The notes beneath the pieces were generated by a model. It searched no databases, was not told the origin of the DNA, and saw only the letters and a list, made by a program, of their open reading frames with translations. Shown piece by piece: positions 1 to 64,000 of a stretch of DNA of 64,000 nt. Source of the stretch: Rhizobium sp. EC-SD404 (lineage in GTDB: Bacteria; Pseudomonadota; Alphaproteobacteria; Rhizobiales; Rhizobiaceae); assembly GCF_902498825.1 (NCBI RefSeq), contig NZ_LR701459.1, forward strand, positions 186,001 to 250,000, read 5' to 3'. How positions within the stretch are numbered: the stretch's first letter is position 1; every line of letters starts with the position of its first letter. The position numbers and the translations under genes are program-made.

Positions 1-1
1 C

Positions 2-1018
2 GCGCTGCCTGCCGCGATCCTCTACTACGTCGCGATCTTCATCAACGTGGACCTGAGGGCGGGGAAGCGCAATCTCCTGGCCGTGCCCGCGGATTCGATC
101 CCGAGCGGCTGGGGCGCACTGAAGGCCGGCTGGCATTTCATCATCCCTTTCGCGGTGCTGTTCTACGCGCTCTTCGCTCTCAACATGCGGCCTGAACGGG
201 CGGCAGTGCTGGCGACCGTCGTTCTTCTCGTGCTCAGCTTCGTGATGGGCTACAAAGGCCAGCGCATGCGGGTCCGCGAAATCCTGCCCCTGATTGCCGA
301 CACCGGACGATCGGCACTCGACCTGATCATCGTCTGCGCAGCGGCCGGCATCATCATCGGCGTGCTCAACATCTCCGGCCTCGCCTTCAATCTGACAATG
401 AACATCGTCGCAGCCGCCGGCAGCAATGTCATCGTACTCGCCATCATCACGGCGCTGATCAGCGTGGTGCTCGGCATGGGCATGCCGACAGTCGGTGTCT
501 ACATTCTGTTGGCGACGCTCGTTGCACCTGCTCTGGTAGAAGTCGGCGTGCCGGTCATCGCGGCGCATCTCTTCGTCTTCTATTTCGGTCTGCTGTCGAT
601 GGTGACGCCGCCGGTGGCGCTCGCCTCCTTCGCGGCGGCAAACATCGCAGGCGCATCATCCTGGGCGACGAGCATCGAATCCATGAAGCTTGCCTGGCCG
701 GCCTATATCGTGCCGTTCCTATTCATTTTCACGCCGGCGCTGATCTTCGACGGCACTTGGCTCGAAGTGATCTGGACCTTGGCCACCGCCATCCTCGGCA
801 TCTATATGGTGACCGCGGGGATCGTCGGCTTCTTCCGACGGTCGGTCACGCTGGCCGAACGGGGGATGCTGGTTGTGGCGGGCATTCTTGCGCTGCTGCC
901 GGCGAGCATCCTGCCGGGCTTCATCTGGACGGATGTCGTTGGAGTGATCGGCTTCGGAATCCTGTGGGCGATGATACGACCCAAGCAGACGTTGGCAGTC
1001 GAAGTGGCCGCACGCTGA
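2..1018 (+). CDS. TRAP transporter fused permease, C-terminal part (5' end outside window)
   Basis: The reading frame is open from the first bases of the window, so the N-terminal part is missing. The visible 338 residues hold long hydrophobic segments typical of the DctM-like large permease of TRAP transporters, with the sequence GMGMPTVGVYILLATLVAPALVEVGV and the later MVTPPVALASFAAANIAG. These are hallmarks of the TAXI-type fused small and large permease. The family imports organic solutes across the inner membrane using an ion gradient and a periplasmic binding protein, which is not in the window. A GTG at 47 is in frame but is internal, because homologous sequence (LPAAILYYVAIFINVDL) continues upstream of it. 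The substrate cannot be told from the sequence. Confidence 0.85.
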   Translation, partial: ALPAAILYYVAIFINVDLRAGKRNLLAVPADSIPSGWGALKAGWHFIIPFAVLFYALFALNMRPERAAVLATVVLLVLSFVMGYKGQRMRVREILPLIADTGRSALDLIIVCAAAGIIIGVLNISGLAFNLTMNIVAAAGSNVIVLAIITALISVVLGMGMPTVGVYILLATLVAPALVEVGVPVIAAHLFVFYFGLLSMVTPPVALASFAAANIAGASSWATSIESMKLAWPAYIVPFLFIFTPALIFDGTWLEVIWTLATAILGIYMVTAGIVGFFRRSVTLAERGMLVVAGILALLPASILPGFIWTDVVGVIGFGILWAMIRPKQTLAVEVAAR

Positions 1019-1019
1019 C

Positions 1020-1061
1020 GACATGCACATGGCCCGCCCATGATCGGCGGGCAGTCATGTC
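1020..1061 (+). terminator. hairpin after the TRAP permease gene
   Basis: A 7-bp stem GCCCGCC/GGCGGGC (1032-1038 and 1046-1052) with a 7-nt loop begins 14 bases after the stop codon. An outer GACATG/CATGTC pair (1020-1025, 1056-1061) extends it. There is no T-run, so it may be a processing or Rho-assisted end and not a classical intrinsic terminator. Confidence 0.45.
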
Positions 1062-1464
1062 CGCGCGGTCATGAGTCCAACGAAGGACGCAATCCTCCGT
1101 GAATAAATCTCCATGTCCTCTTATTCGATCCGGGACATCGCTCCTCCGATGTCCAGATCGAATTGTTTGGTCACTGATTCAACGGTGATGCTGACGCCGC
1201 ATCAATTGGTAGATTCAGTCAGAGCACGGCGATGTCGAAGACCCGCTTTGGCGGCCTAGGCGCGCGAATCCTGACGGAGACAGGGGAGCGTTCTTCCGGG
1301 ATGAATGTGACGCTTCGACGTTGGTGCGATGTCGGTGAGAACCAAATCCCGGGTATGGAAAGTGCCGTTGCAGCCAGCGCGAAGCGACGGTCGCATCAAG
1401 GCGTCCGGCAACAGTTGCCGTTGCAACTGGGATCCCGGGGGCAGTCCTAAATTTCTTGAATATT
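1062..1464. other. non-coding gap between TRAP permease and tRNA-Leu
   Basis: About 400 bases with no credible gene. A short open frame at 1232-1450 has no family features or ribosome-binding site that I can support. The gap holds the strong inverted repeat at 1123-1163 and a weaker TGATGC/GCATCA pair at 1186-1204. Otherwise I see nothing. Confidence 0.6.
1123..1163. repeat. long interrupted inverted repeat
   Basis: ATTCGATC (1123-1130) pairs with GATCGAAT (1156-1163), and GGACATCG (1133-1140) pairs with CGATGTCC (1147-1154). This gives 16 paired bases with a 2:1 internal bulge and a CTCCTC loop. The following bases (TGTTTGG) do not form a T-tract. It could be a small structured RNA, a protein-binding palindrome or a weak terminator. 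No gene is adjacent. Confidence 0.6.
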
Positions 1465-1482
1465 CAAGATGTTATCATCTTG
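1465..1482 (-). terminator. hairpin just 3' of tRNA-Leu
   Basis: A perfect 7-bp stem CAAGATG/CATCTTG with a 4-nt loop begins 1 base after the encoded CCA of the minus-strand tRNA. It overlaps a second 16-bp palindrome TCTTGAATATTCAAGA (1454-1469), so two alternative foldings are possible. The T-content downstream is modest. Likely a 3' processing or termination signal for the tRNA. Confidence 0.45.
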
Positions 1483-1483
1483 C

Positions 1484-1571
1484 TGGTGCCCAGAAGAGGA
1501 CTCGAACCTCCACACCCTTGCGAGTACCAGCACCTGAAGCTGGCGCGTCTACCAATTCCGCCATCTGGGCA
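1484..1571 (-). tRNA. tRNA-Leu (anticodon CAG)
   Basis: On the minus strand the acceptor stem TGCCCAG pairs with CTGGGCA. The D-arm GGCGGAATTGGTAGACGC, the anticodon stem-loop CCAGC-TTCAGGT-GCTGG (anticodon CAG), a long leucine-type variable arm and the T-arm GGTTCGAGTCC are all readable. The 3' CCA is encoded (1484-1486); the mature body is 1487-1571, 85 nt. This class-II tRNA decodes CUG leucine codons, which are common in such GC-rich genomes. Confidence 0.97.
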
Positions 1572-1660
1572 ACTGGCGCCGATGTAAGGGGCGCAGGTTG
1601 CACTGTCAACGGCTTTTCTCGGCAGTACGCAACAAGCGACCGTCTTGATTGAGCGACGAT

Positions 1661-1683
1661 AACATGACTATCATACTCATGTT
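1661..1683. promoter_or_regulatory. dyad upstream of the DUF2325 gene, IRO-box-like
   Basis: AACATGA and TCATGTT form perfect 7-bp arms around a 9-bp centre, 26 bases before the start codon at 1710. The core fits TGA-N9-TCA, the layout described for the iron-responsive operator of RirA-type regulators in rhizobia. That pattern is short, so the regulator assignment is inference. The dyad itself is seen directly. Confidence 0.45.
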
Positions 1684-1709
1684 TTAACGCTGATCGTCGG
1701 AGATGGTGC

Positions 1710-2942
1710 ATGTGCGCGAGTTGCAGCGGAGCGGGACGAGACGAGGCGCGCAAGGCCGGGGCTCGGCTGCGGTTGTGGGCGTTCGACGACAATGCGCATT
1801 GCCCGGTCATCGGGACCTGCCTGACCCATGAAGATCTCACGCGGATCGCCGCGACGCTTCGGATGGTGTTTCCGAAGGAGGCGCAGGACTATGACACCCA
1901 CGGCCATTTCGTCCGTGCCGCTACGACCGATACACCGGAAGCGCGGGCCGTTTCGAAACTGCTCGACGACCGACATGCCGGGCTTTTGCGGCGCGTCCGT
2001 CGCGAACAGTGCCAGGAAGCATTGCTGAAGCTCTGGGACGAGATGAAAGCCGACGGGCGAATCGCCGGCGGGTTCTGGGCCTTCATGACCTCGTCCAACG
2101 TGGGTACCGCGCTGCGCGGCCACATCTTCGGCGAAGTCCACATGCTTTCGCATCTGATGGGCAGTGCCAGCCGCCGTCAGAGCGAGGAAAGCGCACGCCT
2201 CAAAGCGGAGCTCGAGGAGTTGCGCATGCGGGCGAGCCGGCAAGAGGCCCATGCACGCCAGACCATCGCGGAGCGCGATGCGCAGATCACCCGGCTGGAC
2301 GGCGCGCTGGCGGAAGCCCAGCGGGCGCTTGCGGCCAAGACCTCGAATCACCCGACGGAGACGAAGGGGGCCGCTGGCTCCCTGTCACCGGCACGCCGCC
2401 AGAAGCTCGAACGGGCGCTCGCGGTCGCCCGTGGCCGCGCACGGGCGGCGGAAACGGAGGTCAAGAATTTAAACACCGCTGCGGCGCAGGCGCGAGGTCG
2501 TCCCCTGACGCAGTCGGCCGAGCCGGAAATGCCATCTCCGGCTCAGCCGCAGCTGCGTCCGATGATGCGCCTTCAAGGCCTGAACGTGCTCTATGTCGGC
2601 GGGAGAAACGGACAGGCGCACCATCTGAAGGCGCTTGCCGAGACTTTCGGAGCGCATTTCCACCACCACGACGGTGGCCTGGAAGATGCGGTGACGCGGA
2701 TCGACGACGTGCTGCCTTCGATCGATTGCGTCTTCTGCCCGATCGACTGCGTCAGCCACGATGCCTGCCTGCGCGCCAAGCAGGGCTGCAAGAAGCTCGG
2801 CAAATCCTTCGTGCCGCTACGCAGTGCAAGCCGCGCATGCCTCAGACATGCCCTGGTTTCGATGATCGGATCCGACGAAACACCCCACCAATCGGCCATA
2901 GACGGGCGGAACCCTACGGAGAACCGGGGCGTTTACGCCTAA
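1710..2942 (+). CDS. cysteine-rich coiled-coil protein with C-terminal DUF2325 domain
   Basis: This 410-residue protein of unknown function has three parts. The N-terminus carries CASC (residues 2-5) and HCPVIGTC (30-37), possible metal ligands. A charged, Ala/Glu/Arg-rich coiled coil spans about 160-270. A DUF2325 domain spans about 290-380, starting NVLYVGGRNGQAHHLKALAE and containing five cysteines in SIDCVFCPIDCVSHDAC and the following QGC. DUF2325 proteins are widespread but not biochemically defined. The start is the ATG at 1710 with GGAG seven bases upstream; an IRO-like dyad lies just before it. Cysteine and histidine content together with the dyad suggest a link to iron or redox, but this is inference. 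It is monocistronic as far as can be seen. Confidence 0.8.
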   Translation: MCASCSGAGRDEARKAGARLRLWAFDDNAHCPVIGTCLTHEDLTRIAATLRMVFPKEAQDYDTHGHFVRAATTDTPEARAVSKLLDDRHAGLLRRVRREQCQEALLKLWDEMKADGRIAGGFWAFMTSSNVGTALRGHIFGEVHMLSHLMGSASRRQSEESARLKAELEELRMRASRQEAHARQTIAERDAQITRLDGALAEAQRALAAKTSNHPTETKGAAGSLSPARRQKLERALAVARGRARAAETEVKNLNTAAAQARGRPLTQSAEPEMPSPAQPQLRPMMRLQGLNVLYVGGRNGQAHHLKALAETFGAHFHHHDGGLEDAVTRIDDVLPSIDCVFCPIDCVSHDACLRAKQGCKKLGKSFVPLRSASRACLRHALVSMIGSDETPHQSAIDGRNPTENRGVYA

Positions 2943-3095
2943 AGTCCAGTGCGGCAATGTTGCAGAGCAGCAAAAGCGTGCTAACTTCTTTTTACACAAT
3001 CGCTGTCATAAAGACTCTAACGAACCGGGATCAGCGGTGCATTGGAGCGGAGGCTCAGGCCGACGCTTCCTTCTAGGGCTGGGTGGAATAGCGGA

Positions 3096-3165
3096 TGGCG
3101 GGAAACCGCCAGCGAGCGAGAGCCTGAAACACCTCTGCGGCCGGGTCCTCAACAAGGGCTCTCGC
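3096..3165 (+). promoter_or_regulatory. structured 5' leader of the PHB depolymerase gene
   Basis: Two elements precede the start codon at 3168. A 6-bp hairpin with a GAAA tetraloop (TGGCGG/CCGCCA, 3096-3111) comes first. A 9-bp inverted repeat GCGAGAGCC (3116-3124) / GGCTCTCGC (3157-3165) follows. The right arm covers the only plausible ribosome-binding sequence (AGGG, 3155-3158), so pairing would hide it. This is a candidate for translational control. No known riboswitch class was recognised. Confidence 0.45.
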
Positions 3166-3167
3166 CA

Positions 3168-4469
3168 ATGTTCTATCAGTTCTACGAAATGGGCCATGCG
3201 GCGGTCGCGCCTTGGCGCGCTGCGGCGGACGCCATGAAACTCGCCTATCAGAACCCGCTCAATCCGCTGTCGCACACCGCTTTCGGGCGCGCCGTCGCCG
3301 GTGGCATGGAAGTGTTCGAGCGCACCACAAGGCGCTACGGCAAGCCGACATTCGGCTTTGAGACCACGCGGCTGAACAGCGGCCCCGTTTCGGTTCACGA
3401 GAAGACCGTCTGGTCGCGCCCCTTCTGCAATCTCATTCATTTTGAACGTGCGCTGCCGGCAAACCACCGCGCCGAGCCGAAGATCCTGATCGTCGCGCCG
3501 ATGTCGGGCCATTATGCGACGCTGCTACGCGGCACCGTGGAAGCGCTGCTGCCCAAGGCCGAGGTTTATATCACCGACTGGATCGACGCCCGGATGGTGC
3601 CGGTCACGGAAGGGCATTTCGATCTCGACGACTACATCGATTACGTCATCTCGATGCTGCATGCGCTCGGACCGGATACCCATGTGATGGCGGTCTGCCA
3701 GCCATCCGTGCCGGTGCTCGCGGCGGTAGCTCTCATGGAAGCGCGCGGCGATGCCATGGCGCCTTCCTCGATGACCCTGATGGGCGGCCCGATCGACACG
3801 CGCCGCAATCCGACAGCCGTCAATCAGCTGGCGCAGGACAAGCCGCTTTCCTGGTTCGCCGACAACGTCGTGATGCAGGTGCCGTGGCCACATCCCGGCT
3901 TTGGGCGCGATGTCTATCCCGGCTTCCTGCAGTTGTCGGGCTTCATGTCGATGAACCTCGACAAGCACATGGACGCGCAGAAGGATTTCTTCTGGCACAT
4001 GGTGCAGAACGATGGCGATTCGGCAGAAAAGCACCGCGAATTCTACGATGAGTATCTCGCCGTGATGGATCTGACCGCCGAATTCTACCTGCAGACGGTC
4101 GATGCGGTTTTCATCAAGCATGCGCTGCCGAAGGGCGAGATGATGCACCGCGCCGAGCGGGTGGATTGCAGCGAGATTCGCAACGTGGCGCTCCTCACCA
4201 TCGAGGGCGAGAACGACGACATCTCCGGCATCGGTCAGACCGAGGCCGCGCAGACGCTTTGCAGCAACATCCCCGATACGATGCGCCACCACTACATGCA
4301 GCCGAAGGTCGGCCATTACGGCGTGTTCAACGGCTCGCGCTACAGGGCGGAGATCGCGCCGCGCATTTTGGATTTCATGCGCACCCATTCCGCTGCCAAC
4401 CGCAAGGCGGCTGCAGCCAAGGCAAAATCGCCTGTACGCAAGGTGATCCAGGGCGGCAAGGGCAATTGA
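3168..4469 (+). CDS. phaZ: intracellular polyhydroxyalkanoate depolymerase
   Basis: The 433-residue product begins MFYQFYEMGHAAVAPWR, typical of intracellular short-chain PHA depolymerases. These cytoplasmic enzymes hydrolyse amorphous native poly-3-hydroxybutyrate granules to mobilise stored carbon. The nucleophile region reads HVMAVCQPSVP, with cysteine (residue 177) in place of the usual lipase-box serine, as known for Ralstonia-type PhaZ1. A late histidine in QPKVGHYGVFNGSRYR fits the catalytic histidine. An open frame extends upstream to 3042, but that part is the structured leader, and the family starts at MFYQ. The C-terminus is Lys/Ala-rich (KAAAAKAKSPVRKV). Monocistronic; no PHA synthase gene lies nearby. 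Confidence 0.92.
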   Translation: MFYQFYEMGHAAVAPWRAAADAMKLAYQNPLNPLSHTAFGRAVAGGMEVFERTTRRYGKPTFGFETTRLNSGPVSVHEKTVWSRPFCNLIHFERALPANHRAEPKILIVAPMSGHYATLLRGTVEALLPKAEVYITDWIDARMVPVTEGHFDLDDYIDYVISMLHALGPDTHVMAVCQPSVPVLAAVALMEARGDAMAPSSMTLMGGPIDTRRNPTAVNQLAQDKPLSWFADNVVMQVPWPHPGFGRDVYPGFLQLSGFMSMNLDKHMDAQKDFFWHMVQNDGDSAEKHREFYDEYLAVMDLTAEFYLQTVDAVFIKHALPKGEMMHRAERVDCSEIRNVALLTIEGENDDISGIGQTEAAQTLCSNIPDTMRHHYMQPKVGHYGVFNGSRYRAEIAPRILDFMRTHSAANRKAAAAKAKSPVRKVIQGGKGN

Positions 4470-4618
4470 GGGAACGTGCTGCTTGACGAAAGTTGGTAGC
4501 GTTTGCCGGCACTTAGCGGTTTTGAATAGCGCTCGTTCTTGAACCGCCACAATCTTTTCCCCAACTCGATGTCAAGGGGCGGCAAGGGTGCCGCTCCCCC
4601 GCAACGACGAGGAAAGAG

Positions 4619-5068
4619 ATGACCACTTCCCATGTGCATGCCGCTTCGGCCAGCAAGCCGGTAATCCGGCCTGAATGGACGCCCGCGACCATCGCGCTGA
4701 TGGTGCTCGGTTTCATCGTTTTCTGGCCGCTGGGCCTTGCCATGCTCGCCTACATCATCTGGGGCGACAGGCTTCCGGCACTGAAGCGCGATGTAAACAA
4801 GGCGACAGACAGCATGTTTTCGACGTTCTCACGTACAACCGGCACGGCACGCACACCGACCGGCAACGTGGCCTTCGACGACTGGCGCTCCGAGGAACTG
4901 AAGCGTCTCGATGAGGAACGCAATCGCCTGGAAGCCATGCGCGATGAGTTCGAGGACTATGCCCGCGAACTGCGCCGCGCAAAAGACCAGGAAGAGTTCG
5001 ATCGCTTCATGGCTCATCGCCGCACCAAATCCGGCGAACGCAGCGGTCCGACGATCGACGCGGAGTAA
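4619..5068 (+). CDS. DUF2852 membrane protein
   Basis: A 149-residue protein with one hydrophobic segment at about residues 24-47 (ATIALMVLGFIVFWPLGLAML) followed by a charged C-terminal helix rich in Glu, Arg and Asp (DWRSEELKRLDEERNRLEAMRDEFEDYARELRRAKDQEEF shows the pattern in pieces). This matches the alphaproteobacterial DUF2852 family, of unknown function, expected in the inner membrane with the coiled coil in the cytoplasm. The start ATG is preceded by GAGGAAAGAG. A strong terminator follows at 5145. Confidence 0.85.
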   Translation: MTTSHVHAASASKPVIRPEWTPATIALMVLGFIVFWPLGLAMLAYIIWGDRLPALKRDVNKATDSMFSTFSRTTGTARTPTGNVAFDDWRSEELKRLDEERNRLEAMRDEFEDYARELRRAKDQEEFDRFMAHRRTKSGERSGPTIDAE

Positions 5069-5144
5069 CCGAGAAGACGGTCGCCTCATTCGGTTCAAGC
5101 TTCCCCTGCCCCATCCGATGACAAGACCGTTACACCGCGTCTGC

Positions 5145-5179
5145 GGCGCCTCGTGAAAGCGAGGCGCCGTTTCTCTTTT
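5145..5179 (+). terminator. intrinsic terminator after the DUF2852 gene
   Basis: A perfect 9-bp GC-rich stem GGCGCCTCG/CGAGGCGCC with a 6-nt loop is followed by GTTTCTCTTTT. It separates the DUF2852 gene from the metallopeptidase gene, and it excludes the in-frame GTG at 5153 as that gene's start because it lies in the stem. Confidence 0.85.
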
Positions 5180-5218
5180 GAAGGCTCCACTTTCGGCGAA
5201 TCATTTAGACTGGGCAGT

Positions 5219-5983
5219 ATGTTCAAGGCGCTTTCCCCATTGTTGCGCGGCCGCAAGACGAAGCCTCGAGAAGCGCTTCGCGAGGTGCGGGTGCATGACC
5301 GCGTGCTGCCTCTCGTCATTGCCGAGCATGGGCGCAGCACACGCCTGACATTGCGCATCGAGCCGGGGGGGCGGGCGTTGAAGGTGACCGTGCCGCCGGG
5401 CGTCCCGTCGAGCGAGATCGATCGCTTCATCGAGCGCCAGCAAGGTTGGCTGTTGACGCGGCTTGCGCGGTACCCGGTCGGTGCGTCGATCGTCGATGGC
5501 GGACAGATCAGCCTGCGTGGCGTTGACCACGTGATCCGCGCGACCGGAAAGGTGCGAGGCCGCACCTCATCCATGGTGGAGAACGGCCAGGCCTTTCTCG
5601 ATGTCGGAGGTGCGCCCGAACATCTTTCGCGCCGCATCCGCGATTTTCTCAAGAAGGAAGCACGGCAGGATCTGACCGAAGCGGTCGTTCGCCATGCGGG
5701 AACGCTGAAAAAGCGCCCCGGAAAGATCACGATCAAGGACACCCGGTCGCGCTGGGGCTCCTGCACATCGGATGGCAATCTCGCCTTTTCCTGGCGCATC
5801 GTCATGGCGCCGCCGCATGTCATCGACTATCTCGCGGCCCACGAGGTCGCCCATCTGGCCGAGATGAACCACGGCCCGCGGTTCTGGTCCACCTGCCGCG
5901 CGCTCTGTGCCGAAACCGATGCCGCGCGGGCTTGGCTGAAACGGCATGGCACGCTTCTGCATGCGGTCGACTTCGGCACGTGA
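5219..5983 (+). CDS. YgjP-type (DUF45) zinc metallopeptidase family protein
   Basis: The 254-residue product carries the zinc signature HEVAHLAEMNHGPRFW near the C-terminus, with the second-shell pattern KDTRSRWGSCTSDGNLAFSWRIVMAPPHVIDY. This is the YgjP/SprT-like M48-related family. The physiological substrate of the family is not established. The ATG at 5219 is used because the upstream in-frame GTG at 5153 falls inside a terminator stem. The trp cluster begins 52 bases downstream, and the two may be co-transcribed. Confidence 0.8.
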   Translation: MFKALSPLLRGRKTKPREALREVRVHDRVLPLVIAEHGRSTRLTLRIEPGGRALKVTVPPGVPSSEIDRFIERQQGWLLTRLARYPVGASIVDGGQISLRGVDHVIRATGKVRGRTSSMVENGQAFLDVGGAPEHLSRRIRDFLKKEARQDLTEAVVRHAGTLKKRPGKITIKDTRSRWGSCTSDGNLAFSWRIVMAPPHVIDYLAAHEVAHLAEMNHGPRFWSTCRALCAETDAARAWLKRHGTLLHAVDFGT

Positions 5984-6035
5984 CCGACACCCTGCCGGCC
6001 TCGACTCCGGCGCCTTTTCATGGCACCTGACCGCG

Positions 6036-6725
6036 ATGGACATCCAGGTCAAAATCTGTGGCCTTTCCGACGACACCGCGGTCAGGGCAGCCCTTGACGG
6101 CGGCGCGAGCCATATCGGCTTCATTTTCTTTCCGCCGAGCCCGCGGCATGTGAGCGTCGAAGCCGCCCGTGCGCTACGCGCGCAGGCCCGCGGCCGAGCG
6201 CTTGCTGTCGCCGTCACTGTCGATGCGGACGACGCTCAGTTGGATGAGATCGTTTCCGGCATGGCGCCAGACGTTCTTCAGCTTCACGGCAAGGAGACCC
6301 CCGAGCGCGTGCGCGCGGTCAAGGCGCGCTACGGTCTGCCCGTGATCAAGGCCTGCTCGATCCGCGACGCCGGTGACGTCGAAGCAGCACTGGCCTACGG
6401 GTCGGTCGCCGACCGGCTGCTCCTCGACGCGAAGGCGCCGGCAGGATCGAAACTGCCGGGCGGCAACGGCGTGAGCTTCGATTGGCGGCTTCTTGCCGCG
6501 CTTGACGAAAGCGTCGATTACATGCTTTCCGGTGGCATCACGATCGGCAATGTCGACGATGCGCTGAGCGTGACACATGCCCGCGCGCTCGACGTATCCT
6601 CTGGTGTCGAAAGCGCTCCGGGCGTAAAGGACGCTCAACTGATCTCGCAGTTTCTCCGAACGGTCGATGAGCGCGGACATGGCGCGCGCAGTCGTGCTGA
6701 GGTCGGGCAAGGGAGTTTCTCATGA
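6036..6725 (+). CDS. trpF: phosphoribosylanthranilate isomerase
   Basis: TrpF converts N-(5'-phosphoribosyl)anthranilate to CdRP in tryptophan synthesis. The (beta/alpha)8 barrel signatures are present: KICGLS at the N-terminus with the catalytic Cys, [11 protein letters not shown], the active-site Asp region [18 protein letters not shown], and the phosphate-binding [12 protein letters not shown] and ALDVSSGVE. The product is 229 residues. The frame opens earlier, but homology begins at [10 protein letters not shown] (ATG at 6036). The stop codon overlaps the trpB start as ATGA, indicating translational coupling. Confidence 0.97.
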
Positions 6726-7942
6726 ACCAGCTTCTGAAGCCGAATTCCTTCCGGGCAGGCCCGGACGAGGACGGTCGTTTCGGCATTTTCGGCGGGCGCT
6801 TCGTCGCCGAGACGCTGATGCCTTTGATCCTCGACCTCCAGGACCACTGGACCACCGCAAAGACCGACCCTGCCTTCAAGCAGGAGCTGGAGTGGCTGAA
6901 CAGCCATTATATCGGTCGTCCGAGTCCGCTCTATTTCGCCGAGCGGATGACGGAAGAACTCGGCGGCGCGAAGATCTACTTCAAGCGCGACGAGCTGAAT
7001 CACACGGGCAGCCACAAGATCAACAATTGCGTCGGCCAGATTCTGCTCGCCAAGCGGATGGGCAAGACACGCATCATCGCCGAGACCGGTGCTGGCCAGC
7101 ACGGTGTGGCGACGGCAACGGTTGCCGCACGCTTCAACCTGCCTTGCATTGTCTATATGGGCGCAACCGACATCGAGCGGCAGGCACCGAACGTCTTCCG
7201 CATGAAGCTTCTCGGCGCCGAAGTCCGCCCCGTCACGTCGGGCAACGGCACACTCAAGGATGCGATGAACGAGGCGCTGCGTGACTGGGTCACCAATGTT
7301 GACAGCACCTATTATCTCATCGGAACCGCGGCCGGCCCGCACCCCTACCCGGAAATGGTGCGCGACTTCCAATCGGTGATCGGGCGCGAGACGCGCGAAC
7401 AGATGCAAGAGCGCGAAGGTCGCCTTCCCGACATGCTGGTCGCTGCCGTCGGCGGCGGATCGAACGCGATCGGCCTGTTCCACCCGTTCCTCGACGATCC
7501 GACGGTTCAGATCGTCGGGGTCGAAGCGGGCGGCAAGGGCCTCGATACAAACGAGCACTGCGCTTCGCTGACGGCCGGTGCGCCGGGCGTGCTGCATGGC
7601 AACCGCACCTATCTGCTGCAGGACAATGACGGGCAGATCGAGGAGGGCCATTCGATCTCGGCTGGCCTCGATTATCCCGGCATCGGCCCGGAGCATTCAT
7701 GGCTGAAGGACAGCGGCCGCGTCGAATATGTCGCCATCACGGACCGTGAGGCGCTGGATGCGTTCCAGTTCCTCACCCGCGTCGAAGGCATTATCCCGGC
7801 GCTGGAACCCTCCCACGCGCTGGCCGAGGTGATGAAGCGGGCGCCGAAGATGGACAAGGATCAGATCATCGTCATGAATCTGTGCGGGCGCGGCGACAAG
7901 GACGTGTTCACCGCCGCCAAGGCCCTTGGCGTGGAGCTTTGA
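6722..7942 (+). CDS. trpB: tryptophan synthase beta chain
   Basis: The PLP-dependent beta subunit condenses indole with serine to give tryptophan in the alpha2-beta2 complex. The 406-residue protein is full length. The PLP lysine lies in HTGSHKINN, the substrate loop in [12 protein letters not shown], and the phosphate-binding glycine loop in [10 protein letters not shown]. The C-terminal NLCGRGDKD is typical. It overlaps trpF by four bases, and trpA follows after 84 bases. Confidence 0.98.
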
Positions 7943-8026
7943 TGCCGGGCATTCTTCGCCCAAACCATCGCCTATAGAAGACACTCGGCGCAGCATTTAG
8001 CTGTCGCAAAAAACGGTACCGACGCA

Positions 8027-8866
8027 ATGACCGCACGCATGGACCAACGGTTTGCCGATCTGAAGGCTGAAGGGCGCCCGGCGCTCGTCACCTATTTCAT
8101 GGGTGGTGATCCGGACTACCAGACTTCGCTCGACATCATGAAGGCGCTGCCGCGCGCCGGTGCGGACATCATCGAGCTCGGCATGCCGTTTTCCGATCCA
8201 ATGGCGGATGGCCCGGCAATCCAGATGGCCGGACGCCGTGCGCTGGACGCCGGCCAGACGCTGGCGAAGACGATCGACCTCGCCCGCGCCTTCCGCGAAA
8301 CCGACCAGAAGACGCCGATCGTGCTGATGGGCTACTACAATCCGATCTATCGCTACGGCGTCGAGCGCTTCCTGGACGACGCGCTGGAAGCGGGCATCGA
8401 CGGGCTGATCGTCGTGGATCTGCCGCCTGAGATGGACGACGAGCTTTGCCTGCCGGCGCTCGCCAAGGACGTCAATTTCATTCGCCTGGCCACGCCGACC
8501 ACGGATGCCAAGCGCCTCCCGATGGTGCTGCGCAACACCTCCGGTTTCGTCTATTACGTCTCGATGAACGGCATCACCGGCTCGGCCCTGCCCGATCCGT
8601 CCGGCATCGGCGAGGCGGTCAACCGCATCAAGGCGCATACCAACCTTCCCGTCTGCGTCGGTTTCGGCGTGAAGACGGCGGAACATGCGCGACGGATCGG
8701 CATGGCTGCGGACGGGGTCGTCGTCGGCACGGCGATCGTCAATCAGATTGCGAACACATTGGACGCGCAAGGTCGCGCCGGAGCAGACACCGTCGAAAGC
8801 GTCGCCACGCTGGTGCGCGGCCTCTCGACCGGCGTTCGCACCGCGCGTCTGGACGCGGCCGAATAG
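8027..8866 (+). CDS. trpA: tryptophan synthase alpha chain
   Basis: The alpha subunit cleaves indole-3-glycerol phosphate to indole, which is channelled to TrpB. The catalytic Glu is in [15 protein letters not shown], together with the Asp-containing second half of that motif. The loops [18 protein letters not shown] and [11 protein letters not shown] (phosphate binding) are all present. The product is 279 residues. The 84-base gap to trpB holds no clear signal. Two repeat copies separate it from accD. Confidence 0.98.
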
Positions 8867-8890
8867 GCTTCCCATATCGGAAGCGACTTC

Positions 8891-8951
8891 GAGTAATTTG
8901 TCGCGTTTCCGAACGGTGAACCGGTACCCACTTCACCTGGAAGCGCTCTAG
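8891..8951 (-). repeat. intergenic repeat, copy A (internally deleted)
   Basis: Left-end sequence GAGTAATTT (8891-8899) is joined directly to the right half TGTCGCGTTTCCGAACGG...GAAGCGCTCTAG, so about 45 bases of the full unit are missing. Its right end shares CTAGAG with the left end of copy B, making a tandem pair between trpA and accD. Confidence 0.8.
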
Positions 8952-9053
8952 AGCAGTTTCGCGTTTCTTCGAATCGCTCAACGGCTCTAAGTTTTTGATT
9001 TGTCGCGTTTCCGACGGTGAACCGGTATCCACTTCACCTGGAAGCGCTCTAGA
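8947..9053 (-). repeat. intergenic repeat, copy B (full length)
   Basis: A full ~107-bp unit with inverted termini TCTAGAGC/GCTCTAGA. Inside are the conserved blocks TCGCGTTTCTTCGAATCGCTCA, split by a short variable stretch, and GTCGCGTTTCCGA-CGGTGAACCGG-ATCCACTTCACCTGGAA. The other copies lie at 34709, 41356 and 45629. It resembles known rhizobial mosaic intergenic elements (RIME-like); that name is an inference. Confidence 0.85.
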
Positions 9054-9070
9054 CTTCAGGAGCCATTCGC

Positions 9071-10081
9071 TTGAACTGGATCACCAACTACGTCCGGCCG
9101 AAGATCAACTCCATGTTCGGCCGCCGAGAGGTCGCCGAGAACCTCTGGATCAAGTGTCCGGAGACCGGCGAGATGGTCTTCCATAAGGATCTCGAGAGCA
9201 ATCAGTGGGTCATCCCCTCGTCGGGGTACCACATGAAGATTTCGGCCAAGGCGCGTCTCGGCTATTTCTTCGACGATGGCGCCTATGAGCTCATTCCAGC
9301 ACCGAAGGTGCCGCAGGATCCGCTCAAATTTCGCGACACCAAGAAGTATGTCGACCGGCTGCGCGAGCACCGAGCGAAGACCGAGCTCGACGACGCGATC
9401 GTTGCCGGCATCGGCAAGGTCAGCGGCATCGAGGCGGTTGCTTGCGTGCACGACTTCAACTTCATCGCAGGCTCGCTCGGAGTGGCCGCCGGAGAGGCGA
9501 TCATCGCCGCCTTCGAAATGGCCGTGAAGCGCCATTGCCCGCTGGTGATGTTCCCGGCATCGGGCGGCGCGCGCATGCAGGAAGGCATCCTGTCGCTGAT
9601 GCAGCTGCCGCGTACCACTGTTGCGGTGGAAATGCTCAAGGAGGCGGGCCTTCCCTACATCGTCGTTCTGACGAACCCGACGACGGGCGGCGTTTCGGCT
9701 TCCTACGCAATGCTCGGCGACGTTCACCTTGCCGAGCCGGGCGCCGAGATCGGTTTTGCCGGCCGCCGCGTCATTCTTCAGACCATTCGCGAGCAGCTGC
9801 CGGAAGGCTTCCAGACATCGGAATACCTGCTCGAACACGGCATGGTCGACATGGTCACCCATCGTCACGACATCCCGTCGACGGTCGGACGGCTGCTCCG
9901 CATGATGCTCAACCAGCCGGCACTCGAAAAGCCGGAGATCTCAGAGACCGGCAACGGCATCGCGCTCAACGGCACCGGCGGCAGCGACCCGATCGTCCAG
10001 ATCCTTGACGATCCAGGCACGGCGCGGGCCAAGCCCCCGCTGGTCGATGCGCGCCGTGAGGCAACGCCGGCGGCGAACTGA
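9071..10081 (+). CDS. accD: acetyl-CoA carboxylase carboxyltransferase beta subunit
   Basis: AccD is the beta subunit of the carboxyltransferase that makes malonyl-CoA for fatty acid synthesis, acting with AccA. The crotonase-fold core is clear: [29 protein letters not shown] and [11 protein letters not shown]. The start is a TTG at 9071 with AGGAG nine bases upstream. The N-terminal zinc-ribbon region is aberrant: only one of the four usual cysteines remains (Cys29 in WIKCPETG), and the other positions read V/S residues ([10 protein letters not shown]). The protein is 336 residues, about 30 longer than E. coli AccD, with a low-complexity C-terminal tail. accD-folC order is typical for the group. 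Confidence 0.96.
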
Positions 10082-10112
10082 ACCGCCCGCCGGACGCCCG
10101 AGGAGTGCATTC

Positions 10113-11456
10113 ATGACGACGGCACCGGTTGAGACCGCAGCTCAAGAAATCGACAAGCTTCTGGCCCTTCACCCGAAGGGCTTCGATCTGTCGCTGGACC
10201 GCATCCGCGCGTTGCTCGCCAAGCTCGGCAACCCGCAGGACAGGCTGCCGCCGGTCATCCATATCGCCGGCACCAACGGCAAGGGCTCTGCATCCGCCTT
10301 CTGCCGCTCGATCCTGGAGGCCGCCGGGCTTCGCGTCCATGTTCACACGTCGCCGCATCTGGTGCGCTGGCATGAGCGCTACCGCATGGCCGGCCCCATC
10401 GGCGAACCCGGCGCGCTGGTCGATGATGCCATACTCGCCGATGCGGTGCGCCGCGTTGCCGAGGCCAATGGCGGTGCGACCATCACGGTCTTCGAGATCC
10501 TGACGGCGGTGACCTTCGTCCTCTTCTCCGAACATCCGGCGGATGTGGCGATCATCGAGGTCGGACTCGGTGGACGCTTCGATGCGACCAATGTGATCGC
10601 CAAGCCCGCGGTTTCGTTGATCATGCCGATCTCGCTCGATCACCAAGCCTATCTCGGCGACCGCGTGGAACTGATCGCCGCGGAAAAAGCCGGCATCATG
10701 AAACGCGGCTGCGCCGTGGTCATCGGACATCAGGAAGAAGATGCGGCACGCGAGACGCTCGTCGCGATTGCCGAGCGGCAGGGCTGCCCGACCACGATCT
10801 TCGGGCAGGATTTCTTTGCCCATGAGGAGCATGGCCGGCTCGTCTACCAGGATGAATTCGGCCTGGTCGACCTGCCGCTGCCGCGACTCGTCGGCCGGCA
10901 TCAATATGCCAATGCCGGGGCCGCCATTCGCGCGGTGAAGGCCGCCGGGTTTCTCGTCGACAACGACGCGATCGAAAAAGGGCTGACAGGCGTCAAATGG
11001 GCCGGGCGCATGCAGCGGTTGACCGAGGGCCATCTGCTCGACTCGCTCCCGAAGGGCAGCGAGCTTTGGCTGGACGGCGGACACAATCCCGGTGCCGGCC
11101 AAGTGATTGCCGAAGCCTTTGCCACGCTGGAAGAACGCAACCCCCGGCCGCTTTATCTCGTCGTCGGGATGCTTTCGACGAAAGACCCGATCGGTTATTT
11201 CAGTGCTTTCAAGGGCCTGGCGAAGTCGGTCTTCACCGTCGCGATCGCCAATTCGGACGCGGCTCTCGATCCGCTGGTGCTCGCCGACGACGCGATCGAT
11301 GCGGGCCTGACCGCGGAGCCGGTGTCGGACATCGTGGATGCGCTCGACCGTATTGGCAGGCTCGCCGATGGCGAAAACGCGCCGAGGGTTTTGATTGGGG
11401 GCTCGCTTTACCTGGTCGGCGAGGCACTCGACCTCAACGGCACGCTTCCGGACTGA
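10113..11456 (+). CDS. folC: bifunctional dihydrofolate synthase / folylpolyglutamate synthase
   Basis: FolC adds glutamate to dihydropteroate and to folates in the cytoplasm using ATP. The Mur-ligase-type P-loop HIAGTNGKGSASAFC lies at about residues 50-64. TSPHLVRWHERYR, EVGLGGRFDATNV and LDGGHNPGA are further family signatures. The 447-residue protein starts at the ATG at 10113 preceded by GAGGAG; an in-frame ATG at 10005 lies inside accD and is not needed. It is the last gene of the trp-accD-folC run and converges with trxA. Confidence 0.95.
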   Translation: MTTAPVETAAQEIDKLLALHPKGFDLSLDRIRALLAKLGNPQDRLPPVIHIAGTNGKGSASAFCRSILEAAGLRVHVHTSPHLVRWHERYRMAGPIGEPGALVDDAILADAVRRVAEANGGATITVFEILTAVTFVLFSEHPADVAIIEVGLGGRFDATNVIAKPAVSLIMPISLDHQAYLGDRVELIAAEKAGIMKRGCAVVIGHQEEDAARETLVAIAERQGCPTTIFGQDFFAHEEHGRLVYQDEFGLVDLPLPRLVGRHQYANAGAAIRAVKAAGFLVDNDAIEKGLTGVKWAGRMQRLTEGHLLDSLPKGSELWLDGGHNPGAGQVIAEAFATLEERNPRPLYLVVGMLSTKDPIGYFSAFKGLAKSVFTVAIANSDAALDPLVLADDAIDAGLTAEPVSDIVDALDRIGRLADGENAPRVLIGGSLYLVGEALDLNGTLPD

Positions 11457-11463
11457 ACGAACG

Positions 11464-11493
11464 AAAAATGCCCGGCTCTTTCGAACCGGGCAT
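11464..11493 (-). terminator. intrinsic terminator after trxA
   Basis: Read on the minus strand: an 11-bp stem ATGCCCGGTTC/GAGCCGGGCAT (one G-U pair) with a GAAA tetraloop, followed by TTTTTCG. It lies between the convergent folC and trxA stops and ends the long divL-trxA unit. It may also stop folC transcripts, although the T-tract is on the minus side. Confidence 0.85.
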
Positions 11494-11517
11494 CGAAGTC
11501 TCGAATTTTCCTCAAGA

Positions 11518-11841
11518 TCAGGAAACGGCGCCGGAAATCCAGGAAGACAGAGCCGTCTTCGGCGATGCGCCAACCTTGATGTCGGCGACTTCGCCGCCCT
11601 TGAACATGGCGAGCGTCGGAATCGAACGCACGCCGTACTGGGCTGCCAGTTCCGGATTGTCGTCGATGTTCAGCTTGGCGACCTTTACGCGGCCGGCCAT
11701 CTCATTGGAGATTTCTTCGAGGCTCGGTGCGATCATCTTACAAGGGCCGCACCATTCGGCCCAGAAATCGACCACGACCGGTTCGGCGCTGTCGAGAACC
11801 TCGGCCTGGAAATTATTCTTGTCGACTGTGACGGTTGCCAT
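11518..11841 (-). CDS. trxA: thioredoxin
   Basis: A 107-residue thioredoxin with the redox motif [10 protein letters not shown] and the cis-proline region [13 protein letters not shown]. It reduces protein disulfides in the cytoplasm and donates electrons to ribonucleotide reductase and others. The ATG at 11841 is chosen because GGAG sits seven bases upstream; a TTG directly before it is possible but unnecessary. It follows addA by 74 bases and is the last gene of the unit before the terminator. Confidence 0.97.
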
Positions 11842-11915
11842 CAAGGCACTCCTTCATCGCGTTTTCGTTGAGCTCAATGTGCGCATCGGCGCGCAAGCTT
11901 TCAACGTGCGGTATC

Positions 11916-14900
11916 TCATTTTGTCGTGAGTTCGGCAATCGCTGCGTCGAGCACGGAGCCCGGAAGGGCGATGATGGACGGCGCCTGGGTGAACACCAAC
12001 GCTGCAGAGACGGTCCGGCCCGGATAAAGCGGCGCTATCAGGTCGCGATAGAGCGCCATCTGCGCGCGATGGGCAAAGGACACATCCTCGATGCGCTGGA
12101 TCGCCGGCCGGTTCGTCTTGTAGTCGATGATCAGAACCCGATCGGGCAGCACCACCATGCGGTCGAGCCGGCCTGAAACCACATGGTCGCGCCCGGCGAG
12201 ACGCACGGTGCCCATGACGGAGACCTCGGCCCTGCTGCCCGGCGCAAAAACCTCGGCGAATTGCGGATCATGCAAAATGGCGAGCGCTTCGGCGGCAAGA
12301 GCGCTCGCGGCTTCCTCGTCCAGATGCGGCGCGGCACGCTCGATATAGCGATACGCGGCGGCTTCGCGGTCCTCCGCATCGATCGCCGGCAGCATCTGCA
12401 GCATGCGGTGCATCATGCGACCGCGTTCGAGACCTTCGGCGGCCCCTTTTCCGGAGCTGTCCGACCGATCGAAGAGCGGCGAGCGGACGGTGCCGCCGTC
12501 GTCAGCGCCGTCGATGATGGCGCTTGCACCGGATGGAACGAGCGGACGCGGCGGCCGAGCCGGCGGCGGCAGGGGCCGCTGCAGCACCACCGGCAGGTCG
12601 CGCAAAGAGTGCGACCCGGACAATGTTTTGGTGTCCTTGCTGATCGCAGGCTCCACCTCGCCGCCGAAACTCATCCCGCTCCACTGCTGATCGCCTGCAG
12701 AGAATTCGATCTTTTGCGCCTTCTCGCTCTTCGAGAGCGCGCTTGCGACCATCGAATGCCAGTGGGCGCCGCTTGGGGCGTTGATGCCGTGATAACCACA
12801 CACGACCAGACGGTCGGCCGCCCGGGTCAGTCCGACATAGAGCAAACGGCGATACTCTTCCTCGGCGGAGGCTTCGAGCGACTGCCTTATGGTCCGCGTC
12901 AGGCTGTTCTCGTAGTCCTTGCCCGGGACCCAGAGGATCGGCTGCGGCGCCTCGCCGCCCATCTCGCGCAGTTTCGGGACGTGCGTTGCCTGCACCGCCG
13001 CGCCGCCGGAATCGACCAGAAACACGATCGGCGCCTCGAGACCCTTCGATGCGTGAACGGTCATGACGCGCACTTCGTCGCGCCCCTGCTCCATCTCCCG
13101 CTTGATCTCCGGCGACTGAGCCTCCAGCACGGCAAGAAATGCCTCAAGGCCGGGCAAACCGGTGCGTTCATGGTCGAGCGCGAAGGACAGGAATTCGTCG
13201 AGCAGATCCGCGGCTTCGTGGCCGAGCCGCGCGAGGAAATCTGCCCGCACGCCACCAGGACCGAGAAGTTCGGCATAGAAGTCATGGACCGACAGTTCAC
13301 GCGCAGTCTGCCGCCAATGCTCAAGCCGTGCGAACGCGCGATCGAACGGCGCGACTTGCCGGTTGGCATGCTCGCACAAGGCGTCAAAGACGCCCCGATT
13401 GCCGGCACGTTCGTGGCAGAGCGCGAACAGATCGTCTTCCGACAGGCCGAAGAGCGGCGATTTCAGCACTGCTGCCAAGGCCAGGTCGTCATCCGGAAGG
13501 ACGATCGCTCGACCGAGAGCAATCAGATCCTTCACCGCGATATGATCGGCGAGCTTCAGCCTATCCGCGCCGGCGATCGGCACTGTCGGGCTTTTCTTCA
13601 GTTCTCGCGACAGCGCGTTGACGAAGCCGTCGCGCTTGCGGACCAGCACGAGGATGTCGCCGGCCGCGATCGGGCGTGGCCCCTTCTTCGTCATGATCGT
13701 CTCGCGCGCGACCCATTGCCGGATCGTGCCAGCCACGCGACGCGCAAGCTGCGCCTTCGGGTCACTTTCAGGCGTGTCGTCGAAGGGGGCAGTCCAATCC
13801 TCGTCGTCGAGGCGCTTGTCCTTGCCGATCATCTCCCAGAGATCGACCCGGCCCATATCGCTGCCCCGCGCCGTGCTATGCTTGATCAGCTCGTCATGAT
13901 CGCCGAGGCCGCGCTTGTGGTCGGCCTCGGCGAAAACGGCGTCTACCGCATCGAGGACATCTGCCGTGGAGCGGAATGACTGACGGAGAGCCACATTCTC
14001 GAACTGCCGCGCAGATGCCGTGGCCCTGCTCGCTGCATGACGCCCTTCCTCGCGGAACCGCTCGGGTCGCGCGCCCTGAAAGGAATAGATGGACTGTTTC
14101 TCGTCGCCGACGGCGAACAAGGTCCGCGGAACCCGCTGCTGTTCTTCGCCGGCAAAGAATTCCTCAGCCAACCGCCCGACGATCGTCCACTGCCTCGGAC
14201 TCGTATCCTGGGCCTCGTCCACCAGAATGTGGTCAATGCCCTGGTCCAGCTTGTAATGGACCCACGCGCTCGCGCCCTTTTGGCCGAGAAGCGCCGTCGC
14301 GCGCTCGACCAGATCGTCGAAATCCAGCCGCCCGCGCTGGCGCTTCAGCCGCTCGTAGTCGGAAAGCAGCCGCGCTGCCAGCACATGCGCCGCCTTGGTC
14401 AGTTCCAGCATGCGCCAGAGCGCCAACCTGTCCTTGACAGCGACGATCTCGGCCGTCGCCTCAGCCAGTAGCTCCTCGATATCGGGGATGGAAGCGACGA
14501 TGTCCGCGCTCGCGACGTTGCGGGTGGAGCGCGGTGAGCCGTCCTTGGTCAGGAAACACTGGACCAGCGCCGCGTAGCGCTCGGTAGGCGCCTGCTGTGC
14601 CGCGGATTTCAAACTCTCGACGAACTTCTTCGGCGAAGCGGCCTTGCCCGATCGGGCGACGCTTTCGAACAGATCGAGCAGACGGGCAGGAAACGCATGG
14701 AGCGGCCAGGCGCGTTGGGCGATCGTCTCTTCCGTCTCCTGCGGATCGATCGCGGTGCGCTTGTGCAGTTCCGCATCGATGCCGGCGCCGGCGCGGGCCG
14801 CATCGTGGAACCGCCCGATGAGCGTTCGCTGCCGGATCAGACCGTCCAGCAGTTCATCAAGCCCGAACTCGCCGACAGCTTCCAGGATGCGCTGAAAGGC

Positions 14901-15449
14901 AGCGGCCAGGTCCGCCTCGGTTTCGATCGTCGTTGCGCTCAGGAGGGAGCGTCGGGCCTCGGCAAGAAGCGTGGCGGACTCGCCGTCATCCATCACCTCG
15001 AAATGCGCGGCAACGTTGGCTTCCAGCGGAAACTGGTGCAGCAGCGCTTCGCAAAAGGCGTGGATGGTCTGGATCTTCAGTCCACCCGGCGTTTCAAGCG
15101 CGCGAGCAAAAAGACGACGGGCCGCGCTCAGCTTGATGGCATCGGGCGTTTGCCCTTCCAGCTTGTGCAACTCCGTTGCCAACGCTTCGTCGGATAACGA
15201 CGTCCATTTCGACAGGCGTGAGAAAACGCGGTTCGACATCTCCGCCGCCGCTGCTTTGGTGTAGGTGAGGCACAGGATGCCAGAGGGGCGCGCGCCGGCG
15301 AGAAGCAGGCGGATCACCCGCTCGGCCAGCACATGCGTCTTTCCCGAGCCGGCATTGGCCGCCACCCAGGCGGAGGCGCGCGGATCGGAGGCGCGCGCCT
15401 GCTGCCGCGAGGTCCAATGGAGATCGTAGAGAGTCTCTGGCTCGCTCAT
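11916..15449 (-). CDS. addA: double-strand break repair helicase-nuclease subunit AddA
   Basis: AddA is the UvrD-type helicase and nuclease subunit of AddAB, which resects broken ends for RecA. The Walker A motif WVAANAGSGKTHVL is at about residues 28-41, motif II VDEAQDTSP follows, and MTVHASKGLEAPIVFLVD and YVGLTRAADRLVVCGYHG are late helicase motifs. The C-terminal PD-(D/E)XK nuclease motif reads VLIIDYKTNRP. At 1177 residues it is full length. Its start overlaps the addB stop by four bases. Confidence 0.95.
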   Translation of the reverse strand: MSEPETLYDLHWTSRQQARASDPRASAWVAANAGSGKTHVLAERVIRLLLAGARPSGILCLTYTKAAAAEMSNRVFSRLSKWTSLSDEALATELHKLEGQTPDAIKLSAARRLFARALETPGGLKIQTIHAFCEALLHQFPLEANVAAHFEVMDDGESATLLAEARRSLLSATTIETEADLAAAFQRILEAVGEFGLDELLDGLIRQRTLIGRFHDAARAGAGIDAELHKRTAIDPQETEETIAQRAWPLHAFPARLLDLFESVARSGKAASPKKFVESLKSAAQQAPTERYAALVQCFLTKDGSPRSTRNVASADIVASIPDIEELLAEATAEIVAVKDRLALWRMLELTKAAHVLAARLLSDYERLKRQRGRLDFDDLVERATALLGQKGASAWVHYKLDQGIDHILVDEAQDTSPRQWTIVGRLAEEFFAGEEQQRVPRTLFAVGDEKQSIYSFQGARPERFREEGRHAASRATASARQFENVALRQSFRSTADVLDAVDAVFAEADHKRGLGDHDELIKHSTARGSDMGRVDLWEMIGKDKRLDDEDWTAPFDDTPESDPKAQLARRVAGTIRQWVARETIMTKKGPRPIAAGDILVLVRKRDGFVNALSRELKKSPTVPIAGADRLKLADHIAVKDLIALGRAIVLPDDDLALAAVLKSPLFGLSEDDLFALCHERAGNRGVFDALCEHANRQVAPFDRAFARLEHWRQTARELSVHDFYAELLGPGGVRADFLARLGHEAADLLDEFLSFALDHERTGLPGLEAFLAVLEAQSPEIKREMEQGRDEVRVMTVHASKGLEAPIVFLVDSGGAAVQATHVPKLREMGGEAPQPILWVPGKDYENSLTRTIRQSLEASAEEEYRRLLYVGLTRAADRLVVCGYHGINAPSGAHWHSMVASALSKSEKAQKIEFSAGDQQWSGMSFGGEVEPAISKDTKTLSGSHSLRDLPVVLQRPLPPPARPPRPLVPSGASAIIDGADDGGTVRSPLFDRSDSSGKGAAEGLERGRMMHRMLQMLPAIDAEDREAAAYRYIERAAPHLDEEAASALAAEALAILHDPQFAEVFAPGSRAEVSVMGTVRLAGRDHVVSGRLDRMVVLPDRVLIIDYKTNRPAIQRIEDVSFAHRAQMALYRDLIAPLYPGRTVSAALVFTQAPSIIALPGSVLDAAIAELTTK

Positions 15450-18400
15450 GCCTCACCGCCCTCGTCATCGTCGGCGTCGCCATTGGCCCACTCTGCGACA
15501 CGCGCGAGATGGTCGTACTCGCCCCCGTATTCGCGGGCCTTGGCGGGGATGATGCGTGAAGCGAAGCCACGCCTGCCGATTTGCAGGACCGCTACGAAGC
15601 CGGCTAACCGATCGAGCGACTGCATCCCGAGATCGGCCGCGGTCATATGCGTGCCGTCATCCGCGGAATTGGCGCCCCGGCGGTCTTTGCCCTCCAGTTC
15701 GTCCACCAGCAACCGGTCGGCGGGCTTAAGGCGCACATATTTCAGCGAGTTCGGCGTTCGTGGCCCGACCCGCTTGAAGCCGCCATCGAGCAGGGCTGCG
15801 GCCTCGAGCGGCAATTGCGGGTCGAGAAGAATTCGTGCCTGCTTTCGCGATGGCTCCGTACCCGACTTGAAGTCGATGATGTCGACCGTGCCATCTTCGC
15901 GCAGGTCGACGCGGTCGGCGATACCGGACAGCAGGACGCCGGTTTGCCGAACCGGGATTTCAGCGTGCAGCTCCGTATGGCGCTCGGCGATCTCTCCGTT
16001 TCGCTGCCTCTCCCAATCCAACCAGTGGCGCGCCACGTGATCGAAGCGCGGGCGCCACAGAACCTCGACGTGATGCGGCAGGCGCTGGGCGGCAAAGCAC
16101 TCGTCGGCAATGCTTGCCAGCAGCAGATCGGCATCGGGATGATCGATGTCGGGGCAGCGGCTGATGAATGTCTCCAAAACCTCGTGATAGAGCGTTCCCC
16201 GCTCGGCCACGCCCGGATCGCGAATGAGCTCGGCCAAGGGGTCGAGACGCAGCACCTTGCGGGCATAGATGGCGTAGGGATCGCGCCGCAGCGTCTTCAC
16301 TTCGCTGAAGGAGTAGCGCTTGGGCTGGGCTTCCAGGGGCGGACGCGGTTCTGGCCGTGATGCCTGCGGCACTGGATTGCGGCGATCGAGAAGCGCTGCC
16401 TGCGCAAGTATCTCCGCTCCGCGGAGGCGCATCGCAGCCGCCTCGGTCTCACCCGCAACCGCAAGCAGCCGTTGCAGCCAGCGCGACGCGACGGTCGGCG
16501 CGCCGCCGGAGCGGGTCGATCGGCTGAGAACGACGTTTTCTGCCCCGAGCGCCATCTGGAAATCATGGGCAGCCAGACCGATCCGCCGTTCGGGCGGCTC
16601 AAGCCCGATCGACGCCTTCATCGGCCGCGACAGAAACGGATCCTGGCCCGGCCGTTGCGGCCAGGAACCTTCGTTCAAGCCGGCCAGCAGCAGCGTGTCG
16701 ACATCCTGCAGGCGTGCCTCGAGCGCACCCCAGATGAAGATGCGTGGATGGGCCGTCACGTCCGGTTTCACGACCTCGCCGGCGAGGAACGCGGCTGCAA
16801 TATCGGCCCAGTCGGTGCCGTCCGCGGAAATCTCGGCTCGTGCCGCGATCAGGTCCGCGAAGAGACCCGCCAGCTTGTTGCCTGCCTCGCCGCCCCAGAG
16901 ATTGCCGAGTTCGCCCCGGTCATCGGCAGCGACATCTTCGAGGACCCGCGCGGTCAGTTCAGCCCATTGCGCGATGGTTAGCCGTCCGGGGGCGGCATCG
17001 GTGCGGCGGCTCGTCAAGAATCGAGCGAAGCGGCCGGCAAGCGGCGCCACCGCCGCTTCGACGCGCCGCGTCATCACGCGGGCGGCAGCGATGTCCTCAT
17101 CGGAGATCCGCCGTCGCCATGCAGGCTGGTGTCGGCGCTCCGACCGGGTCGCAGCCTCCGCATCCAGCAGCGCCGTCAACGCGGTGACATCGACATCGCC
17201 AAGCGTGCCACGCAGGGCGATGCGCTCGAAAATGCTGGCTGCCCGGCGCTTTTCGTCCGGCTCCATGCCGAAGCGGGCGAGCGGATGGCCGAGCAGCGCC
17301 GTCAGCGCGACCGGATCTCCCGGTTCCATGACGGTGTCGAGCAAGAGCCGCAGCAACGTGCCCTGAGGCGTCGAGAACAGCGGCAAGCCGCCGGAATCGT
17401 TGGCTTCAATTCCGAAACGGCGAAGCTCGATCGATACGCGGCGGGCAAGATTGCGATCCGGGGTGACGAGCGCCACGCGCTGTTTGGGATTTTCCGCCGC
17501 CAGCCGCATCGCCACCGCCAGAGCCGTTGCTTCTTCGCGCTCGCCGCCTGCTTCGATGACCGACACGCCTTCGAAGGCGGCAGGATCGATCGCGCCGACC
17601 CCATGCCAGTGATCGGTGGCCTGGGCGGGCAGCAGCGCTGTCGAAACCAGTCGGTTCCGCTCGGCAACCCTGTCCGACGTATCGCCGAGCGGCGTCACCA
17701 TCTCACGCGCTGCGTCGAGGCGGTCGAGGAGACGGCTGAGACCGAATTGCGGATGGGCTGCGACCGCCGGGTCGGACAGCAGCCCGGCCTCTCCTCCGAC
17801 CAGCGGCCAGATGTCCTCGGCAATGCCGAGATCGAGGCCGGGAAAGATGACAGCGCCCTGCTCCAGCTTCGCAATCGCGGCGATGAGGTCGGCCGTCGCT
17901 GGGATCGAACCGGTCGAACCGGCGACGATGACCGGCCCGTCCGGCGGATTTGCGAGCATGCGCGCGATTTCGGCCGACATGGCGGCATTTCGGTGCAGCG
18001 CCGGATCGGACCGGCTGAGTTCTTCAAGCCGCGCCGGCCAGAAGCTGCGGGCAATCTTCATGAATTCGAGCGTCAGCTGCCACCAGGTGCCGAAATCTGC
18101 CGCTTCCAGAGCATCGAGCGCAGCCCAGTCTCCGCCATGCGTGCCCATGGCATCGATGAGATCGCGCAGATCGCGCGCCAACCAAACCGCATCGGCAGGC
18201 GTTGCAGGCACGACCAGCGAATCGAAACGGCCATCGCCGAGTGCCGCCGGCAATGCCGCTTTCCAGCGTTCCACCAGGCTTGCAAGCTCGAGCACCGCCT
18301 CGACGGATCCGATCGACGGCGCGAGATCGAGTGTCGCCGGCATCTCGGCCTCGAAGAAGCCGCCATCCTCATCCAGCTCGCCGAGCGCCTTCAAAGTCGG

Positions 18401-18628
18401 CAGGATGGCGCTGCCCGTTCCGACGACGTCGACGAATTCGGAGCGCAACGACCGCACGGCGCGCCTTGTGGGCAGATAGATCGTCGCCCGCGCCAGCGAT
18501 AGCGGATCGGTCGGGTCATAGCGAAAACCCGGTACAAGATCGCCCGCGCACAGGCTTTCGGCGAGGATGCGCAGGAACGGCGCACCGGGGGGAATCGTGA
18601 AAAGACGCTTCTGCATGGTTGCAGCCAT
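15446..18628 (-). CDS. addB: double-strand break repair protein AddB
   Basis: AddB is the inactivated-helicase and nuclease partner of AddA. The alphaproteobacterial type (about 1060 residues) shows LPTRRAVRSLRSEF at the N-terminus in place of a strong Walker A. GLNEGSWPQRPGQDPFLSRPMK and a C-terminal nuclease core VDIIDFKSGTEPS are visible. The ATG at 18628 is used (MAATMQKRLF) because the murU stop codon ends directly before it, giving TGATATG. An upstream ATG at 18673 would overlap murU by 44 bases. Confidence 0.93.
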   Translation of the reverse strand: MAATMQKRLFTIPPGAPFLRILAESLCAGDLVPGFRYDPTDPLSLARATIYLPTRRAVRSLRSEFVDVVGTGSAILPTLKALGELDEDGGFFEAEMPATLDLAPSIGSVEAVLELASLVERWKAALPAALGDGRFDSLVVPATPADAVWLARDLRDLIDAMGTHGGDWAALDALEAADFGTWWQLTLEFMKIARSFWPARLEELSRSDPALHRNAAMSAEIARMLANPPDGPVIVAGSTGSIPATADLIAAIAKLEQGAVIFPGLDLGIAEDIWPLVGGEAGLLSDPAVAAHPQFGLSRLLDRLDAAREMVTPLGDTSDRVAERNRLVSTALLPAQATDHWHGVGAIDPAAFEGVSVIEAGGEREEATALAVAMRLAAENPKQRVALVTPDRNLARRVSIELRRFGIEANDSGGLPLFSTPQGTLLRLLLDTVMEPGDPVALTALLGHPLARFGMEPDEKRRAASIFERIALRGTLGDVDVTALTALLDAEAATRSERRHQPAWRRRISDEDIAAARVMTRRVEAAVAPLAGRFARFLTSRRTDAAPGRLTIAQWAELTARVLEDVAADDRGELGNLWGGEAGNKLAGLFADLIAARAEISADGTDWADIAAAFLAGEVVKPDVTAHPRIFIWGALEARLQDVDTLLLAGLNEGSWPQRPGQDPFLSRPMKASIGLEPPERRIGLAAHDFQMALGAENVVLSRSTRSGGAPTVASRWLQRLLAVAGETEAAAMRLRGAEILAQAALLDRRNPVPQASRPEPRPPLEAQPKRYSFSEVKTLRRDPYAIYARKVLRLDPLAELIRDPGVAERGTLYHEVLETFISRCPDIDHPDADLLLASIADECFAAQRLPHHVEVLWRPRFDHVARHWLDWERQRNGEIAERHTELHAEIPVRQTGVLLSGIADRVDLREDGTVDIIDFKSGTEPSRKQARILLDPQLPLEAAALLDGGFKRVGPRTPNSLKYVRLKPADRLLVDELEGKDRRGANSADDGTHMTAADLGMQSLDRLAGFVAVLQIGRRGFASRIIPAKAREYGGEYDHLARVAEWANGDADDDEGGEA

Positions 18629-18629
18629 A

Positions 18630-19370
18630 TCAGCGCGTGACGGAAAAATCCGCAATGGCGGCTTCCGCGGCACCGATTGCCTCGGGCGTTCCCACCGTCA
18701 ACCAGTGACCATTTAGCCGGATTCCATGCAGCCGACCGGCTGCAATGGCCGCATCAAAAAACCGGTTCAGCGAGAAGGGCTCGCGCGGCGCGTCCTGCAA
18801 CAGCCGCGGATGCAGGATCATGGCACCGCAGTAGATCAGCGGATCGGCCAGCCCTTCGCGGTACCGGGATAGCCGGCCATCGCTCCGCACGACAAAATCG
18901 CCGCCGGCCTTTTCGTGACCCGTGCTCTGGCCCGGTTCGGCCAGGAGCATCAGCATGTCCATCGTATCAGGGTCGAAGGCGGACCAGAGGCGAGCGATGT
19001 TCGACTCGCCCGCATCCGCCGGCTCGAGCCAGAAACTGTCCGCATTGATAAGGAGAACGGGCGCCGCGCCGAGCAGGTGCGCCGCTTTGACGACACCGCC
19101 ACCCGAATCCAGCAGGCGCTCCCGTTCATCGGAGATCGTCACCCATGGCATGAGAGGCGCGAGATGCGCTTCCATCTGATCGGCCAGATGATGAACGTTG
19201 ACGACGACATGGTCGATGCCATCGGCCTTCAGGAGATCGATGAGATAGTCGATCATCGGCCGCCCCGCGACGGGCACGAGCGGCTTCGGCGTGGTCAAAG
19301 TCAGCGGGCGAAGGCGCGTGCCGAGCCCGGCTGCGAGGATCATCGCGCGCTTGCCAGCCTTATCCGCCAT
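18630..19370 (-). CDS. murU: nucleotidyltransferase of the MurU type (N-acetylmuramate-1-phosphate uridylyltransferase)
   Basis: The 246-residue product opens with the sugar-nucleotidyltransferase signature AMILAAGLGTRLRPLTLTTPKPLVPVAGRPM. It then has VVVNVHHLADQM and the metal-binding LLINADSFW. In the MurU pathway this enzyme makes UDP-MurNAc from MurNAc-1-phosphate during peptidoglycan recycling. The assignment to MurU rests on length and on the adjacent AmgK-type kinase domain, a pairing known from Pseudomonas and many alphaproteobacteria. The ATG at 19370 starts MADKAGKRAM; it overlaps the upstream gene by 11 bases. The symbol is well supported by context, not by a diagnostic residue. 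Confidence 0.85.
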   Translation of the reverse strand: MADKAGKRAMILAAGLGTRLRPLTLTTPKPLVPVAGRPMIDYLIDLLKADGIDHVVVNVHHLADQMEAHLAPLMPWVTISDERERLLDSGGGVVKAAHLLGAAPVLLINADSFWLEPADAGESNIARLWSAFDPDTMDMLMLLAEPGQSTGHEKAGGDFVVRSDGRLSRYREGLADPLIYCGAMILHPRLLQDAPREPFSLNRFFDAAIAAGRLHGIRLNGHWLTVGTPEAIGAAEAAIADFSVTR

Positions 19371-20880
19371 GTGGCTGTTCCGTCTCGCCCAAGACCCCTG
19401 CCCCCTCATACCATGCGCGCAACGGTGCGAGATCGGGGTGGCACAAAGCCTCCGCCAGATAGGCACGCATGCGGGGCAGATGGCGGAGATAACCCGGCTT
19501 TCCATCGCGCTGCTTGAGGCGAACGAAAATGCCGAGGATCTTCGAGGCGCGCTGCGCCTGCATCAGGGCCAGCGCCCTTCGAAACGCGGTCTCGTCGAAG
19601 GAGCCCAGTGCATGCCGTGCCGCCACATAGGCATCCACCAGCCGATCCGCCATCGGCTTCTCGATAGTGACGCGGGCATCCTGCACGATCGAGGCCACGT
19701 CGTAGGCCGTCGGCCCCAGCATAGCGTCCTGGAAATCGATGATGCCCAACCGGTCGACGCCGTCACGGTCCGCGCGCCAGATCAGGTTCGGCGAGTGGTA
19801 ATCGCGCAGGACGACATGGGTCTCGTTGCCATCGAGCGAGGCGATCGCTTTGCGCCAGAGCGTGATGTAGTCTTCTCGTTCGGTGGCAGACGGTGGCGAT
19901 CCACGCTCATGCGCCAGATACCAGTCCACCAAAAGCTCGACTTCGATCTGCATTGCTCCGATATCGTAAGCCGGCAAATGATATGTCCCGTTCCCCACAG
20001 GCAATGCGGCCGGAAGCGAGGTGGCGTGCAGATGCGCGAGTGCTTCAACGGCGGCAGTGTAGCGTTCTTCGATCGGGGCGCCCGATGCGTCAAGCAATCC
20101 TTCGGAGCCAAGATTCTCAACGACGAGAAAACCCTGCTCCAGATCTTCGGCGCGTATTTCGGGCGCACTGAAGCCTTCGCTTTTCAGCCATTTGGCCATG
20201 GCAACGAAGGGGCGAACGTCTTCGGCGAGATGTGCGATCCGCGAATAGGGCTTGCCATCCCTGATGACGGGGCCATCGGGCTGAGCGGGTGCATTCATCA
20301 GGATGGAAGGCGATGCGCCATGGTCCACCAGGCGCTCATAGGCCCGGCTCGAGGCGTCTCCGAGCAAGAAGCGTCGCTGGATGCCTTCAAAACCCGATGC
20401 GTCGAGGAAGGCACGCGCAGCCAGGGTCCGGTCGATGCGCGCGATGACCTGGTCTGGCGCCTGGATACGTACTGTTCGCGCGTCAGCTGTTTTACCTTCC
20501 GCGATCGTCAGGCGGACCGCACCTTCCGGAAGCATGTGACCGGCGCGCTCGGGCCACTCGACGAGCACCACGCCGGTTGCGATGGCTTCGTCGAAGCCGA
20601 GCTCTGCGAGTTCATCCGGGTCCGTGATCCGGTAAAGATCGAAATGCGCGATCGTCAGGCGCAGCTCGTAGGATTGTACGAGCGTGAAGGTCGGGCTCGG
20701 CACGTCGAGATCCGGATCGTCCGCAACCGCGCGGATCAAGGCCCGCGCGAAGGTGGATTTGCCGGCGCCCAGTTCGCCCGATAGCGCGAGCACGTCGCCG
20801 GCTCGGAGCATGACCGCCATGTCTTCGGCGAGCCGTTCCGTCGCCTGCTGGTCGGCGAGATGAAGGAGCCTTTCGCCCAT
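19360..20880 (-). CDS. fusion: TsaE (tRNA t6A ATPase) with AmgK-type aminoglycoside phosphotransferase
   Basis: The N-terminal ~150 residues are TsaE: Walker A GELGAGKSTFARAL (35-48), SPTFTLVQSYE and HFDLYRI. TsaE is the ATPase that cycles the TsaBD complex making t6A37 in tRNAs. The C-terminal ~350 residues are a phosphotransferase: VVLRDYHSPNLIW (catalytic Asp) and LGIIDFQDAMLGPTAYDVAS (metal Asp). This is the AmgK fold, which phosphorylates MurNAc/GlcNAc at the anomeric position ahead of MurU. The two halves are one uninterrupted 506-residue frame. The fusion is known from rhizobial genomes. murU follows with an 11-base overlap, which supports the AmgK reading; divL lies 12 bases upstream. 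Confidence 0.93.
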   Translation of the reverse strand: MGERLLHLADQQATERLAEDMAVMLRAGDVLALSGELGAGKSTFARALIRAVADDPDLDVPSPTFTLVQSYELRLTIAHFDLYRITDPDELAELGFDEAIATGVVLVEWPERAGHMLPEGAVRLTIAEGKTADARTVRIQAPDQVIARIDRTLAARAFLDASGFEGIQRRFLLGDASSRAYERLVDHGASPSILMNAPAQPDGPVIRDGKPYSRIAHLAEDVRPFVAMAKWLKSEGFSAPEIRAEDLEQGFLVVENLGSEGLLDASGAPIEERYTAAVEALAHLHATSLPAALPVGNGTYHLPAYDIGAMQIEVELLVDWYLAHERGSPPSATEREDYITLWRKAIASLDGNETHVVLRDYHSPNLIWRADRDGVDRLGIIDFQDAMLGPTAYDVASIVQDARVTIEKPMADRLVDAYVAARHALGSFDETAFRRALALMQAQRASKILGIFVRLKQRDGKPGYLRHLPRMRAYLAEALCHPDLAPLRAWYEGAGVLGETEQPHGG

Positions 20881-20892
20881 GCGCCTGCTTCT

Positions 20893-23439
20893 CTATTCCG
20901 CGGCCACCGTTTCGAGCCGGCTCCCGGCGGGCAGGCGGCAAATGATCGTCGTGCCTCGTCCCTCGACGCTGTCCACCTCGACGCGGCCGTCATGCAGGCT
21001 GACGAAGCTGTCGACGATGGAGAGGCCAAGGCCGGCGCCGCGACGGCGGCCGCCCGAACCATGGCTTTCGAACCGCGAAAAGATCGTCTGCAGCATGTGA
21101 GCCGGGATGCCGGGGCCCTGGTCGGACACCGAAAAAACGATGTCGCCTGCTTCGCGGCGGCAGCGCAGCTGGATCTGCGAACCCTCGGGCGCGAAATTCG
21201 CGGCGTTGCTCAGCAGCTTCGACAGGATCTGGCGAACCCTCTGCCGATCGGCGACAAAGGTGCCCGGATGGGCCGGAGCATCGACGGCGAGCGTCAGATC
21301 GCCTTCCTTCAGCCGATCGCTCATCAGGTTCGCCGCCTCGTCGAGAAGTTCGGCAATGTCGATCTCGGTGCGCTCCAGCGTCATGATGCCGGCATCGACC
21401 GTGGCAAGATCAAGGATGTCGTTCACGATCATCAAAAGCACGGAGGAGGAGGTCGCGATGTGCTCCACATACTCGGCCTGCTTCGGATTGAGCGGCCCTG
21501 TCGTCTCGGTGCGCAGAAGGTCGGCAAAACCGATGATGTTGGTGAGCGGGGTGCGCAACTCATAGGAGACATGCTTGACGAAGTCGTTCTTCAGAGCGTC
21601 CGCCTTGCGCAGCGCGTCGTTCTTCTCGGTCAACGCCTTCTCGACGCGAGCGCCGTCCGTCACGTTGACGAAGGTCAGCATGGTCTGCGCGTTTGGCAGC
21701 GGCACGACGGCGTAGTCGAGAATCAGGCCGGTCTTCAGATCGAAGCGGCCGGAATAGCTGCGGCGTTCCTCGTCCAGACTGGTGATGATGGCCGAGAAGT
21801 TGCGCCAGCCATCGTCTTCCGGATAGGCCGGTTCGCACACGCGGGTGATGGTGCTGATATGCGTTCCGGGCTGCGCCTCGGCTTCGCCGATGCCCCAGAG
21901 AACGCGGAAGGCTGGGTTGGAAAGCCTCAGCCGGCCATCGGCACCGAATACGCACACAGCTTCGGCGAGATGATCGATGGTCTCGCCCTGCACCTTGACC
22001 AGCGTATTGTAGCGCTGCTCCAGATCAACCTGCTCGGTGAGATTTTCGAAGACCCAGGTGGCGCCGCCTTGTGGGTGTGCCGTCGCAAACACGTTCAGCG
22101 TGCGGCCATCGGGCAGGTACCAGAAATTCTGCTGCGGCTCGACACTGTGGTAGACGGCGAGCATCTGGTCCTTCCAGTCGCGCCAGGAGTGCTGCTCCGG
22201 CAGCTTTCCGTCAACGCGGAGGCGCTCCAGGAATTCCGCGTTGCCCGGCCGCGTTTCAAGGAAGGGCGTATCGAGCCCGAACAGCTTCTGGAACGCCTGG
22301 TTGTAGAATTGCAGGCGCTGTTCGCGATCGAAGATGGCGACGGCGGTTGCCAGATGGTCCAGCGTCTCGGAATGGCTTCGTAGCGTACGGGCGAGTTCTT
22401 CACGCACGGCCTCGACGTCGCTGATGTCGCTTGCCATGCCGGCAACGCCCATCACCGAGCGCGCTTCTACAACGTCGTAGATCGTCCGGTTGCCACGCAC
22501 CACAGTCGATAGTTTGTCGGCAAACGGGCGATCGGGCGTTGCCGCCATGCGGATGCGCTCGCGCTGGTGGGTGCCAATCAACTCGAGTTCGCGGCGCACC
22601 GCATCTTCACCATCCACGGCCTCGACAGCGTGGGCGTAGGCACTGTTGACCCACAAGAGCCGGCCATCGGCCATGCGGACCCAGAAGGGTTGGTCGATCG
22701 CATCCAGGACTGTCTGTATGGTTTCCATCGTCGTGGCCAGGCGATCACGCTCGGTCTTCAATGCTGCTAGCTCGGCACGCAGATCGCCAAGGGCGAGGAA
22801 CCGCACGAAGGCGCGGCCGCCTGAAACCCTGCCTTGCGCCTCAAGCAGCTGGCCGCGCTGTGTCTCGATCACCACGTCGAAGGTTTCGCCGCGGGCGCGC
22901 AGAAGATCGACGGCGTTTTCAAGCGACGCGGCGGACTTTGCCTCCAGCCAGCGCCCGAAAGCAAGGAAGGCGGCGCGGGTTTCAGGTGCTCCCGCTTCCG
23001 TCGGCAGATCTCCGAGAAGAACGGCGGACTGGTCATCGCCGTCCCAGACGATGATCCGGCGATCCTTGTCGACAATCAATGCGTCGTAGCGATCGATCTG
23101 CGTGTTCGCGTCGCCGAGCCGTACCTTGAGTTCGCCGTTCTCGGCTTCGATCTTCGCCTTCTCGCGGATGATCCAGATTGCCGACAAAAGCGCGGCCGAG
23201 ACCGCGCCTATGACCGTTGCTCCACCGACGACGTCGATCGACGACAGCGCCCATCCGAAGGGAAGCGGAATTGCCTCTGCCGCAAATGCCAGATCCGGCG
23301 CCGCGATGATGGCGGAACCTCCGGCAAAAGAGCCGGTCCAGATCGGTTTTCGCAAGAGTTTGCGCGACGCGGCCGGTTGTGCCCCGTCAGCTGCACACCC
23401 ATGCTCAGGCGCACCCTGTGTCCCGTCAGACCCCGACAT
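20893..23439 (-). CDS. divL: DivL-type cell-cycle sensor kinase (tyrosine at the phospho-acceptor site)
   Basis: The 848-residue protein has one membrane segment at about residues 68-91, a coiled coil, then a run of PAS domains (for example QPFWVRMADGRLLWVNSAYAH, AVAIFDREQRLQFYNQAFQ, AVCVFGADGRLRLSNPAFR). A dimerisation/ATPase module ends it. The H-box reads HVSYELRTPLTNIIGF: the residue aligned with the phospho-His is Tyr626. ATP-binding boxes are present (LLSNAANFAP, VSDQGPGIP, GAGLGLSIV). Tyrosine here is the hallmark of DivL, which in Caulobacter binds DivK~P and controls CckA and hence CtrA. The start ATG at 23439 is plausible but not certain. It heads the unit running to trxA. Confidence 0.9.
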   Translation of the reverse strand: MSGSDGTQGAPEHGCAADGAQPAASRKLLRKPIWTGSFAGGSAIIAAPDLAFAAEAIPLPFGWALSSIDVVGGATVIGAVSAALLSAIWIIREKAKIEAENGELKVRLGDANTQIDRYDALIVDKDRRIIVWDGDDQSAVLLGDLPTEAGAPETRAAFLAFGRWLEAKSAASLENAVDLLRARGETFDVVIETQRGQLLEAQGRVSGGRAFVRFLALGDLRAELAALKTERDRLATTMETIQTVLDAIDQPFWVRMADGRLLWVNSAYAHAVEAVDGEDAVRRELELIGTHQRERIRMAATPDRPFADKLSTVVRGNRTIYDVVEARSVMGVAGMASDISDVEAVREELARTLRSHSETLDHLATAVAIFDREQRLQFYNQAFQKLFGLDTPFLETRPGNAEFLERLRVDGKLPEQHSWRDWKDQMLAVYHSVEPQQNFWYLPDGRTLNVFATAHPQGGATWVFENLTEQVDLEQRYNTLVKVQGETIDHLAEAVCVFGADGRLRLSNPAFRVLWGIGEAEAQPGTHISTITRVCEPAYPEDDGWRNFSAIITSLDEERRSYSGRFDLKTGLILDYAVVPLPNAQTMLTFVNVTDGARVEKALTEKNDALRKADALKNDFVKHVSYELRTPLTNIIGFADLLRTETTGPLNPKQAEYVEHIATSSSVLLMIVNDILDLATVDAGIMTLERTEIDIAELLDEAANLMSDRLKEGDLTLAVDAPAHPGTFVADRQRVRQILSKLLSNAANFAPEGSQIQLRCRREAGDIVFSVSDQGPGIPAHMLQTIFSRFESHGSGGRRRGAGLGLSIVDSFVSLHDGRVEVDSVEGRGTTIICRLPAGSRLETVAAE

Positions 23440-23600
23440 TTCGTCGTCCTCTCCGCAGCCCGTTGGACCGGCCTTCCACTGAGATGAAAGAGCCCCATCA
23501 CGCGGGACCCGTCGCGGCGCCCAGTCGTCCCCGTCAGGCGCGCGCGAATCGTATGGTCGAGGGTACCTTTTCGCTGAATCGCCGGAAAGGCCAAGGCGCC

Positions 23601-23636
23601 AAAAAGTAAGGCCGCGCCTTCTGCAAGGCGCGGCCT
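23601..23636 (-). terminator. intrinsic terminator after ahcY
   Basis: On the minus strand, a perfect 12-bp stem AGGCCGCGCCTT/AAGGCGCGGCCT with a 4-nt loop is followed by TACTTTTT. It lies 29 bases after the ahcY stop and isolates ahcY from divL. Confidence 0.9.
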
Positions 23637-23664
23637 GGATGGGCTTAAGTCTTAAGACTGGAGA

Positions 23665-25089
23665 TCAGTAGCGATAGTGTTCCGGCTTGAACGGTCCGGT
23701 CTGCGATACGCCGATGTAGTCGGCCTGTTCCGTCGACAACTCCGAAAGCGACGCGCCAAGCTTGGCCAGATGCAGCTTCGCAACCTTCTCGTCGAGGTGC
23801 TTCGGCAGGACGTAGACTTCGTTCTGGTACTGCTCGCCGCGGGCGTAGAGCTCGATCTGCGCCAGGACCTGGTTGGTGAACGAGGCCGACATGACGAAGG
23901 ACGGGTGACCCGTCGCGTTGCCGAGGTTGAGCAGGCGACCTTCCGAAAGAAGGATCATTCGGCTGCCGCCCGGGAACTCGATCATGTCGACCTGGGGCTT
24001 GATGTTGTCCCACTTGAAGTTCTTGAGCGCGGTAACCTGAATTTCGTTGTCGAAATGGCCGATATTGCCGACGATCGCCATGTCCTTCATCTCGCGCATA
24101 TGCTCGAGACGGATGACATCCTTGTTGCCCGTGGTCGTGATGAAGATGTCTGCCGTCGAGGCAACCTCTTCCAGCGTCACGACCTCGAAGCCGTCCATGG
24201 CAGCCTGCAGTGCGCAGATCGGATCGACTTCCGTGACCTTGACGCGAGCGCCGGCGCCCTTGAGCGAGGCAGCCGAACCTTTGCCGACATCGCCATAGCC
24301 GCAGACGACGGCGACCTTGCCGGCCATCATCACGTCGGTCGCGCGGCGAATGCCGTCGACCAGCGATTCCTTGCAGCCGTACTTGTTGTCGAATTTCGAC
24401 TTGGTGACGCTGTCGTTGACGTTGATCGCCGGGAAGGGCAGCAGGCCCTTTTTCTGCAGCTGGTACAGGCGGTTCACGCCGGTGGTGGTCTCTTCGGTGA
24501 CGCCCTTGATGGCGTCGCGCTGGCGCGCGAAGAAGCCCGGCGTTGCAGCCATGCGCTTCTTGATCTGCGCGAACAGAATTTCTTCTTCTTCGGAGCCCGG
24601 GTTCGACAGGACATCTTCGCCGGCTTCGGCGCGGGCGCCGAGCAGGATGTACATGGTCGCGTCGCCACCGTCATCGAGGATCATGTTGGACGTACCGCCA
24701 TCGGTCCACTGGAAGATGCGGTCGGTGTAGGTCCAATAGTCTTCCAGCGTTTCGCCCTTGACGGCGAAGACCGGAACGCCGGTTGCAGCGATCGCCGCGG
24801 CAGCGTGGTCCTGCGTCGAGAAGATATTGCACGATGCCCAGCGGACTTCAGCGCCGAGAGCCGTGAGCGTCTCGATCAGCACCGCCGTCTGGATCGTCAT
24901 GTGAAGCGAGCCCGTGATGCGGGCACCCTTCAAAGGCTTGGTCTCGCCGAATTCCTCGCGGCAGGCCATCAGGCCCGGCATCTCGGTTTCGGCAATGGTG
25001 ATTTCCTTGCGGCCATAGGCTGCAAGCGACATGTCGGCGACGAGGAAATCGTCACCCTGGGCGAACTGCGTCTTGATGGCTGTGCTCAT
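23665..25089 (-). CDS. ahcY: adenosylhomocysteinase
   Basis: S-adenosylhomocysteine hydrolase splits SAH to homocysteine and adenosine, clearing the product inhibitor of methyltransferases. Family marks include [30 protein letters not shown] (catalytic Lys/Asp), the NAD site [15 protein letters not shown] and the C-terminal KPEHYRY. The 474-residue form starts at ATG 25089 (MSTAIKTQF), with GGAG six bases upstream; the ATG at 25095 abuts that site and is unlikely. A palindrome at 25198-25213 in its leader is a probable operator. No SAM or SAH riboswitch was recognised. Confidence 0.97.
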
Positions 25090-25197
25090 CGTCATCTCCG
25101 AAAGCGCGTCGAGGGCGAGCAACAATGCTGGCCCGGGACGGCAGAATGGCGTCATGGGCGCCCCATATCAGGGATCGGCGCTACCATCAACTCACAT

Positions 25198-25213
25198 ATA
25201 AAGATTTCTTTAT
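25198..25213. promoter_or_regulatory. palindromic operator candidate upstream of ahcY
   Basis: ATAAAGA-TT-TCTTTAT has perfect 7-bp arms and lies 109 bases before the ahcY start and 22 bases after the ptsH stop. It resembles the SAH/SAM-responsive ArsR-family (SahR-type) operators that I recall for ahcY in Proteobacteria. The regulator is inference; the palindrome is seen. Confidence 0.45.
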
Positions 25214-25234
25214 GTCGTTATGCGATCAATTGGA

Positions 25235-25522
25235 TCAGCATTCTTCGCCGAAGCGGTTGGCAACGAGTTCCGCCAGCGCCTCCAGAGCCTCGGGCGCCTC
25301 GGGGCCACTTGCTTCAACCGCGATATGGCAGCCGGGGCTGGCCGCCAGCATCATCAAGCCCATGATCGAGCTTCCACCGACGCTGACGCCGTCCTTGCTG
25401 ACGACGATCTCGGCGTCGAACCGCTCTACGGTCTGGACGAATTTCGCCGATGCCCGCGCGTGCAGGCCGCGCTTGTTCACGATCGACAGCGTTCGCTTCA
25501 ACGGCTGGTCGATGGTGCCCAT
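25235..25522 (-). CDS. ptsH: phosphocarrier protein HPr
   Basis: A 95-residue HPr: the active-site histidine is in NKRGLHARASAKF (His21), and the regulatory serine loop is VSVGGSSIMGLMML. It relays phosphate within the regulatory PTS and is the substrate of HprK. The start ATG at 25522 follows the manX stop directly (TGATATG); an upstream ATG at 25555 would overlap manX by 32 bases. It is the last gene of the chvG-hprK-manX-ptsH run. Confidence 0.93.
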   Translation of the reverse strand: MGTIDQPLKRTLSIVNKRGLHARASAKFVQTVERFDAEIVVSKDGVSVGGSSIMGLMMLAASPGCHIAVEASGPEAPEALEALAELVANRFGEEC

Positions 25523-25523
25523 A

Positions 25524-25925
25524 TCATTTGCCACTGAGGATTCGGCTCGCGACATTGATGTATTTCCGGCCCGCATCCTGCGCCTCTTCGAGCGCGCGCT
25601 CCATGTTGCCATCGACCCGCACGCCGGCGAGCTTGATCAGCATCGGCAGGTTGACGCCGGCGATGACTTCGATCCGTCCGCCGTCCATCACCGAAATCGA
25701 AAGGTTGGAGGGCGTTCCACCGAACATATCGGTCAGAATGATGACGCCCGCCCCATGGTCGACACGGCTGACTGCATCGACGATGTCGAGACGGCGCTGA
25801 TCCATATCGTCGTCAGGGCCGATACAGACGGTCTCCACCGACGCTTGCGGACCGACAACATGCTCGAGCGCATGCTTGAACTCTTCCGCAAGCTTGCCGT
25901 GGGTGACAAGCACCAAACCGATCAT
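25524..25925 (-). CDS. manX: PTS EIIA component, mannose family (regulatory)
   Basis: The 133-residue protein begins MIGLVLVTHGKLAEEF, with the phospho-accepting His9, and has TDMFGGTPSNLS and GVNLPMLIKL, typical of EIIA-Man (EIIA-Man/Fru-like) domains. No EIIB, EIIC or EIID gene is present, so a regulatory and not a transport role is likely, as known for this operon in rhizobia. The ATG at 25925 is preferred over the TTG directly before it. Confidence 0.9.
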   Translation of the reverse strand: MIGLVLVTHGKLAEEFKHALEHVVGPQASVETVCIGPDDDMDQRRLDIVDAVSRVDHGAGVIILTDMFGGTPSNLSISVMDGGRIEVIAGVNLPMLIKLAGVRVDGNMERALEEAQDAGRKYINVASRILSGK

Positions 25926-26032
25926 CAAATGAGGGCTCCCGTCATTCTTTCATTATCGCGGCACGCATCACATGCCCCGGAGCGTCGGCGCAAATCTTGT
26001 CGAGCGAACGCCCGAGTGCAAGCGCAAAAAAG

Positions 26033-26512
26033 TCACATCGAACCGCTGAATGCCTGATTCGTTGTCTGTTTCGATCCAAATGCGTCCAAAGCTGCCGCAA
26101 GGGTTGCAATCGCAACGGCCGGCTCGCCGTATCTGAGAGGAAGGATGGGCAGGGAAATGCCGTCCGCGAACGTCATTCGCGTCTCGTCAGGCACCCGCTC
26201 CGCGCTGATTGGCGCCAAAACATGATGCAGAACGGCGCTTTGAATGAACGGCAAAGGGACTATGCCCGTTCCGCGCACCTCGATCAGCCCGGCGATCGGT
26301 GCCGGCGTGCTGGCGATGACCCGGCCCGCCCTGACGGTGATCCAGACGCGGTCATCGGCAACCAGCCGCGAGAAAATGCCCTTCGAGGAGCATGCGTGGA
26401 TGATGGCCAGTGCCAGCGCGCTCTTTCCTGACCCGGAGGAGCCGGTGATCAGGAGGCCGATCTCCCCCACGACGAGTGCCGTTGCATGGACATTGGAGGC
26501 GGGGGCGTCCAT
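26033..26512 (-). CDS. hprK: short HPr kinase/phosphorylase
   Basis: The product is only 159 residues against ~310 for Gram-positive HprK. It keeps the catalytic domain: Walker A ITGSSGSGKSALAL (about 22-35), LVADDRVWI (the catalytic Asp pair), and the signature LIEVRGTGIVPLPF. The N-terminal domain is absent, which is the normal alphaproteobacterial form. It phosphorylates HPr on serine. It starts five bases after the chvG stop, so kinase signalling and PTS regulation are transcriptionally linked. Confidence 0.93.
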   Translation of the reverse strand: MDAPASNVHATALVVGEIGLLITGSSGSGKSALALAIIHACSSKGIFSRLVADDRVWITVRAGRVIASTPAPIAGLIEVRGTGIVPLPFIQSAVLHHVLAPISAERVPDETRMTFADGISLPILPLRYGEPAVAIATLAAALDAFGSKQTTNQAFSGSM

Positions 26513-26517
26513 CGCGC

Positions 26518-28308
26518 TCAGCGGTGTTCGGCAGGCAGGCGGATCAGGAAGCGGGCGCCCTTGATCGGACCATCCTCGGTGTCACGCATGTTCTCGGCCG
26601 TCAGCGAACCGCCATGAACCTCGACGATTTGTCGGCTGATCGACAATCCAAGGCCGGAATTCTGGCCGAAATCCTCACCCGCCGGACGGTCGGTATAAAA
26701 ACGCTCGAAGATGCGATCGATGTCTTCGGCCTGGATGCCGGGCCCGTTGTCTTCCACCGTGATCCGATACCAGTCGCCCTTGCGGTCGATCGTCACAAGG
26801 ATTCTGCCATCCTGTTCCGGCACGAAGGACCTTGCGTTCTCGATGAGGTTTGTGACCACCTGTCCGAGCCGCAGATCGTGGCCGTGCACGATTGCAGCGT
26901 TGCGCTGGGACGGCTCTAGCTTGACGGCAAGGTCGATGCGGACCGGCTTGGCATTGGCATGGGCATGGCGGGCAAGCTCCACCAATTCGGTCAACAGCTT
27001 CACCATATCCACGCGCGACGCGTCCTGGCGCGCGAGTTCGGCATCCAGCCGCGAGGCGTCCGAAATGTCGCTGATCAGGCGATCCAACCGGCGCACGTCA
27101 TGCTGGATGATTTCAAGGAGACGTTCCTTGTTCTCCGGTGTACGGGCCAAAGGCAGGGTCTCGACGGCGCTGCGCAACGAGGTCAGTGGGTTCTTGAGCT
27201 CGTGGCTGACATCGGCGGCAAAGCGCTCGATTGCGTCCATGCGATCGTAAAGCGCGTTCGTCATGTCGCGAAGCGCGACGGACAGGTTGCCGATTTCATC
27301 CTGACGATCGGAAAAATCCGGGATTTCCTCGCGTGCCCGCGCCCCGCGCTTGACGCGCACCGCTGCGGCAGACAAGCGGCGCAGCGGATTGCCGATGGTG
27401 CTGGCGAGAAGCAGGGACAGGACGATTGAGACGGTAGCCGCGACGGCGAAAATGCGCACGATCGCCAGCCGCTCGGCATGGACGATCTTGTCAATATCGC
27501 CGGCCTGCGTGGAGAGCAGCAGAACGCCGAGCACCGCGCGGAACCGCTGCACCGGCACCGCGACGGAAACGATCAGCTCGCCCTGGTCGGTAACGCGCAC
27601 CACGGCGCCGCGCCCGCCGGTCAGGGCATTGACGACTTCGGGATAGATGGACCCGTCGCCGCCCGGCTCTTCGCGATAGGTCGGTAGGTTGCGCTGCTGC
27701 AACATGCGGTTCACGACATTGCCGACGCTGCCGAAAAGGCCTTCCTCCTCCGGCGCGACCGGTGGCAGATCGTAGCGCAGCACCTGGCCGCTCGAATAAA
27801 GGTAGCGGGAATCCAGGATGAGGTTCGCTTCGCCGTCATAGATGCGCGCCCGTGTGCGGGTCGGCGAAATCAACCGCCGCAGCACCGGAGCGACGCGTTC
27901 CGGATTGATCGGAAAATCGAGATTCTCATCCAGTGAATTGGGCGCAATGCTTTCGCCGGCCTGCAACTCGAGCAGCTTTTCCGGATCGATCGTGATCGAA
28001 TTGGTTTCGACGGTCGCCGAACCGGCGATCGCGCCAGCGATGATCTCGCCTTGCGTCAAAAGACTTTCAACGCGCGCGTCGATCAGGCCTTCGCGGAACT
28101 GATTGAGATAGAGGATGCCGAAGACGAGGACGAGCAGGCCGGCGAGATTCAGGAAGAGAATGCGCCGGGTAAGGCTTGAGAAGACGATGTTGCCGAATAG
28201 GCGCCGGATCAGCATGAAAGGCAGACTCAGCGGACGCGGAGCACCGCGGCGCGGCCTTGCGGACGCCCCGGACGGTCTGGAACCGCCTTGCTGCGTTTCA
28301 GCGACCAT
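26518..28308 (-). CDS. chvG: ChvG/ExoS-type sensor histidine kinase
   Basis: ChvG senses acid and envelope stress and phosphorylates ChvI; in rhizobia it governs exopolysaccharide, motility and host interaction. The 596-residue protein has a first membrane segment at about 50-68, a periplasmic domain with LILDSRYLYSSGQVLRYDLPP, a second segment (IVRIFAVAATVSIVLSLLLAS), a HAMP region, H-box DVSHELKNPLTSL with His369, and ATP boxes NLIENARSFVP and VEDNGPGI. It lies 47 bases after chvI and five before hprK. Confidence 0.95.
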   Translation of the reverse strand: MVAETQQGGSRPSGASARPRRGAPRPLSLPFMLIRRLFGNIVFSSLTRRILFLNLAGLLVLVFGILYLNQFREGLIDARVESLLTQGEIIAGAIAGSATVETNSITIDPEKLLELQAGESIAPNSLDENLDFPINPERVAPVLRRLISPTRTRARIYDGEANLILDSRYLYSSGQVLRYDLPPVAPEEEGLFGSVGNVVNRMLQQRNLPTYREEPGGDGSIYPEVVNALTGGRGAVVRVTDQGELIVSVAVPVQRFRAVLGVLLLSTQAGDIDKIVHAERLAIVRIFAVAATVSIVLSLLLASTIGNPLRRLSAAAVRVKRGARAREEIPDFSDRQDEIGNLSVALRDMTNALYDRMDAIERFAADVSHELKNPLTSLRSAVETLPLARTPENKERLLEIIQHDVRRLDRLISDISDASRLDAELARQDASRVDMVKLLTELVELARHAHANAKPVRIDLAVKLEPSQRNAAIVHGHDLRLGQVVTNLIENARSFVPEQDGRILVTIDRKGDWYRITVEDNGPGIQAEDIDRIFERFYTDRPAGEDFGQNSGLGLSISRQIVEVHGGSLTAENMRDTEDGPIKGARFLIRLPAEHR

Positions 28309-28355
28309 GGCCGGTCGTCTTGCCTTTCATCCTCGCCCTCCGAAACTCAACGATG

Positions 28356-29069
28356 TCAGGCGGGCGTTTCGCGGAAACGGTAGCCGACACCGTAAAGCGT
28401 TTCGATCATGTCGAAACCGTCATCGACCATTTTGAACTTCTTGCGCAAGCGCTTGATGTGGCTGTCGATGGTGCGATCATCCACGTAGACCTGCTCATCA
28501 TAGGCGGCATCCATCAACGCGTCGCGACTTTTCACAACGCCGGGGCGTTGGGCGAGCGATTGGAGGATGAGAAACTCAGTGACGGTCAGCGTGACGGGCT
28601 CGTTCTTCCACGTGCAGGTATGGCGTTCCTGATCCATGATCAGCGAGCCGCGCTCGAGCGTCTTCGAGGTGACCTGCCCAGGCTTTGCGGCGGCCGCGAG
28701 CTCGCGGTTGCTGGCTCGGCGCAGAACGGCGCGGACGCGCTCGACAAGAAGCCGCTGAGAAAAGGGCTTGGTGATGAAATCGTCGGCGCCCATCTTCAAG
28801 CCGAAAAGCTCGTCGATCTCCTCGTCCTTCGACGTCAGGAAGATGACGGGAATATCGGATTTCTGGCGCAGCCGTCGCAGCAACTCCATGCCGTCCATGC
28901 GCGGCATCTTGATATCGAAGATCGCGAGTTGGGGTGGCCGGGCCAACAAACCATCCAGCGCGGATGCCCCATCGGTATAGGTCTCGACGCGGTACCCTTC
29001 CGATTCGAGCGCGATCGATACGGAGGTCAGAATGTTCCGGTCATCATCGACAAGAGCGATGGTCTGCAT
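28356..29069 (-). CDS. chvI: ChvI-type response regulator
   Basis: An OmpR/PhoB-family regulator of 237 residues, beginning [21 protein letters not shown]. The phospho-acceptor is Asp52 in [11 protein letters not shown]. The C-terminal winged helix has [21 protein letters not shown] and [16 protein letters not shown]. The start ATG at 29069 has GGAG nine bases upstream; the ATG at 29090 lacks one. It forms a pair with chvG and is divergent from pckA, an arrangement conserved in rhizobia. Confidence 0.96.
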
Positions 29070-29450
29070 TGGCAAAGTCTCCGTTGACATCCGGCGCGTC
29101 CCTTAGGCTGATTTCAGGTTGCTCGAAGCCCCACCCGCCCCGCGGCACGCCGCGCGCCACACACGCGCAGACCAACCGCCTGCGCTACATGGGTATGAAG
29201 TAAGAACAAAGTGTGGCACGCCAGCACTGCCATGTCACCCGCACCTTTGCGCACTGCCAAGGCCGCATGGCGGAAGCTGGAGATCCAACACCGGCAATAC
29301 AACCGATTTAAACTGAAGGCGACATTTTTAAATCGATTAATACTCTGATATTATTGCGAAATTACTGATTCATCGTGTTGCGTTGTCCGAGCGTCGACAC
29401 TATTGTCCGGCTCCTTTCAATCCGCCCCGCAAGCCAGGAGCAGGTGACAT
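29070..29450. promoter_or_regulatory. divergent chvI-pckA control region
   Basis: A 381-base gap between two divergent genes. The chvI-proximal part is GC-rich; the pckA-proximal part (about 29290-29380) is strongly AT-rich. It holds a dyad CGATTTAAA (29304-29312) / TTTAAATCG (29327-29335), and a TATTAT at 29349-29354 that could be the -10 element for pckA (no convincing -35). Ribosome-binding AGGAG precedes pckA. No gene is seen in this gap. Confidence 0.6.
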
Positions 29451-31061
<1,611 letters not shown>

Positions 31062-31082
31062 GTCACGCCACCGATGCATCGG

Positions 31083-31123
31083 AAGGCCTGCGACCCCGGA
31101 ACGGTCGCGGGCCTTTGTTTTTC
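31083..31123 (+). terminator. intrinsic terminator after pckA
   Basis: A 13-bp stem AAGGCCTGCGACC/GGTCGCGGGCCTT (one G-U pair) with a short loop is followed by TTGTTTTTC. It ends the pckA transcript before arfB. Confidence 0.9.
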
Positions 31124-31168
31124 TGTTCGCCGACTTTTCTTTTTGCGAGTCCAAGCGCAAATGGGGAC

Positions 31169-31600
31169 ATGGCCAGCGACGACCTCATCATCACACGCGC
31201 GATCACCATCAAGGGATGGGAGCTGACGGAGCAGTTCATCACGTCTGCCGGCCCCGGCGGACAGAACGTCAACAAGGTCGCCACCGCGGTTCAATTGCGG
31301 TTCAATGCCGCAAACTCCCCCTCGCTCACGGACCGGGTCAAGGAAAACGCGCTGAAGCTCGCCGGGCGCCGCGCGACCAAGGATGGCGACATCGTGCTGG
31401 AAGCAAGCCGGTTCCGAACCCAGGAGCGGAACCGGGAGGATGCCCGCGACCGGTTGCGCGAACTCATCGCCAAGGCAGCCGAGCCGCCGCCACCGCCGCG
31501 CAAGAAGACCCGGCCGGGGCGCGGCGCCATCGAGCGACGCCTGAAGGCCAAGTCAGAGCGCGGATCGATCAAGAAGATGCGCGGCAAGGTAGATGACTGA
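31169..31600 (+). CDS. arfB: alternative ribosome-rescue factor B (peptidyl-tRNA hydrolase)
   Basis: ArfB (YaeJ) releases nascent chains from ribosomes stalled without a stop codon. The 143-residue protein has the release-factor motif SAGPGGQNVNKV with catalytic GGQ, a linker, and a basic C-terminal tail (KKTRPGRGAIERRLKAKSERG) that enters the mRNA channel. The ATG at 31169 (MASDDLII) is chosen because family homology starts there; an in-frame ATG at 31115 adds a non-conserved stretch. It overlaps alkB by eight bases. Confidence 0.93.
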   Translation: MASDDLIITRAITIKGWELTEQFITSAGPGGQNVNKVATAVQLRFNAANSPSLTDRVKENALKLAGRRATKDGDIVLEASRFRTQERNREDARDRLRELIAKAAEPPPPPRKKTRPGRGAIERRLKAKSERGSIKKMRGKVDD

Positions 31601-32249
31601 GGCATCGTCGGGGCGGGATCGCATTGCGGAAGGTTTCCGATACCTCCCAGCCCACCTCACGATGGACAATCAGCGCGCACTTTTGGAGGATATTCGGCTC
31701 GTCGTCGCGCAGGCACCACTCTACGTGCCACGCATGCCGCGCACCGGCAAGGCCCTCAGCGTGCGCATGACGAATTGCGGCGACCTTGGATGGGTGACGG
31801 ACCAGGCGGGTGGCTACCGCTACCAGCCGCTTCACCCCGCGACCGGGCGACCTTGGCCGGCGATGCCGGGATCACTTCTCGATCTGTGGCGCGATCTCGC
31901 CGGCGTCGATTTTCCACCGGAAGCCTGTCTCGTTAATTTCTACGACGCCGATGCCCGGATGGGACTGCACCAGGACAAGGACGAGCAAAATCTCGACGCA
32001 CCGGTCCTTTCCATTTCGCTCGGTGACGATTGCCGCTTCCGCATCGGCGGAACGGTGCGCGGCGGCTCCACCGCATCGCTTACGCTGAACAGCGGCGATG
32101 TCGTCGTCCTCGGCGGACCAGCCCGCCTCGCCTATCACGGCGTCGACCGCATCTACGCGGGCACGTCAACGCTCCTGAAAAACGGCGGGCGGATCAATCT
32201 GACGCTGCGGCGGGTGACGCCAATCCAGACCCCTGGAACCGAGAGTTAA
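31593..32249 (+). CDS. alkB: AlkB-type alpha-ketoglutarate/Fe(II) dioxygenase
   Basis: AlkB repairs N-alkylated bases (1-methyladenine, 3-methylcytosine) by oxidative demethylation. The 218-residue product has the iron ligands His and Asp in MGLHQDKDEQN, the distal His in LAYHGVDRI, and the ketoglutarate-binding arginines in INLTLRRV. It is translationally coupled to arfB by overlap. No ada gene lies nearby. Confidence 0.94.
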   Translation: MTEASSGRDRIAEGFRYLPAHLTMDNQRALLEDIRLVVAQAPLYVPRMPRTGKALSVRMTNCGDLGWVTDQAGGYRYQPLHPATGRPWPAMPGSLLDLWRDLAGVDFPPEACLVNFYDADARMGLHQDKDEQNLDAPVLSISLGDDCRFRIGGTVRGGSTASLTLNSGDVVVLGGPARLAYHGVDRIYAGTSTLLKNGGRINLTLRRVTPIQTPGTES

Positions 32250-32293
32250 CGCTTGCGCCTTAATCTCGCGGCGAGACCCAGCGCGAGCCTTCC

Positions 32294-33370
32294 ATGTCGA
32301 CGATCGAGAGCATACCGACCAAGACGTCTTTGCGGATGCCGGCACGGTTTCTGATAGGCGAGAATGCTCCCGTCCTGCTGATCATCGCCCTGCATGGGGC
32401 AGCGGTTCTTGTCGTGCGGGGCTGGATCGGGTTCGAAGGGCTTGCTCACCCGCTCTACTTCAAACAGTGGATCCCTCTCTACCTCGTCATGTGCCCGATC
32501 CTCATGATCGCCGGCATCTTGTTCACGATCATCCACCGCACCAATGACTGGCGCGAACGACGACTTCTGCTGCAGGAGGCGACGTCGGCCGATCGTCTCG
32601 CAACGTTCACGTCCGGCCTCGTGCTGCTGATGGCGCTCATGCTCTTCATGGGCAGCTTCACGACGTTCAAGACGATGATGCCGACCCTTCGCGGCGGCTT
32701 TCTCCACGATCGCGCGCAGGCCGACTGGGATGCCTGGCTGCACTTCGGACATGAGCCTTGGACGCTCCTGCAGGGATGGCTCGCGAGCGACTGGGGCCGT
32801 CAGACAATCGAATTCAACTACAACGTCGTCTGGTTTCTGGTTTGCTTTCTGCCGTTGTTCTGGATTGCCGTGTCGCCACGTGCTTCGGCCTTCCGCGCCC
32901 GCTACTTCGCCTGTTTCACGCTAAGCTGGATCGTGATCGGCAACCTCCTGGCGCTCGCGTGGATTTCGGCAGGGCCTGCCTTCTACCATCACGTGACCGG
33001 CGACACCGAGCGCTTTGCCGGTCTCATGACGTTCATTGCCGGAGGCGAGGGTTCCGCTCATTCGGCCGCGCGGTTCCAGGAATATCTCTGGTCGACTTAT
33101 ACCCGAGGCGAGATGGCGTTTGGGACAGGCATTTCCGCCTTTCCGAGCATGCATGTCGGGCTCGCCGCGTTAAATGCGTTCTTCCTCTTCGACTACAGTC
33201 GCAGACTTGGTGCGATTGCCTTCGCCTATCTCGGGCTCGTGCTGGCGAGTTCAGTCTATCTCGGATGGCACTACGCGATCGACGGCTATGTTTCGATCGT
33301 CGTCGTTCTCGCGCTGCACATCGCACTTAAAGCGATCGAAGGGCGGCCAGGTAGGATCAAAGTTTCCTGA
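32294..33370 (+). CDS. PAP2-superfamily integral membrane protein
   Basis: A 358-residue protein with about six hydrophobic segments. The phosphatase/transferase signature is in the C-terminal half: [18 protein letters not shown] and [16 protein letters not shown], which hold the two PAP2 histidines. The layout resembles the Aur1/inositolphosphotransferase-like branch, so it could be a lipid phosphatase or a head-group transferase. The substrate cannot be told. Its 3' end overlaps that of the convergent coaA by 14 bases. Confidence 0.8.
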
Positions 33371-34349
33371 GCGCCACCTGTTCGATCAAGTGGTTCTCGC
33401 CCTTCTTGAGGATCAGGTCGGCGCGGGGGCGGGTGGGCAGGATGTTTTCGCGCAGGTTCTTCAGATTGATGTTCTGCCAGAGGCCTTCCGCGACGGCGCG
33501 TGCCGCGTCTTCGGAGATCGTGACGTAGCGGTTGAAGAAGGAATCGGGGTTTTTGAACGCCGTTTCCCGCAGGCGCATGAAGCGTTCCACATACCATTTG
33601 TGGATCAGGTCTTCGGACGCATCGATATAGATCGAGAAATCGAAGAAGTCGGAGACGAAGGGAACGATCTTTCCGTCTTCCGGCAATGTGCGCACCTGGA
33701 GCACATTGATGCCCTCGAAGATCAGGATGTCCGGGCGGTCGACCGTCTGGAACTCGCCGGGCAGAACGTCATAGGTCAGGTGCGAATACAACGGTGCCTG
33801 AACGTTGGGTTGCCCGGCCTTGATGGCCGACAGGAAGCGCAGCACCTGGCCGATGTCGTAGCTTTCTGGAAAGCCTTTGCGATCCATCATGCTGTCGCGC
33901 CGAAGCGCCGCGTTGGGATAAAGGAAGCCATCGGTCGTCACCAGGTCGACCTTGGGGCTCGACGGCCAGCGCTTCAAAAGCTCCTGCAGCACGCGGGCCG
34001 TGGTCGACTTGCCGACCGCGACCGAGCCGGCGATGCCGATGACGAAGGGCGTCTTGGTCGTGTTGTGCGCGTTGAGAAAGTGCGTGCGCTGCTTGAACAG
34101 CAACTGCGTCGCCTCGACATGCGCAGAAAGCAGCCGCGACACGGCCAGATAGATGCGGCTGACTTCGTCGACGTCGATCGGATCGTTGAGGGACCGAAGC
34201 CGGCCGATCTCGTCGGCTGTCAACGTCAGCGGCGTGTCGGCCCTGAAACGCGACCATTCCTCGGCGGAGAAGATGCGATAGGGCGAATAGGTGCCCGGCC
34301 TGAAATGATCGAGGCCGATATCCTCGCCAAACCCCGTATCGCGCTTCAT
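33357..34349 (-). CDS. coaA: pantothenate kinase (type I)
   Basis: CoaA phosphorylates pantothenate in the first and regulated step of CoA synthesis. The 330-residue protein has the P-loop [20 protein letters not shown] (about 102-121), [12 protein letters not shown], and [11 protein letters not shown], all type-I marks. The start overlaps the hisE stop by four bases (ATGA), placing it as the last gene of the his unit. Confidence 0.97.
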
Positions 34350-34681
34350 CGCGGCGCGGCGCTCCCGTCGCGATCGGCCTTCTCCTGAAGGCCGGATTTT
34401 CCGGTGCGGCGCTCGAGTTCCGCCATGATCTCGGCGAGCGGAATATCGGCGATCTTCAGGACGACGAGCAGATGGTAGAGCAGATCCGCGCTTTCCCCGA
34501 CCAGTTCCGCCCGATCCTGGCCGACGGCCGCGATCACGGTTTCAACCGCCTCCTCGCCGAGTTTCTGCGCCGCCTTTTCGCGGCCCTTTAACACCAATCG
34601 CGCAGTCCAGGATTCGTCAGGCGAGGCTGCAGCCCGCTCTGCAACGATCGCTTCCAATCGGGAAAGATCGAAACCATTCAT
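34346..34681 (-). CDS. hisE: phosphoribosyl-ATP pyrophosphatase
   Basis: HisE hydrolyses phosphoribosyl-ATP to phosphoribosyl-AMP, the second step of histidine synthesis. The 111-residue protein has [13 protein letters not shown] and [13 protein letters not shown], the MazG-like metal-binding Glu/Asp motifs. It is separated from hisF by 129 bases that contain a repeat element, unlike the tightly packed genes upstream. hisI and hisG are not in the window. Confidence 0.96.
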
Positions 34682-34708
34682 ACGTCACCGTCCCTGCCCT
34701 AAAGGAGC

Positions 34709-34813
34709 CTAGAGTAATTTCGCTTTTCTTCGAAACGCTCAATCACTCTCAGTTTTTCGTTTGTCGCGTTTCCGAACGGTGAACCGGCATCCATTTCACC
34801 TGGAAACGCTCTA
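34709..34813 (-). repeat. intergenic repeat, copy C
   Basis: A full unit from CTAGAG (34709) to GCTCTA (34808-34813), with TTTCGCTTTTCTTCGAAACG in the left half and GTCGCGTTTCCGAACGG and CACCTGGAAACG in the right half. It lies inside the his cluster between hisF and hisE. Its right end supplies the TAG stop codon of hisF (minus strand). Confidence 0.88.
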
Positions 34814-35587
34814 ATCGAGCCGCACCGCGATACCGGCGGCAGCCATGTGGCGCTTGGCTTCGTCGATGGTAAATGTACCGAAGTGAAAGATCGAGGCGGC
34901 GAGCACCGCCGTTGCATGGCCATCGCGGATCCCTTCGACCAGATGGTCGAGCGTTCCCACCCCGCCAGACGCAATGACGGGCGCGCGCACGGCGTCGGCA
35001 ATGCTTCGGGTCAACGCGATATCGAAGCCGCTCTTGGTGCCATCCCGGTCCATCGAGGTCAGGAGCAGTTCACCAGCGCCGCGATCCACCATGTCGATGG
35101 CAAACTCGATCGCGTCAATGCCGGTTTCCTTGCGCCCGCCATGGGTGAAGATCTCCCAGCGCGCATCCTCGCCAGGACCCGAAACCCTCTTGGCGTCGAT
35201 TGCGACGACGATGCACTGATTGCCGAACTTGTCGGCCGCTTCATTGACGAAGGCGCGGTTGTTCACTGCGGCCGTGTTGATCGAGACCTTGTCGGCGCCA
35301 GCCAGCAGCAATTTGCGGATATCGGCGACCGTGCGGACCCCGCCACCGACCGTCAGCGGCATGAAACACTGTTCAGCCGTGCGGGCGACGACGTCGAAGA
35401 TCGTCTCGCGGTTGTCGGACGAAGCGGTGATATCGAGGAAGCAAAGTTCGTCGGCACCCGCGGCATCATAAGCCTTCGCCGCCTCGACCGGATCACCCGC
35501 ATCGATCAGATCGACGAAATTGATGCCTTTGACGACACGGCCGTCCTTCACATCCAGGCAAGGAATGACGCGAGACTTGAGGCTCAT
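34811..35587 (-). CDS. hisF: imidazole glycerol phosphate synthase, cyclase subunit
   Basis: HisF joins with HisH to convert PRFAR and ammonia to imidazole glycerol phosphate and AICAR. The 258-residue barrel has [12 protein letters not shown] with the catalytic Asp, LTVGGGVRT, the C-terminal phosphate loop [12 protein letters not shown], and a second catalytic Asp in [10 protein letters not shown]. The start overlaps the hisA stop by four bases. The stop codon TAG lies in the terminal bases of repeat copy C. Confidence 0.98.
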
Positions 35588-36327
35588 TTGCCGGATTCCT
35601 TAGCCGACTTGAGAACATCGAGGGCTTCGGCCGGATCGAGGCGGCCATCGTAGAGCGCCCGTCCAGTGATCGCGCCTTCGAGCCTAACCGCATCCGGCAT
35701 CGTCATGCGCACGACATCGGCGATGGAGGCGAGGCCGCCGGATGCGATGACGGGAATGGAGACCGCATCGGCCAATTCCAGCGTGCTGTCCCAGTTGATG
35801 CCCGTGAGGATGCCGTCCCGGTCGATGTCGGTGTAGATGATCGCCGCAACGCCGGCGCCTTCGAACTTGCGGGCGAGCTCGATCACGCCGAGCTCCGAGG
35901 CTTCCGCCCAGCCTTCAACGGCAACCTTGCCGCCCTTGGCATCGATTCCGACGGCGATCTTGCCGGGGAATCGCTTGCAGGCTTCGATGACCAGCGCGGG
36001 ATCACGCACGGCAACGGTGCCCAGGATGACGCGGGCGAGCCCCTTGTCCAGCCAGGCGTCAATCTGCTCGATCGTGCGAATGCCGCCGCCGAGCTGCACC
36101 GGATTGTCGGTCGCCTCGAGAATGGCTTCCACTGCCGCGCCATTGACGCTCGATCCGGCGAAAGCGCCGTCGAGGTCGACCACATGCAGCCACTCGAAGC
36201 CCTGATCCTGGAATGCCCGGGCCTGTGCGGCCGGGTCGGTGTTGTAGACGGTCGCCTGCGCCATATCGCCAAGCTTCAAACGCACGCACTGACCCTCTTT
36301 CAGGTCGATGGCTGGAAAAAGGATCAT
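35584..36327 (-). CDS. hisA: ProFAR isomerase
   Basis: HisA isomerises ProFAR to PRFAR. The 247-residue protein begins [18 protein letters not shown] with the catalytic Asp, has [22 protein letters not shown] and [13 protein letters not shown]. The ATG at 36327 overlaps the hisH stop as ATGA; the ATG at 36336 would be three codons longer and is less likely. Confidence 0.98.
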
Positions 36328-36974
36328 GGGGCCCAACGCAGAAAATTGGCGATGAGAGCGAGACCGAGGGTCTGGCTCTTCTCGGGGTGGAACTGGGTTC
36401 CGGCACGGTTGTCGCGCGCGACGATCGCGGTCATCGCGCCACCGTAGTCGGTGGTTGCGACGACATCTTCCGGACGGCTGGCGGCAAGGTGATAGGAATG
36501 CACGAAATAGGCGTGCAGCCCGTCGCGCCCGGTCGGGATGCCGTTCAAAAGCGGGTGATCGCCGCGCTGGTCGATGGTGTTCCAGCCGATCTGCGGAATT
36601 TTCAGTGCCGGATCGCCTGGACTCATCTCGACGACGTCACCGGCGATCCAGTCGAGACCATGGGTTACGGTCTTTTCGAGCCCGCGCGTCGACATGAGCT
36701 GCATGCCGACGCAGATGCCGAGGAATGGCCGTCCGCTGGTAACGACGACTTCGTCCAGTGCCTCGCGCATGCCGTCGACAGCGGCGAGACCGGCGGCGCA
36801 ATCAGCATAAGCGCCGACACCTGGCAGCACCACGCGGTCTGAGCGCCGGACCATTTCAGGATCGGCCGTCAGATGGATTTCAGCGGCAAGTCCGGCCTCA
36901 CGGGCTGCACGCTCGAAAGCCTTCGTGGCCGAACGGAGATTGCCGGAGCCATAATCGATGATCGCGACCTGCAT
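36324..36974 (-). CDS. hisH: imidazole glycerol phosphate synthase, glutamine amidotransferase subunit
   Basis: HisH supplies ammonia from glutamine to HisF. The 216-residue class-I amidotransferase has the nucleophile loop [11 protein letters not shown], and the His-Glu pair in [13 protein letters not shown]. It starts [15 protein letters not shown] at 36974, two bases after the DUF2628 stop; an ATG seven codons upstream is not needed. Confidence 0.98.
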
Positions 36975-36976
36975 GG

Positions 36977-37474
36977 TCAGCGCACTCCATTCCATTCAAA
37001 CATGCCGAAGCTTTCCGCGGGCCTTTGAAAGCCAGTTTTCGCGCCGTCGGACCGCATCTCATTCACATCACGCACATCCGGTTCAACGGTGCCGTCGACG
37101 GAACCGGTCGCAGCGTGCCTGGTGAAGAACACTTCCTCGGCCTCGTCGAGTGAGAACGCGTCGACCAGCGCTTCCATCCTCCAGCCGCGTGCTTCCAGCT
37201 TTGCTGTCCGCAGGCGGTTACCCTCGAGACCAGCGTAGAGCGATGTCGCGACCGAAAACGCAAAACCGGTTGCGAAGGTATCGCCCGTCGCCATCAGCCA
37301 GTTGGTGACGGCGGCGACGAGAAAAAAGGCCCCTGTCCAAAGCCACATGCGGTGCCAGAGGAACCAGAAGACCGGGAAGATGAAGGCGAGCGGCGCAAAG
37401 CCATCGCGAATGAAGCGCGTCTCGATCCCGTCCGGGTCGCCGCCTGGCGGCGTCATCACCACGAAGGTTTTCAT
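36977..37474 (-). CDS. DUF2628 membrane protein
   Basis: A 165-residue protein with two close hydrophobic segments ([20 protein letters not shown] and the following [14 protein letters not shown]) in the pattern of DUF2628. Its function is unknown. The position between hisB and hisH recurs in many rhizobia, so co-expression with histidine genes is likely even though no enzymatic link is visible. The start is ATG 37474 ([12 protein letters not shown]). Confidence 0.85.
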
Positions 37475-37508
37475 TCGGTCATCTCTCTTCGTCCGAGCGG
37501 TCGTCCGC

Positions 37509-38129
37509 TCAGACGAGAATGCCCTTGGTGGACGGAATGCGATCGGCAGCGCGCGGGTCGATCTCCATCGCGGACCGCAGCACGCGCGCAACCGCCTTGA
37601 AGCAAGTCTCCGCGATATGGTGGCTGTTGGCACCCGCAAGATTGGTGACGTGCAGCGTGATGCCTGCATGCTGGCTAAACGCCTGAAAGAACTCGCGCAC
37701 CAGCTCGGTGTCGAAGCTGCCGATCTTTTCGGTCGGGAACGTGACGTTCCAGACGAGAAACGGGCGGCCGGAGACATCGATCGCAGCGCGGGTGAGAGCT
37801 TCGTCCATGGCGAGATCGAGCGAGGCGTAGCGGGTGATGCCCTTGCGGTCGCCGAGCGCCTTGGAAAAAGCCTGGCCGAGCGTGATGCCGGTATCCTCGA
37901 CGGTGTGGTGATCGTCGATGTGCAGATCGCCCTTAGCACGCACCTCGATATCGCTCATCGAATGGCGCGCAAGCTGGTCCAGCATATGGTCGAAGAATCC
38001 GACGCCGGTCTCCATCGAGGCCCGTCCGGTGCCGTCGATGGCGACACTCACCGAGATGTCGGTTTCGTTTGTCTTGCGCGAGATGCTGGCGCTGCGCCGC
38101 TCGTTCTCGCCCCTGTCCTTCGATGCCAT
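37509..38129 (-). CDS. hisB: imidazoleglycerol-phosphate dehydratase
   Basis: HisB dehydrates imidazole glycerol phosphate to imidazole acetol phosphate using two Mn ions. The 206-residue monofunctional form has [13 protein letters not shown], the metal motif [10 protein letters not shown] and the second [14 protein letters not shown]. The ATG at 38129 has GGAG seven bases upstream. It is the first gene of the minus-strand his run and is divergent from hslV. Confidence 0.97.
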
Positions 38130-38326
38130 GCTCAAGCTCCGCCGGGAATATCGGCGCTGCATATCAGGCCACTTGTAAAGAATCCAGAACAGCCGGGCTT
38201 CCCGGCCGCCAATTGCAAAGGCTTTGGCGCTTCTTACATAAGCTCTCGAATTCCATTGGCGGCTTACGGCCGATGATCTCCGGACCAGTCGAGCCTATTC
38301 TCCCGACGTTCAAGGACTGAATTTTC

Positions 38327-38887
38327 ATGAGCGAGCACGATCCCTACGGCACCATGCATGCAACCACGATCATTACGGTTCGCAAGGGCGGACAGGTGGT
38401 CATGGCCGGCGACGGCCAGGTCAGCCTCGGCCAGACCGTCATGAAGGGCAACGCACGCAAGGTGCGCCGGCTCGGAAAAGGCGACGTCATCGCTGGCTTC
38501 GCAGGCGCGACCGCCGATGCGTTCACTCTTCTGGAGCGGCTTGAAGCGAAGCTCGAGCAGTATCCGGACCAGCTGATGCGCGCCGCAGTCGAGCTTGCCA
38601 AGGATTGGCGCACCGACCGTTACCTGCGCCGGCTGGAGGCGATGATGCTGGTCGCCGACAAGTCGGTCACCTTGGCGATCACCGGCAATGGCGATGTGCT
38701 CGAGCCCGAGCACGGCACGATCGCGATCGGATCCGGCGGCAACTACGCTTTTGCAGCGGCACGAGCGCTGATGGACACCGACCTTGGCGCCGAAGAGATC
38801 GCGCGCAAGGCGATGGGCATCGCTGCCGATATCTGCGTCTACACCAATGGCAACGTGGTGGTGGAGCTTCTGGACGACGCGGCCTGA
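38327..38887 (+). CDS. hslV: ATP-dependent protease subunit HslV
   Basis: The threonine peptidase of the HslVU (ClpQY) protease. The 186-residue protein has the mature N-terminus at Thr13 in [13 protein letters not shown] (the propeptide is removed), followed by [10 protein letters not shown] and later [16 protein letters not shown]. It degrades misfolded and regulatory proteins together with HslU. The 197-base gap to the divergent hisB should hold the promoter. I could not confirm a heat-shock promoter there. Confidence 0.98.
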
Positions 38888-38943
38888 GATTTCTCGGCCG
38901 CTCGCTTCGCCCCACGCATTGCACAGCACAGGACATACCCTCA

Positions 38944-40248
38944 ATGACCGTTTTTTCTCCGCGCGAGATCGTTTCCGAGCTCGACCGGTTCATCATCGGA
39001 CAGAACGATGCGAAGCGCGCCGTCGCCATCGCGCTGCGTAACCGCTGGCGCCGCCAGCAGCTCGACGAGAGCCTGCGCGACGAGGTGATGCCGAAGAACA
39101 TCCTGATGATCGGACCGACCGGCGTCGGCAAGACCGAGATTTCACGCCGCCTGGCAAAGCTCGCCGGCGCACCGTTCATCAAGGTTGAAGCGACGAAATT
39201 TACCGAGGTCGGCTATGTCGGCCGCGACGTCGAACAGATCATCCGCGATCTGGTCGAGGTCGGCATCGGCCTTGGACGCGAGCGCAAGCGCCAGGAGGTC
39301 AAGGCAAAGGCCCATCTTTCGGCCGAGGATCGGGTTCTCGACGCACTCGTCGGATCGACGGCTTCGCCCGCGACGCGCGATTCCTTCCGCAAGAAACTGC
39401 GTGAAGGTACGCTCGACGAGAAGGAAATCGAAATCGAGGTGGCCGACACCGGGTCGGGCATGCCGCTCGATATTCCCGGAATGCCCGGCGCCAATATCGG
39501 CGTGCTCAACCTTTCCGACATGCTCGGCAAGGCCATGGGCAAGCGCACGAAAAAGATCAAGACGACCGTCAAGCAGTCCTACCAGCAGCTGATCGAAGAC
39601 GAGGCCGACAAGCTTATCGACGACGAGCAGATCGCCCGCGAAGCCGTCCGGGCCGTCGAGAATGACGGCATCGTTTTCCTCGACGAGATCGACAAGATCG
39701 CCGCCAAGAACGGCGGAATGGGCGCGGGCGTTTCGCGCGAAGGCGTACAGCGCGACCTTCTTCCGTTGGTCGAAGGTACGACCGTCGCCACCAAGTACGG
39801 GCCGGTCAAGACCGACCACGTGCTCTTCATCGCGTCCGGCGCCTTCCATGTTTCGAAGCCCTCCGACCTGCTGCCGGAACTCCAGGGACGCCTGCCGATC
39901 CGCGTCGAGCTGCAGGCGCTGACGAAGGAAGATTTTCGCCGCATCCTGACGGAAACCGAAGCGAGCCTCATCAAGCAATATGTCGCGCTCATGGGCACGG
40001 AGCAGGTCGAACTGACGTTCACGGACGACGCCATCGATGCACTCGCAGGCGTTGCCGTCGATCTCAACGCCAGCGTCGAGAACATCGGCGCCCGGCGGCT
40101 GCAGACGGTGATGGAACGCGTGCTCGATACGATCTCGTTCGAGGCGCCCGACCAGTCCGGTGCGACCTATGTGATCGACGCCGAATATGTCCGCAAGCAT
40201 GTGGGCGATCTGGCGAAGAACACGGACCTGTCGCGCTACGTCCTCTAG
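38944..40248 (+). CDS. hslU: ATP-dependent protease ATPase subunit HslU
   Basis: The AAA+ unfoldase partner of HslV. The 434-residue protein has [22 protein letters not shown], Walker [13 protein letters not shown] (about 55-66), the pore motif VGYVGRDVE, Walker [12 protein letters not shown], and an intact I-domain. The start ATG at 38944 lies 56 bases after hslV. A long hairpin follows the stop. Confidence 0.98.
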
Positions 40249-40274
40249 GGGCCGACAGGCCATTGTGGCGATTT

Positions 40275-40308
40275 GGCACCGCGTGGATACTTTCGTTCAC
40301 GCGGTGCC
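40275..40308 (+). terminator. hairpin after hslU
   Basis: A perfect 11-bp stem GGCACCGCGTG/CACGCGGTGCC with a 12-nt loop lies 26 bases after the stop. The sequence after it (CTATTCC) is not a good T-tract, so it may be a 3' stabilising hairpin rather than a strong terminator. Confidence 0.6.
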
Positions 40309-40385
40309 CTATTCCATGCCTATCTGTCTCGACATCGAGGATGGCTGATCGCTATGCATCGCCTATTCTATGAGGGCTGAAAGCG

Positions 40386-41351
40386 ATGATTCCCGGCGGC
40401 TGGACACGTGTCTTCTGCTTGACGGTGGGGCTTCTTGTTGCTGCGCTTCCTGCGCATGCGGCCGGACGTCCGGTGCCTGAAGGAAACCGCTTCGCCGAAC
40501 AGCCGGCTGTGCCTGGCGCATCGAGCCGCCGGACATCCGGGCTCAACACCACGTTCGAAGCAAAATACAGACGGATCTACGATCTGCTCGCCTCGGACGA
40601 AGGGCTTCGCACGAAGATCCGTTCGGCAGGCCGTGCCTATGGCATCGACCCTATCCACATCGTCGGCGCGCTGGTCGGCGAGCATACCTACAATGTCGAC
40701 GCCTATGACCGGCTCCAGTCCTATTACGTGAAGGCCGTCGCCTATGCCGGCGAGCGCTTCTCCTTCGGCCACGATGGCGAAAACGTGCTCGCCTTCGTCG
40801 CCCGAGAGCCTTTCGCGCATTGCGCTGAACTGACCGGCTCCTATGCGCTCTGGTCCTGCCGTGAACGCGTCTGGGACAACGTCTTTCGCGGTCGCACGGT
40901 GGATGGCACGCGATACCCGAACGATCGGTTCTCGGCCGTGTTCTTCCAGCCGTTCTTTGCAGGCCAGACTTTCGGTCTCGGGCAGATCAATCCCCTGACA
41001 GCGCTGAAAATGTCGGATCGCGTCAACAAGGTCTCGGGCCATCCGAAGCTTCAGGCAGACGACCCGATCGGGGTCTACCAGGCGATCATGGATCCGGACC
41101 GGTCGCTGGCCTACATGGCGGCGATTCTCGCCTCGTCGATCGAGGTCTACGGCCGCGTTGCGAATTTCGACATTTCCACCAATCCCGGCATCACGGCCAC
41201 GCTCTATAATGTCGGCGATCCCGATCTTCGCGCGGCGGTCCTCGCCCGTCGTAACGGTGGCGGGGGCCGGCATCTGCCGGAAGAAAACTATTACGGCTGG
41301 CTGGTCAACGATCGTCTCGAGGAACTGCGCACCCTCTTCCCGGAAAGCTGA
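40386..41351 (+). CDS. DUF1402 exported protein
   Basis: A 321-residue protein with a clear signal peptide (VFCLTVGLLVAALPAHA, cleavage near residue 26) and a mature domain of the rhizobial DUF1402 family. The stretch FGLGQINPLTALKMSDRV resembles lytic transglycosylase folds (the GLGQI element), so a periplasmic muramidase-like role is possible, but no family member is characterised that I know of. The start ATG at 40386 follows hslU by 137 bases. Repeat copy D begins five bases after the stop. Confidence 0.85.
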   Translation: MIPGGWTRVFCLTVGLLVAALPAHAAGRPVPEGNRFAEQPAVPGASSRRTSGLNTTFEAKYRRIYDLLASDEGLRTKIRSAGRAYGIDPIHIVGALVGEHTYNVDAYDRLQSYYVKAVAYAGERFSFGHDGENVLAFVAREPFAHCAELTGSYALWSCRERVWDNVFRGRTVDGTRYPNDRFSAVFFQPFFAGQTFGLGQINPLTALKMSDRVNKVSGHPKLQADDPIGVYQAIMDPDRSLAYMAAILASSIEVYGRVANFDISTNPGITATLYNVGDPDLRAAVLARRNGGGGRHLPEENYYGWLVNDRLEELRTLFPES

Positions 41352-41355
41352 GCAC

Positions 41356-41454
41356 CTAGAGCAATTTCGCTTTTTGCGAATCGCTCCGATTCCTCTGAGT
41401 TTTTGCCGCTTTCCGAACGGTGAACCGGTTTTCGCTTCACATGGAAACGCTTTA
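41356..41454 (-). repeat. intergenic repeat, copy D
   Basis: The unit runs from CTAGAGC (41356) to GCTTTA (41449-41454), between convergent DUF1402 and HTH genes. The left half is shorter than in B or C, and the right half reads GCCGCTTTCCGAACGG... GGAAACGCTTTA. The end gives the TAA stop codon of the minus-strand HTH gene. Confidence 0.82.
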
Positions 41455-41811
41455 TGGCTCCACCTGATCAAGCAGCGCGCTCAAGGTGGCCAGTTCCTTT
41501 TCGTTCATCTGCGGCAGCAAATGCGCCAGACGGTTTGCGATCTCGGTCTTTTGCTGCGACAAACCACTCGTTTCGAGCTTGATCTTCGGGTCCGACAGAT
41601 AGGCGAGGCGCTGCAGTTCTTCGGCCTCGTCCCAGATGATGTTGAAGTAGCCGATGACCTTCTGCACGAATTCCCAGCTGGGGCGGCCACGGTGACCGTG
41701 TTCCAACGCCGACAGATAGGCGGGAGAGACGCCGATCGCTTCAGCCATCGCACGCTGCGTGATGCAGCGTTCGGTGCGCATCCGCCGCATGGCAGCGCCG
41801 AACGGCGTCAT
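41452..41811 (-). CDS. small XRE-family helix-turn-helix regulator
   Basis: A 119-residue protein. The HTH lies at about residues 13-60: ITQRAMAEAIGVSPAYLSALEHGHRGRPSWEFV, followed by a helical C-terminus. Targets are unknown. The start overlaps the smr stop by four bases, so it is coupled to smr and mltA. The stop codon TAA is in the terminal bases of repeat copy D. Confidence 0.88.
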   Translation of the reverse strand: MTPFGAAMRRMRTERCITQRAMAEAIGVSPAYLSALEHGHRGRPSWEFVQKVIGYFNIIWDEAEELQRLAYLSDPKIKLETSGLSQQKTEIANRLAHLLPQMNEKELATLSALLDQVEP

Positions 41812-42401
41812 GGCGCGGACCTGCGCTTCTTCAGGCGCAGATAGATCGCCCCCTCGCCGCCATGGCCACGCGCGGCCTGTTTGTAGCCGGACACATAGGG
41901 CCTGAAATCCGACTGCGTCAGCCAGTGGGGCACGGCACGCTTTAGGGCACCTTCGCTGCCGAACGACGCGCCCTTGCCGGTGATGACGAGGACGTGGCGC
42001 AGGTCATCCAGATAGGCCCGGCTGAGAAAGCCGAGCAGACGACCGTGCGCCGCCGATTGATCGAGCCCGTGCAGGTCGATCGTAGCGTCGATCGGCAACC
42101 GTCCGCGCGCGATCTTTCGATGCACGGGACGCTCGATCGGGTGCAGCGAAGCGGCTGGCTGTTTCGCCTTGCGGGTCTCGTCGATCGGTGATTCGCGGAA
42201 CGACGCGGCGAGTGCCTTGCGCATGCCTTCCGTCACCTTGGCAGGCTGAGGCGGTTGCGCATTGGGCGCGGGCGTCTTCGGCGCAAGATCGGCGCTGCTG
42301 CCGAGCAGGGTCTCCATGCGACCCGGCATAGGACGCGCGGTCTTCGCTACCTTGTTCCACAGCGCGTTCTCGCCGCGCGTCAGCTTGCGTCCCTTGCTCA
42401 T
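41808..42401 (-). CDS. Smr domain protein
   Basis: A 197-residue protein with a disordered, Pro/Ala-rich N-terminus and a C-terminal Smr domain: IDLHGLDQSAAHGRLLGFL, VLVITGKGASFGSEGALKRAVPHWL and GGEGAIYLRLKK. Stand-alone Smr proteins are small nucleases or ribosome-collision factors, but the role in alphaproteobacteria is not settled. It overlaps the mltA stop and the HTH start by four bases each. Confidence 0.9.
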   Translation of the reverse strand: MSKGRKLTRGENALWNKVAKTARPMPGRMETLLGSSADLAPKTPAPNAQPPQPAKVTEGMRKALAASFRESPIDETRKAKQPAASLHPIERPVHRKIARGRLPIDATIDLHGLDQSAAHGRLLGFLSRAYLDDLRHVLVITGKGASFGSEGALKRAVPHWLTQSDFRPYVSGYKQAARGHGGEGAIYLRLKKRRSAP

Positions 42402-43498
42402 AGGCCGAGCCTCGCCACGGCCGGGCGCGGGACGAGGACGTGGAATGTTGCGGAGTGCTTGATGCTTCCCGCCTCACCACCGGCAGAAGCACCAGAGCCC
42501 GTGAAGATGTCGGCGCGCGCAGGTCCGATGATGGCCGAACCCGTGTCCTGCCCGATCATCAATCGACAGAAGGGCTTGGGCCCGTTCACATGGGCCAGGC
42601 TTCGGGCTTCGATGAAGAAAGGCGTGCCGAACGTATGGGTCTCCCGATCCACGGCGATCGACCGACCCGCCGTCAAAGGCACCTTGGCGGCGCCGATCGG
42701 GCCACGCATCGGGTCGATCTCGGGATCTTCCCGGAAGAAGATGAACGACCGGTTCTGCCAGAGGATTTCATCCAGGCGCTCGGGGTTCTCCGCCAAGCAC
42801 TGCCGGATCGTATCCATCGTCACCGACCGGGCCTCGATCTCGCCAAGGTCGATCAGGACGCGGCCGATCGCCGTGAACGGATGGCCTGACTTGCCGTCGA
42901 AGGTGATCCGCGTGACCGACCCATCAGGCTCGATGAGCCGTGCCGAGCCCTGTATATGCGTGAAAAAGACGTCGACGCGGGAACGCGCCCAAGCGATTTC
43001 GAGATTCCTGCCCGCCAACGCGCCGCGTTCGATCGATCCACGATCGGCAAATTCATTTAGACCTTCCGGACCCTGCTTCGCCCACGTGATGCCGGCTGAC
43101 TGAAGATCAGGCGCCTCGCCGGCTTCGAGCTGACGCAGTTCGGAGGGGCGCCTCAGAAAGGGAAAACGGTACTGCGCGTCAGGCGTGCGCGAAACCTCGA
43201 CCTCGGGCTCGTAATAGCCGGTCAGGAACCCGCTGTTCTCGTCGCCAATCCGGCAGGGCACAAAGTGTTGCTCAAAGAAGCGGCGCGGCTCATCCACATC
43301 GTCGGAGAGATGATCGAGTGATGCAATTGCCGGCCTAAAATCTGCGGCATCGATGCCGAGCGTTCCGGTCCGGTAAGGCTTTTCAGAGATCTGCAGATGG
43401 AGAGCGCTCGCTCGAAATGCCGAGAGGGCGGCGCGATGATCATCGGCCGCCCACCCTGCGATATCCTCGAAACGGGCCGGATGAAGCACCGCCGGCAT
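42398..43498 (-). CDS. mltA: murein transglycosylase A
   Basis: MltA cleaves peptidoglycan to 1,6-anhydro-muropeptides. The 366-residue protein has GFLTGYYEPEVEVSRT, AWARSRVDVFFTHIQGSARL, and the 3D-domain GTPFFIEARS and LMIGQDTGSAIIGPARADIFTGSG, which carry the catalytic aspartates. The start ATG at 43498 (MPAVLHPARFEDIAG) has no signal peptide or lipobox, and neither does the upstream extension, which is unusual for a periplasmic enzyme. It follows the Tim44-like gene by seven bases. Confidence 0.92.
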   Translation of the reverse strand: MPAVLHPARFEDIAGWAADDHRAALSAFRASALHLQISEKPYRTGTLGIDAADFRPAIASLDHLSDDVDEPRRFFEQHFVPCRIGDENSGFLTGYYEPEVEVSRTPDAQYRFPFLRRPSELRQLEAGEAPDLQSAGITWAKQGPEGLNEFADRGSIERGALAGRNLEIAWARSRVDVFFTHIQGSARLIEPDGSVTRITFDGKSGHPFTAIGRVLIDLGEIEARSVTMDTIRQCLAENPERLDEILWQNRSFIFFREDPEIDPMRGPIGAAKVPLTAGRSIAVDRETHTFGTPFFIEARSLAHVNGPKPFCRLMIGQDTGSAIIGPARADIFTGSGASAGGEAGSIKHSATFHVLVPRPAVARLGL

Positions 43499-43505
43499 GG
43501 CGCCG

Positions 43506-44216
43506 TCAGGCGTCAGCTTCGGTGGCGATGAGCTTCCAGTTGGGGTCGCGCGACCGCGTGTCACGGGCAAAGGTCCAGACATCATTGACCTCACCGACGC
43601 TCTCGGCGTCACCGTCGACGACCTTGCCATCCTTGTCATGGGTCACGGAAATGAGCTGGCTGACAAGGCGCAGGGTCACCGCCGACTCCGATCCCTTCAG
43701 TTCCGCCTGAACGATCTCAGCCTTTTCGACGCCGACGAAGGACGATTTCACCGTCTCGCCGCGCGATTCGCGCTCGTTGATCGCTGCGACGAAGCCTTCA
43801 TAAACTTCTCGGGACAAAAGATTCTTGAGCGTCTTGCGATCGCCGTCGGCAAATGCCGCCACGATCATTTCATAAGCGATCTTGGCGCCTTCGACGAACT
43901 GCTTGGGGTTGAAGGCAGGATCGGCTGCCGCGATCTCACGCAGACCGGCATTCAGGTCCGTGCCGGGCTTTGCATAGGCATCCACCGCTTCGAAGCCGCC
44001 TTCCGGGCGCGGGCTGTCGCGACGGGGCAGGCTGACGACCTTGCCATCGTCTGCGATGTCCGTGCCAACGGGCGCCTTGGCGCCTTCGCGCTTTGCATAC
44101 GGATCGAATGGCTGGCGCTCATTGCCCGTTCGACGGCCGAGCACACTGCGCAGCTGCAGAAATATGATGACTGCCGCCACGAAAAAGAAAAATGTCACGA
44201 AATCAAAGGAGCCCAT
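43506..44216 (-). CDS. Tim44/TimA-like inner-membrane protein
   Basis: A 236-residue protein with an N-terminal membrane anchor MGSFDFVTFFFFVAAVIIFLQL and a C-terminal Tim44-like domain (about 90-236), with FVEGAKIAYEMIVAAFADGDRKTL and VSQLISVTHDKDGKVVDGD. Bacterial relatives are membrane-associated and linked by inference to protein translocation or envelope maintenance. The ATG at 44216 is used, since an ATG 13 codons upstream adds a non-hydrophobic stretch. It is divergent from fxsA. Confidence 0.9.
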   Translation of the reverse strand: MGSFDFVTFFFFVAAVIIFLQLRSVLGRRTGNERQPFDPYAKREGAKAPVGTDIADDGKVVSLPRRDSPRPEGGFEAVDAYAKPGTDLNAGLREIAAADPAFNPKQFVEGAKIAYEMIVAAFADGDRKTLKNLLSREVYEGFVAAINERESRGETVKSSFVGVEKAEIVQAELKGSESAVTLRLVSQLISVTHDKDGKVVDGDAESVGEVNDVWTFARDTRSRDPNWKLIATEADA

Positions 44217-44405
44217 TGCGCCTGCTGCCGATCGGTGTGTGCCTGCCGACCCCATATAAGGCCCAAGCGGGGATCATTCAAACTCCGTACATTCAAATTG
44301 CGACATGGGGCCACCATATTGGGGCCGATTGTTGCGACGGTCGATGTATGAGGCCTGTCGAAACGGTAGTGTATCGGTGTCCACTCAAGGATCAATGGCT
44401 GTCAC

Positions 44406-44954
44406 ATGGCGTTTTCTCTCGTGCCTTTCATGCTTTTGGCCATGCCGATCGCGGAAATCTCCATGTTCATCCTCGTCGGGAGCCAGATCGGGCTTTTGCC
44501 GACGCTTGGACTGATCCTGGTCACCGCGATCATCGGGTCCGTTCTGCTGCGCGTCCAGGGCTTCGGCATCGTGCGCCGTATTTCGGAAGAGGCGCGGGCT
44601 GGTCGCGTTCCGGGGCGCGAGCTCATTCACGGCGTGATGATCGTCGTTGCCGGCATTCTCCTGCTGACACCCGGCTTCATCAGCGACACGATCGGCTTCC
44701 TGCTGTTCATTCCAGCCGTGCGGGATCTCGGCTGGCGTCTCGTCAAGGATCGGATCGTCGTCGTCGGAGCGGGCATGGCTGCCGGCATGCGGGGGCAAGC
44801 AACGCAGCCGGGCGAAGGGCCCCGGCCCCATGCCGGTCAGCCGCGCGGCCGCACCGTCATCGATCTCGACGAGGACGACTACAGCCGGGAGCCGTCGGCG
44901 GATTCGCCATGGCGGGACGACACGAACGGTCGTGGCGGCCCTAAAAGCCACTGA
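44406..44954 (+). CDS. fxsA: FxsA family membrane protein
   Basis: A 182-residue protein with four predicted membrane segments in the first 125 residues (LVPFMLLAMPIAEISMFIL, LLPTLGLILVTAIIGSVLL, GVMIVVAGILLLTPGFISD, IGFLLFIPAVRDLG) and a hydrophilic tail. FxsA was named from suppression of F-plasmid exclusion of phage T7; its cellular role is not known. The LLLTPGFISDTIGFLLFIP pattern is diagnostic. The upstream gap (44217-44405) is a divergent promoter region. Confidence 0.9.
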   Translation: MAFSLVPFMLLAMPIAEISMFILVGSQIGLLPTLGLILVTAIIGSVLLRVQGFGIVRRISEEARAGRVPGRELIHGVMIVVAGILLLTPGFISDTIGFLLFIPAVRDLGWRLVKDRIVVVGAGMAAGMRGQATQPGEGPRPHAGQPRGRTVIDLDEDDYSREPSADSPWRDDTNGRGGPKSH

Positions 44955-45054
44955 TTGTGCGCTTTGAGTTGTCACCCGGCGGTTGAAGTGGTAGCCACGC
45001 CGGGATTTTTGAGGGCTGCCGTCGGGCAGTTCGACGGACAAACGGGGAAGAACG

Positions 45055-45579
45055 ATGGCCGAGGAAACAAAGAATTCCGAAGGATCCGCAGCACCAGCGG
45101 CAGCCGACAAGGCAAATGGCGCGACGCCGACCTTGAACGTGGTTTCGCAGTACATGAAGGACCTGTCCTTCGAAAACCCATCCGCGCCCCGCAATGCGGG
45201 CCAGCGCGGCAAGGCGCCGGCCATCAACATCAACGTCAACGTCAACGCCAATCCGCTTTCGGAAACCGAGTATGACGTCGTCCTGACGCTCAACGCGACG
45301 GCCAAGGATGGCGAGACCGTCGTCTTCAATGCCGAGCTTGTGTATGGCGGCATCTTCCGGCTGCAGGGCTTTGCCAAGGAGCACATGCTGCCGCTGCTCT
45401 TCATCGAGTGCCCGCGCATGCTGTTCCCGTTTGCCCGCCAGATCATTGCGGACGCAACGCGCAACGGCGGCTTCCCGCCGCTGATGATCGACCCGATCGA
45501 TTTCGCACAGATGTTCCAGCAGCGCATGGCCGCCGAGCGGACCCGCGCCGCGAGCGCGCCGGCACCTCAGGTCAACTGA
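45055..45579 (+). CDS. secB: protein-export chaperone SecB
   Basis: SecB holds preproteins unfolded and hands them to SecA. The 174-residue alphaproteobacterial form shows [27 protein letters not shown] and [32 protein letters not shown]. It acts in the cytoplasm as a tetramer. It is preceded by GGGGAAG and followed by a strong hairpin and repeat copy E. Confidence 0.98.
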
Positions 45580-45593
45580 CCGAAACCATGACC

Positions 45594-45626
45594 AGCTTTC
45601 CCCGACCGGCCTGATCGGGGAAAGCT
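45594..45626 (+). terminator. hairpin terminator after secB
   Basis: A perfect 12-bp stem AGCTTTCCCCGA/TCGGGGAAAGCT with a 9-nt loop, followed by TTCAG. It lies 14 bases after the secB stop and abuts repeat copy E. The T-tract is short. Confidence 0.75.
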
Positions 45627-45628
45627 TT

Positions 45629-45732
45629 CAGAGTCATTCGCGCTTCTTCGAACCGCTCAACGACTCTCTGTTTTTTGGTTGGTCGCGTTCCGAACGGTCC
45701 ACCGGTTTCCACTTCATCTGGAAACGCTCTAG
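45629..45732 (-). repeat. intergenic repeat, copy E
   Basis: The unit runs from CAGAGTC (45629) to GCTCTAG (45726-45732) between convergent secB and dnaQ. It shares GCGCTTCTTCGAACCGCTCAA, broken by short differences, and GTCGCGTTCCGAACGGTCCACC with copies B and C. The end provides the TAG stop codon of dnaQ. Confidence 0.86.
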
Positions 45733-46424
45733 CGCAAAACGCGCCACAACGCGTTCTTGCCAAGTCGCTCGACCAGGCGTGCATGCGCGGCCTGCTCGAA
45801 TTCCGTCAGGCGTGGCGGCAGCGGGCGCTCGCGCACCATGACGGAGATGTCGATCTCGACCGATCTCCCTCCACCATTGCTTCCGAACTCGACTTCCAGA
45901 CCAAGCGCTGTCTGACGGCCGCCGATCATCTCGATATAGACTTCGGCCAGCAGTTCCGCGTCGAGCAGTGCCCCGTGCTTGGTGCGGTGGCCATTGTCGA
46001 TGTTGTAGCGACGGCAAAGCGCATCCAGCGAGTTCGGGCCCATCGGATGCCGTCGGCGCGCGAGCACCAGCGTATCAAGGATCTGTTCGCGCCCGATGGG
46101 ACCGATACCGATGCGCTCGAATTCGGCATTGATGAAGCTGATATCGAATGTAGCGTTGTGGGCGATCAGCGTCGCATCGCCGAAGAATTCCTGCAATTCG
46201 CCGGCGATCTGAGCGAAAGTCGGCTTATCCGCCAGAAACTCATCGGTGATCCCATGCACCTGCAGCGCATCCGGATGCACCGGACGCCCCTGCGCATTGA
46301 TGTAGACGTGGAAGCTCCGGCCTGTCGGAAAATGGTCGATGAGCTCGAGGCATCCGATCTCGATGATGCGATCGAGCCTGAAATCCAGGCCGGTCGTTTC
46401 CGTATCGAAAATGATCTCGCGCAT
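45729..46424 (-). CDS. dnaQ: DNA polymerase III epsilon subunit (proofreading exonuclease)
   Basis: DnaQ gives the 3'-5' exonuclease of the replicative polymerase. The 231-residue protein has ExoI FDTETTGLD, ExoII HNATFDISFINAEF and ExoIII HGALLDAELLAEVY. The start ATG at 46424 (MREIIFDTETTG) is used; an ATG four codons upstream is possible. It lies 19 bases after coaE, and its TAG stop comes from repeat copy E. Confidence 0.96.
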   Translation of the reverse strand: MREIIFDTETTGLDFRLDRIIEIGCLELIDHFPTGRSFHVYINAQGRPVHPDALQVHGITDEFLADKPTFAQIAGELQEFFGDATLIAHNATFDISFINAEFERIGIGPIGREQILDTLVLARRRHPMGPNSLDALCRRYNIDNGHRTKHGALLDAELLAEVYIEMIGGRQTALGLEVEFGSNGGGRSVEIDISVMVRERPLPPRLTEFEQAAHARLVERLGKNALWRVLR

Positions 46425-46443
46425 CACGCTCTCCACCCGCGTC

Positions 46444-47037
46444 TCATGCGGGTTGTCCAGTCAGTTCAAGGATAATGGCCTCGACCCGCTGCTCCGTCGC
46501 GGCCAGGCCTTCGCCGGTCTCGATGATGAAGTCGGCGCGGGCGCGCTTTTCGGCATCGGGCACTTGCCGCGCAAGGATAGAGGCCAATTTCTCCTGCGTC
46601 ATGCCGGGCCTGGCCAGGACGCGCGCCTTTTGCACATCTTCCGGACAGGACACCACGGCAATGCGATCGACATCGGCATCGCCGCCGCTTTCGAAGAGCA
46701 GCGGCACATCGAGAAGCACGAGGGGCTGGCCACTGGCTTTCTGCTCGGCGAGGAAGAGATCCCGCTCGCGGCGCACCAGCGGATGGACGATCGCCTCCAG
46801 TTTCTGGAGCGCTTCGCGGTTGCCGAGAACCTTTTGCGCCAACGCGACGCGGTCGATGGTGCCCTTGGCGGTCGTCGTGCCCGGGAAAGCGGCTTCCAGC
46901 ATCGGCACGGCTTGGCCGGCATAAAGCTCGTGAACGACCGCATCGGAATCGAACACCGGCACGCCGCGGGCGGCGAACATCGCGGCCGTCGTCGACTTAC
47001 CCATACCGATGGATCCCGTCAGACCCAGCTTGATCAA
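46444..47037 (-). CDS. coaE: dephospho-CoA kinase
   Basis: CoaE phosphorylates dephospho-CoA in the last step of CoA synthesis. The 197-residue protein has the P-loop LGLTGSIGMGKSTTAAMF and the downstream VFDSDAVVHELYA and LLDVPLLFESGGDADVD. It overlaps the aroE stop by four bases (ATGA), within the maf-aroE-coaE-dnaQ run. Confidence 0.97.
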   Translation of the reverse strand: MIKLGLTGSIGMGKSTTAAMFAARGVPVFDSDAVVHELYAGQAVPMLEAAFPGTTTAKGTIDRVALAQKVLGNREALQKLEAIVHPLVRRERDLFLAEQKASGQPLVLLDVPLLFESGGDADVDRIAVVSCPEDVQKARVLARPGMTQEKLASILARQVPDAEKRARADFIIETGEGLAATEQRVEAIILELTGQPA

Positions 47038-47879
47038 TGCTTTGACTCCAGATCGGCGATCACCAGATCACGGACTTCCATGGTTACCTCGGGGCGCAGT
47101 CCAAACCAGCGTTCGAAGCCCGGAACGGCCTGGTGCAGCAGCATGCCAAGCCCATCGACGGTTCGAAGTCCCTGGGCATGCGCCTCTTTCAGAAACGGCG
47201 TCATCAGCGGCGCATAGACGATATCGGTGACCACGGCGCCAGGACGCATGGTGGTGAAGTCGATGGCGGGCACTTCCGAACCATCCAGACCCAAAGCGCT
47301 CGTGTTGACGAAAAAATCCGCGTTGAGGACGAGCGAGGAGAACTTTTCCATCCCGTGGGCGGCTGCTTTGGGACCGAAAAGGCCAGCGATCTCCCCGGCC
47401 CTTTCGACCGTGCGGTTGACGATATCGACCCGATCGAACCCGCGTTCGACCAGCGCGTCGATCACCGCACGGCTTGCGCCGCCGGCGCCGAGAACCACGG
47501 CCCGCTCACCGCGATCCCAACCTGGCGCGCGCTGATCGAGATTTGCGAGGAACCCATAGCCATCCGTGTTCGTGAGATGGAGGCGCCCGTTGACGCACCA
47601 GAGCGTGTTGCCGGCCCCGAGCCGCGCGACGTTCGGATCGATCTCATCGGCGCCACGCATGGCGGCTTCCTTGTGCGGCATCGTCACGTTGCCGCCAACG
47701 AAGCCAGCCTCCCCGCTTCTCAGGCGATCCAGAAATGCGAAGAAATCGTCCGGGGCGATGTCGAGCGCTTCATAGGAACCGGCGATGTCGTGCTTCTTCA
47801 GCCAGTGGCCGTGAATGATCGGTGACCGGGAATGCCCTATCGGGTGCCCCACGACGAAGGCGGCAGGCGGCCTTATCAT
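47034..47879 (-). CDS. aroE: shikimate dehydrogenase
   Basis: AroE reduces 3-dehydroshikimate with NADPH in the shikimate pathway. The 281-residue protein has [13 protein letters not shown] (shikimate binding), [11 protein letters not shown] with the catalytic Lys, the nucleotide-binding [13 protein letters not shown], and [18 protein letters not shown]. It is coupled by four-base overlaps to maf upstream and coaE downstream. Confidence 0.97.
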
Positions 47880-48475
47880 CCGTCGATCGCTCCGACCCGG
47901 CGCAGCTCAGCCAGAAGCGGCAGCAATGGCAGGCCGACGATGGTGAAATAATCGCCGTCGATCTTTTCGAAAAGCTGGATGCCCTTGCCCTCGAGCTGGT
48001 AGGCGCCGACGCTTTTCAACGCGATATCGCCCACCGATGCCAGATGGCGTCCGATGAATCCGGGATCGAGGCTGCGCATCGTCATGGCCGCGGTCGACAT
48101 ATGACGCCACACAGCTTTGCCGTCTCGGGCAAGCACGATCGCGGAATTCAGGGAATGCGTCTTACCGGAAAGCTTCAGCAGATGGCGTCGCGCGCCTTCC
48201 ATGTCCTCGGGCTTGTGGAAGACCTCGTCGTCCAGGGACAATGTCTGATCGGAACCGATGACCCAGGCACCCGGCGAGCGCTGGCTGACATCAACCGCCT
48301 TCGCTACGGCAAGCACCAGCGCGACATCTTCGGGCGTCGCACCGCTGTCGGCGAGCGGGGCCTCCAGCGCGCGCTCATCGACCTCGGCGGGCACGACATC
48401 GAAAGCCACCCCGGCGTTCTGCAGCAACTGTCGGCGAAAGGGGCTCGAAGATGCCAGAATGATGGGTGCAGCCAT
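47876..48475 (-). CDS. Maf-like nucleoside triphosphate pyrophosphatase
   Basis: A 199-residue Maf/YceF-type protein that hydrolyses non-canonical or modified nucleotides to the monophosphate. Motifs are [32 protein letters not shown] and [12 protein letters not shown] (catalytic Asp). In rhizobia and Caulobacter a maf gene lies next to the origin, as here. The exact substrate class (dTTP/UTP or 7-methyl-GTP) cannot be set by eye. Confidence 0.93.
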
Positions 48476-48514
48476 GGCCGAAGCAATCCTTGCAATTGAT
48501 CGATGGGTCGAGCG

Positions 48515-49345
48515 CTAACGTGCCTTGGCGCGCAAGGCAAGAATCGCGGCGGCCGTCTCCTCGATCGACTTTCGGGTCACGTCGATCATCGGCCAGTTCC
48601 GGCGTAGGCAGAGAGAGCGGGCGTGCTTCAGTTCCTCGGCAATCGTCGCGCGGTCCGTATAGATCTCCGCATTGTACCCTTGCGCGTTGCCAAGCACGCG
48701 GTTTTGCCGGACCTGGGCGATGCGCTCGGTGGAGGCGATGAGCCCGACGATCAGCGGCTTGCGCGCCTGATCGAGCGCCGGTGGCAGCGGATTGCCGGGC
48801 ACAATGGGAAAATTGGCCGTCTTCACACCGCGATTCGCCAAATAGATGCTGGTCGGCGTTTTCGACGTGCGGCTGATGCCCACGAGGACCACATCGGCTT
48901 CCTCGTAATCGGTGATGATCTGACCGTCGTCATGATCCATCGTGTAGTTCAGCGCATCGATGCGGCGAAAATACTCGGCGTTCATCACATGCTGGGCGCC
49001 CACACGGCGCCGCGACGGAGATCCCAGATAGGATTGGAACACCGTCATGATGGGTTCGAGCACCGAAACGCTCGGAACGCCCATTTCGCGGCATCTGGTA
49101 TCGATCATGGTGGACAGGTCCTGATCGACGATCGTGTAGAGCACGATGCCGGGTGCGCCATCGATCGCATCGAGCACCGCGCCCAGCTGCTTGCGGTTCC
49201 GGATCAGAGGATAGACGTGCTCGAGAACCTGGGCGTCCTGGAATTGCGCAGACGCCGCGCGGCCGGCCGCCATCAGGGTTTCGCCGGTGGAGTCCGAAAT
49301 CAGGTGCAGATGAAAGTAGTTTTTCGGCTGGTCCACACGATTCAC
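48515..49345 (-). CDS. DUF299 kinase/pyrophosphorylase (PPSR-type; RP001 homologue)
   Basis: The protein regulates phosphoenolpyruvate synthase or pyruvate phosphate dikinase by ADP-dependent phosphorylation and Pi-dependent dephosphorylation in the characterised members. [22 protein letters not shown] and the P-loop-like [21 protein letters not shown] are clear. Start choice is uncertain: GTG at 49345 (276 residues) or GTG at 49336 (273) fits family length; the ATG at 49381 would add [12 protein letters not shown] from repeat-like DNA; none has a good ribosome-binding site. It is the conserved left neighbour of oriC (RP001 in Rickettsia). Confidence 0.9.
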
Positions 49346-49420
49346 TGGGGGCTGTTGATGACTGTTGATGACTTTCGGCATTCGGGCCGAGGTGCTCGCA
49401 GGCCGGTATGAAAGGCCGAC

Positions 49421-49429
49421 TTGTCCACA
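49421..49429 (+). promoter_or_regulatory. DnaA-box-like site
   Basis: TTGTCCACA differs from TTATCCACA at one position. It is the best-matching box in the oriC region. Confidence 0.6.
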
Positions 49430-49637
49430 ATGACCTCTGTGGGGACGGCATTTGACGGTCAATGTCACGCTGCGGGGATTTGCGATACGCGTCAACAGAC
49501 GATCCACAGCTTAACCAAGATCGGTCCCGAGCCGGACAGATCGCAAAGTGCTGAAATGACTTTGCTTTTTTGGATGTCCGCGTTGCAAAGCCGATCAAGT
49601 GATTCCACTGTGCGGCAAAGATGGCTCGGAGGCTTCT

Positions 49638-49646
49638 TGTGGAGAA
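49638..49646 (-). promoter_or_regulatory. DnaA-box-like site
   Basis: TGTGGAGAA is the complement of TTCTCCACA, one mismatch from the consensus. It lies 91 bases before the hemE start. Confidence 0.55.
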
Positions 49647-49737
49647 GATGTTGACCAAAACTAATCCCTGGAACACACCGACTCTAAGAAGAAGAATCCA
49701 TTTCAAAGAATCCTTTATTTAAGGAAGAGGAGACGCC

Positions 49738-50763
49738 GTGACCGACCGAAAGGTGCTGCGCGTTCTGGCAGGAGAGACGATCAGCCCACCGCCGATCTGG
49801 CTGATGAGGCAAGCAGGGCGCTATCTTCCGGAGTATCGTGAGACCCGGCTGAAGGCAGGGAGTTTTCTCGATCTCTGCTACACGCCCAAACACGCTGTCG
49901 AAGTGACGCTCCAGCCGATCAGGCGATACGCTTTCGATGCTGCGATCCTGTTCTCGGACATCCTCGTCATTCCCGATGCCTTGAAGCGTGGTGTGCGCTT
50001 CGAGGAAGGGCGAGGACCGTTGATGGAGCCGATCGATGCCGATGGCATTGCCGCTCTCACCCCGGAAGGCGTGATCGACCATCTCGCTCCCGTGTTCGAA
50101 ACAGTGCGGCGTCTGAGGGCCGAATTGCCCGCCGAGACGACCCTGCTCGGTTTCTGCGGTGCGCCCTGGACGGTTGCGACCTACATGATCGCGGGGCATG
50201 GGACGCCCGACCAGGCACCGGCACGATTGTTCGCCTACCGCGAACCTGCAGCGTTCGCGCGGCTTCTGGACCTCTTGTCAGACATTTCCGCCGACTATCT
50301 CTGCGCTCAGATCGAAGCGGGCGCCGACGCGGTGCAGATATTCGATTCCTGGGCAGGCGTTCTGGGAGAAGCCGAATTCGAGGCTTTTGCCGCTCGACCG
50401 GTGCGGCGCATCGTCGACAAGGTTCGTGCCCGTCATCCCCAGGCACGGATCATCGCTTTCGCGAAAGGCGCCGGCGCACGGCTGGACGGCTATCGCAAGC
50501 GCACAGATGCGGACGCGATCGGCCTCGACTGGTCGGTACCGCTCTCCTTCGCCAAACGGCTTCAGGAGGATGGTCCGGTCCAAGGCAACCTCGATCCGAT
50601 GCGTGTCGTGGCCGGTGGCAAAGCTCTGGACGAGGGCATCGACGCGATTCTCGATGTTCTCGGCAATGGACCGCTGATCTTCAATCTCGGTCATGGCATC
50701 ACGCCACAGGCCGATCCTGCGCACGTGACGCAGCTCGTGGAGCGGGTGCGTGGTCGGTCCTGA
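49738..50763 (+). CDS. hemE: uroporphyrinogen decarboxylase
   Basis: HemE decarboxylates uroporphyrinogen III to coproporphyrinogen III in haem synthesis. The 341-residue protein has [37 protein letters not shown] and [14 protein letters not shown], with the active-site Asp in FSDI. The start is GTG at 49738, preceded by GAGGAG. It is the conserved right neighbour of oriC. Its 3' end overlaps hemJ by 14 bases. Confidence 0.98.
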
Positions 50764-51289
50764 GGCTGGGGCCGCCGCCGGCGCGAAGGCGCGTCGCAGG
50801 GCCTTCTCGGCCATTGCAGCGCTGCTTGTCGGCGTGGTGCTCGTTTTCTGGTGGCGGCCGGCCAATCTCGATCTGTGGATCAAGGCCGTCCACGTCGTGG
50901 CGGTGATCTCGTGGATGGCGGGCCTGCTCTATCTGCCGCGGCTTTTCATCTATCACACGGATGCCGAGATCGGCTCAGTCCAGTCGGAAACCTTCAAAGT
51001 CATGGAAGGACGGCTGCTGAAGGTGATCATGCGCCCCGCGATGATGATTTCGTGGGTACTGGGCCTGTGGCTCGCCTATTCGAGCTTTGCCTTCTCCGGC
51101 GGATGGCTGTGGGCGAAGATCGTTGCGGTCGTCGCTCTGACGGTCATCCATCTTCACTTTTTCAAAGCCTGGAAAGGTTTTGCAGCCGATCGGCGCGTGC
51201 ACACCGCGCGTTATTGGCGGATGATGAACGAAGGCCCGACGCTGCTGATGATCGTCATCGTCATCCTGGTCATCGTGAAGCCGTTCTGA
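50750..51289 (+). CDS. hemJ: protoporphyrinogen oxidase HemJ
   Basis: HemJ is a membrane haem protein that oxidises protoporphyrinogen IX to protoporphyrin IX in bacteria lacking HemG and HemY. The 179-residue protein has four membrane segments, with [28 protein letters not shown] (conserved His) and the Lys/Arg-rich [14 protein letters not shown]. The GTG start at 50750 lies inside the hemE 3' end, so the two haem genes are coupled. hemE-hemJ-rho order is common in the group. Confidence 0.93.
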
Positions 51290-51507
51290 GCGTCTCAAGC
51301 GGTTTTTGAGCAGCCGACCTGCCCCTGAACGGCCGTGCGGCGACAAGCCGCTTGCGTGGCGGCAGGGGAATCGCTATTTTCGCGTCAACTTCTCCTCGGC
51401 ATCGCGTTGACGTCCCCGGCGACAGGCTCCACGGAGCGCATACGCCTCTTCATTCCCGACGCGCCGCCCCCTCCATCATTCATTTTTCCAGTCATCTCGG
51501 ATTCTCC
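51290..51507 (+). promoter_or_regulatory. leader region of rho
   Basis: A 218-base gap with no gene. It contains a 5-bp hairpin GCGGC/GCCGC around GACAA, enclosed by CCCCTG/CAGGGG. rho is autoregulated by its own product in other bacteria, often through a long leader, and this gap is a candidate. No specific element was identified. Confidence 0.35.
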
Positions 51508-52773
51508 ATGCAAGAAATGAAGCTGCAAGAGCTCAAGAGCAAATCACCGACCGATCTTCTCGCTTTCGCGGAAACGCACGAAGTCGAGAACGCGAACGTC
51601 ATGCGCAAGCAGGAACTGATGTTTGCCATCCTGAAAAAGCTTGCGGCGCAGGATGTCGAAATCATCGGTCAGGGTGTGGTCGAGGTTCTGCAGGACGGTT
51701 TCGGCTTCTTGCGCTCTGCCAATGCCAATTATCTGCCCGGCCCGGACGACATCTACATTTCGCCATCGCAGCTGCGTCGCTTCGCGCTCAAGACCGGCGA
51801 TACCGTTGAAGGTCCGATCCGCGGACCCAAGGAAGGCGAGCGTTACTTCGCGCTTCTCAAGGTCAACACAATCAATTTCGAGGATCCCGAAAAGATCCGC
51901 CACAAGATCCATTTCGACAATCTGACGCCGCTTTACCCGGACGAGCGCTTCAAGATGGAGCTCGATGTTCCGACCTCCAAGGATCTCTCGCCGCGCGTCA
52001 TCGATCTCGTCGCGCCGCTCGGCAAGGGTCAGCGCGGACTGATCGTCGCGCCGCCGCGCACGGGTAAGACTGTTCTCCTGCAGAACATCGCGCATTCGAT
52101 CACGGCAAACCATCCCGAGTGCTACCTCATCGTTCTTCTGATCGACGAGCGGCCGGAGGAAGTGACTGACATGCAGCGCTCGGTGAAGGGCGAAGTCGTC
52201 TCGTCGACATTCGACGAACCGGCGACTCGTCACGTGCAGGTTGCCGAAATGGTTATCGAAAAGGCCAAGCGCCTTGTCGAGCACGGTCGTGACGTCGTCA
52301 TCCTGCTCGATTCGATCACTCGCCTTGGCCGCGCCTACAACACCGTCGTCCCGTCTTCGGGCAAGGTGCTCACGGGCGGCGTGGACGCCAATGCACTTCA
52401 GAGGCCGAAGCGCTTCTTCGGTGCGGCGCGCAACATCGAAGAGGGCGGATCCCTGACGATCATCGCAACTGCGCTGATCGACACGGGCAGCCGCATGGAC
52501 GAGGTGATCTTCGAAGAGTTCAAGGGCACCGGTAACTCGGAAATCGTCCTGGACCGCAAGGTCGCCGACAAGCGCATCTACCCGTCGATGGACATCCTGA
52601 AGTCCGGTACGCGCAAGGAAGACCTCCTTGTGTCTCGCCAGGACCTTCAGAAGATCTTCGTGCTCCGGCGCATCCTGGCGCCCATGGGAACAACGGATGC
52701 GATCGAGTTCCTGATCGACAAGTTGAAGCAGACCAAGAACAACGCGGACTTCTTCGACTCCATGAACACTTAG
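51508..52773 (+). CDS. rho: transcription termination factor Rho
   Basis: Rho is the hexameric RNA helicase that ends many transcripts. The 421-residue protein has the N-terminal helical domain, the primary RNA-binding fold ([22 protein letters not shown]), Walker [16 protein letters not shown] (about 177-191), [14 protein letters not shown] and the Q/R-loop region [23 protein letters not shown]. The ATG at 51508 ([14 protein letters not shown]) is the family start; the earlier open frame is leader. Confidence 0.98.
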
Positions 52774-52815
52774 TCGGCTGACGTCCGACACTGGCTTTAC
52801 GCTGTGGAGCGGTAA

Positions 52816-54132
52816 TTGGCCGATCCCACCACGGACACGATCGTAGCTCTTTCGAGCGGCGCACTCCCAGCGGGTGTCGCCGTTCTTCGTGTTTCGGGAC
52901 CCCATGTTCGATTCGTTCTCGAAACGATGTGCGGTGAGGTGCCGGAACCACGCACAACCGCGTTAAGATCGATTCGGAACCGAAATGGCGAGATGCTCGA
53001 CAAGGGCCTGGTCATTTACTTTCAGTCTCCAAAATCCTTTACCGGCGAAGACTGTGCCGAATTCCAGGTACATGGCGGCCGCGCTATTGTGGCTGCGCTG
53101 CTCTCGGAACTGGCTGGACTGCCGAATATCCGCCTTGCCGAACCGGGCGAGTTCACGCGCAGGGCCTTCGAAAACGGCCGGATGGATCTGACAGAAGCAG
53201 AAGGGCTGGCTGATCTGATCGCGGCTCAGACAGAGATGCAGCGCCGCCTCGCCGTGGCGCAAGCCGACGGGGGGTTGACGAGGCTTTATGCCGGTTGGGC
53301 GCATCAACTCCTCCATGCCCGCGCGTTGGTGGAAGCTGATCTTGATTTCGCGGATGAGGACGATGTCCCGGGATCCGTCGCCGACCGGGTGTGGAGCGAC
53401 TTGGAAGCGTTGCGTGATGAGATGGAGCGCCATCTTGCCTACGCGGCAATCGGCGAGCGGATCCGCGACGGCTTCAAGATCGTGATCGTTGGCCCGCCCA
53501 ATGCAGGAAAGTCCAGTCTTTTGAATGCTTTGGCTTCGAGAGAAGTGGCGATCGTATCTCCGGAGGCAGGGACGACCCGCGATCTCATTTCAGTCGATGT
53601 CGATCTTGGCGGGTATGCCGCTAGCATCACCGACACCGCCGGCATCCGAGCGACGGATCATGGAATAGAACGGGAAGGCATCGCCCGTGCGAAGAAAGCT
53701 CTGATGAACGCTGATCTCGTTCTCAACCTCTCCGACAATGGCGCCTACATCGATGATGCGCCCGAAAACATCCCGCACATCTATGTAGGGACCAAGTCGG
53801 ACCTGATTGATAACCGCTCGATCAAGAGCGACATTGCGATCTCTGTCGAGACGGGGCAAGGCGTAGACGGTCTGATCGCCTTGTGCAAATCAAAGCTTTC
53901 GGAATTGGCTAATGCCCCATCGATGGCGTTGCCCACGCGGCTTCGGCATCGGCAGCACCTTACCGAATCCCTCGACTACCTGGAGAGGGCTGTCACGGGC
54001 CCGGGAATGCCTATAGAATTGCGCTCCGAAGATCTTCGAATGTCTGCCGATGCACTTGGACGTATAACGGGTCGGGTCGACGTGGAAGACGTGCTCGACG
54101 TCATCTTCAGCTCGTTTTGTATCGGCAAATGA
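52816..54132 (+). CDS. mnmE: tRNA-modifying GTPase MnmE
   Basis: MnmE works with MnmG to install the cmnm5 group on U34 of certain tRNAs. The 438-residue protein has the N-terminal tetrahydrofolate-binding domain, a helical domain with the inserted G domain (P-loop [36 protein letters not shown]) and the C-terminal CIGK with the catalytic Cys435. The start is TTG at 52816 with GGAG six bases upstream. mnmG follows after a parS-like site. Confidence 0.97.
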
Positions 54133-54135
54133 CCG

Positions 54136-54151
54136 TGACTCACGTGAAACA
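54136..54151 (+). promoter_or_regulatory. parS-like site (two mismatches)
   Basis: TGACTCACGTGAAACA matches TGTTTCACGTGAAACA at 14 of 16 positions, with a perfect right half, and lies in the 35-base gap between the mnmE stop and the mnmG start. Confidence 0.6.
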
Positions 54152-54167
54152 TCTAGGGCTTGCCGTC

Positions 54168-56048
54168 ATGGATCAAACTACTGCTTTCGATGTCGTGGTT
54201 ATCGGTGGAGGGCATGCCGGTTGCGAAGCAGCGGCCGCTTCCGCCCGCCTCGGTGCCAGCACAGCGCTTCTTACTCTTGCGGCCGACAAGATTGGCGTGA
54301 TGTCGTGCAACCCAGCCATCGGCGGTCTTGGCAAGGGCCACCTCGTCCGCGAGGTCGACGCACTGGACGGGTTGATGGGCCGCGTGGCCGACCAAGCCGG
54401 AATTCAGTTCCGCATGCTGAACCGAAAGAAGGGCCCGGCAGTCCGCGGACCGCGTACGCAGGCGGATCGCAAGCTTTACAGAGAGGGCATGCAGAGTGCG
54501 TTGAAGGCGCAACAGAACCTTAGCATCATCGAGGGCGAAGCCGAAGATCTGCTGATCGTCGACGGTGAGGTGGCCGGCGTCACTTTGGCCGATGGCAGTA
54601 CCATCGATTGCCGATCTATCGTTTTGACAACAGGAACGTTTCTTCGTGGCGTGATTCATATCGGCGACCGACAATTCTCCGCCGGCCGGATGAACGAGAA
54701 GCCCTCACTGGGGCTTTCCAAAACGCTGGAGCGGTTCGGCTTTCAGCTTGGCCGTCTAAAGACAGGCACGCCAGCGCGGCTGGATGGACGCACGATCGAT
54801 TGGGCAGGCATCGATCGCCAGGAAGCCGATGTTCATCCGGTGCCTTTCTCATTCATGACAAACAAGATCACGGTTCCGCAGATCGCCTGTGGTGTGACAC
54901 GAACGACGCAGCACACACATGACATCATCGCTGCGAACATCCAGCGTTCCGCCATGTACTCCGGCAATATTTCTTCTGTCGGGCCGCGCTACTGCCCATC
55001 CGTGGAAGACAAGATCGTTCGATTCGCTGATCGCGATAGCCACCAGATTTTCCTGGAGCCGGAAGGTCTCGATGACCATACGGTCTACCCGAATGGAATA
55101 TCGACGTCGCTACCGGAGGAAGTCCAAGCGGCTTTCATCGCAACAATTCCCGGTTTGGAGAATGCCACCATTCTGCAGCCCGGTTACGCGATCGAGTACG
55201 ATCATATCGACCCACGCGAGCTCGAGCAGACGCTTGAGACAAAGCGGGTTCCAGGCTTGTTCCTGGCTGGGCAAATCAACGGCACGACGGGGTACGAGGA
55301 AGCAGCGGCGCAGGGACTTGTAGCCGGCCTTAACGCTGCTCGTCGCGCCGGGGGCTCGGATGGCGTGCGGTTCAGTCGCGCTGATTCTTATATCGGTGTT
55401 TTGATCGACGATTTGACGACGAGGGGCGTTTCAGAACCCTATCGAATGTTCACATCCCGAGCAGAGTTTCGATTGTCCCTTCGTGCAGATAATGCCGACG
55501 TGCGGCTAACGCCTTTGGCGATTGATCTTGGATGCATTTCAATTGAGCGCAAGATGCGCTTCGAGACGTGGACGCTGGATCTGCTGGATGCGCGAAGCCT
55601 CTTGAGAAACACTATTCCGAGCCGGGCGGAACTTGAGGTCCTGTCGGTGGCTCCTCGCCGTGATGGAGCGCAAAAGTCGGTTTTCGATCTGTTGTCCCAT
55701 CCCGATACGTCCATTGCCGAATTCTCAAAGGCCATTCCATCGCTCGGTGAGATACCCGCTAGACTTCATGAGACGCTGGAAATCGAAGCAGTCTACGCCG
55801 TATATCTTGAGCGGCAGTCCTCGGCAGCATCCCAGTTGCGTCGAGAGGAAGAGCGCTTGATCCCTGCTGATTTCGATTATTCATCGCTTCCAGGCTTGTC
55901 CAACGAACTGAAGCGAAAACTATCCCTCGCTAAGCCTCTGAGCATCGCGCATGCCAATAAGATAGAAGGTATGACACCGGCTGCGATTGCCTTGATCCTA
56001 TCGAAGCTTAAGCGCCGCTTGACTGCTCAAGAGGTGCTTTCCGCTTGA
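54168..56048 (+). CDS. mnmG: tRNA U34 carboxymethylaminomethyltransferase MnmG
   Basis: MnmG is the FAD/NADH-dependent partner of MnmE. The 626-residue protein has the dinucleotide-binding [54 protein letters not shown] and [20 protein letters not shown]. The ATG at 54168 ([15 protein letters not shown]) is used; the frame opens earlier, across the parS-like site. The stop overlaps the rsmG TTG start. Confidence 0.98.
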
Positions 56049-56659
56049 AGATCGATCATAGGGCATTGGCTGTTTCACGTGAAACAGTGGACAGGCTGGC
56101 GATTCTGGTTGACTTGCTCCAGCGCTGGCAGTCGCGCATCAACTTGATTGGTCCGTCCACCGTCGATGACATTTGGGATCGTCACATTGGTGATTCTCTG
56201 CACGTGCACCGTGCACAACCAGCTCCGATTCATTGGGCGGATCTAGGATCAGGTGCGGGATTTCCAGGTCTGGTGACTGCGATCTGCTTAGCGAAGCAGG
56301 GCGCTGGGCATGTGGATCTCATCGAAAGCAACTCCAAGAAGGCAGCCTTTCTAAGGGCTGCGATTCATGCGACCGGTGCACGCGCGCGCGTTCATCCGGA
56401 GCGAATCGAGATTGCCAGCACCAAGATTGCGAAGCCTGATGCCATTTCGGCGCGTGCATTGGCATCCTTGACCGACCTTCTTCATATGACCGAAAGCTGG
56501 CTGACAAACGGAACGGTCGCTTATTTTCATAAAGGTCGGGATTATCGGAACGAGGTCGAGGCGGCGCGTGGCGCTTGGCATTTCCATCTGGTAGAACATA
56601 AGTCGGACCGAGGCGATGAATCGGTCTTGCTGGAGATCAGTGGCCTCCGTCGCCGCTGA
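56045..56659 (+). CDS. rsmG: 16S rRNA (guanine527-N7)-methyltransferase RsmG
   Basis: RsmG methylates N7 of G527 in 16S rRNA. The 204-residue protein has the SAM-binding [17 protein letters not shown] and [17 protein letters not shown]. The start is TTG at 56045, overlapping the mnmG stop (TTGA). Codons 10-14 (VSRET) are written by a perfect parS site at 56071-56086, so DNA-level selection shapes the N-terminus. parA follows 20 bases after the stop. Confidence 0.96.
56071..56086 (+). promoter_or_regulatory. parS: parS centromere site, perfect
   Basis: TGTTTCACGTGAAACA is a full match to the conserved 16-bp bacterial parS, bound by ParB. It lies inside rsmG, 594 bases before parA and about 6.3 kb from the predicted oriC. 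Confidence 0.95.
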
Positions 56660-56679
56660 GCGGCATTTGCGGAGATGAC

Positions 56680-57465
56680 ATGCTGAATCGGATCATCACC
56701 ATCGCTAACCAGAAGGGCGGCGTCGGCAAGACGACAACCGCTATCAATCTGGCGACTGCGCTCGCTGCCATAGGCGAGAACGTGCTCGTTATCGACTTGG
56801 ACCCTCAGGGAAATGCGAGCACCGGGCTTGGAATCGAGCGCAAGGAGCGCCGGCTTTCGAGCTACGACCTCCTTACGAATTCGGCCACGTTGGATGAAAT
56901 CGTAGTGCCGACCGCAGTGCCGAACCTATCGATCGTGCCGTCCACGATGGACTTGCTTGGGGTCGAGATGGAAATCTCGTCAGCGTCCGATAGGGTTCTC
57001 CGCGTCAAGAAAGCCTTGCAGAGCGAAGCAGCGCGCAGATTCAGCTATGTGTTGATCGATTGCCCGCCGTCGCTGAACCTTCTGACGATCAATGCGATGG
57101 TTGCCGCTCATTCCATCCTCGTTCCACTGCAATGCGAGTTCTTTGCGCTGGAAGGTCTGAGCCAGTTGCTGGAGACCGTCGGACAAGTCCGGCAGACATT
57201 GAATCCAGCGCTCGATATCCAGGGGATCGTTCTCACCATGTACGACGCGCGAAACAATCTCGCGCAACAAGTCGTCGCCGACGTGCGGCAGCATCTGGGC
57301 GATAAAGTTTACACGACGCTCATTCCACGCAACGTTCGCGTTTCGGAAGCGCCGTCATACGGTAAGCCGGCTATCATTTATGATCTCAAATGCGCCGGTA
57401 GCCAAGCCTATCTTCAGTTGGCCTCCGAGGTCATCCAACGCGAGCGTCGGCGCCGCGCCGCCTGA
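56680..57465 (+). CDS. parA: chromosome partitioning ATPase ParA
   Basis: ParA is the Walker-type ATPase that drives origin segregation with ParB-parS. The 261-residue protein begins MLNRIITIANQKGGVGKTTTAINLA (deviant Walker A), and has VIDLDPQGNASTGLG and LIDCPPSLNLLTINAM. Its place next to parB and parS near oriC fits the chromosomal and not the plasmid type. Confidence 0.97.
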   Translation: MLNRIITIANQKGGVGKTTTAINLATALAAIGENVLVIDLDPQGNASTGLGIERKERRLSSYDLLTNSATLDEIVVPTAVPNLSIVPSTMDLLGVEMEISSASDRVLRVKKALQSEAARRFSYVLIDCPPSLNLLTINAMVAAHSILVPLQCEFFALEGLSQLLETVGQVRQTLNPALDIQGIVLTMYDARNNLAQQVVADVRQHLGDKVYTTLIPRNVRVSEAPSYGKPAIIYDLKCAGSQAYLQLASEVIQRERRRRAA

Positions 57466-57491
57466 TCGGCTGATTGTCCAAGGAAGACATG

Positions 57492-58373
57492 ATGAGTGAA
57501 GACACTTCAAAGAGACGCCTCGGCCGTGGATTGGCAGCGCTGATCGGGGAAATGGATCAGCCGGAAACTTCAGCGCCATCGCGCGCCAAGGCCGACAGTT
57601 TCGTACCGATCGAGCATGTGACGCCGAACCCGAACAACCCTCGTCGCCAATTCGATCCGGATGATCTCAAAGATCTTGCCGCATCGATCAGCCAGCATGG
57701 TGTCGTGCAGCCCGTCGTCGTGCGTACACGTGGGGCAGGGCGCTACGAGATCATCGCCGGTGAACGACGCTGGCGCGCATCGCAGCAGGCGGGACTCGTC
57801 GAGATTCCGGTCATCATTCGCGACGTCGACGACCGCACGGCTCTCGAACTCGCCATCGTCGAAAACGTCCAGCGTGCCGATCTCAATCCGTTGGAAGAAG
57901 CGCAGGGATATCAGCAGCTTATCGTCGAACACGGGTATACGCAGAACGATCTCGGAGACATCATCGGCAAGAGCCGGAGCCATGTGGCCAATAGCCTGCG
58001 GCTCTTGAAACTGCCTGAAGTGGTTCGATCCATGCTAGCCGGCGGCCAGTTGTCGTCCGGTCATGCCCGTGCCATCGCAGCCACATCAGACCCAACCAAA
58101 TTTGCCCGTGAGATCGTGAGCAAGGGTCTGTCTGTGCGTGACGCCGAAAGGCTCGCGCAAAAGGATGCCGAGGCCGGTGGTGTCGAGAGTGAGCCGTCCC
58201 GCGCGGCTGCATCCAAGGATGCCGACACGCTTGCGCTCGAGCAATCGTTGTCTAACGTGTTGGGACTGAAGGTCGAAGTCAGCCACAAGACCCGCGGCGG
58301 CCATATCCGCATCGACTATAAGTCGCTGGATCAGCTGGATGAGCTCTGCCGGCTGCTGGGTGCCAGAAACTAA
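57492..58373 (+). CDS. parB: chromosome partitioning protein ParB
   Basis: ParB is the CTP-dependent clamp that loads at parS and spreads. The 293-residue protein begins SEDTSKRRLGRGLAALIG, has the CTP-binding boxes YEIIAGERRWRASQQAG and AIVENVQRADLNPLEEAQGY, the HTH DLGDIIGKSRSHVANSLRLLKLP, and a C-terminal dimer domain. The ATG at 57492 is used (AAGGA seven bases upstream); ATG 57489 and TTG 57474 are also in frame. Confidence 0.96.
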   Translation: MSEDTSKRRLGRGLAALIGEMDQPETSAPSRAKADSFVPIEHVTPNPNNPRRQFDPDDLKDLAASISQHGVVQPVVVRTRGAGRYEIIAGERRWRASQQAGLVEIPVIIRDVDDRTALELAIVENVQRADLNPLEEAQGYQQLIVEHGYTQNDLGDIIGKSRSHVANSLRLLKLPEVVRSMLAGGQLSSGHARAIAATSDPTKFAREIVSKGLSVRDAERLAQKDAEAGGVESEPSRAAASKDADTLALEQSLSNVLGLKVEVSHKTRGGHIRIDYKSLDQLDELCRLLGARN

Positions 58374-58399
58374 TTTGCCGGCAAACTGACAGATGGGGA

Positions 58400-59452
58400 T
58401 TAGGCGCGCTGCGAGCGGGCAGCGCGCGCCGATCGCACAGCCAAAGCGAGAAGAGCCTGCCTCGCGATAGCGTCCTCCAGCGCAGGCCGGCGCCGTGTTT
58501 CCAGGATGGCCGCCTGCAAGTGCACAAGAGCCTGCCCGAGAGCATCCATCCGCCAAGCGGCCAACGCCTTTTCCAATGCAGGTTTTCGCCGAAAGTGCAC
58601 GCGCCGGCCTTGTTCTGCGACCACATTTCCGACCTGCTTGCCGTCCTGCTCGACTGATGCTCGCATTGTCTCAAGTGCCTGGAATTGACGCAGGCAACTT
58701 TGCAAGGCCAGGAAGACCGATGTCTTCGAGGCCATGATCCGTCGTAATGATAGATCGAGCCCCTCCACGTCGCCCAGCAACACGGCATCGACGGCCGCGT
58801 CGACCGACAGGGCGGAGGCATCACCGATGACCGCCATGACGTCCTCTTCCTGAACGACGTCCTTGCCTTGGGCGTAGAGGGCAAGCTTCTGGATCTCGCC
58901 ACGCGAGGCGAGGCGATCGCCACCGATCAGGCTGGCGAGGAGCTCACGCGCTGCCGACGTCAAGCGCAGTCCAGCCGACGACATTTCACTGTCGATCAGC
59001 TCATTCACGCTGCGCCCTTCGTCGGCGTAACAGGGCACGGCAAGGCCTGCTTTGGCTTCTTCGACGAGTTTTCGAAGACCGGTGCCCTTTTTGAGATCGC
59101 CGGCTTCGATGAGAACGAGGCAGTCGTCAGGAGGATTGTTTGCCAGCTCTGCTACGGCTTCCAGCACGCCACGGTCGTTGCCGGCACCCAGAAGTCTGAC
59201 GAGCCGCAATCCGCCGAAGAGACCGATCGCGCGGGCTTCGTCAACCAGGCGACCAGGATCGGAATTTACCGTGCCGGCGTCGAGCCGGATCGCCGAGAAT
59301 GGATCGTCAGCATCGACCTTGGTGACGGCCACAAGATTGGCCGCCCGTTCGGCCACCAAGCCACGGTCGGGGCCATAGATCAGCACGATCGGCTGTGGGG
59401 GAAGGCCCTTGGCAATCAGACGTTCGAATTCATGCGCCTTGATTTGCGCCAC
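58400..59452 (-). CDS. holA: DNA polymerase III delta subunit
   Basis: HolA is the clamp-loader wrench that opens the beta ring. The 350-residue protein has IVLIYGPDRGLVAERA (degenerate Walker region), the DDPFSAIRLDAG stretch, and GRDRLAS-like GGDRLASRGEIQKLALYA, the diagnostic region of delta subunits. It converges with parB (gap 26 bases) and overlaps lptE by 23 bases. Confidence 0.93.
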   Translation of the reverse strand: MAQIKAHEFERLIAKGLPPQPIVLIYGPDRGLVAERAANLVAVTKVDADDPFSAIRLDAGTVNSDPGRLVDEARAIGLFGGLRLVRLLGAGNDRGVLEAVAELANNPPDDCLVLIEAGDLKKGTGLRKLVEEAKAGLAVPCYADEGRSVNELIDSEMSSAGLRLTSAARELLASLIGGDRLASRGEIQKLALYAQGKDVVQEEDVMAVIGDASALSVDAAVDAVLLGDVEGLDLSLRRIMASKTSVFLALQSCLRQFQALETMRASVEQDGKQVGNVVAEQGRRVHFRRKPALEKALAAWRMDALGQALVHLQAAILETRRRPALEDAIARQALLALAVRSARAARSQRA

Positions 59453-59999
59453 GGGCCGCCTCTGTCGTCAGGAACAGCGCGAGGTCGGCACGCAGACGCT
59501 CCGCAAGCTCGCGGGCTGCTCGATTTTCTGCGTCCCGAGCGGCACGCAGATCGGCAAAGCCCTGTTCGAAACGGTCGTAGCTTGTGGTGACCGATTGGCG
59601 GCGGAGAGCAACGACGTCGCCGGTTGCCGAATCGGTGATTTCGTATTCCGCGCGCACCGTCAGGTTCTGGCCGGTTGCCCGCCCATCGAGCGGATTACGC
59701 AGGATACCGACGTCGGTGCGCGTTACGGTCAGCTCGACCCGGTAGCGTGCGTCGGATGGTTGGCCGGCACCACCATGAAGCAGAAAGATCAGTTCATTGC
59801 GGAGTTCCTGCCCGACGCGATCTTCTGCCGCCTCGATGATTATGTCTGCTGCGGGACGCGCGGCCATGTCGTAGCCGGGCGTCGACCGGTCGGCGTAGAG
59901 CGGCGTGACCTGGCAAGCGGAAAGGCCGAGGCACAGGGCCCCGGCAGTGAGGCGGAGAACAGGCCGGCCGATCGAGCGGCGGATGTCAGACAACGACAT
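59430..59999 (-). CDS. lptE: LPS-assembly lipoprotein LptE
   Basis: LptE plugs the LptD outer-membrane pore for lipopolysaccharide. The 189-residue protein has an N-terminal signal with a lipobox LSAC (Cys29; [18 protein letters not shown]) and the family pattern of a short alpha/beta domain with [15 protein letters not shown] and RAEYEITD. The LptE call rests on the lipobox, size and the leuS-lptE-holA order; sequence similarity across the family is low. It overlaps leuS by 14 bases and holA by 23. Confidence 0.88.
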
Positions 60000-62604
60000 T
60001 CACGATCCTCTGGGGAACGATGATGATTTTCCGAGGCTCGTTTCCGGCCATGGCGGCCTGCACGAAATCGAGCGCCAGCACGGCGGCTTTCACGTCATCT
60101 TGCGAGGCTTCGCGCGCGATTGTCAAATCGCCACGCTTCTTGCCGTTGATCTGCACAGGCAGCAGGATTTCATCCTCCACGACCAGTGCGGGATCGAAGT
60201 TCGGCCATGCCGCCATCGAAACCATGCCTTCGTTTCCGAGCGCGGACCAGCACTCTTCGGCGAGGTGAGGGGTCATCGGTGCAATCAGGTGAACCAGGAT
60301 TTCGACCGCTTCCCGACAGGCAGCCAAGACGTCGGGTTCAGCGCCTCCCTTGGCAACGGACTGCAACGGGGCCGACAGCGTGTTGGTCAATTCATAGATG
60401 CGCGCGACGGCCTTGTTGAAGCCGAGACGTTCCAGATCTTCGCCAACAGCCTTGAGGGCCTTGTGCGCAGCGCGTGAAACATCGAGAGCCGTGCCCGAGG
60501 TTCCGGCTGCGGGTGCAATGCCGGAGAGTGCCTCACGGGATTCCTGCACAAGTCTCCAGATGCGCTGCACGAACCGATGCGCACCTTCGACACCGGACTC
60601 GGTCCAGATGACATCGCGTTCCGGCGGCGAGTCCGACAGCATGAAGAAGCGTGCCGTATCGGCGCCGAACGAGGCGATGATGTCGTCGGGATCCACGACG
60701 TTCTTCTTGGACTTCGACATCTTCTCGATCGAGCCGATCGCCAGAGCTTCGCCGGTCTCGATATGGCTTGCACGGCGGGTGCCTTCGATATCCTCGATAC
60801 GGACATCCGCAGGGGCTACCCAGCCGGCTTCACCCTTGTAAGTCTCGTGCACGACCATGCCCTGGGTGAACAGGCCCTTGAACGGCTCGTCCAGATCGAG
60901 ATGGCCTGTTGCCTTCATCGCGCGGGTGAAGAAGCGCGAATAGAGAAGGTGGAGGATCGCATGCTCGATGCCGCCGATATACTGGTCGACGGGCAGCCAG
61001 GCATTGGCCGTCTGCGGCTCGGTCGGCGCATCGGCGCGGGGCGCGGTGAAACGTGCGAAATACCAGGATGAATCGACGAAAGTGTCCATCGTGTCCGTTT
61101 CGCGACGGGCTGCCGCACCGCATTCGGGGCAGGACACGTGGCGCCATGTGGGATGGCGGTCGAGCGGATTGCCCGGCTTGTCGAAATTGATGTCGTCGGG
61201 CAGCTGCACCGGAAGGTCCGTCTTCGGCACCGGCACGACGCCGCACGCTTCGCAGTGGATCACGGGGATCGGGCAACCCCAGTAGCGCTGGCGCGAAATG
61301 CCCCAGTCACGCAGGCGGTAGTTCAGCTTGCGCTCCGCCTGCGGCCGGCCATTGATCTCGGTCTCGGCCAGTCGACGCGCGACCTCCTCGAATGCTTCAT
61401 CGGGCGTCATGCCATCCAGGAAGCGTGAGTTGATCATCACGCCTTCGCCGGTATAGGCGGTCTCGGTGATCTGGAACGATGCGGCGTCCGCATCCTTCGG
61501 CATCACCACCGGGGTTACCGGCAGACCGTAGCGATTGGCGAAATCGAGGTCGCGCTGGTCGCCGGACGGGCAGCCGAAGATCGCACCGGAGCCGTAGTCC
61601 ATCAAAACGAAATTCGCGACATAGACCGGCAGCGTCCAGGACGGGTCGAAGGGATGTTTCACGTGAATCCCTGTCGGGAAGCCCTTCTTCTCCGCAGTCT
61701 CAAGCGCAGCCAGCGAGGTGCCGGCGCGACGGCATTCCTCGCAAAAGGCTTCAAGCTCGGGGTTTGACGCGGCAGCCTGGCCCGCGAGCGGGTGGTCAGG
61801 CGAGATCGCCATGAAGGACGCGCCAAACAGCGTATCGGGTCGCGTCGTATAGACTTCGAGCTCCCTCGCGCCTGCGGGCGCCGTTGCGGGATCGATCTCC
61901 CAGCGAATGACCAGACCTTCGGACTTGCCGATCCAGTTCTTCTGCATGGTCCGGACTTTCTCCGGCCAGCGATCGAGACCATCCAGCGCCGTCAGCAAAT
62001 CCTCGCTGAAATCGGTAATGCGGAAGAACCACTGCGTCAGTTCGCGTTGTTCGACCAAAGCGCCCGAACGCCAGCCGCGGCCGTCGATCACCTGCTCGTT
62101 GGCCAGAACCGTCTGATCGACCGGATCCCAGTTGACCTTGGATTCGCGGCGGTAGACGAGGCCCTTCTCCAGGAAGTCGAGAAAGAGGTGCTGCTGCCGC
62201 TGATAGTATTCCACGTCGCAAGTCGCGAATTCGCGGCTCCAGTCGAGCGACAGGCCCATCGATTTCAGCTGGCGCCGCATCGTGTCGATGTTCTGGTAGG
62301 TCCACTCTTTGGGGTGGACCTTGTTCTGCATGGCGGCGTTTTCGGCCGGCATGCCGAAGGCGTCCCAGCCCATCGGGTGCAGCACGTTGAAGCCGCGCGC
62401 CCTTTTGTAACGGGCAACCACGTCGCCCATGGCGTAGTTGCGCACATGGCCCATGTGGATGCGGCCCGATGGATACGGGAACATCTCGAGGACGTAGTAT
62501 TTCTCGCCGTCAGCATCATCCTTCGTTTCGAAGACCTGATCTTCGGCCCAGCGCGCCTGCCATTTCGGCTCGGTTTCGCGTGGATTGTATCGTTCGATCG
62601 CCAT
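59986..62604 (-). CDS. leuS: leucyl-tRNA synthetase
   Basis: LeuS charges tRNA-Leu. The 872-residue class-I enzyme has the HIGH-type [17 protein letters not shown] (about 41-57), the editing-domain stretch [21 protein letters not shown], and KMSKSKKN near residue 629. The start ATG at 62604 ([16 protein letters not shown]) is the family start; the frame runs on upstream without homology. A parS-like 16-mer at 61655 lies within the editing-domain region. Confidence 0.98.
61655..61670 (+). promoter_or_regulatory. parS-like site inside leuS (two mismatches)
   Basis: TGTTTCACGTGAATCC matches 14 of 16 positions of parS. On the coding strand it encodes GIHVKHP, a segment I believe is common in alphaproteobacterial LeuRS, so protein constraint may explain the match. 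It is about 12 kb from oriC. Confidence 0.35.
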
Positions 62605-62765
62605 GGCTGCCTTGGAGTTCCGGGACTGTCGGGAGTTCGGTGTGGGCGGACCTTCACCATGAAACCCCATGATCGTCAACCATTCCGGCCGTTCTGCCCG
62701 TGCGCGGCGGCATTGCCGTGGTCGGCGCGCCGCGCTAGGTGCTGGTCGCAATCAAGGAGAGCGAT

Positions 62766-63425
62766 GTGAGCGCAGTCGATAATCTGGCCGCCATCAAGCA
62801 AAAGATCAGCCGCGCGGAACGCAAGGCGGAGCGATCGCCTGGCGACGTCGAACTCGTTGCTGTCAGCAAGACCTTCGAGGCGGAGGTCATTCGCCCGGTG
62901 ATCGAGGCCGGCCAGCGGGTCTTCGGCGAAAACCGTGTCCAGGAGGCTCAGGGCAAGTGGCCGGCGCTGCGCGACGGGACACCCGATCTCAAACTGCATC
63001 TGATCGGTCCATTACAGTCCAACAAGACTGCAGATGCAGTCGCCCTGTTCGACGTGATCGAGACCGTGGATCGTGAAAAGATCGCCGCGGCCCTGGCTGC
63101 GGAATGCGCCAAGCAGAACCGGCAGCTCCAATTCTACGTCCAGGTCAATATCGGCGAGGAAGAGCAGAAGGCGGGTATCTCTCCGATCGAGACGCATGCA
63201 TTCGTCGAGCGCTGCCGCGACGTCCATAAGCTCGACGTGGTCGGGCTCATGTGCATTCCGCCGGTGGACGAAGCTCCGGGGCCGCATTTCGCGCTGCTGC
63301 GAAAGCTGGCGCGGGAAGCCGGGGTTGAGAAGCTTTCAATGGGCATGTCCGCCGATTTCGAGATCGCGATCGGTTTCGGCGCAACGAGCGTGCGTGTCGG
63401 TTCGGCGATATTCGGCACCCGTTGA
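62766..63425 (+). CDS. YggS/PLPBP-family pyridoxal-phosphate-binding protein
   Basis: A 219-residue single-domain PLP homeostasis protein. Marks are LVAVSKTFEAEVI (PLP lysine), VFGENRVQEAQGKW, HLIGPLQSNKT and the phosphate-binding SMGMSADFEIAIGFGATSVRVGSAIFG. The GTG at 62766 has AAGGAG six bases upstream; upstream in-frame codons are not needed. It is divergent from leuS. Confidence 0.94.
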   Translation: MSAVDNLAAIKQKISRAERKAERSPGDVELVAVSKTFEAEVIRPVIEAGQRVFGENRVQEAQGKWPALRDGTPDLKLHLIGPLQSNKTADAVALFDVIETVDREKIAAALAAECAKQNRQLQFYVQVNIGEEEQKAGISPIETHAFVERCRDVHKLDVVGLMCIPPVDEAPGPHFALLRKLAREAGVEKLSMGMSADFEIAIGFGATSVRVGSAIFGTR

Positions 63426-63553
63426 CCCCGAAAATCCTGTGATGCCTCCGACACCGTTGCGTGCCATAAACGGGCAACGCGATTGGATTGGGGGAAATCG
63501 ATGGCTCGTTTGCGGGAAGGTCTGTCGCTTCATGCCCACACGGGCAAGCTGTC

Positions 63554-64000
63554 GTGAGCGTCGTGTCGGAGCCGGTTTCGGAGCGCAAGCGCAAGCGCGG
63601 CATCTATGGCTGGATGGGATTCGACTGGGCGGCGCAGCCATTCTTCACCGTCGTCATCACCTTCATCTTTGGTCCCTATTTCGTTTCGCAGCTGGCTGAC
63701 GACCCCGTGCGCGGGCAAGCCTGGTGGGGCTACGCGATCGCATTCTCGGGATTGCTGATCGCCGTTCTTTCGCCGGTTCTCGGTGCGATCGCCGACCAGA
63801 CCGGAGCGCGCAAGCGCTGGATCGCGGCTTTCGCCAGCGTGAAGATCGTTGCTTTGTTCCTGCTGTGGAACGCGGAGCCAGGCTCCGCCCTGATCTATCC
63901 GTTCCTGCTGATCGTCATCGCTTCGATCGCCGCGGAATTCTCAATCGTCTTCAACGATGCGATGATCCCGAGCCTCATGACCAATCGGGAGATCGGGCGT
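63554..64000 (+). CDS. MFS transporter of the UMF1/Atg22-like type, N-terminal part (3' end outside window)
   Basis: The open frame begins at GTG 63554 (or GTG 63563) and runs off the window. The visible 149 residues start with a basic stretch (SERKRKRGIYGWMGFDWAAQPFFTVVITFIFGPYF) and include three to four membrane segments and the MFS loop LGAIADQTGARKRWI (the motif-A position). The GWMGFDWAAQPFF start is typical of the UMF1 (BtlA/Atg22) family. The substrate is unknown. Confidence 0.85.
   Translation, partial: MSVVSEPVSERKRKRGIYGWMGFDWAAQPFFTVVITFIFGPYFVSQLADDPVRGQAWWGYAIAFSGLLIAVLSPVLGAIADQTGARKRWIAAFASVKIVALFLLWNAEPGSALIYPFLLIVIASIAAEFSIVFNDAMIPSLMTNREIGR

What the first reader, a model, noticed from the sequence alone, without database searches (positions are those of the whole stretch)
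34709..45732. A dispersed ~105-bp repeat whose end supplies stop codons of neighbouring genes
Copies C, D and E are all oriented so that the minus-strand reading of their right end is TAG/TAA-AGCGTTTCC. In each case the stop codon of the upstream minus-strand gene (hisF TAG 34811-34813, HTH gene TAA 41452-41454, dnaQ TAG 45729-45731) is that TAG or TAA. Three of three single copies abut a reading frame at exactly the same base. This suggests insertion or retention at gene ends that converts the repeat into a stop-plus-3'UTR module, possibly with mRNA-stabilising or terminating hairpins. I know of rhizobial mosaic repeats, but not of a stop-codon-donor habit.
Basis: seen in the sequence. Interest (0 to 1): 0.7.

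Follow-up and report, generated by a model that had tools for sequence, protein, structure and literature searches.

The report
Mobile repeat nested in stop codons
A 104-base hitch-hiking DNA repeat, whose ends match those of an IS630-type jumping gene, often sits inside the stop codons of bacterial genes, and because its own ends complete the codon the genes nearly always still stop where they did before.

Summary
The genome holds 56 detected copies of a 104-bp two-hairpin element. In 21 of 56 a neighbouring gene's TAA/TAG begins exactly at the element's terminal TA: 12 at the right end, 10 at the left, one copy at both. Random non-coding YTAR sites would give 16-21%.

The "stop-codon donor" reading mostly fails. 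In two congeners the orthologous gene stops at the same codon in 21 of 22 cases, including 12 of 13 where they lack a recognisable element. One gene was trimmed. Empty sites show a duplicated TA. The termini match inverted repeats of IS630-family elements in relatives.

Best explanation: an IS630-mobilised MITE inserting at TA within YTAR. Stop codons are a large share of harmless YTAR sites in GC-rich, gene-dense DNA, and both termini follow TA with a purine, so a TAA/TAG hit is rebuilt. The excess over YTAR is probably selective survival (inference). No oriented 3'-UTR role is shown, though one reading direction carries a T run. Identity with RIME1 or Bru-RS was not settled.

The parts
34710..34813 (-). 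Copy C of the element, full length (104 bp), right end first on the minus strand; the terminal TA at 34812-34813 gives the first two bases of the hisF stop
   Evidence: two hairpins, RNA fold z -4.5 on the minus strand
   Evidence: congeners carry a diverged copy of the element here; same stop position in eight farther genomes without an element in view
41357..41454 (-). Copy D of the element (98 bp, small internal deletions)
41452..41811 (-).
   Evidence: both congeners have TGA at this codon and no element; 0 of 11 farther relatives stop at this codon
45629..45731 (-). Copy E of the element (103 bp)
   Evidence: both congeners have TAG at this codon followed by a short remnant-like stretch
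8889..8950 (-). Copy A, truncated (62 bp), tandem with copy B and sharing one TA with it; not at a stop codon
8949..9051 (-). Copy B, full length (103 bp), between genes I take for trpA and accD (recalled names); not at a stop codon
   Evidence: congeners have a single short copy here

Best explanation
The repeat is a non-autonomous IS630-type miniature element (MITE). It has two palindromic arms and termini TA|GAGCGTTTCC and TA|GAGCAATTTCG. An IS630-family transposase cut and pasted it into TA dinucleotides, preferably in the context YTAR, duplicating the TA. A TAA or TAG stop preceded by a pyrimidine is such a site. After insertion the codon reads TA plus the element's first base, a G or A, whichever end faces the gene, so termination is kept at the same codon and the element becomes the start of the 3' untranslated region. 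Stops are over-represented because YTAR is scarce inside GC-rich coding DNA, and because an insertion in a stop costs the gene little. Shown: stop coincidence, TA duplication at empty sites, conserved stop position in congeners, terminal match to IS630 repeats. Inferred: which transposase moved it, and that selective survival explains the excess over YTAR.
For: Stop coincidence at both ends, 21 of 56 copies. Empty sites: #20 GGT-TA-TTCGAG in G001 against GGT-TA-element-TA-TTCGAG; #43 GGTCTATTAACGCC, where two convergent genes shared TTAA and each now ends on a TAG at an element end; sites whose length is restored when one terminal dinucleotide is removed, judged by eye, at #4, #6, #9, #25, #27. 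Stop at the same codon in 21 of 22 gene ends in both congeners. Target context: C before the right-end TA in 19 of 29, purine after the left-end TA in 20 of 22. IS630-family loci of relatives: L208 TAGAGCGTTTCCC at both ends, L205 TAGAGCGTTTCAC at both ends, L211 TAGAGCGTTTTCC and TAGAGCATTTTCC; 5 of 12 loci have TAGAGC at both ends. Plasmid IS630s: 5 of 7 have TAGAGC at both ends, 4 of those 5 flanked C-TA-G. IS630/ISY100 transposition duplicates TA (PMC2170065, passages). Recurrence: 9 of 18 congener sites (from the 30 best of 74 copies, grouped by eye) and 7 of 10 sites in other Alphaproteobacteria.
Against: No DDE_3 match in either congener and one partial IS630 in the own genome, so no current partner is seen. 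Some element-less relatives carry TGA at the stop (#9, #25, #26, #53 in both, #6 in one), which needs later codon drift or insertion at TG. Terminal dinucleotides are TA in 29 of 56 right ends and 22 of 56 left ends, read as decay and truncation. In G025 4 of the 30 loci examined are at stops (no null computed there). The terminal match to IS630 is about 12 bp. In 7 of 12 IS630 loci I found no pair of TAGAGC ends, though L210 has one such end. YTAR preference alone does not give the full excess. The replicate samples favour intact ends: best-scoring copies, and a pattern that required TAGAGCG.
Confidence: 0.85

Rival explanations
1. Stop-codon donor / 3'-UTR module: the element is inserted or retained at gene ends because it gives the gene its stop codon and a protective or terminating hairpin.
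For: 21 of 56 copies abut a stop exactly; copies C, D and E fold better than most shuffles; copy #7 did shift a stop by two codons; read left end first, a run of four T follows the left arm in 23 of 34 long copies.
Against: Same stop position without the element in 12 of 13 testable gene ends; no preferred end (12 right, 10 left); right end first, a T run follows the right arm in 1 of 34; no terminator pattern at C, D or E.
Confidence: 0.08
2. Pure target-site arithmetic: random insertion at YTAR with no selection gives the stop overlap.
For: Stops are 28 of 131 or 54 of 347 of non-coding YTAR sites, so a large overlap is expected anyway; a narrower preference (CTAG, CTAA or TTAG) would raise it to 24%.
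Against: Observed 21 of 56, 9 of 18 and 7 of 10 exceed those shares (p 0.004 or 5e-5; 7e-4; 7e-5), the last two in samples that favour intact ends.
Confidence: 0.2
3. Mobilised by another TA-duplicating family (for example IS711, which I recall as an IS5-family element) rather than IS630.
For: IS711 is reported to duplicate TA of YTAR and to prefer Bru-RS repeats (PMC2266754, passages).
Against: IS630 elements of relatives share the terminal 12 bp of the right end; IS5-type ends were not examined here.
Confidence: 0.1
4. REP-like element spread by a REP-associated Y1 transposase acting on single strands.
For: Palindromic arms; chromosome-strand bias.
Against: Y1 transposition is not expected to duplicate a TA (recalled); the strand bias does not follow replichores. 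Y1 genes were not searched.
Confidence: 0.04

Closest known systems
IS630/Tc1-mariner insertion sequences and their MITEs (RUP of Streptococcus pneumoniae)
   Same: About 100 bp, termini shared with an IS630 element, insertion at TA; TA duplication for IS630/ISY100 (PMC2229807 and PMC2170065, passages)
   Different: Two arms joined by a linker; frequent landing in stop codons, not mentioned for RUP in the passages I saw
BOX elements of Streptococcus pneumoniae
   Same: 36 of 58 CDSs overlapping BOX have the stop codon inside the repeat, without strong evidence of truncation (PMC3049150, passages)
   Different: Modular boxA/B/C repeat (recalled); sequences not compared; no TA-end rule stated in the passages seen
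RIME1, Rhizobium-specific intergenic mosaic element
   Same: Recalled as about 108 bp with two palindromes in rhizobia; RIMEs are mentioned in PMC2573895 (passages)
   Different: Original paper not held, so identity untested
Bru-RS1/Bru-RS2 of Brucella
   Same: 103-105 bp repeats (PMC2267715, passages); IS711, which targets YTAR, prefers them (PMC2266754, passages)
   Different: Sequence not compared here
CIR repeats of Caulobacter/Brucella
   Same: About 110 bp, two arms and a linker (PMC2229807, passages)
   Different: GANTC in the left-arm loop in only 5 of 22 copies

Membership tests
IS630-derived MITE | Terminal sequences match those of an IS630 element | tested here: met
   Right end TAGAGCGTTTCC equals both ends of L208 and one end of L206 and is close to L205 and L211; left end TAGAGCAATTTCG resembles L167/L170 ends. 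The match is about 12 bp; 7 of 12 IS630 loci gave no TAGAGC pair.
IS630-derived MITE | Insertion at TA with duplication of TA | tested here: met
   Empty sites #20 and #43; length-restoring sites #4, #6, #9, #25, #27 by eye; #24 fits with one base lost at the right end
IS630-derived MITE | Short, non-coding, multicopy | tested here: met
   104 bp, 56 copies at E<=1e-3; no called gene lies wholly inside any of the 56
IS630-derived MITE | Mobilised in trans by the IS630 transposase | not testable with these tools
   Needs a transposition assay; no full partner seen in own genome or congeners
CIR repeat | Two arms with linker, about 110 bp | tested here: met
CIR repeat | Conserved GANTC in an arm loop | tested here: not met
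   5 of 22 in the left-arm loop, 10 of 22 anywhere
RIME1 | Sequence identity with the published element | not testable with these tools
   Paper not held; size and two palindromes agree only with recall
Bru-RS | Sequence identity with Bru-RS1/2 | not tested
   Only the reported size was seen
Stop-codon donor element | Genes lack this stop codon when the element is absent | tested here: not met
   12 of 13 gene ends without a recognisable element keep the stop at the same codon in both congeners; #7 is the exception
Intrinsic terminator | GC-rich stem directly followed by a T run | tested here: inconclusive
   0 found at copies C, D, E on either strand; but a T run follows the left arm, read left end first, in 23 of 34 long copies
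Known RNA family | Match to an Rfam model at gathering score | tested here: not met
   Only a tRNA elsewhere in the window

The most novel reading that the evidence does not exclude
The purine after TA at both termini is an evolved stop-safe design. This lineage of IS630 elements uses stop codons as a niche in gene-dense, GC-rich Alphaproteobacteria: either end rebuilds the stop, so insertions are translationally silent and persist across orders, and the element gradually turns TAA stops into TAG and appends a standard hairpin to many unrelated genes.
Probability: 0.25. Interest if true: 0.65.

Novelty: new member of a known kind. Interest (0 to 1): 0.45.

Why it matters
It explains why a family of repeats ends genes at one exact base while nearly always leaving the proteins unchanged, and it links those repeats to a definite transposon family. 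It gives a simple rule, testable in any genome: a TA-duplicating element whose ends begin with G or A is silent in TAA/TAG stops. It warns annotators that a stop lying inside a repeat does not mean a truncated gene.

Tried and rejected
Rfam: no match for the repeat at gathering score. Own-genome IS630 as the source: one partial copy (L163), no matching terminal pair found, although its 3' flank resembles the left end by eye. Replication-strand bias as a sign of single-strand transposition: skew on the element strand is 27 positive to 29 negative, and the chromosome-strand bias is the same in both replichores, so rejected as an explanation but left open as an oddity. CIR identity: GANTC not conserved. 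Correlation of IS630 number with repeat number over 40 genomes: searched but not computed. Searches scored only 150 first-look candidates per genome and only 99, so weak copies may be missed.

Dropped rows: 3 of 59 R1 matches (E above 1e-3) were left out. #54 right and #29 left, with TGA at position 0, and the variants at +1/+2 (#3, #24, #43 right) were not counted among the 22 gene ends. Congener and other-taxon sites with like flanks were merged by eye. Two Rhizobium albus loci were left out of the 12. In one search, 27 hisF, 18 dnaQ and 14 HTH loci were read, own and congeners included, of the 30, 30 and 30 loci fetched.
Full report
OBSERVATION. A tandem pair at 8889-9051 is not at a stop. 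An alignment of 22 own copies gave 104 columns with two hairpin arms; 5 of 18 predicted pairs have at least one compensatory change. A covariance model built from it found 56 copies at E<=1e-3 in the own genome, 34 and 40 in two congeners, and matches in 23 of 40 genomes of a search that includes these three.

STOP OVERLAP. A codon-usage gene caller trained on 20 window genes was run on the loci of all 56 copies. TAA or TAG starts exactly at the right-end TA in 12 copies and at the left-end TA in 10; one copy has both, so 21 of 56. In my sample of the own genome, elements masked, stops are 55 of 510 non-coding TA and 28 of 131 non-coding YTAR sites. In 400 kb of congener G001 they are 54 of 347 YTAR. 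Binomial p for 21 of 56 is 1.5e-7, 0.004 and 5e-5. Congeners: of the 30 best-scoring of 74 copies, 13 are at a stop, 12 of 22 without an own orthologue; grouping these by flank by eye gives 9 of 18 sites. A scan of named genomes with a right-arm pattern that begins TAGAGCG found 14 stretches, in Rhizobium albus, Parvibaculum, Cucumibacter, a Rhodovibrionaceae bacterium and unnamed Alphaproteobacteria. Of the 12 outside Rhizobium albus, 9 are at a stop; merging two like-flanked pairs gives 7 of 10 sites (4 at the right end, 3 at the left), against 13 of 96 YTAR in those loci. Both replicate samples favour copies with intact ends. The distant genome G025 shows fewer: 4 of the 30 loci examined, out of 73 matches.

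EMPTY SITES. Flanks of 38 own copies were sought in the two congeners and own and congener sites were aligned. At #20 the relative reads GGT-TA-TTCGAG (G001; GTCGAG in G002) where the own genome has the element between two TAs. At #43 two convergent genes shared TTAA; the element now sits in its TA and each gene ends on a TAG at an element end. At #27 the stop TAA is present in both relatives without the element. At #4, #6, #9 and #25 removing one terminal dinucleotide restores the relative's length (by eye). #24 fits only if one base was lost at the right end. A read-out of the 22 gene ends finds the orthologous stop at the same codon in 21 in both congeners; the exception (#7) is two codons longer there. 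By my classification of those rows, 13 of 22 ends have no recognisable element in the relatives (#10 and #11 might hold remnants), and 12 of these 13 keep the stop.

FARTHER RELATIVES. hisF: of 24 loci beyond the genus, 9 stop at the same codon (G004, G005, G011, G013, G014, G015, G026, G027, G034); G013's sequence ends three bases later, the other eight show no element downstream; the remaining 15 end -1 to +6 codons away. dnaQ: 3 of 15 at the same codon, the rest -1 to +6. HTH gene: 0 of 11 at the same codon (-2 to +13). So beyond the genus only hisF gives clear support; the C-termini of the other two are variable. In G010 the HTH gene ends on a TAG beginning a similar-looking sequence, TAGAGCATTTCC (by eye).

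ORIGIN. Of 7 plasmid-borne IS630 loci, 5 (L167, L168, L170, L172, L173) have TAGAGC at both ends; 4 are flanked C-TA-G and L173 T-TA-G. Of 12 IS630 loci from the whole genomes, 5 (L204, L205, L206, L208, L211) have TAGAGC at both ends, L210 at one, and L207, L209, L212-L214 and L163 gave none. L208 reads TAGAGCGTTTCCC at both ends. The element's right end is TAGAGCGTTTCC and its left end TAGAGCAATTTCG. IS630/ISY100 transposition duplicates TA (PMC2170065, passages); its reference list names Tenzen and Ohtsubo 1991 on TA in CTAG (title only). Element flanks show a like preference: C before the right TA in 19 of 29, purine after the left TA in 20 of 22.

WHY STOPS. With TA duplicated and the element starting with G or A from either side, a TAA or TAG that receives it reads TAG or TAA again. 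YTAR is scarce inside genes (84 of 2337 coding TA), so stops make up much of the harmless supply. The remaining excess is 1.8-fold against the own-sample null and 2.4- to 5-fold in the comparisons; I attribute it to selection against insertions elsewhere, which is inference. Hairpin function: right and left ends face genes 12 to 10; scans of C, D and E find no terminator pattern. Read left end first, a run of four T follows the left arm in 23 of 34 long copies, against 1 of 34 after the right arm in the other reading, so termination for genes entering from the left is open.

KNOWN WORK. BOX repeats supply the stop of 36 of 58 overlapping pneumococcal CDSs without strong evidence of truncation (PMC3049150, passages), so stop-bearing repeats have a precedent. 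RUP is proposed to be moved by an IS630 transposase (PMC2229807, passages). RIME1 and Bru-RS may be names of this or sister families, but their sequences were not compared. In the listings of my paper searches (one search returned nothing) I saw no title or abstract start that ties RIME-type repeats to IS630 or to stop codons; only open-licence papers are held.

Noticed in passing
G001 chromosome, coordinates: 49 of 61 element sites (G001 copies plus mapped own sites) lie on one strand of the single-contig congener chromosome, in both replichores alike (p 2e-6; 11 to 3, p 0.057, after collapsing neighbours within 100 kb). I have no mechanism; in the own genome the orientation runs in blocks (runs test z -4.0).
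   Followed up: partly
window 8889-9051: Tandem of a truncated and a full copy sharing one TA; congeners have a single short copy at the spot.
   Followed up: partly
own genome: Several short copies keep both termini but have lost the middle or the left arm (for example #39, #47, #50), like internal-deletion derivatives.
   Followed up: no
L163:1463-2010: A lone partial IS630 transposase; the sequence after its stop (AATTTGCTCT) resembles the element's left end, by eye.
   Followed up: partly
L304 (G010): The orthologous HTH gene in another genus ends on a TAG that begins a related-looking repeat, suggesting independent landing at the same gene end.
   Followed up: no
own genome, copies of 95 nt or more: Left end first, the left arm is followed by a run of at least four T in 23 of 34 copies, a possible one-way terminator.
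   Followed up: partly
window 45729-48427: dnaQ, a coaE-like gene and neighbours resemble the gene order recalled near alphaproteobacterial origins; G001 skew changes sign near the corresponding place.
   Followed up: no
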